Below, piece after piece: positions 1-28,651 of a stretch of 28,651 nt of DNA (the stretch's first letter is position 1; the number at the start of each line of letters is the position of its first letter). The stretch lies in the IMG/VR virus record IMGVR_UViG_3300037156_000256, positions 1 through 28,651 of that record. One strand, given 5' to 3'. Origin of the DNA: a virus. Under the pieces are notes generated by a model. That model ran no database searches. It was not told the DNA's origin and saw nothing but the letters and a program-made list of their open reading frames with translations. A program made the position numbers and the translations under genes.

Positions 1-754
1 GGATGCGCTGGAACATGAACTCGCGGCCCCACATGTTGCCCGCACTCTGCCGGCGCACGATGGCGGCGAGCTGCAGCGCCTGCTCGGCCTGCAGATAGTA
101 TTTCTCGACATTGGCATGGGTCACGAGCTTCTCGAAGAAGGTCGGGTCGACGATGGCTTCGATGCCGTTCATCACCTCGCCCTGCAGATTGCCGGTGACT
201 TTCTGCCAGATCGCGGCGCATTTCGAATTGACGTCGGTGGTGGATGTGCCGAGCACGAAATCCACGGTCGTGTTGGAAATGCCGAACACGGTGTAGAGGT
301 TGTAGATCGTGGCGCCGTTGCCGTCCGTGATCAGGCCCTGCAGCGCGCTGGCGCGCACCCACTCGCGGGTGATGGCATGGGTGTTGCGGATGTTCATCAG
401 CCGCTTCGCCACTTCGTCTTCCAGCGTGATATGCCGCTTGGTGCGGCCGGTCACCACGAGGATATCCTGCAGATCCTTCGGCGTGATCAGGTCGAGCGAG
501 GGGAAATGCGGAATCTCGAGGAAGATCGTCTTGCCGGTCTCGGCCGCCGCCGGCGTCGAGGGCGCACCACGCTCCTTGGCCGGAAGCACGCGCAGGATCT
601 TGTTCTCATAACGCATCTCGACGATGGTCGAGATCGAGCCCTCGGTCGGAAAGATGTTCCGCTCGTTGAGCAATCCGAAGAGATTCGGAATGACGTTGAC
701 CTGGTCGGTCAGGTCGGTCGCGGTATAGGGAAACGTAAGTGCAAGGTCTTCCAT
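1..754 (-). CDS. phage major capsid protein (lambda gpE family), 3' part cut by window edge
   Basis: This forms the hexamers and pentamers of the phage head shell. The minus-strand frame starts at the ATG at 754 (MEDLALTFPYTATDLTDQVN) and stays open to base 1, giving 251 residues of a protein that usually has about 340. Seen: an N-terminal segment about finding the extended fold (NVIPNLFGLLNERNIF), a middle stretch ITPKDLQDILVVTGRTKRHI and EWVRASALQGLITDGNG, all typical of the capsid E family (PF03864). It follows the decoration protein gene, as in lambda D-E. The C-terminal third, including most of the shell-fold A domain, lies outside the window. The frame was derived by hand. Family call is strong; only the length is uncertain. 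Confidence 0.93.
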   Translation of the reverse strand, partial: MEDLALTFPYTATDLTDQVNVIPNLFGLLNERNIFPTEGSISTIVEMRYENKILRVLPAKERGAPSTPAAAETGKTIFLEIPHFPSLDLITPKDLQDILVVTGRTKRHITLEDEVAKRLMNIRNTHAITREWVRASALQGLITDGNGATIYNLYTVFGISNTTVDFVLGTSTTDVNSKCAAIWQKVTGNLQGEVMNGIEAIVDPTFFEKLVTHANVEKYYLQAEQALQLAAIVRRQSAGNMWGREFMFQRI

Positions 755-835
755 GGTCGCAAATCCTTAGATGTTGGAGATGATGAAGTGCGGCCATGTG
801 GCCGTGGGGTTTACGAATGACGACTGTGCTGTCGA

Positions 836-852
836 CGACGCTTGCGGCGTCG
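836..852 (-). other. small hairpin between decoration and capsid genes
   Basis: The 106 bases between the decoration stop and the capsid start carry a 6-bp stem CGACGC/GCGTCG with a 5-base loop, plus a short palindrome CGGCCATGTGGCCG at 791-804. There is no T-run after the stem on the minus strand, so it is not a convincing intrinsic terminator. It could act as an RNA processing or attenuation element that sets the capsid to decoration ratio; that is inference. Confidence 0.3.
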
Positions 853-860
853 CGACGGGA

Positions 861-1544
861 TCAGCTGCTGCGGACGATCATCCCGAGGGCCGCAAGCTGG
901 GCATTGATCGCGTTCTGCTGGGTCGTTGTCGATCCGGAGGGATAGATCAGACCATCGGCCAGGAGCACCGCCATACGCTCGACCACAACGATCGGTGCGT
1001 CGGCGCCGGAGGGCACCATGGTCTGACGAATGCCGACGCCGATCGCATTCTGCGAGCCGTCGGTCGCAGCCAGGTCGAGCGGCACCACTTTGCCGGATCC
1101 AGCCACGACCGTGATGTTGAAACCGTCACCCGCGACGAACGCTGTACCGCTCGCGGTGATAGTGAAGCCGACCTGGTTGGCGAATGCCACGCCGGTCGCG
1201 CCCTCGGCGACCAGCTTGCCGTTGGGGTCGATGACGTTGAACTTGGTCGCCGCAATGAACTCGACCTGGTAGACGCCGACCTGGATGCCGACCTGGTCGG
1301 TCACAGCACTCGAGGTGCCGGTGCCGGTATTGCCGGCATTGGCCGCGGCGACCGGCGCCGCTGCGCTGGCATTGATCCGGCCGAGCACGATGCCGATGTC
1401 GAGCAAGCCGCCGCTCGGCCCCTGGGTGAAGGCGGCGGCGCAATTGGCCAGCGCGGTCTCCTGCTCGAACGAGAATTCCTCGTCGACGAACCACTTGAGA
1501 ACGGCGGTCTGCAGTTTCGGGCGCACAATAGTCTGGGTGAACAT
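861..1544 (-). CDS. head decoration protein (lambda gpD-like)
   Basis: This protein is expected to bind the outside of the expanded capsid as trimers and stabilise it. The frame is 227 residues from the ATG at 1544, which has a GGAG 9 bases upstream; a longer in-frame start 16 codons earlier lacks this. Seen: N-terminal MFTQTIVRPKLQTAVLKWF and the C-terminal half ending GADAPIVVVERMAVLLADG, which resembles the gpD fold (PF02924). At 227 residues it is about twice lambda gpD (110), with a central extension rich in Ala, Val, Thr and Gly (roughly residues 45-160) that looks like an inserted beta-rich domain. It sits directly upstream of the capsid gene in the transcription direction, as in lambda. 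The family call is good; the inserted domain is not recognised. Confidence 0.8.
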   Translation of the reverse strand: MFTQTIVRPKLQTAVLKWFVDEEFSFEQETALANCAAAFTQGPSGGLLDIGIVLGRINASAAAPVAAANAGNTGTGTSSAVTDQVGIQVGVYQVEFIAATKFNVIDPNGKLVAEGATGVAFANQVGFTITASGTAFVAGDGFNITVVAGSGKVVPLDLAATDGSQNAIGVGIRQTMVPSGADAPIVVVERMAVLLADGLIYPSGSTTTQQNAINAQLAALGMIVRSS

Positions 1545-1621
1545 GACGTTGGTCTCCGTTTCGAATGGCGGCGTCGCGCCGCGAGGTTTCAATCAGGGAT
1601 GGGACAGGCTCGCCGATGCGC

Positions 1622-2125
1622 TCAGTGCGCGGCGGACGTTCCGGTTTTCTTCGCGACCATTTTCTGCACCGCCGCGGCAAGTCCGGTGCTGGCGGAGGTC
1701 TGATCGCCGGACTCCGCGGCGTCGACCCTTGGCGCAGGCACATGGCCGTCGAGCCGCGAGACCTTCTGCGCTTCGGGCGCGGCCTTCAGCATGCTGACCG
1801 CCTGCTCGTGAGACAGCTCGGTGTCGAAGGCGATAGAATGCGCGAGCTGCTCGCGGCCCTTCGCCTCGGGGGCTGCGATAATCGACTTGATCCGGGCAGA
1901 GGCGGCCTTGGCGCCGTCGGTGCGGCCCGAGGCATTTGCCGCGGAAAGATTGGTCTCATATTCGCTCTGCGTCATGCCGACCATTTTCGGCGCGGTGCCC
2001 GCAGGCGGGGCCGGCGCGTCTGCCGCGGCCACGCGCTCGCCGCCGACGTTCGCAGCAATCGCAGCCGCCGACGTTCCATTCATCGCAGCCGCGTGCACGG
2101 CGGCAAGTCCACTTTCCTTGCTCAT
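1622..2125 (-). CDS. scaffold-like head protein (hypothetical)
   Basis: No family is recognised with certainty. The 167-residue protein starts at the ATG at 2125 with GGAGAATCTTCG upstream; an open frame continues to 2419 but that part overlaps the protease gene and looks like a shadow. It is rich in Ala, Ser, Lys and Glu, has a low-complexity linker (residues about 33-45, ADAPAPPAGTAPK), and a helical stretch with ELSHEQAVSMLKAAPEAQ; the C-terminus is basic (VQKMVAKKTG). Composition and position between the S49 protease and the decoration protein match the lambda Nu3 scaffold or the C-terminal tail of S49-scaffold fusions. Here it is a separate gene 25 bases after the protease stop. Scaffold function is inference from position. 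Confidence 0.6.
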   Translation of the reverse strand: MSKESGLAAVHAAAMNGTSAAAIAANVGGERVAAADAPAPPAGTAPKMVGMTQSEYETNLSAANASGRTDGAKAASARIKSIIAAPEAKGREQLAHSIAFDTELSHEQAVSMLKAAPEAQKVSRLDGHVPAPRVDAAESGDQTSASTGLAAAVQKMVAKKTGTSAAH

Positions 2126-2150
2126 CGAAGATTCTCCTGGTGATGGGGCG

Positions 2151-3074
2151 TCAGCCCCGTTGATTGACAGCAGCCAAAAACGTTTCGAATGCTTCAGAGG
2201 GACGGACAACGCCGTCGGCGAGGCCCGCGGCGACGGCGGCTTCGCCGCGGAAGGTGTCGGCTTCCGTCGCCAGCGCTGCCTCTTTGGAAAGCCGGCCGCC
2301 GCGGTAGCGGCTAACGGTCGCCGCGAACTGGTCACGGCCGCGATCGAGCTCGGCGCGGATCCGCGAGGCAACCTCGGGCGGCAACGGGCCGAACGGATTG
2401 CCGTCGACCTTTCGCGCACCCGAACTCAGCAGGGTCACGTTGACGCCGTCGGATTCGAGTTTCTTGGAGAAATCGACATGCATGGTCATGACGCCGATCG
2501 AGCCGGCGCCGCCGGTTTCCGGCAGCACGATCTGGCGCGCCGCCGCGGCAAGCAAATATCCGCCGGAATAGGCAAAATCGGTCAGGATCGCGATGGTCGG
2601 CTTGATCGCCGACAGTTCTGAAATCATATCGGCGGTATCGAATGCGCCCGCCGCCTCGCCGCCATAGGAATCGACCTCGAACACCACACCCCGGACGCTG
2701 CGATCAGCTGCAGCGCGCATCACCTGCGTCTGGATGCCCTCATAGGAGGTATCGCCGGAATAGCTGCCGATCCATTTGCCCTTGTGCACCAGCGTGCCTT
2801 CGACCGAGATCACCGCGACGTGGTCGATCACCGTCAGGATGCGGTCGCCGGCGCCGCGCTCCTCGAGGCGGCGGCCGAGCTGGTCGCCGAGCCGTCCCAT
2901 GGACTCGCCAGAGGAAAACGCCACATGGTCGACGGCCTCGGCGCCGGCCACCGCGACGCGAGTGCCTAAAATGCGCGAGCCCAGACCCTCGGCGATCGCC
3001 GCGGCTTTGCCGGGCTCGATCATCAGCATCGAATTGAAGGCGCGCGCGGCGACGTGCGGAAGCAGCGTGGTCAT
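2151..3074 (-). CDS. S49-family prohead protease (SppA/lambda gpC-like)
   Basis: A serine protease that matures the prohead, probably cleaving scaffold and portal. The 307-residue frame begins at the ATG at 3074, overlapping the portal stop by ATGA. Seen: ISVEGTLVHKG near residue 90, the oxyanion region VVFEVDSYGGEAAGAFD (about 131-147), the nucleophile serine in FAYSGGYLLAAAA (about 167-179) and the general-base lysine region GSIGVMTMHVDFSKKLESDG (about 192-211). This Ser-Lys arrangement is that of PF01343. The protein ends soon after the catalytic domain (SEAFETFLAAVN), so it lacks the long C-terminal scaffold part that lambda gpC carries; the next gene probably supplies it. Confidence 0.93.
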   Translation of the reverse strand: MTTLLPHVAARAFNSMLMIEPGKAAAIAEGLGSRILGTRVAVAGAEAVDHVAFSSGESMGRLGDQLGRRLEERGAGDRILTVIDHVAVISVEGTLVHKGKWIGSYSGDTSYEGIQTQVMRAAADRSVRGVVFEVDSYGGEAAGAFDTADMISELSAIKPTIAILTDFAYSGGYLLAAAARQIVLPETGGAGSIGVMTMHVDFSKKLESDGVNVTLLSSGARKVDGNPFGPLPPEVASRIRAELDRGRDQFAATVSRYRGGRLSKEAALATEADTFRGEAAVAAGLADGVVRPSEAFETFLAAVNQRG

Positions 3075-4774
3075 TTCGGCCTCGCATTCTGTTCCGCCAT
3101 TACTGCAAGGCGTTGCTCGATCGAAATGATGCTGCCGCCTAGCAATTCCACATTGCTCTGAACCGATTCGATTTTAGCGGCGTTGGTAGCGTCATCTTCA
3201 CTTTGGTCGGTCGGATCCGGGACGATGGCGCCAGGTGCCGCTTCAGCTCGAACAAGGCCCCTCGCCTCGATCTCGATCTTTTCGAGTGCCGCCTGGTCGA
3301 GCACCTCTTCCCAGTCGAGGCCCTGCTGGGCGCACTCGATTTCCTGCGTCGAGGTGAGGTTGCCGATGCGGATCGCCGAGCCCTCGGCTTCCTTGACCGG
3401 ATCGACGTAGCCGCGGCCGGGCCCGATCCAGCGGGCGCCGAGATAGGCGGCCGGCATTTCCATGAAATCGGGCGCACCCGCCGGTGGCTTGATGTAGCCG
3501 CGGTCGAATGCCTCTTCCATCACGGCGAAATAGATCGGCGTCTGCACCTGTTCGATCAGGATCGCGCTCAAGGTCTGGATATGCCGCCAGACTTCGTTGA
3601 GCGCGGCCCTTGCGGAAGAATAATTGGTCTTCGACCAATCCATCGATACCTGTTCATAGGAAAGCCCGCGCGCCGAGGCCACCGAACGCAGGAACGCAGT
3701 CTGGAAACCTTCGAACGCCTGTGTCTGCCGCGGCGAGGCATTGATCTTGACCTCGTCGCCGATCGCCATCACCGGAATCCGAACGCCATTGAGATAGGCG
3801 GGATTCTCGCTGTAATAATTCGTGCGCTTGTCGGCAAACGTCATGCTCTGGGGCGTGAACGCCGACGTCGCGTCCTGCACGGGCAAATTCGAATAGACAA
3901 ACGCCGCAAACAGCGCGTTGACGGTGGCCGAGGCTAATTCAGTGTCGGCGAATTTCGAGATCATGCGCAATCGCGGCATCAACGCGGCGAACGGCGTGAT
4001 GGCGCGGCTCTGGTCCTCGCGTTCCGGTTCGAAGCCATGGATGAAAACCGGTCTGCCCCATGATGTGGCGCGCGGTATCCGGGTCCATTGCAGGATCTGG
4101 GCGAAGCGAAACCAGTCGGCGGGATGGCCGTTGCGCACCTGGTAGGCGAGCGGGACGCCGTCGGAATCGAATTCGATGCCGCCGCGCAGCTTCAGCGTGT
4201 CCGGTTGGCCCATCGGATTGCAAAGGCGGTCGGGGTCGACGAGCCGGAAACATGTCGCATAGCGCCCGGTCGATTCGGGCTTCCAGGACATATAGCCGGT
4301 GGTCTCGTTGAGCGTGACGTAGGTGCGCGCGGCGAGCCGCATCTGGCCGTTGTGCGACATTCGGCGCTGCGCATCGCAGTGGCGCATTGGGTTGTTGGCG
4401 TAGGCGTTCCATTCGCTCTTCAGCGATCGCTTCAGCTCCTGGATCACCTTGGCGTCGGCTTCGTTCGTCGGATCGAGGCCGAGCGCGCGGGCGTCGGGCT
4501 GCGGCGACAACCGGATGCAGGCGCCGACCAGCATGTCGACCAGGCGCATGACGATCGCCGCGGCATGCGGGTCGTTGCGCACCAGGTCGCGGGCGCGCAT
4601 GCCGGCGAGATAGCGGTCGTACAGCGTCGAGGATTCGCCGGAGGTGAACGGCGGCCGCCAGGCATAGGTCTCCTGGCTCTGCAGCGACGCGCCGCGATAG
4701 GCGGAACGGTCGGTCTGGCCGCCGAACGCGGCCATCTGCTGGCCGTTGACGCTGATGTTGTAGCTAGGCTGCAT
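3071..4774 (-). CDS. phage portal protein (lambda gpB family)
   Basis: The portal forms the ring at the unique head vertex through which DNA is packaged and ejected. It has 567 residues, close to the family norm of about 500-550. The ATG at 4774 begins MQPSYNISVNGQQM. Typical family stretches are SSTLYDRYLAGMRARDLVRN (about 47-66), DPDRLCNP, the mid-protein GLSYEQVSMDWSKTNYSSAR with surrounding RALLN-type helix, and YVDPVKEAEGSAIRIGNLTS. These match PF05136 (portal, lambda type). It overlaps the preceding small gene by 11 bases and the following protease gene by 4, so translation is likely coupled through the head module. Confidence 0.95.
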   Translation of the reverse strand: MQPSYNISVNGQQMAAFGGQTDRSAYRGASLQSQETYAWRPPFTSGESSTLYDRYLAGMRARDLVRNDPHAAAIVMRLVDMLVGACIRLSPQPDARALGLDPTNEADAKVIQELKRSLKSEWNAYANNPMRHCDAQRRMSHNGQMRLAARTYVTLNETTGYMSWKPESTGRYATCFRLVDPDRLCNPMGQPDTLKLRGGIEFDSDGVPLAYQVRNGHPADWFRFAQILQWTRIPRATSWGRPVFIHGFEPEREDQSRAITPFAALMPRLRMISKFADTELASATVNALFAAFVYSNLPVQDATSAFTPQSMTFADKRTNYYSENPAYLNGVRIPVMAIGDEVKINASPRQTQAFEGFQTAFLRSVASARGLSYEQVSMDWSKTNYSSARAALNEVWRHIQTLSAILIEQVQTPIYFAVMEEAFDRGYIKPPAGAPDFMEMPAAYLGARWIGPGRGYVDPVKEAEGSAIRIGNLTSTQEIECAQQGLDWEEVLDQAALEKIEIEARGLVRAEAAPGAIVPDPTDQSEDDATNAAKIESVQSNVELLGGSIISIEQRLAVMAEQNARPK

Positions 4775-4922
4775 CGGAGTTCGTCAACTCGCCGTTGGAA
4801 TCATAGCTATGGCTCACAAAATGACCCGTCGGCTGTGCTGCCGGAGTCGAAGGGGCAGACGCGGCGGCCGGCGGATTTTGCGCCAGCAGATCGGGCTTGC
4901 GGTCGCGATTTTTCTTGCTCAC
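4764..4922 (-). CDS. small conserved-position head protein between gpW and portal
   Basis: A 52-residue gene with a GTG start at 4922, preceded by GAGGATTCCG, and a TAG stop that overlaps the portal ATG. The product begins MSKKNRDRKPDLLAQ and ends SNGELTNSDAA; it is basic at the N-terminus with a Pro/Ala-rich middle. No known domain is visible. The tight fit between the gpW stop (8 bases upstream) and the portal start, plus the shared bases with the portal, support it as a real gene. Its place matches small uncharacterised proteins between gpW and portal in lambda-type head modules. Function is unknown. Confidence 0.65.
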   Translation of the reverse strand: MSKKNRDRKPDLLAQNPPAAASAPSTPAAQPTGHFVSHSYDSNGELTNSDAA

Positions 4923-4930
4923 CGGAATCC

Positions 4931-5152
4931 TCAAAACACGATGCCAATCGCGCCGCGCGTGTTGACGCCGGCGATCTGGTCCTGCAGCTGCTGCACATAG
5001 GCCATCAGCTTGTCGATATTGGCCGGTGTGAACTTGGTGGTGAAGCCGCCGGCGACGGTGACCTCGACGGCCGATTTCCCGATCTGCAGGCGGTGCAGCG
5101 CGAGCTGCGCGTCGGCGAGCATGTCGGTGAGTGATGGGACGCTAGCGGTCAT
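4931..5152 (-). CDS. head-tail joining protein gpW
   Basis: gpW fills and extends the portal channel after packaging so that the tail can join. The 73-residue product is close to lambda gpW (68). Seen: an N-terminal helix LTDMLADAQLALHRLQIGKS, a short beta hairpin VEVTVAGGFTTKFTP, then a second helix NIDKLMAYVQQLQDQIAG, exactly the alpha-beta-alpha order of PF02831. It starts right after the terminase large subunit stop (TAA ATG region, no gap) and precedes portal, the lambda A-W-B order. Confidence 0.92.
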   Translation of the reverse strand: MTASVPSLTDMLADAQLALHRLQIGKSAVEVTVAGGFTTKFTPANIDKLMAYVQQLQDQIAGVNTRGAIGIVF

Positions 5153-7144
5153 TTACCACGCACCCTTGTTGAGATCGGCGAGGCCATCGCCGTAGAGGCC
5201 GCCGGACGAAGAAGCCGGCGCGGTCGGTTCGGTTTTTTCCGGAGCGCCCGCGAATTCCTTCGGCGTGAACAGATCCGGCGCCTTGAGGTCTGCCGGAATG
5301 CCGCGCTCCTTGGCGCGCTGCGCCCAGTCATCCCTGGTAAACGAAGCCAGATAGGCCTCCGCGATCGCCATGCCGTAGACCCGACAATCGAGGAAATGGT
5401 TTTCGGCGCCCGAGCGGACCTTCCACAACTGGCGCTCACGCCCGCGGAATTTCTCCTTCGCAAGATATTCCGACGTGATCTGCTTGAAGTAGATCTCGTC
5501 GAGAAAACTCCCGAAGTGACAGAACCCCGCCGGATATGCCGGCGCGCCGTGCTTCAGCTCGGACACCAGCGCGAGGTAGCTGTAGAACGTGCTCTTCAGC
5601 GGCCAGGTGCCGACACCGCGCAGTTTCGCGCCTCCCTTGATCCGCCGGCCGCGATAGTCGACGTCCTGGTCGCTGGCGGTGCCGAGGGCCGGCCTGCCCC
5701 AACCGTCCCTGCCCTGCAGTGCCTTGGTGCCGGCGTGTCGACGGGTCCACTCATAGACCGTGTTGGTGCGATAGTTGGCGTCGATGCCGAATTCGTCATG
5801 GCGCCAGGTGTTGCCGTAGGCGTCGGGCCAGTGCCGGTTGTAGAGATCGGTCAGCGCGGCGAACGCGCCGGCGTCGACCTCGGTGGTATCGCCGTCGAGA
5901 TAGCCGGCCTCGATCACCCAGGTGCGCCGATCCGGCGCGTGCGCCAGCACCTCGTAATAGATGCCGCGCATCTGGACGTCGCAGGCAACCGTGACCAGCA
6001 GCGCGCCGACCGGGATATGGCCCTGGCGGTACTCCTCGCGGCGCGCCATCAGCTTTTCGTGGTCGGGCGCATCGCCGCGGAAGCGATATGGAAGCCCGAG
6101 CACCAGGTTGTGAAAATCCTTTTTCGCGGTCTCAGTCTTCTGCGACTTGGTCCAGTCCTCTGCGATCGCCTCGTAGCTCATCATCAGCGAGATGAAGGCG
6201 TCGATGTGAAAGCCGGGATGCGTGCCGGGCTCGTCGACGCTCGCTACCCAGCGGCCGGCGCGAACCGCCAGCACGCGCTCGGCCTCGGTGACGTGGTGGC
6301 CGCAGTGGCAGCGGTAGGTGGAACGATGCGGATGCTCGGCGTCGATGGTGAAGCGGTCGAAGTGATGCACGAACAGGTTTCGACACTCGGGGCAGATGCA
6401 GTTCCAGAAGCGCTGATCGGAGCGGCGGAAGGCGCGATCGATGCGGCAGTGCCCCTCGACCTTGTCGCCATCCTCGCCGACGTCGACCTCGGGCGTCGAG
6501 ATCGCGAGTATCTTGTAGCCCTTGGTGCGGCGGAACGAGGTGAAGCGGCCGAAGAACAGCGTTTCCGGATCGGCGCCGTTGTCGAGCGTCTCCCATTTCG
6601 AGACCTCATCCTTGACGCCCTTCTTCGCCGTCTTGCTGGAGAGGTCCATCGCGCTGTTGGCGTTGGCGAGCCAGATCCGGCCGCCGTTGAAAACCTTCTC
6701 ATAGGTGGTCGAGCCGGCGCCCGATCGCGAGGTCTGCGGAACGATCACGTTCCGTCTGATTTTTTCATGCCACTTGTCGATCAGCGGCTGCAGCTTGCCG
6801 GAGTTGAGCTCGCGCAGCGCGTCGATGCCGGGGATGGCATAGAGCGTGTTGGCGCGTTCACGGTCGGCGATATACAAACACCAACCAAGTGCCAGGATCG
6901 ACGCGCCGGATTGCTGCGATTTGCGGATCGAGACTTCGCTGCACGGGTTATCGTCCGAAAGACAGTCGGCTATCTCGACCAGGTACGGCGCGCCGGCCGC
7001 GTTCCACATTTCGCCGGCTTGCGGGCCGTCGACCAGCACGAGATTTTCGCCGAGCCAGCGCGAGAACGGCAGCGGCTCGGGGGGGCGGATCAGTTCGGCC
7101 AGGCGCGAGGCCAGAAGATGCAGCGCGCCAGGATGAAAGTTCAC
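5153..7144 (-). CDS. terminase large subunit (lambda gpA family)
   Basis: The packaging motor: an ATPase that pumps DNA into the prohead plus a nuclease that cuts at the genome ends. 663 residues, usual length for PF05876. Start is a GTG at 7144 that shares GTGA with the small subunit stop. Seen: variant Walker A near residues 74-82 (RKSQQSGAS), Walker B-like KDEVSKWE at about 178-185, Cys/His pairs CICPECRN and YRCHCGHHV in the 240-290 region that look like a zinc site, and the nuclease region beginning VACDVQMRGIYYEV with a metal-binding Asp. The C-terminus is Ser/Gly-rich. The gpA type implies a cos-cutting phage. Confidence 0.95.
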   Translation of the reverse strand: MNFHPGALHLLASRLAELIRPPEPLPFSRWLGENLVLVDGPQAGEMWNAAGAPYLVEIADCLSDDNPCSEVSIRKSQQSGASILALGWCLYIADRERANTLYAIPGIDALRELNSGKLQPLIDKWHEKIRRNVIVPQTSRSGAGSTTYEKVFNGGRIWLANANSAMDLSSKTAKKGVKDEVSKWETLDNGADPETLFFGRFTSFRRTKGYKILAISTPEVDVGEDGDKVEGHCRIDRAFRRSDQRFWNCICPECRNLFVHHFDRFTIDAEHPHRSTYRCHCGHHVTEAERVLAVRAGRWVASVDEPGTHPGFHIDAFISLMMSYEAIAEDWTKSQKTETAKKDFHNLVLGLPYRFRGDAPDHEKLMARREEYRQGHIPVGALLVTVACDVQMRGIYYEVLAHAPDRRTWVIEAGYLDGDTTEVDAGAFAALTDLYNRHWPDAYGNTWRHDEFGIDANYRTNTVYEWTRRHAGTKALQGRDGWGRPALGTASDQDVDYRGRRIKGGAKLRGVGTWPLKSTFYSYLALVSELKHGAPAYPAGFCHFGSFLDEIYFKQITSEYLAKEKFRGRERQLWKVRSGAENHFLDCRVYGMAIAEAYLASFTRDDWAQRAKERGIPADLKAPDLFTPKEFAGAPEKTEPTAPASSSGGLYGDGLADLNKGAW

Positions 7145-7806
7145 TGCGCTGCCCGTTCGTCGGCCAGTTCGTCGTCGGCGCCGGCGGAATCGGTTTTTGG
7201 TGCCTCGGTGGCGATGCCGGTCAGCGCCTCGGCAATTTCGATGCGCAGCTTGGCGGCGAGCTGCTTCAGTGCGACGCGGACGCCATGCACGCCTTCCTTG
7301 GCAACGGCAGCAACCATGTCGTCGGCGACGTTCGGCAACCGGTCGACGATCGACGTGATCGAGGTCGCGCAGGTGACGACGGCATCGGTCACGCGATCGA
7401 CCCGCACCAGCTCGCCGCGGCGCTCCTCGAGATCGAGGCGCAGGCGCTCCGACTCATGCCAGGTCTTGGTGCGAAGCGCTTCCTTGTAGCTTTCGTTATC
7501 GTCGGCTGGCTTGGCCGCAGGCGCCGCGCCCTGGTCGGCACGCCCTGGCGCCTGCGCCTTCGACGGATCATCGGTGCGGCCGCGCAGACGGTCATACTCG
7601 ACGACGTTGAGCTTCTTGACGAAGCCTCTGCTGTCGCGCTCGACCGTCAGTCCGAGTTCGATCAGGTCCTTGACCTTTTTGCTGACCGCCTGTTTCGAAA
7701 CGCGATCGCGCTCGGCGACCTCCGAAACCGTCAACATCACCGCCCGAGGCGGCTGCGACAGGCCGGGAAGCGTTCCGTCAACCGTGGTCGTTACCTCCGT
7801 CAACAT
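7141..7806 (-). CDS. terminase small subunit (Nu1-like, winged HTH)
   Basis: Recognises the packaging site on phage DNA and recruits the large subunit. The ATG at 7806 gives 221 residues; a TTG two codons upstream is possible. Seen: an N-terminal winged helix-turn-helix (VSEVAERDRVSKQAVSKKV, about residues 28-46), a Pro/Ala linker, then a helical C-terminal half with ESERLRLDLEERRGELV and a segment TSITSIVDRLPNVADDMVAA typical of small terminase/Nu1 homologues. Overlaps the large subunit by 4 bases. The 129-base gap upstream may hold its DNA target. No strong ribosome site was seen. Confidence 0.85.
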   Translation of the reverse strand: MLTEVTTTVDGTLPGLSQPPRAVMLTVSEVAERDRVSKQAVSKKVKDLIELGLTVERDSRGFVKKLNVVEYDRLRGRTDDPSKAQAPGRADQGAAPAAKPADDNESYKEALRTKTWHESERLRLDLEERRGELVRVDRVTDAVVTCATSITSIVDRLPNVADDMVAAVAKEGVHGVRVALKQLAAKLRIEIAEALTGIATEAPKTDSAGADDELADERAAQ

Positions 7807-7812
7807 GGTCAA

Positions 7813-7941
7813 CCGTGATTTTCACGCTGTTTGGCTGGCGGGATTTCGGGCGCAGCGTGGCCGCATGGGGTCAGGGATCGGGGAAGGACCCGTGCGACAA
7901 TTGTGTCACTGTGGCCCTCCCGCAACGGCTTAGGTCAGTTG
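7813..7941. other. candidate cos region upstream of the small terminase
   Basis: This gap lies between the tail-protein stop and the small terminase start. It contains a hyphenated dyad at 7892-7909, GTGCGACAATTGTGTCAC, with core ACAATTGT and outer GTG/CAC arms, centred at 7900/7901. Lambda-type phages place cosN just before the small terminase gene and cosN is a partial dyad, so this is the best candidate cutting site. Short G-rich blocks (catggggtcagggatcgggg) next to it might be small-subunit binding sites. No experimental or comparative support is available here. Confidence 0.35.
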
Positions 7942-8496
7942 CTACCCGCCGGGCGCGCGGCCCGCGAGGATGGCGTTGACCTCGATAACCAGACGAGCGG
8001 GAAGCTCGGTGGCAACGGTTCGCTCGAAAGCGGCTTTGCTTTCGGCCTTGACCATTTCGGCCGGGATCGCTGGCCCAAACAGTTTGTGGATTGGGAAGCG
8101 TTCCTTGCCCTTGCGCACGAAGACGTGGCCGCCGAGCGACGGTGCGATGAAGGCGTGCGGAAAGAGATGGCGCTTCCCCCATGGGGCTGCGCTGACGCCC
8201 CGCTTGGTCTGACGCGGGCCAAACTCCTTCAGCGACATGTAGCTGCCGTGCGCGATGATGCGATAAACCAGCATGGCGTTGCTGGCCGGCGCAGTGTGCA
8301 GCGCCTGGCGCACCTTGCCGTATTTGAGCCCGGTCTGTTTCACCAGCACGCGGCCGATCTGGGTGCGCGCCTTGTCGCCGGTATGATTGATCGCCCGCCG
8401 CAGCGCCGGCTTGATGTTGTGGCCGGCGCGCTCCAGCACCGACACCAGCTTCTGAAAGCCGCGCGTATCGATGCTGACCTTGAGCTCGGCCGCCAT
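7942..8496 (-). CDS. minor tail protein Z (gpZ-like, tail completion)
   Basis: A 184-residue protein resembling prophage minor tail protein Z (PF06763), which acts at the top of the tail during tail completion. Seen: KVSIDTRGFQKLVSVLERAG at the start, ALRRAINHTGDKARTQIGRV (about 31-50), GLKYGKVRQAL, and a C-terminal FIAPSLGGHVFVRKGKERFP. The ATG at 8496 shares a base with the TAA of the upstream gene (TAATG). Its place is unusual: in lambda Z lies after the capsid genes, while here it comes before terminase. Family call is fairly sure. Confidence 0.85.
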   Translation of the reverse strand: MAAELKVSIDTRGFQKLVSVLERAGHNIKPALRRAINHTGDKARTQIGRVLVKQTGLKYGKVRQALHTAPASNAMLVYRIIAHGSYMSLKEFGPRQTKRGVSAAPWGKRHLFPHAFIAPSLGGHVFVRKGKERFPIHKLFGPAIPAEMVKAESKAAFERTVATELPARLVIEVNAILAGRAPGG

Positions 8497-8681
8497 TACC
8501 GCTTCCTCAACGTAGCGAGCCGCGCTACGGCGGCACGGGCCAGCGCACCGCTGCGGACATCCTCGCGAAAGGTGCGGCCGACCAGCGATAGTTCGCGCCC
8601 GACATCGCGCACGTCGCCCTTTTGGCCGGCTTCAACCGCGCGCTGCAGTGCTTGCCTGCGTTCCCGACAACGGCAGCCCAT
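8496..8681 (-). CDS. small basic phage protein, first gene of the late module
   Basis: 61 residues starting MGCRCRERRQALQRAVEAGQ, rich in Arg and Ala and mostly helical (VRDVGRELSLVGRTF). GGAAAG sits about 6 bases before the ATG at 8681, and the stop overlaps the gpZ start by one base, which supports it. The two closely spaced cysteines at the N-terminus are odd. No family recognised. As the first late gene it might be a structural chaperone or packaging accessory, but nothing in the sequence shows this. Confidence 0.65.
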   Translation of the reverse strand: MGCRCRERRQALQRAVEAGQKGDVRDVGRELSLVGRTFREDVRSGALARAAVARLATLRKR

Positions 8682-8702
8682 CGAATTCTTTCCAGAAAGA
8701 TC

Positions 8703-8731
8703 GGGCCGCTCGCCTTGGCGACAAGCGGCCC
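8703..8731 (-). other. strong hairpin just upstream of the late genes
   Basis: Perfect 8-bp stem GGGCCGCT/AGCGGCCC at 8703-8710 and 8724-8731, with an inner stem CGCC/GGCG in the loop (8711-8720). On the minus strand it is followed by a short pyrimidine run (GATCTTTCT) and then, after 11 more bases, the ribosome site and ATG of the first late gene. It may be a weak terminator, an RNA stability element or a factor-binding site. Confidence 0.55.
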
Positions 8732-8801
8732 AAGTCTAGGGGAGGAAACGCCCAAGGAGGGCTGCGATAACGCCGAAGCGCTACTGCATACCCTACGCAA
8801 A

Positions 8802-8836
8802 CAAAAACGCCCGACACGTCGAAGCGTGCCGGGCGT
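8802..8836 (-). terminator. intrinsic terminator 2 (late leader)
   Basis: A 12-bp stem with one A-C mismatch (ACGCCCGACACG / CGTGCCGGGCGT, 8807-8818 and 8825-8836) and a 6-base loop. On the minus strand the stem is followed directly by TTTTTGTTTG, so it terminates leftward transcription. It lies between the NusG-like gene and the late module. Confidence 0.8.
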
Positions 8837-8938
8837 TGGTCTGTCTGAGGTCTTTGCCACGATTTACATTGGAACCATCCAACAGTGCGAGGATTGTCTC
8901 AGGTCCTTCTATGCCCTTTTCGGGCTCGCTATAAAACG

Positions 8939-8963
8939 CAAAAGCCCCGCGATTGGCGGGGCC
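8939..8963 (-). terminator. intrinsic terminator 1 (end of early operon)
   Basis: Perfect 7-bp stem GCCCCGC/GCGGGGC (8944-8950 and 8956-8962), 5-base loop, followed on the minus strand by TTTTGCGTTTTATAG. It lies 66 bases after the NusG-like stop and would end transcripts of the leftward early operon. Confidence 0.8.
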
Positions 8964-8988
8964 TTGTGTTCCGATGCAGCAGCAGCCC

Positions 8989-9031
8989 GGGTGGTTCGGG
9001 GGTGGCTGAGGCGTGGCTCAGGGGTGGCTTA
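8989..9031 (-). repeat. four 11-bp tandem repeats after the NusG-like gene
   Basis: The hexamer GTGGYT recurs at 8991, 9002, 9013 and 9024, an exact 11-base period; full units read ggGTGGTTcgg, ggGTGGCTgag, gcGTGGCTcag and ggGTGGCTtat on the plus strand (AGCCAC-type on the transcribed minus strand). The array begins at the stop codon of the NusG-like gene and ends before terminator 1. Because it is outside the coding part and 11 is not a multiple of 3, it is a DNA or RNA signal rather than a peptide repeat. Confidence 0.75.
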
Positions 9032-9697
9032 TATCTTTTCGATATCAGCAAGAGAGAGCGAAACGCGTCTGGAACTTCCGAAGATGTCGACCAATAGATG
9101 TACCCGAAGTGAGTCGTCAAGCTCTTCAAGTGCCGTATTGGCCAACTGGGCAGCGTTTAATGTGGGTAATCGCTCGATCGAGCCTGGGAACGACGCGAAC
9201 GGACCGCTAGCGACCCTCACCCGCTCACCGAGAATATACGGCATCTCGAAGAGTTTGGTCGTACCTGGAATGGCGCCGTCGATCTCGAGGCCCTGAATTT
9301 CCGCAATCATTCGCCACGGCACTTCGACCGGAAGGTCGTTGTTGCAGACCAGGCCGCGGATGTGGGCCATCTTGAAGATCTCGCGCCAGCGGTCCGCCGA
9401 TTCTGAATAATCGATGAAGGCATAGCCTGGGAAAAACGGCTCTATCTTTTCGCGCATCGGCTTCAAGACCGCCTTGCGCTGCGATCGCGACAACTGATTG
9501 CGCGGCAGAGATTTCATGCTGCGCATCAGCGGACGATATAATTCGATCTTGAGTCGTCGCAGGAATTCGACCCCGACATTATCAAGCCCGTCGCTGATCT
9601 GAACGAGATGCCAGGACTTGGACGAAGGCGATGATGACTGCTGTCGCATCACGTCGACAAAACCAACAACATCGCCCTTTTTAAGCTGCATATTCAT
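9029..9697 (-). CDS. phage NusG-family transcription (anti)termination protein
   Basis: A 222-residue NusG/RfaH-type protein expected to bind RNA polymerase during elongation. Seen: an N-terminal NGN-like domain (WHLVQISD at about 30, IELYRPLMRS, then EPFFPGYAFIDYSESADRW, about 87-105, with the family FPGY signature), GLVCNNDLPVEVP, and a C-terminal KOW domain with LGERVRVASGPFASFPGSIE (about 152-171) ending VDIFGSSRRVSLSLADIEKI. The KOW looks NusG-type (beta) rather than the divergent RfaH type. Start overlaps the upstream HTH gene by ATGA. This is not the host nusG, which lies beside secE and rplK; here it is the last gene of the early operon, directly before repeats and terminators. A role as late antiterminator is inferred from this position. 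Confidence 0.88.
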   Translation of the reverse strand: MNMQLKKGDVVGFVDVMRQQSSSPSSKSWHLVQISDGLDNVGVEFLRRLKIELYRPLMRSMKSLPRNQLSRSQRKAVLKPMREKIEPFFPGYAFIDYSESADRWREIFKMAHIRGLVCNNDLPVEVPWRMIAEIQGLEIDGAIPGTTKLFEMPYILGERVRVASGPFASFPGSIERLPTLNAAQLANTALEELDDSLRVHLLVDIFGSSRRVSLSLADIEKI

Positions 9698-10974
9698 CTG
9701 TTCCCCTCGTTGGATTCAGGTAAAATCGTTCCGTCTTTTCGTGGTGGCCATCGGCAGGGAACGGGGATTCCGTTCTGCCGGATTTGCGCCTCGAAGTCGG
9801 CCACTCCCAGCGCGCCCCTGATCATCCGTGTGCCCCTGCGCATAACCATTCGCGGTTCGGCCCAATGCCCGGTCCATTCGTGGATCCGATGCCGCCAGGC
9901 GTTGAATTCACGGGTTTCCGGTTCGGCGACGAACCAATCGAGGATGTCGCTGCCGGCGAAGCGCGAGATCGCCCGAAGGTCTTCGCCAATCGGCGCCTTG
10001 CGCATAAGGCCGCTGCCCTTGACCTCGTCGTGGATCAACCGAGGTGGCGGAGATCCCGTCACCGTCGCCAATACCCGCAACGCCTCGATGTCGGGCCCTT
10101 CGTCGATCCAGGCCGGATCGACGGGCTTTTCCGGCAATCGTGCGTTGGAGAAATTGTCGAAGATGCGATCCTTCAGGAACCGTTCCGGCCGCACTGGCGG
10201 CGGTTTTCGCTTCGTCGCCTCGATTTTCTTGGCGTACTCCGGCGATGCGGCCGCGGCCAGTTCTTGTTCGGCCGGCGTGAGCGCGGCGAAGATCGGAAGA
10301 GCCTTTGGCCAGGCCCACATTTCCCGATCGGGATAGTTTTTCTTGAAGAACCCGAAATGCTCCGGTTCGGCTGATGATGTTGCTTCGCTGCTTTCCTGAT
10401 TTTCAAAATCAGCCAAACGCCCCCCGAAGGGGGGTTGGGGGGAAGATTCAGGTTCAGGTTCAGAGATTAGGCCCTGGGCGGAGTCCAAGGGCTGGCCGAG
10501 GGCTGGCCGAGGGCTAACCGTTTCATGCTCGGAATTTAGCCCTTGCTGCTGGCCAGGGCTAATTCCATCAGCCCCATCGGCTCCATCATCCGGATTCTCA
10601 CCCCTGGCGCGCGCTTCGATCTCATCCGGATCGGAATCAATCATGATCCGAATTTCATCGGTCGTCCGTTTGCCGCGCCCTTCGCTATTGGACCGGCCGT
10701 GCTCGTCCAGCCAGCGCGCAAAACGGACGATGGCGCCGATGGCCTCGAGAAATTTCAGGCGCGAGCGCACGGTGTCTGGCGAGACGTCGCAATCCTTCGC
10801 CAGCGTCTCGATTCCCGCGATGCACGTGCCCAGATCATTGCAATACAGGCAGATCGCGCGAAGCAGGGATTTGCCGAGCGGGTTGTTCAGGGTCAGGCTA
10901 CGCGCCCAAGCGTGTGCCTCGTCGGAGGCAACGCGCCGCTTCCGGCGCGCGGCCCGGTCAGGTGTCGCGGTCAT
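9694..10974 (-). CDS. winged-HTH phage replication-like protein (lambda O-type organisation)
   Basis: 426 residues. Seen: basic N-terminus, then a helix-turn-helix domain (GKSLLRAICLYCNDLGTCIA and ETLAKDCDVSPDTVRSRLKF, about 33-76), a long acidic/Gln/Pro linker (about 110-200) and a C-terminal domain with ERFLKDRIFDNF, a tryptophan-rich NAWRHRIHEWTGHW and a basic tail. The start-side domain resembles those of phage replication initiators. The linker is encoded by DNA packed with short repeats and palindromes (10396-10566), the arrangement known from lambda O, where the origin lies inside the initiator gene. No DnaB loader or helicase gene is visible next to it. Replication initiation is therefore inference; a transcription regulator is the alternative. 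Overlaps the NusG-like gene by 4 bases. Confidence 0.65.
   Translation of the reverse strand: MTATPDRAARRKRRVASDEAHAWARSLTLNNPLGKSLLRAICLYCNDLGTCIAGIETLAKDCDVSPDTVRSRLKFLEAIGAIVRFARWLDEHGRSNSEGRGKRTTDEIRIMIDSDPDEIEARARGENPDDGADGADGISPGQQQGLNSEHETVSPRPALGQPLDSAQGLISEPEPESSPQPPFGGRLADFENQESSEATSSAEPEHFGFFKKNYPDREMWAWPKALPIFAALTPAEQELAAAASPEYAKKIEATKRKPPPVRPERFLKDRIFDNFSNARLPEKPVDPAWIDEGPDIEALRVLATVTGSPPPRLIHDEVKGSGLMRKAPIGEDLRAISRFAGSDILDWFVAEPETREFNAWRHRIHEWTGHWAEPRMVMRRGTRMIRGALGVADFEAQIRQNGIPVPCRWPPRKDGTILPESNEGNR
10396..10566. repeat. repeat/palindrome cluster, candidate phage origin
   Basis: Within the linker of the HTH gene: AT-rich palindrome CTGATTTTCAAAATCAG (10396-10412), CCCCCCGAAGGGGGG hairpin (10420-10434), TTCAGG repeated (10447-10463), three tandem 11-mers GGGCTGGCCGA, GGGCTGGCCGA, GGGCTAACCGT (10489-10521), and a 12-bp inverted repeat with one bulge, GGAATTtAGCCCT/AGGGCTAATTCC (10531-10566). 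The 11-base period is out of codon phase, so the repeats are kept at the DNA level. Origin function is inferred by analogy with lambda ori inside O. Confidence 0.5.
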
Positions 10975-11045
10975 TTTGGTAATTCTCGTGATGCTTTTAC
11001 GTGAAAACTGGACGCAGGACGCAACGGAACTGTTCGGTTGTGTCT
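10975..11045. other. intergenic region before the HTH gene, with degenerate parS-like core
   Basis: The 71 bases between the C5 methyltransferase stop and the HTH gene start contain TTTTACGTGAAA (10995-11006), one base from the parS core TTTCACGTGAAA, although the flanks do not match. This may be chance. The gap is larger than most junctions in this operon, so a promoter serving the replication gene is possible but none was identified. Confidence 0.3.
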
Positions 11046-12740
11046 CTATTCGGCGGCCTCAAGATAGAATTCGCGGTCGCCGGGTGCGTCGATATTGCGC
11101 GGGGCAAAGTTGGCGTTCACAAGTGCCATCGCCAGCGGCGGGCAGACGCTGTTGCCGCATTTGGCGACCTGGTCGGTCTTGGTGATCGGCGAGCCGTCAG
11201 GCCTTCGGTCGATGATGTAGGAATCGGGGAATCCCTGCGCGCGGAACAATTCGCGCGGTGTCAGCATCCGCATCCCGATGTCCGAGATGAAATAGGGTTC
11301 ACCCTCGATCATCACGGTGACGAGGCCAAAGCGATCCTTTGTCGTCGCGGTGTGCAGCGGCTCTTCGAAACGAGGATCTTGATCAGCGCCATAATATTTT
11401 TGCAGGAACGCGGCGGAGAGTTGCGTTTTCCCAGCGCCATCCGCCATCACGGTGCGTGCGGGCTCATCGAGCGACGATCCGACCCCGGTGCCGAACTGGC
11501 GCAACAGATTGGCAGCGACCAATGATTGATGCGATCCGGAATGAAGGATGGTCGAGACCGGAGCGTCTATCGGCCTGCCGGCGTTGCCCTCGCCGGTTCG
11601 GCCGTCGATATTATGCTGCGCCAGGAACGCCGCGACTAGGTGCATATGCGCGCCGCCGGAGGTGATGGTGTGCGCCGGCTTGTCGGCTTCGTTGAAGGGC
11701 TTTTGCGCATTGCGCATCGTCATCAAGTGCGGCGCGACCACGACGCTGTCGGCCTTCGCGGTGATCGTTTGCACCGGCTGATCCGCGCCGCGCGGCTCCG
11801 TCTGACCCATTCGACCGCCGACACCGGTCACGAACGGCGTTACGATCGCCTTCTCGCCGCGATGCGCCGCCGTGACGGTCGCTAGCGGATCATCCGTCGC
11901 TTGCGTCTGGCCCGCACCATGATGCGTCAGGTTGACGATGAACGGCTTCGCGGCATCCAAGACGTACCGCTTCACGCCCTTGGCGATCCGCGCCATCGTG
12001 GCCGGCTGCAAAGGACGCACGGCGCGCAGGCCATACTTCGCCATGATCTCTTCCGAGGTGTCGAAGATCGAGGGGCACGGGAGCGACCAGTCGATGATCT
12101 CGGCGGCCGTCCGCCAGGGTTTTAGCCTGCCGGTTTTGACGGCTTCCGATTTCGGATCGCCGTGCGTCGGCTCCGGCCAGATGATCGGTTCGCCGTCCCT
12201 CCTCGCAATCAGGAATAGCCGCTTGCGGATCGTCGGCGCGCCGTAGTCGCAGGCGCGCAGCTCGCGCCAGTCGACCGCGTAGCCCAGCCGCCGGAGTTCG
12301 CTGACCCATTTTTTGAAGGTATTGCCCTTGCGATCGGGACAGGGTCTGCCGTCGATCGCGAGCGGGCCCCAGGTCTGGAATTCCTCGACGTTCTCCAGGA
12401 TGATGACGCGCGGTCCTCCCCGACGCCGACGCGCCCAGCGCACGACAACCCATGCCAGATCCCGGATTCCCTTCTCGACCGGTTTGCCGCCCTTGGCCTT
12501 GGAAAAGTGCTTGCAGTCCGGCGAAAACCATCCCAGCCCGATCGGCTCTTCGATCTCGTCGGGATCGACCTTCCAGACGTTATTGTGCAGGTGTTTGGTC
12601 GAGGGATGATTGACCTCGTGCATCGCCAGCGCGACGTCATCGTGGTTGATCGCAATGTCAGGGGAAACGCCGAGCGCCATCTCGATGCCGGTCGACGCGC
12701 CGCCTCCGCCGGCAAAATTGTCGACGATGATTTCCTTCAT
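11046..12740 (-). CDS. DNA (cytosine-5) methyltransferase with six-repeat TRD
   Basis: Transfers a methyl group from SAM to C5 of cytosine in phage or host DNA. 564 residues. Seen in order: motif I DNFAGGGGASTG (7-18), motif IV with the catalytic cysteine in FSPDCKHFSKAKG (C76), motif VI ENVEEF (116-121), motif VIII TIRKRLFLIARR (170-181), a target-recognition region (about 270-480), motif IX MLTPRELFRAQGFPDSY (492-508) and motif X QVAKCGNSVCPPLA (524-537). The recognition region is made of six copies of a 33-39 residue unit with the signature PxxTxx (residues 285, 322, 355, 394, 427, 461), several ending LVAAFL. Probably an orphan enzyme protecting phage DNA from host restriction; no restriction nuclease is seen next to it. 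Overlaps the next upstream gene by 4 bases. Confidence 0.93.
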   Translation of the reverse strand: MKEIIVDNFAGGGGASTGIEMALGVSPDIAINHDDVALAMHEVNHPSTKHLHNNVWKVDPDEIEEPIGLGWFSPDCKHFSKAKGGKPVEKGIRDLAWVVVRWARRRRGGPRVIILENVEEFQTWGPLAIDGRPCPDRKGNTFKKWVSELRRLGYAVDWRELRACDYGAPTIRKRLFLIARRDGEPIIWPEPTHGDPKSEAVKTGRLKPWRTAAEIIDWSLPCPSIFDTSEEIMAKYGLRAVRPLQPATMARIAKGVKRYVLDAAKPFIVNLTHHGAGQTQATDDPLATVTAAHRGEKAIVTPFVTGVGGRMGQTEPRGADQPVQTITAKADSVVVAPHLMTMRNAQKPFNEADKPAHTITSGGAHMHLVAAFLAQHNIDGRTGEGNAGRPIDAPVSTILHSGSHQSLVAANLLRQFGTGVGSSLDEPARTVMADGAGKTQLSAAFLQKYYGADQDPRFEEPLHTATTKDRFGLVTVMIEGEPYFISDIGMRMLTPRELFRAQGFPDSYIIDRRPDGSPITKTDQVAKCGNSVCPPLAMALVNANFAPRNIDAPGDREFYLEAAE

Positions 12741-12940
12741 GCATCCACCCCAACCCGCTCACAAACCGGCGTCCCCTGACACTCAATCCGGTCCAGCCCG
12801 CGCCAGAATTCGATCCAGTGCGTTGGGCGTCCGCCCTCGAATTCATGGCGTGTCACCTTGACGATGCCGCAGCCGTTGGCGCAGTCCCGTTCTGACTTGT
12901 GAGGAGAGATGACGACCTTGTCGCCCCAGCGATGCTTCAT
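12737..12940 (-). CDS. small phage protein, unknown function
   Basis: 67 residues starting MKHRWGDKVVISPHKSERDC. It has four cysteines (DCANGCG, ECQGTPVCE) and a beta-rich look with GDKVVI at the start, suggesting a small metal-binding or KOW/SH3-like fold, not proven. Overlaps both neighbours by ATGA, so it is translated as part of the operon. Not recognised. Confidence 0.7.
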   Translation of the reverse strand: MKHRWGDKVVISPHKSERDCANGCGIVKVTRHEFEGGRPTHWIEFWRGLDRIECQGTPVCERVGVDA

Positions 12941-13050
12941 CGTGTCCTCCGTTCCGGCGGACGATGTTTGCGCGTCGCCACACAGACGATCGCAACCACC
13001 AGGGCGATGCAGATAAGGATGCCGGCGACGAGCTTGAGGAAGTCCATCAT
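12937..13050 (-). CDS. 37-residue single-pass membrane peptide
   Basis: Product MMDFLKLVAGILICIALVV followed by AIVCVATRKHRPPERRTR: one hydrophobic helix (about 4-26) and a strongly basic tail, so the N-terminus should face out and the tail be cytoplasmic. ATG at 13050 overlaps the upstream stop (ATGA), and its own stop overlaps the next start (ATGA). Double coupling supports a real gene. Could be a small holin-like, superinfection or regulatory peptide; the sequence does not decide. Confidence 0.65.
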   Translation of the reverse strand: MMDFLKLVAGILICIALVVAIVCVATRKHRPPERRTR

Positions 13051-13280
13051 GGCGCGATCCTTTGTTCCGGCCAGATCCACTGCTTCCCGTGGGCGCAGCG
13101 CCGCTTGTTTGGCTTTCGGACCGCCCTGACGATCATGAAACCGTCGCCGACGTCTTGGGTCATCACCAGGCCGGCATTGCGCAGCTCGTCGATCGCGTCG
13201 CTGGAAGGCGCGAGATAGCCGTCGGGCTGCTTTGCGAGATCGAGTGCGAAGGCGGCGGAGCGTGAGAGGGGCACGGTCAT
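13047..13280 (-). CDS. small phage protein, possible winged-helix
   Basis: 77 residues, MTVPLSRSAAFALDLAKQPD at the start. A helix (SSDAIDELRNAGLVM) followed by beta-like DGFMIVRAVRK resembles half a winged helix, and the C-terminus holds KRRCAHGKQWIW. No family recognised. Overlaps both neighbours by 4 bases. Confidence 0.65.
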   Translation of the reverse strand: MTVPLSRSAAFALDLAKQPDGYLAPSSDAIDELRNAGLVMTQDVGDGFMIVRAVRKPNKRRCAHGKQWIWPEQRIAP

Positions 13281-13762
13281 GCAACCTCCTCAACGTGAGC
13301 GTCGAAGAACCCTTGCGCGCCGCGCATCGGAATCGGCGGCTCGAAATGCCTGATGTCAGTCAACGGCCAGGCCCAATTGAATGCGCCACGGTCGCTGTCG
13401 GCGACGTTCATCTTGAACAGATCGCAGGATTGAATCGGCTCGCCGACCACGGCGGTTCCTAGCGCCATTGAAGTCGGCAGCAGCCGGTACTTTTGCGCTG
13501 CGCGGACCTTCAGCAGCAAATCGCGCGCGAGGTCGAGATCGAGGCACGTCTTTTCATCGTCACGGCCGACGCCTTTGGCCTCGGCATCGATCCGCCGCAG
13601 CAGATCCTCGACCTCGGCCGGCTTAACTGGCCTCGCGCCGGCATGGATGACAATGCGCTGATTGCGGACAAAACGAGGGGCAGGATAGCCGCGGAATTCG
13701 TGCGGCTTCGCGCCGATCATGATCAGCGTCGCCCAGGGCTGCCAGATGGTGAGCGCTTTCAT
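13277..13762 (-). CDS. ASCH-domain protein
   Basis: 161 residues from the ATG at 13762; the open frame runs further upstream but that part reads as a shadow of the DUF4326 gene. The start MKALTIWQPWATLIMIGAKP and the following EFRGYPAP and RIVIHAGARP are the ASCH signature (WQPWA strand-turn, then a charged edge), PF04266-like. ASCH domains adopt a PUA-like fold and are thought to bind RNA or modified nucleotides; some members are nucleases or N4-acetylcytidine amidohydrolases. Which of these applies cannot be read here. It sits next to DUF4326 in the operon, with 4-base overlaps on both sides. Confidence 0.82.
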   Translation of the reverse strand: MKALTIWQPWATLIMIGAKPHEFRGYPAPRFVRNQRIVIHAGARPVKPAEVEDLLRRIDAEAKGVGRDDEKTCLDLDLARDLLLKVRAAQKYRLLPTSMALGTAVVGEPIQSCDLFKMNVADSDRGAFNWAWPLTDIRHFEPPIPMRGAQGFFDAHVEEVA

Positions 13763-14130
13763 GCAACCTCCCTGCACTGCGGACGGTTGAACAGTTCGAG
13801 CAGCGCATCGCCGTGACAAATCGATCCTTCGCTGCACCAGCATGCCAAGTTGCGGTTGCGCAGCGATTTCAGGTTTTCGGCGATATAGGTGATGACGTGG
13901 CGCTGGCTTTCGACGCTGGCCTTGCGCGAGACCGCAAGCTCGCCGAGCAGCAGCATGCGGAAAAGATGCACGCATGTCGCCCGGTCGCCATCCTCTCCAA
14001 CAACGAACGGATTCCCCAGCGGACCCGGTCTGGCGATATTGATCGCCGGCAGGCCATTCAACGCCAGCGAGGCTTGCTGGAGGTTAAACCCCTTGGCGCG
14101 GGAGAGACGGATGCGGACGGGAGTGGTCAT
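13759..14130 (-). CDS. DUF4326-family protein
   Basis: 123 residues. Seen: RIRLSRAKGFNL near the start, NIARPGPLGNPFVVGEDG (about 31-48), and the C-terminal NLACWCSEGSICHGDALLEL (about 94-113). These are the family hallmarks: the GNPF motif and a Cys-His cluster CWC...CHGD. The cluster suggests metal binding. The function of DUF4326 is not established; it is common in phages. Overlaps both neighbours by 4 bases. Confidence 0.85.
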   Translation of the reverse strand: MTTPVRIRLSRAKGFNLQQASLALNGLPAINIARPGPLGNPFVVGEDGDRATCVHLFRMLLLGELAVSRKASVESQRHVITYIAENLKSLRNRNLACWCSEGSICHGDALLELFNRPQCREVA

Positions 14131-14549
14131 CTAGACTTCTCCTCCAGATCATCTGCCACAGCCTTCGCAGCGAACCGGAATTCTTCCGTCAGAATCTTGG
14201 CGACGCCGCGCAGCGGAGATTCATCCGTCATGACCGATGCGAATGTGTAGACGGCCGCACAGGCAAGCGCGCGCGGCAAGCTGGCGATGACCGTTTCCAT
14301 CGGCACGCCCTTGGCGCGCTCGATGTTGCAGAGCTCGACCGTTGCGATGCACATGCCCTGCCAGAGCCGAAGGAAGCATGCCTGTTCGACCGGCAATCCA
14401 GCATCGCTCTGCAGGATCGTTCGCTCGGCGAGATTGGATAACGCCGCGAGATCATCAAAACCTTCGGCGCGCTCGCCGCCATTCTGTCGGTTGATCCATT
14501 GGGCCAGCGTCGGGAGCGGTCGTCTTGCAAGGTCAAGATCGATGGTCAT
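14127..14549 (-). CDS. hypothetical phage protein
   Basis: 140 residues, starting MTIDLDLARRPLPTLAQWIN at the ATG at 14549 (shares ATGA with the upstream gene). Mostly helical with several buried-type stretches (LAALSNLAERTIL, VIASLPRALACAAVYTFASV) but no clear membrane helix. Four cysteines. No family recognised. Its place in the operon is the only context. Confidence 0.65.
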   Translation of the reverse strand: MTIDLDLARRPLPTLAQWINRQNGGERAEGFDDLAALSNLAERTILQSDAGLPVEQACFLRLWQGMCIATVELCNIERAKGVPMETVIASLPRALACAAVYTFASVMTDESPLRGVAKILTEEFRFAAKAVADDLEEKSR

Positions 14550-14773
14550 ACCAGCCCCACTTCTTTCTCCGCGCGGCACTGGACGAGATCGACGGCATTA
14601 AATCCGGGACAGCGTTCGTCGAGGTCCGCCGAGCATTTGTCGGCATAGGTGGAAAGTGTCGCGCGGCAGCGGGTGCAAATCACACGGCCGCCGAACTCGG
14701 CACGCACGATCTGCTGCACGCGTTCGCGCAGTTCGCGGAGCCGGTTCGGGACCTTGCGGTGTGGCGCGAGCAT
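14546..14773 (-). CDS. small zinc-ribbon-like protein
   Basis: 75 residues from the ATG at 14773. An N-terminal basic helix (NRLRELRERVQQIVRAEF) is followed by GRVICTRCRATLSTYADKC and DERCPGF, so cysteines are arranged CxxC...C...C, a likely zinc site. Such proteins in phages often bind DNA or RNA, but the role is unknown. Five bases after the DUF2303 stop. Confidence 0.65.
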   Translation of the reverse strand: MLAPHRKVPNRLRELRERVQQIVRAEFGGRVICTRCRATLSTYADKCSADLDERCPGFNAVDLVQCRAEKEVGLV

Positions 14774-14778
14774 CGGGA

Positions 14779-15585
14779 TCAGCCGAGCTTGCCGAACACG
14801 GCGAGCAGTTCGGTCTTTTCCGCCGCGTCCGTCACGATCAGGTTGAAAGCTGCCTGCCGGACATGCTCGGCTCGGTGAAGTTTGATACCGAGCAGAAGCT
14901 TCCCCTCCTCCAGCTTCCACCTGAGGAACGCCGGGACCTCAACATCCGGATCGCCGAAATAGACCGGGATCGAGAGCACCATCTTGGTCGGAAGTTCGAG
15001 ATCGCCCTTGGTGCGGGCCTCGGTATTGTCGGTGAACTCGAAGCTTTCGTTGTCGCTGGAGGTGCGAACCGCCTGGATGAAATTGACGTTGCGGCGCGCC
15101 TGCAGGTCGCGCACGGCTTCAAGCAGTGTGGCCGCGTCAGGTGCCTTGATGTCCGGCGCGTTCTCCTCGATAAAGCGGGCGAATTCGAGCTGCGGCTTGA
15201 GCTGGCCGTTGATGCCGGTCCAGGTCTTCCATTCCTCCGAAGGCGGAAGGTCGAGCGTCGCCTTGTGCGAGACCAGAGCAGCCTTGTCTGTGGCGTGATA
15301 GTCGATCGCACCGAGGATGCGGCTGATGGTGACGTCGGCGAACATCATCGAGGTCGGCGTCTTGAAGCGGTTGAGATAGGCTTTCAAGGCATCCGCGTTC
15401 TGCAGCGTGACGTTCTGCGCTGTGATTTTCGGCGGCAATACGTCGATCTTGTTTGGCGGCGTCACGTCCTGCTGCGAATGACCGGGCGGGAGGATCAGGA
15501 TCTCGCGGCCGCTCGGGGTAGTGATGGCTTGCGCGACGCTGGCGGCTTTCAAGGCCAGATCGGCGACGGTTTCGGCTTCATTCAT
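14779..15585 (-). CDS. DUF2303 (YfdQ-like) protein
   Basis: 268 residues. Seen: NEAETVADLALKAASVAQAI at the start, LKAYLNRFKTPTSMMFADVT (about 68-87), AIDYHATDKAALVSHKATLD (about 93-112), TGINGQLKPQLEFARFIEEN and the C-terminal VPAFLRWKLEEGKLLLGIKL. These match the YfdQ/DUF2303 family (PF10065), widespread in prophage early regions and often near recombination or replication genes. Molecular function unknown. Abundant expression is likely since it opens after a 47-base gap with its own AGGATTTAACCC upstream. Confidence 0.88.
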   Translation of the reverse strand: MNEAETVADLALKAASVAQAITTPSGREILILPPGHSQQDVTPPNKIDVLPPKITAQNVTLQNADALKAYLNRFKTPTSMMFADVTISRILGAIDYHATDKAALVSHKATLDLPPSEEWKTWTGINGQLKPQLEFARFIEENAPDIKAPDAATLLEAVRDLQARRNVNFIQAVRTSSDNESFEFTDNTEARTKGDLELPTKMVLSIPVYFGDPDVEVPAFLRWKLEEGKLLLGIKLHRAEHVRQAAFNLIVTDAAEKTELLAVFGKLG

Positions 15586-15632
15586 GGGTTAAATCCTCAA
15601 GGTTGAAAACGGGTGATGGGGAACGGAGTGGA

Positions 15633-15953
15633 TCAGGCGCGTCCGGGCTCGCGGCGCGTGCTGTCTTCGAAGATATCTTTCTGTGCCGGGTCGGAGCGGT
15701 GCAGATCGCCATGTTCGTCGGAGAAGAACACGCCCTCGGCGAGATCGACTTCGGGGCACTTCACCTTGATGACGGGGATGATGGTTTTCTGCGAACCGCC
15801 GCCTTTTTCTGGCTTCACCTTCAGGGTGATGATGAGTTCGCCGGGCTTGCCGGTTTCATCGATTGCCTGAATCAGTTCGGCGAAGCGCAGCGACGCCAGG
15901 TCGACGGCGCGGCCCTTTCGTATCTCACGCAAGATGTCAGTAATTGGACGCAT
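15633..15953 (-). CDS. hypothetical early phage protein
   Basis: 106 residues from the ATG at 15953 (MRPITDILREIRKGRAVDLA). The middle ELIITLKVKPEKGGGSQKTI looks like two beta strands; the C-terminus carries GVFFSDEHGDLHRSDPAQ. It starts inside the 3' end of the upstream gene (17-base overlap). Paired with the DUF2303 gene downstream in many prophages of this group, which suggests a shared task; this is recollection of context, not shown here. Confidence 0.65.
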   Translation of the reverse strand: MRPITDILREIRKGRAVDLASLRFAELIQAIDETGKPGELIITLKVKPEKGGGSQKTIIPVIKVKCPEVDLAEGVFFSDEHGDLHRSDPAQKDIFEDSTRREPGRA

Positions 15954-16353
15954 GGGTTTCTCCCGTGGTTGGTTGTGAAGTTGAGAGACGTTTAAGATCG
16001 AGCGCACTTCGCCCCGGCGCCGGGTCCCCGAACATCCCGCCGGTCAATCCGCGTTCGCTGATGCGGGAACGCAAATCCTGATCCGCAGCGAGGATCGATG
16101 AAGAGACGGCGCGGTGAGGGCCGACATCAGGTGCGGCTTGGGCAATAGCCGACGGCAGCGATTTCCTCGGCCTTCCGTTCGCGCGCATCTTTTCGCCGCG
16201 ACGAAGCCGAAGCGTTTTGTAACGCTCGTCGATCCCCTGGATGGTTCGGCCGTCGAGACGCTTCACGATCTCGATGCGCAAGAGGCCTTCGTCCTTCAGC
16301 TGCAGAAGGAGGGCGTCTTCATCTCGAGTCCATCGTTTCCAGCTTCTTGCCAT
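15937..16353 (-). CDS. SANT/Myb-like DNA-binding protein
   Basis: 138 residues from the ATG at 16353. The N-terminus has spaced tryptophans and an acidic helix (SWKRWTRDEDALLLQLKDEG) then IEIVKRLDGRTIQGIDERYK, which is the three-helix layout of a SANT/Myb repeat; the remainder is a low-complexity tail (NGRPRKSLPS onward). Likely binds DNA. Overlaps the membrane-fusion gene by one base step (ATGA-type) upstream and the next gene by 17 bases. Confidence 0.65.
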   Translation of the reverse strand: MARSWKRWTRDEDALLLQLKDEGLLRIEIVKRLDGRTIQGIDERYKTLRLRRGEKMRANGRPRKSLPSAIAQAAPDVGPHRAVSSSILAADQDLRSRISERGLTGGMFGDPAPGRSALDLKRLSTSQPTTGETHASNY

Positions 16354-16859
16354 CAGCGCGATCCCCGCTTGCGGCTGCGGTCGAAGCGCTCGCCTTCTGC
16401 AATTGCCAGTGCGACACCACGCACAAGGTCGCGACGGTAGCCCGCAGGTTTCCACCAGCCATCGTTCCATGGCCAGTCGTGCGGCGTGGTGCCGGATTCC
16501 GTACCGGCGTGGATCAGGTAGCAGGCGCCGGCCTGTGCCAGTTCTCCGGGGTTGTGCTTATCGTCATGATCGAGCGACCAGCCCTCGCCTTCGATCTGCC
16601 GGAAGCGTTCGGCGATCGCGGCTTGAATGAAAGGTGACAGCGGGCGGCGGATATGCAGCGCCTCGAACATGCGGCGAAGCGAATAGGAGCGCACGATCGA
16701 GATCACGGTCATGATCAACGCGAAGAGAAGGTTCTGCCGGAATTCGATCGTGACGCCGAGCAGCGGCAGGAAGAACATCTGCGCCAGAAGCGAAATGCCG
16801 AAGCCGACCGCGATGTTGATCAGGCTTTCCAGCCACGACATGAGACGAGACTGTTTCAT
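16353..16859 (-). CDS. fusion: two-helix membrane domain plus phage cytoplasmic domain
   Basis: 168 residues from the ATG at 16859 (ATGA overlap with the MazG-like gene); a GTG 5 codons upstream is possible. The first half has two membrane helices (INIAVGFGISLLAQMFFLPL and LLFALIMTVISIVRS) ending SLRRMFEALHIR, a unit I know as a separate small phage membrane protein (DUF7220-like). The second half, AAIAERFRQIEGEGWSLDHD then HNPGELAQAGACYLIHAG and WPWNDGWWKP, is a soluble domain usually found alone in phages. The fusion would tether this second domain to the inner membrane. Function of both parts is unknown. Confidence 0.7.
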   Translation of the reverse strand: MKQSRLMSWLESLINIAVGFGISLLAQMFFLPLLGVTIEFRQNLLFALIMTVISIVRSYSLRRMFEALHIRRPLSPFIQAAIAERFRQIEGEGWSLDHDDKHNPGELAQAGACYLIHAGTESGTTPHDWPWNDGWWKPAGYRRDLVRGVALAIAEGERFDRSRKRGSR

Positions 16860-17173
16860 ACGAGGCCGTGCCACTGCTTGAGGTGCCGAATCTTGCGTTC
16901 GGCGCGAGCGGCCATCGCTTCTTCGTCAAGATTAAAGCGCGCGACGACGAGATCGATATTGGCCTGCACATCGGCGATCTCGTCTTGAAGCCAGTCGCGA
17001 TTGATCTCGCCGGTAACGGGCTCGCACTCGTCCATGCCCTGAATAATGCAGCGGCTAACCGCGGCTCCGCACTCGTTCAGCTCTTCGCCGAGCTTGCCGA
17101 GATGTTTCAAATCGACCGCATCCGTGATCGGGTGCCACGGGCTGGCGTCCCGGAGTTCGTCGGCGTTGCTCAT
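16856..17173 (-). CDS. MazG-like nucleotide pyrophosphohydrolase-type protein
   Basis: 105 residues, all helical. Seen: HLGKLGEELNECGAAVSRCI (about 24-43) with the EExxE pattern, and DWLQDEIADVQANIDLVVAR (about 59-79) with ExxD, the two metal-binding motifs of the all-alpha NTP pyrophosphatase superfamily; C-terminal RAERKIRHLKQWHG. MazG-type enzymes hydrolyse NTPs to NMP and pyrophosphate and can lower ppGpp or remove odd nucleotides. In a phage operon with two DNA methyltransferases, nucleotide-pool cleaning is plausible. Substrate cannot be told. Confidence 0.72.
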   Translation of the reverse strand: MSNADELRDASPWHPITDAVDLKHLGKLGEELNECGAAVSRCIIQGMDECEPVTGEINRDWLQDEIADVQANIDLVVARFNLDEEAMAARAERKIRHLKQWHGLV

Positions 17174-18789
17174 GCCGCAGCACCTTTCGCAAATGGCGCG
17201 GTGTTGTCGGCATCGCGCTTCAGGAAGGAAGGAAGGTCGAGGGGATCGGATGGAAACTCGACGGCCACCTCGACCGGGCGATCAGTTAAACCCGGGGAAG
17301 TGGCCGTATCCGCCGCCATTGCTGGCGCCAGCGCGGATGGGGAAAGCTGCGGAGGCGCGGACTGAATCCTTACGTCCTGATTTTCATCAGGCGTTCCGCA
17401 ACCGGTACTGGGGGCCTCGCGAGCCGTACCAGACGCCTCCTCTCGGGGTATTTCTGAATTGCTTTGGTTGCCCCAAGCCTTCCAGCCTGGGCGCGGATTG
17501 CGCGCGAACAGTTCGACCTTTGGCAGATCGGGCCATATGCGCTCGATCTGCTCGGCGAACCATGCCGGCTTTGCCGAATGATCGGTTTTCTTCTCGCTAT
17601 AAAGCGATCTTGGTTGCGTGCCCGGAATCGGCGCGGGGAATTTGCCGCGCTTTGCGATCAGCAGGGTCTCGTGCTGATTGAAACCCCAATAGCCCGTTCC
17701 TTGATCGACCTTGTCCCAGCACCATTCCGAGACGTATTCGAAGCCCCAGTGCTCGATCGCGCGCATGGTATTGGCGAGCTGCGGAACGGTCGTCCAGCAC
17801 AGCATCAGTGCGATGTCGGTCGCGAGCTCCGGGATCGGGAGTGCCAGTATCTCTGGCCATTCCATGGTTGGATAATGGTTCTCGATCGAGCGGTCGCCGA
17901 AACCGGATTTGAAGCGCGACGCCGGATCGAGATAGAGGATCGGGAAGCGTTGCGACGTATCGACATCGCGGTTGCCTGCGGAGATCTTCGCCAGCCGGTC
18001 ATTGACCTCGGCAAAGCGCGCGCGGCGTTGGCGCGCACGGATGTCCTTTGCCGCGGAAAGGATTTCCTTCTCGCTTTTGGCGACAATTGCCAGCTGCTCG
18101 TCCTGCGGCAGGCTGGCAATGGCTTCCGCGGTCGAAACGGCGACCCTTCCCTGCTCTACGGCGTGCTGCAGGTCGTGCGCACCGTCGCGAAGCACGGTCC
18201 GCGCCCGCTCGATGCTGGCGTGCCCGACATTGAGAAGCCTGGCTGCGGCCCGGGCGGATATTCCCCCAATTGAGGGAATATGATCCGGCGCCGGTTCAAA
18301 AGGCTTGGCGGGACGGCCGACACCAAGGTTCGCGATCTTGGCCGCGACCATCGCCCGCTGGCTTTCGTCCAAATGCCGGCGCTTCAGGTTTTTCGAAAGC
18401 ACCCACGCCAGCGGATCGCCGTCGACGTCGCGGTTGAATTTCCGGATCCACGGGTAATCATCTTCCAGACAGTCCGGCGAAAGCGGCTCGCCAGCCCGAT
18501 GGCCCCAGCCCTCGCCGAGGATTTCGCCGGTCTCGGCCAGGTGCGCCAGCGCGTTGGCGCGGTTGCGGCCGTCGAGAATGGAGTCGCCAAGCAGCACGAT
18601 CGGGTCGCGGACGCCGTTAGCGCGGATATCCTCGGCGAATGCCAGGAATTCCTCGCCCTCGATCAGCGGGAACAGTTCGGCGAAGGGATGGGCGGGAAGC
18701 ACGAGGCCGGCGACCGGAAGCGCCCGCGGCGGTTGGCCCGTGGTACCGCTTGCAGCTTCACGATCGCCGACCTCGATTCCACGCATCAT
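17170..18789 (-). CDS. ParB N-domain / MT-A70 adenine methyltransferase fusion
   Basis: 539 residues from the ATG at 18789 (overlaps the LAGLIDADG gene stop by ATGA; open frame upstream is a shadow). Order: ParB/sulfiredoxin-type nuclease-like domain (HPFAELFPLIEGEEFLAFAE, ILDGRNRANALAHLA, about 34-85), HTH-like helices (ISARAAARLLNVGHASIERA, about 177-196), then an MT-A70 domain (about 280-440) with ENHYPTMEWPEI, WCWDKVDQGTGYWGFNQHET, and ELFARNPRPGWKAWGN. The C-terminal 100 residues are low complexity. The expected MT-A70 catalytic motif DPPW reads DPAS (residues 288-291; 17917-17928), an unusual substitution that could change or abolish activity. Such fusions are common in phages and probably place N6-methyladenine at specific sites. 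Confidence 0.85.
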   Translation of the reverse strand: MMRGIEVGDREAASGTTGQPPRALPVAGLVLPAHPFAELFPLIEGEEFLAFAEDIRANGVRDPIVLLGDSILDGRNRANALAHLAETGEILGEGWGHRAGEPLSPDCLEDDYPWIRKFNRDVDGDPLAWVLSKNLKRRHLDESQRAMVAAKIANLGVGRPAKPFEPAPDHIPSIGGISARAAARLLNVGHASIERARTVLRDGAHDLQHAVEQGRVAVSTAEAIASLPQDEQLAIVAKSEKEILSAAKDIRARQRRARFAEVNDRLAKISAGNRDVDTSQRFPILYLDPASRFKSGFGDRSIENHYPTMEWPEILALPIPELATDIALMLCWTTVPQLANTMRAIEHWGFEYVSEWCWDKVDQGTGYWGFNQHETLLIAKRGKFPAPIPGTQPRSLYSEKKTDHSAKPAWFAEQIERIWPDLPKVELFARNPRPGWKAWGNQSNSEIPREEASGTAREAPSTGCGTPDENQDVRIQSAPPQLSPSALAPAMAADTATSPGLTDRPVEVAVEFPSDPLDLPSFLKRDADNTAPFAKGAAA

Positions 18790-19460
18790 CGCGCGATCTC
18801 CGGCATGCCGCTGTCGAGCAGCCGGCCGGCTTCTGACAAAATTTCGTCTGCTATCTTCTGTTTCCTGATTATCTGCATGTACGGTCGCGTTGCAGACAAT
18901 ACCCGGCATACATCAGCGAGCCGCCACAGCTGCCATTGCCATATTGGAAGCCAGCCGTTTTTCCTTTGTGAGCATCTCACCAATCCGCCGCCCCATCGGT
19001 CGCGAAGCCAATGGATCACCTCTGAATCCGTTGAATAGATAGCTATCCGATACCGCTGCTTGCTCACCGCACCTGAGGCGATATGACCTTCGCCATCCAG
19101 CATGCCGGCGGTGTATGCAATCACAGCGACATCGCCGGGAACCGTCACTGTTGCGGGTAGGAATCGCGGGTGTGCAACCGGCTCAACGGCGTAAACAAAA
19201 CGTTGAGCAATAGATCGCGGAACGCCATGTATCCTTCCAGCCTCACCGGCTGACGAGCCAGAACGAAAGGTGAGGATCACTGCCGAGCGAAGATGATCGT
19301 AAGGCGAGACTGAGCCGCGGCGAGGCGCGCGCATTTTGCAGCCCGCTTTAAGAAGAGCCTTTCTCACGCATTGGTGGCTTGCGGCGTACCTCGCCGCTAG
19401 CTGAGGAGTATTCAAACCAGACTCGTAAAGTCGCTTTGCTTCGACGGCGTTGATCTTCAT
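18786..19460 (-). CDS. free-standing LAGLIDADG-type homing endonuclease with N-terminal HTH
   Basis: 224 residues. The first 90 hold two HTH-like segments (TPQLAARYAASHQCVRKALL and SSAGEAGRIHGVPRSIAQRF). From 111 on, VIAYTAGMLDGEGHIASG contains the LAGLIDADG signature (AGMLDGEGH, 118-126) with the metal-binding acid, followed by YRIAIYSTDSEVIHWLRDRW and ATRPYMQIIRKQKIADEIL, typical of the single-motif type that works as a dimer. The gene overlaps both neighbours by ATGA, so it is fully built into the operon and does not interrupt either neighbour. Its codons look slightly less GC-rich than its neighbours (by eye), consistent with a mobile origin. Activity not shown. Confidence 0.8.
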   Translation of the reverse strand: MKINAVEAKRLYESGLNTPQLAARYAASHQCVRKALLKAGCKMRAPRRGSVSPYDHLRSAVILTFRSGSSAGEAGRIHGVPRSIAQRFVYAVEPVAHPRFLPATVTVPGDVAVIAYTAGMLDGEGHIASGAVSKQRYRIAIYSTDSEVIHWLRDRWGGGLVRCSQRKNGWLPIWQWQLWRLADVCRVLSATRPYMQIIRKQKIADEILSEAGRLLDSGMPEIAR

Positions 19461-20395
19461 GCCTCAATCCTCGGCATTTCGGTCCATATCCGGCCGTCAA
19501 GTTTCGGCGTCGGGATCTTCTTTCCATTCTTGGCGTGCTGCTTCCAGAAGAACGGCACGCCAGCATCGATGCACATTTCTTTGATGCCCCTCACCCATTC
19601 GATTGCGCATTCCCGCGCGCCAGGGCCGCTCTCCGCACCCGTAATCACCCAGTCGAGTTTGCCAAGCCCGCGATCGTGCAGCGCACTATGCCCGCCAACA
19701 ACGCCGCGATGATTGATCGACGTTAGATTGATTGGTCCCAGAAGCGGCTCGGCACTGATGAAGCGCACCGCCGCCGGCGTCCGAAGCAATAGCGGAATCC
19801 GCTCGTCGGCTTCCTGCTGGCGCTCGGTCGAGACGCCGAGCCAGATATTTTTGAAATGCCAACCTATGGCACCCATTGTGTAGAATGCGCCGTTCGCGCC
19901 GAAACCGTGGTCAGTGTGGATTTGCTTCATCGCGATCGACACGCGGTCGACTTCGTGGTGCCGGCCAAGCGTCAGGCAATAATCCCGCATCCGCGCGGCG
20001 CGCTTGGTCAGCACCTGGAACGTATGTTGCGGCGACAGCGCCATCACGGCGAAGACCCGGTCGATCCATTCGTCGGGGCAGTCTTCGTGGAACAGATCGC
20101 CCATCGAGTTGACGAAATAGATGGTCGGCGCGCGGCGGGAGAGCGGTTTCAGGAAGAGCTTGTCGGGAGCCAGTGCCAGCTTGCCGGTCCAGACCGCGCT
20201 TCCCTTCACGCTCTTGGTGGTGCCGTCGTAATGGTTGACGTAGTTCGAGTTGCTGCCGCCCGTGCGGTTCATCTTCTGGATCCGCGCGGCCATCTTCATG
20301 GCGTAGCAATTGGTGCAGCCAGGCGAGACGATGGAACAGCCGACGATCGGATTCCACGTCGCGTCGGTCCACTCAATTGCGGAGTTGTTGCTCAT
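19457..20395 (-). CDS. phage Gp37/Gp68-like three-Cys protein (DUF5131)
   Basis: 312 residues. Start MSNNSAIEWTDATWNPIVGC then SIVSPGCTNCYAMKMAARIQ: cysteines 20, 27 and 30 (C-x6-C-x2-C) resemble a radical-SAM-like [4Fe-4S] motif. Further family marks: IYFVNSMGDLFHEDCPDEWI (about 92-111), FQVLTKRAARM, NIWLGVSTERQQEADERIP, RFISAEPLLGPI and WVITGAESGPGARE. This is PF07505/DUF5131, abundant in phages; the reaction is unknown. A partner called TcmP often accompanies it, but none is visible; the next gene is the LAGLIDADG endonuclease. Overlaps neighbours by 4 bases. Confidence 0.88.
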   Translation of the reverse strand: MSNNSAIEWTDATWNPIVGCSIVSPGCTNCYAMKMAARIQKMNRTGGSNSNYVNHYDGTTKSVKGSAVWTGKLALAPDKLFLKPLSRRAPTIYFVNSMGDLFHEDCPDEWIDRVFAVMALSPQHTFQVLTKRAARMRDYCLTLGRHHEVDRVSIAMKQIHTDHGFGANGAFYTMGAIGWHFKNIWLGVSTERQQEADERIPLLLRTPAAVRFISAEPLLGPINLTSINHRGVVGGHSALHDRGLGKLDWVITGAESGPGARECAIEWVRGIKEMCIDAGVPFFWKQHAKNGKKIPTPKLDGRIWTEMPRIEA

Positions 20396-20667
20396 GCGGC
20401 CTTGGCCTCCGCAGGTTTCGACGATGCCGCAAGGATCGAGCGGATCAGAGCCCAGCCGAAATCAGTCGGCCGGAAGAACGGACCGCGTGGCCGCTCGCCA
20501 GGGAAATGCCGGTACCAGATTTCGATAAGCTGGCGTCTCCAGAGCGGCACCATCGCCTCGCGCTGGTCACGGGTGAGTGTGATTTGAGTCCCGTCGGCGC
20601 AGCAGACCGCGAGGTGCTTTAACGTCGCGATCTGCCGGTTTGAGAGGCGCGGAGCCGTCACAGACAT
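20392..20667 (-). CDS. hypothetical phage protein
   Basis: 91 residues, MSVTAPRLSNRQIATLKHLA at the start, a helix-turn-helix-like opening, then a basic aromatic middle (PLWRRQLIEIWYRHFPGERP) and GWALIRSILAA. No family recognised with confidence. Overlaps the DUF5131 gene by 4 bases and the DUF7666 gene by 10, with GGAG close to its ATG. Confidence 0.65.
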   Translation of the reverse strand: MSVTAPRLSNRQIATLKHLAVCCADGTQITLTRDQREAMVPLWRRQLIEIWYRHFPGERPRGPFFRPTDFGWALIRSILAASSKPAEAKAA

Positions 20668-21344
20668 TCTCCGATGATCTCACGCCTCAAGGCTCCGACC
20701 TTGTCTTCCTCGGTTTGCACCTCGCCGATCAAGGCCACGATCCACCAGCGCTCGCCTTTCCATTTCGGAGGGACAAACGTCGCGTGCAGCGCGTTCTTGG
20801 TGCAGATCTTCAGCGGTCCAGCGATGGTCTCAACGGTGCCCGGCGCGACAGGATCATTTTTTCCGCCATTGCTGGCGCGGCCGTTCTTATCGGATCGCCA
20901 GAACGCGACGGTCGCGCCCTCCTTCTGCAGCTCGCGCAAGCGAGCCTGAGAAGCGTCTGGCCACTTCCGTGCGAAGCACGGAATGGTGGCCAGCCAATAT
21001 TCTTTAGAGCCGTAGCCGGAGCCGTCGCCGCAGCCGTCGCCGTAGCCGTAGCCGGAGCCGTCGCCGGAGCCGTCGCCGCAGCCGGAGCCGTCGCCGCAGC
21101 CGTCGCCGTAGCCGTAGCCGGAGCCGTCGCCGCAGCCGTCGCCGTAGCCGCAGCCGTAGCCGTAGCCGTCGCCGTCGCCGTAGCCGTAGCCGTCGCCGTA
21201 GCCGCAGCCGTCGCCGTAGCCGTCGCCGCAGCCGTCGCCGTAGCCGTAGCCGTAGCCGTCGCCGTAGCCGTCGCCGCAGCCGGAGCTATTAAGAAATGAG
21301 TGCGGGACTTCGCCCCGCACGATTCTTGCTTCCGCTATTTCCAT
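20658..21344 (-). CDS. DUF7666-like protein with a long Gly-X repeat arm
   Basis: 228 residues from the ATG at 21344 (an ATG 5 codons earlier is possible). After 21 residues (MEIAEARIVRGEVPHSFLNS) comes a 91-residue array in which every other residue is Gly and the others are Asp, Tyr, Cys or Ser. The C-terminal 115 residues (YWLATIPCFARKWPDASQAR, GPLKICTKNALHATFVPPKW, WIVALIGEVQTEEDKVGALR) are a conserved phage domain that I match to DUF7666. The fold and job are unknown. The Gly-rich arm is probably extended and sticky and could bind metal through its Cys and Asp. Overlaps the DUF6948 gene by 10 bases. Confidence 0.75.
   Translation of the reverse strand: MEIAEARIVRGEVPHSFLNSSGCGDGYGDGYGYGYGDGCGDGYGDGCGYGDGYGYGDGDGYGYGCGYGDGCGDGSGYGYGDGCGDGSGCGDGSGDGSGYGYGDGCGDGSGYGSKEYWLATIPCFARKWPDASQARLRELQKEGATVAFWRSDKNGRASNGGKNDPVAPGTVETIAGPLKICTKNALHATFVPPKWKGERWWIVALIGEVQTEEDKVGALRREIIGECL
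21009..21281 (-). repeat. 273-bp hexanucleotide-type array (GGC-NNC)n
   Basis: On the coding strand the 91 codons alternate GGC with GAC, TAC, TGC or TCC without exception; all glycine codons are GGC and all others end in C. Longer units such as GDGYGYGDGCGDGSG recur. The unit length of 6 keeps the frame whatever the copy number. Lack of any third-base drift indicates recent slippage or recombination. Confidence 0.9.
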
Positions 21345-21637
21345 GGCGCGGATTCCCATGCAGCCACGGCAGCGGTCGTGACTTCCGCCACGGACGTGAT
21401 GTCGCGCAATTCGATGTCGGCCGCGGGGCCGACGCGGGCGCCTTTGACCGGGCCCATGTTGGCAAGGCCCATAAAGCCCTTGTTTTCGGTTGGCCAATAC
21501 AAGCAATTGCGCGCCGCGCGAAGCTTGATCGAGGCGCCGTCAGTGTCGGTCGTGTAGCCGAAGAACACGCCGCGATGCGACGTCGTCACCAGCACGGCAC
21601 GCTCGGACACCTTGTCCTCGTTCGGATGGTTGATCAT
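21335..21637 (-). CDS. DUF6948-like phage protein
   Basis: 100 residues from the ATG at 21637, with AGGAGAG about 5 bases upstream. Seen: RAVLVTTSHRGVFFGYTTDT (about 13-32), KLRAARNCLYWPTENKGFMG (about 38-57), GARVGPAADIELRDITSV and VAAWESAPWK. These blocks are typical of DUF6948. Often found next to DUF7666-type genes in prophages. Function unknown. 49 bases separate it from the next gene upstream, so a new translation start rather than coupling. Confidence 0.8.
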   Translation of the reverse strand: MINHPNEDKVSERAVLVTTSHRGVFFGYTTDTDGASIKLRAARNCLYWPTENKGFMGLANMGPVKGARVGPAADIELRDITSVAEVTTAAVAAWESAPWK

Positions 21638-21686
21638 CACTCTCTCCTGCCCCTGAATCGCCGAGGCGCGCGATTTACAAATTCAG

Positions 21687-21830
21687 TTACGCTTCCTCGA
21701 TCACCAGCGCGTCGGCGCGGTAGGGATTCACCTGGCGATAGGTCAACGGGGGATCATCGAAGAACAGGAAGGGATTGCCTTCAAACATTACGACTTCGGG
21801 GAGGTCATCGGCGATCACCATGGTGACCAT
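21687..21830 (-). CDS. small acidic phage protein (start uncertain)
   Basis: 47 residues from the ATG at 21830 (MVTMVIADDLPEVVMFEGNP then FLFFDDPPLTYRQVN). A TTG at 21860 would add 10 residues. No clear ribosome site precedes either. The frame continues much further upstream, but there it overlaps the HTH-like gene on the same strand. The beta-rich sequence looks like a real small protein, not a shadow. Not recognised. Confidence 0.5.
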   Translation of the reverse strand: MVTMVIADDLPEVVMFEGNPFLFFDDPPLTYRQVNPYRADALVIEEA

Positions 21831-21897
21831 CGCGATGCGCTTGCCGGCTAGATCGATCAACGCGGCGTCGACGCCGCGAACCGCCGACGTTCGTGGC

Positions 21898-22191
21898 TCA
21901 GTCCCTTTGGTGGAAGCGGCGCATGATTTCGCAGAGGACGGCGCCGAGCGCGTCGGCCGGCGGCTCATTGCTTTCAGCGAGCCATCGCCGGCATGTTCGT
22001 GGATCTGCGCCCGTGAGTTCAGCAAGGAAAAACTCCGTCTTCTTTGGCCAAGCCATCCTTGCCAGATCACGGAATTGAATCCGCGCGCTGTTGAGTTGGA
22101 TGACCTTGCGGACACTTCTGTCCGTATGTGTCGAAAACTGCCCGTCGATTACTGTGGCCGGATCAGCCGGCTTCCCCGATACAAGGCGCAT
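21898..22191 (-). CDS. small HTH-like phage protein
   Basis: 97 residues from the ATG at 22191 (MRLVSGKPADPATVIDGQFS), with CGGGAG 8 bases upstream. The second half RDLARMAWPKKTEFFLAELT then ADPRTCRRWLAESNEPP reads as a helix-turn-helix with a recognition helix at RTCRRWLAES. A role as early regulator is possible. No family recognised. Confidence 0.65.
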   Translation of the reverse strand: MRLVSGKPADPATVIDGQFSTHTDRSVRKVIQLNSARIQFRDLARMAWPKKTEFFLAELTGADPRTCRRWLAESNEPPADALGAVLCEIMRRFHQRD

Positions 22192-22291
22192 GACGCAAAC
22201 TCCCGAAACGCAACACAACGCAACATGAAAACAGATTTCGAAATGCTCCGGCTCGAAGCCGTCACCCGCAACGTGATCGCGTTCCTGATCC

Positions 22292-22447
22292 TCACCGGTA
22301 AGGCCTCCGAGTCAGGGACATGCCGGGATGAAGCTTCAGCCAGCGCCGGTCTTCCCGTGAAAGGCGGGGATGGCGAAGCATCATGTCGGCGAAGATCGCG
22401 ACGTTGAGCGCAAGCCAGGTGATCAGGATTGCCCAGATGATGGTCAT
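22292..22447 (-). CDS. small membrane protein
   Basis: 51 residues: one membrane helix MTIIWAILITWLALNVAIFA at the N-terminus, then a basic cytoplasmic tail (HPRLSREDRRWLKLHPG). The ATG at 22447 overlaps the stop of the preceding membrane peptide by ATGA, which supports the pair. Derived by hand. After it, 22192-22291 holds a possible GTG-started 48-codon frame that I do not support. Confidence 0.6.
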   Translation of the reverse strand: MTIIWAILITWLALNVAIFADMMLRHPRLSREDRRWLKLHPGMSLTRRPYR

Positions 22448-22554
22448 ATGTGCCGCTCCCGCCCGGAACGAAGCGCGATGACGGCGATGACGAGCGCAAC
22501 CGTGAGGCCCAACAGGATTGGAGAGATCGCGGTGAGGAAATGGAGGAGGGTCAT
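22444..22554 (-). CDS. 36-residue membrane peptide
   Basis: Product MTLLHFLTAISPILLGLTVA followed by LVIAVIALRSGRERHI: one long hydrophobic helix with a basic end. ATG at 22554, GAGAGG 8 bases upstream. Coupled by ATGA to the next small membrane gene. A small holin-like or membrane-potential-affecting peptide is possible; not shown. Confidence 0.6.
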   Translation of the reverse strand: MTLLHFLTAISPILLGLTVALVIAVIALRSGRERHI

Positions 22555-22688
22555 GCTGCGAACCTCTCAGCCGTTAATTTTTCCTGAACCGCTGCGCTGC
22601 GATTGTCCGACGATCTCGCAAAATAATTTGTTCTTGCGCGATCGCAGGCTGTGTAATGCTTTTCCCTCGCCTTGTGCCGGGGGGTATC
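22555..22688. promoter_or_regulatory. divergent intergenic region
   Basis: 134 bases between the leftward membrane peptides and a rightward small gene. It is the most AT-rich spot of the area (TTAATTTTTCC, GCAAAATAATTTGTTC at about 22617-22633) and must hold at least one promoter. No TTGCGCAA operator is present. Confidence 0.4.
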
Positions 22689-22937
22689 ATGACAGACGAA
22701 GAACTTCTGGAGCAGGCGAGTTCGCTTGCGCCGATTTATGTCGATGGATTTGGGGCCTATCGGAAGGTCAATGGCGTGCTGCGCTGCGTCGGTTTCGTGC
22801 TCGAGAGCGGTGCCCAACTCAATCTGATCGTGTCGCTGGCGGGAGCGGCGATCGCCAACCGGTTGACGAAACGCACCTTGGAAGGGCCGCCGACCGACAG
22901 TGTGCAGATTTGGAACGGTTCGGCGCTTACTCATTGA
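22689..22937 (+). CDS. small phage protein, convergent to cro
   Basis: 82 residues from the ATG at 22689, preceded by GGGGGG 5 bases upstream; the frame is open earlier but without a good start. Seen: MTDEELLEQASSLAPIYVDG, then GVLRCVGFVLESGAQLNLIV, and VQIWNGSALTH. It runs opposite to the early operon and its last 7 bases overlap the 3' end of the Cro-like gene. Not recognised; beta-rich in the middle. Transcripts of the two genes would interfere. Confidence 0.6.
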   Translation: MTDEELLEQASSLAPIYVDGFGAYRKVNGVLRCVGFVLESGAQLNLIVSLAGAAIANRLTKRTLEGPPTDSVQIWNGSALTH

Positions 22938-23137
22938 GCGGCCTCACCGAAGAAATCTGGACGAAGATCCTGGCGCGGAATTCCGGTCTCCCGCTCGACG
23001 TCCAACACCCGGTTGACCGGAACGCCCTTTTGCCCCCAGCGCGTGACGGTCCCCTTGTCGATGCCGAGTTTACGGGCAAGATCGACAAGTTTCAGGCCGC
23101 GATCGCGCAGCAATTCGGAAAGCCGGTGATTCGTCAT
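22931..23137 (-). CDS. Cro-like HTH regulator
   Basis: 68 residues from the ATG at 23137. RLSELLRDRGLKLVDLARKL then GIDKGTVTRWGQKGVPVNRV is a compact helix-turn-helix of the Cro/YdaS type, and RVLDVERETGIPRQDLRPD is the usual C-terminal helix of that group. It is divergent from the repressor with operators between. Expected to shut off the repressor on entry into lytic growth and start the leftward operon. Confidence 0.82.
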   Translation of the reverse strand: MTNHRLSELLRDRGLKLVDLARKLGIDKGTVTRWGQKGVPVNRVLDVERETGIPRQDLRPDFFGEAAQ

Positions 23138-23146
23138 GCCTCGATT

Positions 23147-23191
23147 AGTTGCGCAACTCGCAACAACGGTCAAGAGATAAGTTGCGCAAAG
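23147..23191. promoter_or_regulatory. operators O1 and O2 between cro and repressor
   Basis: O1 is the perfect palindrome AGTTGCGCAACT (23147-23158), 10 bases upstream of the Cro-like ATG; with its flank it is a 17-mer, TTGCGAGTTGCGCAACT on the minus strand (23163 to 23147). O2, AGTTGCGCAAAG (23180-23191), matches 10 of 12 and lies exactly 33 bases away, three DNA turns. They are the natural targets of repressor and Cro. Confidence 0.75.
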
Positions 23192-23212
23192 TGCTAACGA
23201 CGGAGTTGCATC

Positions 23213-23584
23213 GTGGATTTACCGTTGGATATGTCCTCTCCGACCCGAATCCAGAGCAAGCGCCTCCCAGCCAAACAGCCAAATCGGCCCCATTTCATCC
23301 CGGAATGGGCCGAGCGCGGCGGTTTCGGGAGCCAGCAGGCGCTCGCGAACGCCTTGGAAGCCGACAAAAGCTTGGTCTCTCGCTGGTATAATGGCTCCAG
23401 CCCGACCAAGCCGTATCAGAAAAAACTGGGGAAACTCTTCGGCTGCGCGCCGGAGGCGATTTTCGAGCACCCCGACAAATGGTGGCTGACCCATTTTCTG
23501 AGCGGCAAGACGCCGGATGAGGTCGGGCGCGTCAAACAGATGCTTGAGGCCGCCTTCCCAACTGGCAATAAGGGCTCGGAATAG
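23213..23584 (+). CDS. phage repressor (short, XRE-type HTH)
   Basis: 123 residues; GTG start at 23213 with ACGGAG 9 bases upstream, ATG at 23231 is an alternative. The HTH is FGSQQALANALEADKSLVSR (about 38-57), followed by WYNGSSPTKPYQKKLGKLFG and a helical C-terminus (FLSGKTPDEVGRVKQMLEAA). There is no LexA/S24-type self-cleavage domain, so induction cannot work by RecA-driven cleavage of this protein. It should maintain lysogeny by binding the TTGCGCAA operators on either side of its gene. Confidence 0.8.
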   Translation: MDLPLDMSSPTRIQSKRLPAKQPNRPHFIPEWAERGGFGSQQALANALEADKSLVSRWYNGSSPTKPYQKKLGKLFGCAPEAIFEHPDKWWLTHFLSGKTPDEVGRVKQMLEAAFPTGNKGSE

Positions 23585-23635
23585 GCCGAAAAGCCAAGCC
23601 GCGCGCTTTCACTGAAATAACCTGTCCAAAAGAAG

Positions 23636-23684
23636 TTGCGGGTTGCGCAATTCACACTTGCGGAAGGTTGCGAGTTGTGCAACT
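23636..23684. promoter_or_regulatory. operators O3 and O4 downstream of the repressor
   Basis: Two further copies of the 17-mer: TTGCGGGTTGCGCAATT (23636-23652, 15/17 to O1) and TTGCGAGTTGTGCAACT (23668-23684, 16/17), 32 bases apart, in the orientation opposite to O1. They lie between the 3' ends of two convergent genes, where no promoter is needed, so looping with O1/O2 or silencing is more likely than simple promoter control. Confidence 0.65.
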
Positions 23685-23685
23685 G

Positions 23686-23701
23686 TGTTTCACGTGAAAT
23701 G
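23686..23701. promoter_or_regulatory. parS-like palindrome
   Basis: TGTTTCACGTGAAATG matches the bacterial parS consensus TGTTTCACGTGAAACA at 14 of 16 bases with a perfect 12-bp core. It touches operator O4. The host ParB (and perhaps the phage ParB-domain protein) would be expected to recognise it. Function is inferred from sequence only. Confidence 0.55.
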
Positions 23702-23774
23702 ACTCACGGGGAACGGTCGCTTGGACACGCTTAGCTTCAACGCCTGCCGCTTTTGCGACGATCCCGACCAGCAT

Positions 23775-24212
23775 TTATTCGCAGGACCAAATGTAGTTGC
23801 GGTCATCGTCTCCCATGGTGGCCGTGCAGTGCTTGTCTGCGGAAAGCTCGCCGCTGCTGACGTGAACGAAGCCGACCATCTTCCTCTTGCTCTCCCGCAC
23901 CATGTGAATCTCGCCGACCGTGAGGCCCCTCTTTGTATATTCGGCCCTCATACTCGCTTTCATAGAAGCGATATCGGCATCAGTGAATCCACCGGGTGGC
24001 CAGAAGAGATAGGCCAGTACGACGACGGTCACGATCGCGACAATGCTCTTCATTCCGGTCGACCCCCCTTTTTTCTCCGGGACCTCGGCGGCGGCCTCTT
24101 GCGGCTGAGGGGTTGCCTGTCGTTTCCGCGGAAACCGGCCGCTAAACCCCAACAGAAACGCGAGCGCTACCGGGATAACAATCAATATCCAGTTTGCCGC
24201 CCACGCGCCCAC
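23775..24212 (-). CDS. two-helix membrane protein with periplasmic domain (possible moron)
   Basis: 145 residues; GTG start at 24212 after GAGGGGGAAGC. Helix 1: WAANWILIVIPVALAFLLGF (about 4-23); a Lys/Glu/Pro linker; helix 2: MKSIVAIVTVVVLAYLFWPP (about 59-78); then a soluble domain with FTDADIASMKASMRAEYTKR, KMVGFVHVSSGELSAD and a C-terminal CTATMGDDDRNYIWSCE with two cysteines that may pair. It stands alone on the minus strand, between the repressor and the rightward operon, the usual place of lysogenic-conversion genes. A superinfection exclusion role is possible but unproven. Confidence 0.7.
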   Translation of the reverse strand: MGAWAANWILIVIPVALAFLLGFSGRFPRKRQATPQPQEAAAEVPEKKGGSTGMKSIVAIVTVVVLAYLFWPPGGFTDADIASMKASMRAEYTKRGLTVGEIHMVRESKRKMVGFVHVSSGELSADKHCTATMGDDDRNYIWSCE

Positions 24213-24256
24213 CGCTTCCCCCTCCGCACGCTGACGTTGTCCGAAGCTACCATCGC

Positions 24257-24451
24257 ATGAGCATGCCCGCCATCCACTTCCAATCGATCTATCGGCGGTA
24301 CGGCCTCGTGATCTCCGAGCCGCTGTGCGGCCCTGAGCGCGGAAGCGTCGAGACCTCCCCACTCAAGCACGAAGTTACCTGTCAGTTCTGTCTGCGTCTT
24401 TTAACCGAGTTGAAGGAATTCAGTCATCCCGGAAGGAATGCGTTCACATGA
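24257..24451 (+). CDS. small CxxC protein, first gene of the integrase operon
   Basis: 64 residues from the ATG at 24257 (MSMPAIHFQSIYRRYGLVIS). The C-terminal half has HEVTCQFCLRLLTELKEF, one CxxC with nearby His (LKHEVTCQFC), a probable metal site. It starts 44 bases from the divergent membrane gene, so promoters for both lie in 24213-24256. Overlaps the next gene by ATGA. Not recognised. Confidence 0.65.
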   Translation: MSMPAIHFQSIYRRYGLVISEPLCGPERGSVETSPLKHEVTCQFCLRLLTELKEFSHPGRNAFT

Positions 24452-24699
24452 AACTCGTTTCGACAAAACCTTTCCTGCTCGACGGCCCCTTGATGCTGGC
24501 GATCGAGCGCCGCAAAGCCGTGCTGGAGCGGATGGCGCGGGACCTGGTCGCCAACGGCGAGGATCTGACCTGCGACCGCGACGCCGTCCGCGTGCTGATG
24601 GCATGCGGCTATCCGAACCTCGACGTGGCGCTGCTGGCCGGCGAAGCGCGGATGGTGGCGTTTCAGGATGTCGTTGCGCGGGAAATGTCGCGGCCATGA
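24448..24699 (+). CDS. hypothetical phage protein
   Basis: 83 residues, MKLVSTKPFLLDGPLMLAIE, then helical RRKAVLERMARDLVANGEDL and a motif DAVRVLMACGYPNLDVALLA. Overlaps neighbours by ATGA on both sides. No family recognised. Confidence 0.7.
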   Translation: MKLVSTKPFLLDGPLMLAIERRKAVLERMARDLVANGEDLTCDRDAVRVLMACGYPNLDVALLAGEARMVAFQDVVAREMSRP

Positions 24700-25022
24700 T
24701 CGAGTGGAAAAACACTTCGTGCGGCAGTGAGCTGCAGGCAGCGCAGATGCGATTGGCGACGACCGATCAGTCCGATCGTGGTTGCGGCTGGGTTTGGCAC
24801 GTTCACGCCGACGATTATAGTGACCAAATGGCCTGTGGCGGCCATCTTCGGTCCGAAGATGAAGCGAAAAAGGCGGCCATCGAGTTTGTTCGCAGCTATT
24901 GCACAAGCGTTCTCAGCGCGCTTTCCGATAAGCCCACGCAAGGTGGCCCGACCGCCGCGCACCCTGACGCCCCTTATTGCAAGCCCGACCAGTCGTGCTG
25001 CGATTTTTGTTGCGGGAACTAG
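24696..25022 (+). CDS. hypothetical Cys-rich phage protein
   Basis: 108 residues from the ATG at 24696 (ATGA overlap). MIEWKNTSCGSELQAAQMRL leads into WVWHVHADDYSDQMACGGHL and a helix DEAKKAAIEFVRSYCTSVL; the C-terminus PYCKPDQSCCDFCCGN holds five cysteines in 16 residues and probably binds metal. The open frame upstream of 24696 is a shadow. Function unknown. Confidence 0.65.
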   Translation: MIEWKNTSCGSELQAAQMRLATTDQSDRGCGWVWHVHADDYSDQMACGGHLRSEDEAKKAAIEFVRSYCTSVLSALSDKPTQGGPTAAHPDAPYCKPDQSCCDFCCGN

Positions 25023-25054
25023 GATGAACGCCTTCGCCAACAGGACGGCCGGTC

Positions 25055-25252
25055 ATGACTGATCAAAATAGATCGCGCTACGCACCAACGAAGGCCGCCG
25101 TTATTTGCCTGGTCGCGCTGTCGATCGGCCCGCTGACGCTCGAAGGACGTTTGTGGAGATTCGACCGGCGGTTCTTCAGCCCCCGCACAGTGAATGATCT
25201 GATCGCGCTCGGCATGGCCGTGCGGCACGGCAATGAAGTTAGGTCCACATGA
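25055..25252 (+). CDS. hypothetical small protein
   Basis: 65 residues, basic at both ends with a hydrophobic middle (AAVICLVALSIGPLTLEG) that could cross the membrane once. The stop overlaps the Lar-like start by ATGA. Not recognised. Confidence 0.55.
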   Translation: MTDQNRSRYAPTKAAVICLVALSIGPLTLEGRLWRFDRRFFSPRTVNDLIALGMAVRHGNEVRST

Positions 25253-25488
25253 TGAACGCTATGCGGATAGCAAAAGCGAAACCATGCCCGTTCTGTCATT
25301 CGACCAACGGCTTCGTTGAGCGGATGGATTTGTCCTCTTGGCAATTCGTCTGCAACGACTGTTTCGCGCACGGCCCAAATGTCTGCGATGCCGATTGGGA
25401 AGATGACACGGCGCGCGCTGAGGCTACCCGCGCATGGAATCGTCGGAAACGGGCGCCGGAAGGCGTCAAGCATCCGGAGGCGGTATGA
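25249..25488 (+). CDS. Lar-like restriction alleviation protein
   Basis: 79 residues. AKPCPFCHSTNGFVERMDLS (about 10-29), then FVCNDCFAHGP and ATRAWNRRKRAPE: two CxxC pairs forming a zinc ribbon and the AWNRR end that define the Lar family (PF14354). E. coli Rac-prophage Lar reduces type I restriction and boosts modification. Here it would help unmodified phage DNA survive; whether it acts on a type I system in this host is inference. ATGA overlaps on both sides. Confidence 0.82.
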   Translation: MMNAMRIAKAKPCPFCHSTNGFVERMDLSSWQFVCNDCFAHGPNVCDADWEDDTARAEATRAWNRRKRAPEGVKHPEAV

Positions 25489-25670
25489 CCGTCATCTCCC
25501 TGATGGCCGCCGAACTCGACCGCAAACTGCAGGAGCGCGGGATATTCTCGCTTGGCCGTGCCGAGTGCGAGGCGATCGTGACGCGGCTGCTCGCGCTGCC
25601 GGCGGAACTCGGCAACACCAAGCCGATGACGAAGGAAGATGCGGACGAGATATCGAGGCGGTCGACGTGA
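25485..25670 (+). CDS. hypothetical small protein
   Basis: 61 residues from the ATG at 25485 (ATGA overlap with the Lar-like gene), MTVISLMAAELDRKLQERGI, then helical SLGRAECEAIVTRLLALPAE and TKEDADEISRRST. Acidic and helical, no family recognised. Confidence 0.6.
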   Translation: MTVISLMAAELDRKLQERGIFSLGRAECEAIVTRLLALPAELGNTKPMTKEDADEISRRST

Positions 25671-25945
25671 GCAGAACCCCCGCCAACCGTCCGCCGTCCT
25701 TCATGAGCCGCGCCGAGCTCGCGTGGGAACTCAGCATTTCCGAAAGCACGGTTGATGAATTGGTCCGCCGCGGCGTAATCCCGCCGGCCATGAAACTGAC
25801 GCCCGGCTGCGTCCGATGGTCGTGGGCAGCCGTCGAAATGGCCCTTGCCAGGCTTGCCGGGACCGCCGACGATGGCGACCCGTTCATGACGGGGGCCAGG
25901 AATGCCATCAAAACAGCGCCAGAGAGCCGCCGTGGAACTGCCTAA
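25667..25945 (+). CDS. AlpA/excisionase-like HTH protein
   Basis: 92 residues with a GTG start at 25667 sharing GTGA with the upstream stop. FMSRAELAWELSISESTVDE then LVRRGVIPPAMKLTPGCVRW, and SWAAVEMALARL, follow the MerR-like HTH of AlpA and excisionases: recognition helix STVDELVRR, wing with PGCVRW. It sits right before integrase and overlaps it by 44 bases. Probably the recombination directionality factor that turns integration into excision. Confidence 0.75.
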   Translation: MSRTPANRPPSFMSRAELAWELSISESTVDELVRRGVIPPAMKLTPGCVRWSWAAVEMALARLAGTADDGDPFMTGARNAIKTAPESRRGTA

Positions 25946-26951
25946 GGGTGTCCACAAGGTCACTTCGCGCGGCCATGAATATTACTATTTTCAGGCCGGC
26001 CGCGGCACCACGGCGCCGGGCCCGCGGATCCGGATCGATTATGATCCGCAGACGCCGGAGTTTTGGGCGGCATTACAGGAAGCCCAGGGCAAGAGCTCGC
26101 TTCCGACCATCAACACGGTCGGTTTCGTGATTGACCAGTTCCTGGCCGTTACCGCGGCGACCGTCGAGAAGATCACGCTCTACCATTACCGAAGGTCACT
26201 GGATCTCGCCAAGCGCGCCTGGGGCGATCTGCCGATCGACGGGATCCGCCCCTCGCACGTCAAGGTGCTGATGGAGGGTATGGCGTCGACGCCGGCGAAA
26301 GCCAACCACTTCCTCTCGACCATGAAGTCGATGTCGGGCTGGGCGCGCGTCAAGGACTTCACCACCCAGAGCATGACCGAGGGTATCCGGGCCTACAAGC
26401 TCGCTGGAGGGCATAAGCCGTGGACCGACGCCCAGATCGCGGTCGCCCAAGCGAAGCTATCAGGGACCGTCCGCAGGGGCTTCATGCTGTATCTATACAC
26501 GGGGCAGCGTGGCCAGGATGTCGTGAGGCTCGGCTGGACCGATATTGATGAGGGCGGCTTCAATCTGGGGCAGAAAAAGACCGGCGTCGAAGTCTGGTGC
26601 CCGATCGTCTCCGAGCTCGCCGGCGAAATGGCGTCCTGGGAAAAGCGCCCCGGACCCTTCGTGCGCCAGGCGAACGGACAGCCCTACGATCGCAAGCTGT
26701 TCTGGAAACACTTCACTGAGGCGATCGAGGCCATTGCGGAACTGGACGGCGTGACGCTGCACGGCTTGCGCTGCACGGCCGTGATCCGCCTGCGGCGTGC
26801 TGGCCTATCGACCGGTCAGATCGGCGATATTGTCGGGATGTCGCTCGGCACCATCGCGCGCTATTGCCGGTTCGCCGATCGCAAGAGCGGCGGCAAGGCC
26901 GCACTGATCAAACTGGACGATCATAGAACGTCCAAAGAACAGAAATTGTAA
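25902..26951 (+). CDS. tyrosine-family phage integrase
   Basis: 349 residues. Cuts and rejoins attP/attB and attL/attR. Start at the ATG at 25902 (CAGGA nearby); GTG 25932 is possible. N-terminal region HEYYYFQAGRGTTAPGPRI is the arm-binding part, then a SAM-like core-binding region (about 70-165), then the catalytic domain with R203 (YTGQRGQDVVRL), K225/226 (GQKKTG), H287-x-x-R290 (LHGLRCTAVIRL) and Y321 (IARYCRFADR). The usual second His before the Tyr is not obvious (GMSLGTIARY). Length is normal. It marks the right end of the prophage. Confidence 0.95.
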   Translation: MPSKQRQRAAVELPKGVHKVTSRGHEYYYFQAGRGTTAPGPRIRIDYDPQTPEFWAALQEAQGKSSLPTINTVGFVIDQFLAVTAATVEKITLYHYRRSLDLAKRAWGDLPIDGIRPSHVKVLMEGMASTPAKANHFLSTMKSMSGWARVKDFTTQSMTEGIRAYKLAGGHKPWTDAQIAVAQAKLSGTVRRGFMLYLYTGQRGQDVVRLGWTDIDEGGFNLGQKKTGVEVWCPIVSELAGEMASWEKRPGPFVRQANGQPYDRKLFWKHFTEAIEAIAELDGVTLHGLRCTAVIRLRRAGLSTGQIGDIVGMSLGTIARYCRFADRKSGGKAALIKLDDHRTSKEQKL

Positions 26952-27013
26952 AACACTGTAAAACAATCGGCACTTTGTTCAATGAATTCAATATAGGCGA
27001 TTAGTTCGCCTAT
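26941..27013. repeat. right attachment region: arm repeats and inverted repeat
   Basis: TGTAAAACA occurs twice (26947-26955 and 26957-26965), 10 bases apart, overlapping the integrase stop; this may be an arm-type integrase site. A perfect 8-bp inverted repeat with 5-base loop, ATAGGCGA/TCGCCTAT, lies at 26993-27013. The DNA from 26947 to 27004 is AT-rich, unlike the rest. The right phage-host junction should be within 26993-27080. Confidence 0.5.
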
Positions 27014-27079
27014 GTCATCCACGAGGGCAAGGTTCGCGCGCCGTCCGGCGCAATGGAATTGATCGCGCGCGTGGCCTAG
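27005..27079 (+). pseudogene. displaced 3' end of a host gene at attR
   Basis: After an in-frame TAG at 27002-27004, 24 sense codons read FAYVIHEGKVRAPSGAMELI then ARVA and a TAG stop (27077-27079). Third positions are mostly G or C, as in host genes. This looks like the C-terminal tail of a host protein cut off by integration into its 3' end. The source gene cannot be named; its 5' part would be left of the prophage, outside the window. Confidence 0.45.
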
Positions 27080-27091
27080 TCAGGTGCCCCC

Positions 27092-27553
27092 ATGGCCAAA
27101 TCCAGAAAACTCTTCACCATCGGGTATGAGCAGACGCCGGCCAGTTCCGTGCTCGACGAACTCGAACAGGCCGGCGTGAAGCTGTTGGTGGATGTGCGCG
27201 CGGTTGCCGCCTCCCGCCGTCCCGGCTTTTCCAAGAACCAACTGGCGGCAGGACTAGACGAGCGCGGCATCTCATACCTGCATCTCCGCGGCCTCGGCAC
27301 GCCGAAGGACGGCCGCGACGCCGCTCGCGCCGGCCACTTCGACACGCTTCACAAGATCTATGCGAAGCATCTGAAGACGCCACAGGCGAAAGAAGAGCTC
27401 GACGAATTGTCGGCGCTGGTCAGGAAATCCGGCCCGGTCTGCATCCTCTGTTACGAGCGCGACCACCGCCATTGCCACCGGCAATGGATCGCCGAGATCA
27501 TCGAAGACCGCGACGGGGTCAAGGTGGAGAATTTGGTGGCAAAGCCGGTGTAA
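27092..27553 (+). CDS. DUF488-family host protein
   Basis: 153 residues. KLFTIGYEQTPASSVLDELE at the start, LLVDVRAVAASRRPGFSKNQ, YLHLRGLGTPKDGRDAAR, and the C-terminal VCILCYERDHRHCHRQWIAE, all hallmarks of DUF488 (PF04343), with conserved Cys and His. Function not established; likely cytoplasmic. Starts 13 bases after the host-gene remnant, so it may originally have followed that gene in an operon. Confidence 0.9.
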   Translation: MAKSRKLFTIGYEQTPASSVLDELEQAGVKLLVDVRAVAASRRPGFSKNQLAAGLDERGISYLHLRGLGTPKDGRDAARAGHFDTLHKIYAKHLKTPQAKEELDELSALVRKSGPVCILCYERDHRHCHRQWIAEIIEDRDGVKVENLVAKPV

Positions 27554-27558
27554 GGGCT

Positions 27559-27640
27559 CGTCATTGCGAGCGGCAGCGATGCAATCCAGAGCCTCGAAGG
27601 AAGCATGGATTGCTTCGTCGCTTCACTCCTCGCAATGACG
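27559..27640. repeat. dispersed palindromic chromosomal repeat
   Basis: Outer perfect inverted repeat CGTCATTGCGAG/CTCGCAATGACG (27559-27570, 27629-27640) and inner GCAATCCA/TGGATTGC (27581-27588, 27606-27613). I recognise this sequence type as a frequent intergenic element in Bradyrhizobium and Rhodopseudomonas genomes. It lies between convergent genes, where it may end transcription from both. Confidence 0.8.
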
Positions 27641-27685
27641 GAGGGAACCACCCGTCCTTGCCATCGGCCGAACAACGCCGCGCCC

Positions 27686-28651
27686 TTAATCCAGGGTGCG
27701 GCGGAAGCGCGTCACCGCGATCGTCATGGCGAGCACCATCAATGCCAACAGCGCGAGCGAATCATATTCCAGGTTATGCAGTGTCGCGCCCTTCAGCATG
27801 ATGGCGCGGACGATCCGCAGGTAATGCGTCAGCGGCAGGCCTTCGCCGATATATTGCGCCCAGACCGGCATGCCCATGAATGGAAACATGAAACCGGAGA
27901 GCAGGATGCTCGGCAAAAAGAACATCATCGACAGCTGCATCGCCTGCAGCTGGTTCTGCACAATGGTCGAAAACGTGTAGCCGATCGAGAGATTGGCGGT
28001 GATGAACAGCGTCGAGAGCAGCGTCAGCATGACCAGGCTGCCGCGCACGGGCACCCCGAACAGCAGCACGCCGATGCCAATAATCAGCGCGGCCTGGATG
28101 AAACCGACCAGCACGTAAGGCAGGATCTTGCCGAACATGATCTCGACCGGCTTGATCGGCATCGACAGCAGGCTTTCCATGGTGCCGCGCTCGACCTCGC
28201 GCGTCACCGAAAGCGCGGTGAAAATCAGCATGGTCATGGTGAGGATGGTGCCGACCAGACCCGGCACGATATTGAGCCGCGACGACGCCGCCGGGTTGTA
28301 GCGCGCATGGGCCCGGATCTCGAACGGCAAGGACGGCGGATCGCCCGCGAACAGGTCGTGCGCAAGCGCGGTCTGAACCACGACACCGAGCGCCGACATC
28401 GCCGAGCCAGCCGCCACGGGATCGGTGGCGTCGGCGGCGACCAGCAGCGCCGGATAGTCGCCGCGCCGCACCGCGCGCTCGAAGCCGCGCGGGATCTCGA
28501 CGCCGAACAGCACCTTTCCCGACGTCAACAGATCGTCGAACTCGGCAACATCGTGCACTTCCCGGGTGAAGTGGAAATAGGAGGTGTTCTCGAGCGCCTT
28601 CAGGATCGAGCGCGCGAGGTCGCTGTCTTCCTGCAGTAGGACCGCCGTGGG
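27686..28651 (-). CDS. ABC-2 type transporter permease, 5' end beyond window
   Basis: Membrane subunit of an ABC exporter (PF12698-like, YbhR/YhhJ group), probably exporting a drug or polymer. 321 residues are visible: the frame stays open to base 28651 (upstream of a GTG at 28558: LLQEDSDLARSILKALENTS). Seen: a periplasmic N-terminal domain (VLFGVEIPRGFERAVRRGDY, ALLVAADATDP), then about five membrane helices (e.g. VGTILTMTMLIFTALSV, VLVGFIQAALIIGIGVLLFG, MFFLPSILLSGFMFPF) and the C-terminal ALMVLAMTIAVTRFRRTLD. TREVERGTMESLLSMPIKP is the coupling-helix signature of this family. Host gene, convergent with DUF488. Confidence 0.9.
   Translation of the reverse strand, partial: PTAVLLQEDSDLARSILKALENTSYFHFTREVHDVAEFDDLLTSGKVLFGVEIPRGFERAVRRGDYPALLVAADATDPVAAGSAMSALGVVVQTALAHDLFAGDPPSLPFEIRAHARYNPAASSRLNIVPGLVGTILTMTMLIFTALSVTREVERGTMESLLSMPIKPVEIMFGKILPYVLVGFIQAALIIGIGVLLFGVPVRGSLVMLTLLSTLFITANLSIGYTFSTIVQNQLQAMQLSMMFFLPSILLSGFMFPFMGMPVWAQYIGEGLPLTHYLRIVRAIMLKGATLHNLEYDSLALLALMVLAMTIAVTRFRRTLD

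Follow-up and report, generated by a model that had tools for sequence, protein, structure and literature searches.

Several NusG paralogs are known to suppress transcription terminators: LoaP does so through a leader RNA hairpin (PMC12691694), and RfaH does so via the ops element (PMC7819879). In phages, an antiterminator has been reported in all phiLM21-like prophages (PMC12429752). A NusG-like antiterminator before late genes is already annotated (phiLM21; PMC12429752; two PHROGs), and its position is not new. Two kinds of small RNA are also relevant here. The late leader of Stx phages, the pR'-tR' transcript, yields the stable sRNA StxS (PMC7873438), and the alpha-r8 RNAs (MmgR, SisA-D) are trans-acting sRNAs of alphaproteobacteria which carry an anti-Shine-Dalgarno (anti-SD) motif (PMC12559287).

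The locus described here lies in an IMG/VR virus record of 28,651 bases, the whole of which was analysed and is called the window; its source is seen as a prophage of a soil bacterium. On the minus strand the order is a nusG-like gene, 11-nt repeats, terminator T1, a mini-ORF, terminator T2, a conserved box, an alpha-r8 RNA with terminator T3, and the late genes. The features are as follows.

9694-10974, minus strand: replication-initiation-like gene upstream of the nusG-like gene, overlapping it by 4 nt (PHROG/ORF).
9029-9697, minus strand: NusG-family paralog, last early gene; 222 aa, NGN 26-139, KOW 152-222.
8986-9028, minus strand: 11-nt repeats of the GCCACCCCTGA type, directly 3' of the nusG stop codon; candidate recruitment element.
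8941-8965, minus strand: intrinsic terminator T1, from sequence and structure.
8864-8880, minus strand: ribosome-site-like stretch and ATG-TAA mini-ORF, between T1 and T2.
8806-8837, minus strand: intrinsic terminator T2, from sequence and structure.
8786-8797, minus strand: CGTAGGGTATGC box, -10-like; conserved, directly following a terminator; may be a late promoter or a site of loading.
8764-8787, minus strand: 5' hairpin of alpha-r8, covarying in phages and common to host alpha-r8 genes.
8689-8769, minus strand: alpha-r8/MmgR (suhB, RF00519) small RNA (Rfam).
8701-8733, minus strand: T3, the terminator of the alpha-r8 RNA.
8496-8681, minus strand: first late ORF, 61 aa, its ATG 19 nt after the T3 stem.
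2151-8496, minus strand: late genes TailZ/neck, TerS, GpA terminase, gpW, portal and S49 protease (Pfam/PHROGs).

The product of 9029-9697 is a full NGN-KOW protein of the NusG family, distinct from the housekeeping NusG. It matches Pfam NusG (7.7e-7) and PHROG 6386, "transcription antiterminator" (1.3e-14), the latter profile covering residues 21-221 and hence most of the protein. A profile of the protein and its relatives, run against the PDB, matched E. coli NusG chains over both domains (E about 1e-27). In an AlphaFold model (mean pLDDT 74), residues 26-139 resemble the NGN domain of RfaH and NusG with a Z of 10.5, polymerase-bound RfaH being the best structural match, and residues 152-222 resemble the NusG KOW barrel with a Z of 8-9, so that the protein has the NGN domain and following KOW barrel of the NusG/Spt5 family. 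It scores below the model cut-offs for housekeeping NusG (TIGR00922, 44.8 vs 135.7 bits), RfaH (TIGR01955, 38.5 vs 144.5 bits) and LoaP (NF033641, 27 vs 125 bits). In many relatives a replication-initiation-like gene is likewise the upstream neighbour. At the equivalent position in three other loci (L009, L038, L090), the NusG-like protein has an NGN domain and no recognisable KOW.

A preliminary description of this DNA, made from the sequence alone, had placed a NusG-type NGN-KOW gene at the end of the early operon, and the matches above, the model and the 4-nt overlap upstream bear this out. It had also reported four 11-bp repeats, two intrinsic terminators on the same strand, a large hairpin, and then late packaging and head genes. 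Three of the repeats are clear, with 11-nt spacing (8991-9029) and 76-88% identity, and the fourth is weaker and degenerate. Their self-match at lag 11 is 0.69 vs 0.45 in dinucleotide shuffles, and 0 of 500 shuffles scored as high; in some relatives taken singly (L002, L003, L221) significance was not reached. Both terminators were recovered, as T1 and T2. The "large hairpin" is not a separate element and is instead T3, the terminator of the alpha-r8 RNA. The late genes do follow on the same strand, from TailZ/neck to a lambda-D-like decoration protein gene after the S49 protease gene.

Some further features of the window and its relatives were recorded. The first late ORF has counterparts with similar MGCRC-type starts in relatives. 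A conserved G-rich stretch of the TAGGGGGGTGGTCA type, possibly a cos site, lies between the HNH gene and the small terminase gene in L207 (about 5157), L209 (about 5170), L211 (about 5148) and L221 (about 5274). The early region of the window encodes a DUF5131 (Gp37/Gp68-like) protein at 19457-20395 and a DUF2303 protein at 14779-15585, both on the minus strand, and an ORF at 20658-21506 on the same strand has a long GDG/GYG repeat run which comes from short tandem DNA repeats. The mini-ORF between T1 and T2 recurs at 10 of 47 loci, where a background of 0.03 per kb gives about 0.4 expected; it consists of a ribosome-site-like stretch, an ATG, and a stop at once or one codon later, and is found in the window, L004, L007, L050, L084, L089, L117, L208 and L221. 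Its GGAG could pair with the anti-SD motif of alpha-r8.

The small RNA at 8689-8769 matches RF00519 over the full model length at 46.8 bits, above the gathering score of 41 (E 8e-7), with core and terminator intact. Its 5' hairpin covaries in phages, with 27 both-side changes vs 7.7 in shuffles, and the result was reproduced on a second alignment. The GCGGTAGCG motif before alpha-r8, which we took to recall the ops element of RfaH, was rejected in that role: it shows compensatory variation, belongs to the hairpin of alpha-r8, also occurs in host alpha-r8 genes that have no NusG, and is missing from the conserved place in NusG phages that lack alpha-r8. A NusG-specific role for the 5' hairpin was rejected on the same evidence. 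The likeness to ops is removed by the sharing of this hairpin with the host gene, and recruitment at an ops element was not found in the window.

The T3 stem ends a median of 17 nt before the first late ATG in relatives, and at most 23 nt before it in 22 of 28. This spacing leaves no room for a promoter, so a late mRNA that does not begin within the first late gene has to run through T3. The stem is followed by slightly fewer T's than in other alpha-r8 terminators (4.5 vs 5.2 of 8). As in antitermination of the Q and N type, terminators lie between the putative antiterminator gene and the late genes, in the path of the late mRNA.

We think it likely that the nusG-like gene encodes a processive antiterminator of the late operon, acting across T1-T3 and linking the early to the late phase. 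Without the paralog, polymerase coming from the early operon, or from the box before alpha-r8, would halt at T1, T2 and T3, and with the switch off only short RNAs would be made, the alpha-r8 sRNA among them. Once accumulated, the paralog would load on polymerase, most likely via the element that directly follows the stop codon of its gene, which would be the 11-nt repeats in the window's clade and a two-hairpin RNA in another clade. The modified polymerase would then pass the terminators and reach the packaging and head genes. Polymerase binding, read-through, the recruitment element and the start of transcription are all steps that we infer.

Relatives were collected from both ends of this arrangement. 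In an RNA-first scan, viral contigs were searched with a 17-nt alpha-r8 core, blind to NusG, which gave at least 119 stretches; the scan demands the exact core and so overstates the conservation of that core. With two named phages and the loci that the protein scans added, one order on one strand (NusG-like gene, terminator(s), alpha-r8 and, as far as the sequence extends, late genes) holds for at least 41 loci (38 distinct); the sample of viral contigs carries metagenome sampling bias, and the locus counts include some closely related phages. Among the 41, the NusG-like gene lies 90-920 nt upstream of alpha-r8 on the same strand, and packaging genes lie downstream in most of those whose sequence reaches that far. 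Two unrelated terminase types occur among loci with this order, and PHROGs and Pfam confirmed the family of the divergent NusG-like members. At least one terminator lies between nusG and alpha-r8 in 36 of 37 loci, vs 40 of 200 (20%) random control stretches. Two Bradyrhizobium prophages with deposited genomes (ppBeUSDA76-1, ppBdUSDA122-1) have the same order, their NusG genes being labelled "ABC transporter substrate-binding protein" or hypothetical.

Scans that started from the protein gave 19 close relatives, and in 17 of them packaging, HNH or TailZ genes follow on the same strand. Among distant relatives 26 of 63 have such genes downstream, and none has them upstream or reversed. A genome scan with alignment A6 returned mostly distant NusG/RfaH-type proteins, with the alpha-r8 core in none of those loci; pattern scans could not be used on the deep alignments A2 and A3, whose sequences had diverged too far. 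The survey of relatives which the preliminary description had proposed found the gene, the terminators and the late genes kept together. The comparative evidence supports the antitermination reading, and the NusG/terminator set-up, which recurs in dozens of related phages, probably serves as an on-switch for late genes.

The place of alpha-r8 within this switch is less certain. Ten of the 19 protein-first loci have it no more than 1.2 kb away (5 of 14 among those new to the RNA scan), so that it is common but not obligatory; it is absent from 8 of the 19 and is 2.9 kb off in a ninth. These gaps suit a reading which is quite possible, if somewhat short of probable, in which alpha-r8 is an independent trans-acting sRNA carried as cargo in the early-late gap, and the NusG paralog, unlinked to it, raises late processivity against Rho or pausing. 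Such a reading fits the core of the antitermination proposal and takes alpha-r8 out of the switch. It also agrees with the host-type hairpin and anti-SD core that phage copies retain, and with the presence of alpha-r8 in unrelated phages beside head, DNA polymerase and integrase genes. It does less well with T3, which adjoins the first late start codon, so that late transcription runs through alpha-r8 whatever else the RNA does. Among the matches listed, moreover, wherever alpha-r8 is followed by packaging genes and preceded by 500 nt or more of sequence, a NusG gene lies upstream, within 1 kb in all but L212, where it is 2.9 kb away; alpha-r8 and packaging genes without a NusG nearby were seen only in loci with less than 500 nt of upstream sequence and in L212. 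On our analysis, alpha-r8 may be either a short leader made in the off state, like the pR'-tR' transcript, or independent cargo.

Phage-borne alpha-r8 looks widespread, and no mention of it was found in the open literature searched. It occurs elsewhere in unrelated virus contigs (L029, L046, L019, L121, L051, L120, L010, L072, L108, L048), at sites on either side of the major head protein gene, after the scaffold protein gene, after the DNA polymerase gene, or beside an integrase or Dda-like helicase gene. One contig with the window's NusG/alpha-r8 module (L003) has a phage diversity-generating retroelement RNA (RF03022) at 2172-2324. RNA model R1, run on 297 genomes of one order, found mainly chromosomal alpha-r8, and no NusG lay near it in the 30 best loci, for which about 1.5 kb on each side was inspected.

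A CATAGGGT-like box is present in most loci, placed after a terminator. It persists in NusG clades that have diverged from one another, and also in four loci that lack alpha-r8 (L207, L209, L211, L224). Host alpha-r8 genes have CATATTGT at the box position, as their -10, with an apparent -35. In the phage copies no -35 was found at the box, the region being taken up by a terminator, and a sigma70 promoter scan of the window gave no late promoter match, leaving the conserved -10-like box. The paralog might be loaded at this box in the manner of Q, with TAGGGT as the -10 of a late promoter, and not via the 3' UTR element. The wide conservation of the box, and its coincidence with the host -10, are what such loading would lead one to expect, but the missing -35 is not, and the box stays constant while NusG falls to 15-30% identity, which points to recognition by a conserved factor, sigma for example, more than by the paralog. 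We regard loading at the box as rather unlikely.

The element after the nusG stop codon differs by clade. The window's clade has 11-12-nt CAC repeats, and another has a covarying RNA of two hairpins linked by GGCGCA, directly after the stop (L207, L209, L211, L215, L216, L212, L025 and L117); 6 of its 12 predicted pairs show compensatory changes. On the NusG tree, repeat type needs 2 changes vs 10.1 when shuffled (0 of 500), and terminase type needs 9. This contrast indicates that late modules are exchanged around a nusG gene which keeps its 3' element, although linkage alone could be a sufficient explanation for the co-inheritance.

Against the antitermination reading stand this difference in recruitment element between NusG clades, the lack of a clear late promoter in the window scan, the KOW-less proteins in the same place (L009, L038, L090), and L217 and L212, in which packaging genes do not directly follow. 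NusG-family proteins bind polymerase generally (PMC7819879), and this general binding would also let the paralog act on host transcription or on other phage genes, for example by displacing host NusG or Rho, its position then being merely that of the last early gene. We consider this improbable, given that adjacency to terminators and late genes is conserved despite very diverged proteins and swapped terminase modules.

Returning to antitermination, a more elaborate version is tentative and perhaps doubtful: a two-state late leader in alphaproteobacterial temperate phages. The lysogen would yield a host-captured anti-SD sRNA of the MmgR/Sis type, which might, like StxS, regulate mRNAs of the host. 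After induction the NusG paralog, recruited by a clade-specific 3' UTR RNA element, would make the sRNA gene serve as 5' leader for the virion mRNA. Judged by the literature searched, the new points are how general the layout is, a 3' element that differs by clade, the box and its conservation, an alpha-r8 leader whose T3 abuts the late genes, and the broad distribution of alpha-r8 among phages. If the proposal is true, NusG paralogs would join Q and N as a common type of late-gene switch in phages, their pairings with cis elements would be natural material for studying target choice, and a widespread alphaproteobacterial sRNA family would be placed within phage regulation.

The nearest phage system is Sinorhizobium phage phiLM21, whose NusG-type gene is likewise preceded by replication genes and followed by HNH and terminase genes. 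Its product, gp34, is annotated "NusG-like transcription anti-terminator" (PHROG 25909) and also matches PHROG 6386; the role is known there from annotation and is putative, as here. In contrast to the window, gp34 has no Pfam NusG match, and neither the alpha-r8 core nor the CATAGGGT box was seen in the nusG-terminase gap sequence that was read. LoaP of Bacillus velezensis is also a NusG paralog and acts through a small leader RNA element to suppress intrinsic terminators (PMC12691694), but it serves bacterial antibiotic operons with a different RNA element, and the window protein is far below its model cut-off. RfaH, an antiterminator of long operons, gives the best structural match to the NGN domain, whereas the window KOW is modelled as a NusG-type barrel with no helical CTD, and no ops requirement was found.

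Caulobacter GafZ offers an alphaproteobacterial case in which phage-like late genes, those of the GTA cluster, lie behind a terminator that an antiterminator passes (PMC11150451); GafZ is unlike known antiterminators and needs host NusG, whereas the window factor is itself NusG-like. The window RNA shares the RF00519 family and anti-SD core with MmgR and SisA-D (PMC12559287), but it is phage-borne, has its -35 region replaced by a terminator, and is located before late genes. Lambda Q - pR' - tR', to which the preliminary description had likened the layout, matches in that an antiterminator gene ends the early operon and a short leader RNA with a terminator precedes the late genes. The terminators that late mRNA must cross uphold that comparison; for the promoter part, the window shows a conserved -10-like box, and no sigma70-type late promoter or -35 was found. 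The accompanying suggestion, that a NusG paralog antiterminates the late genes, is favoured by co-conservation and by the T3-to-ATG spacing, the role itself being deduced from sequence. The window would thus differ from lambda in having a factor of the NusG fold in the place of Q, and a leader RNA that belongs to a host sRNA family.
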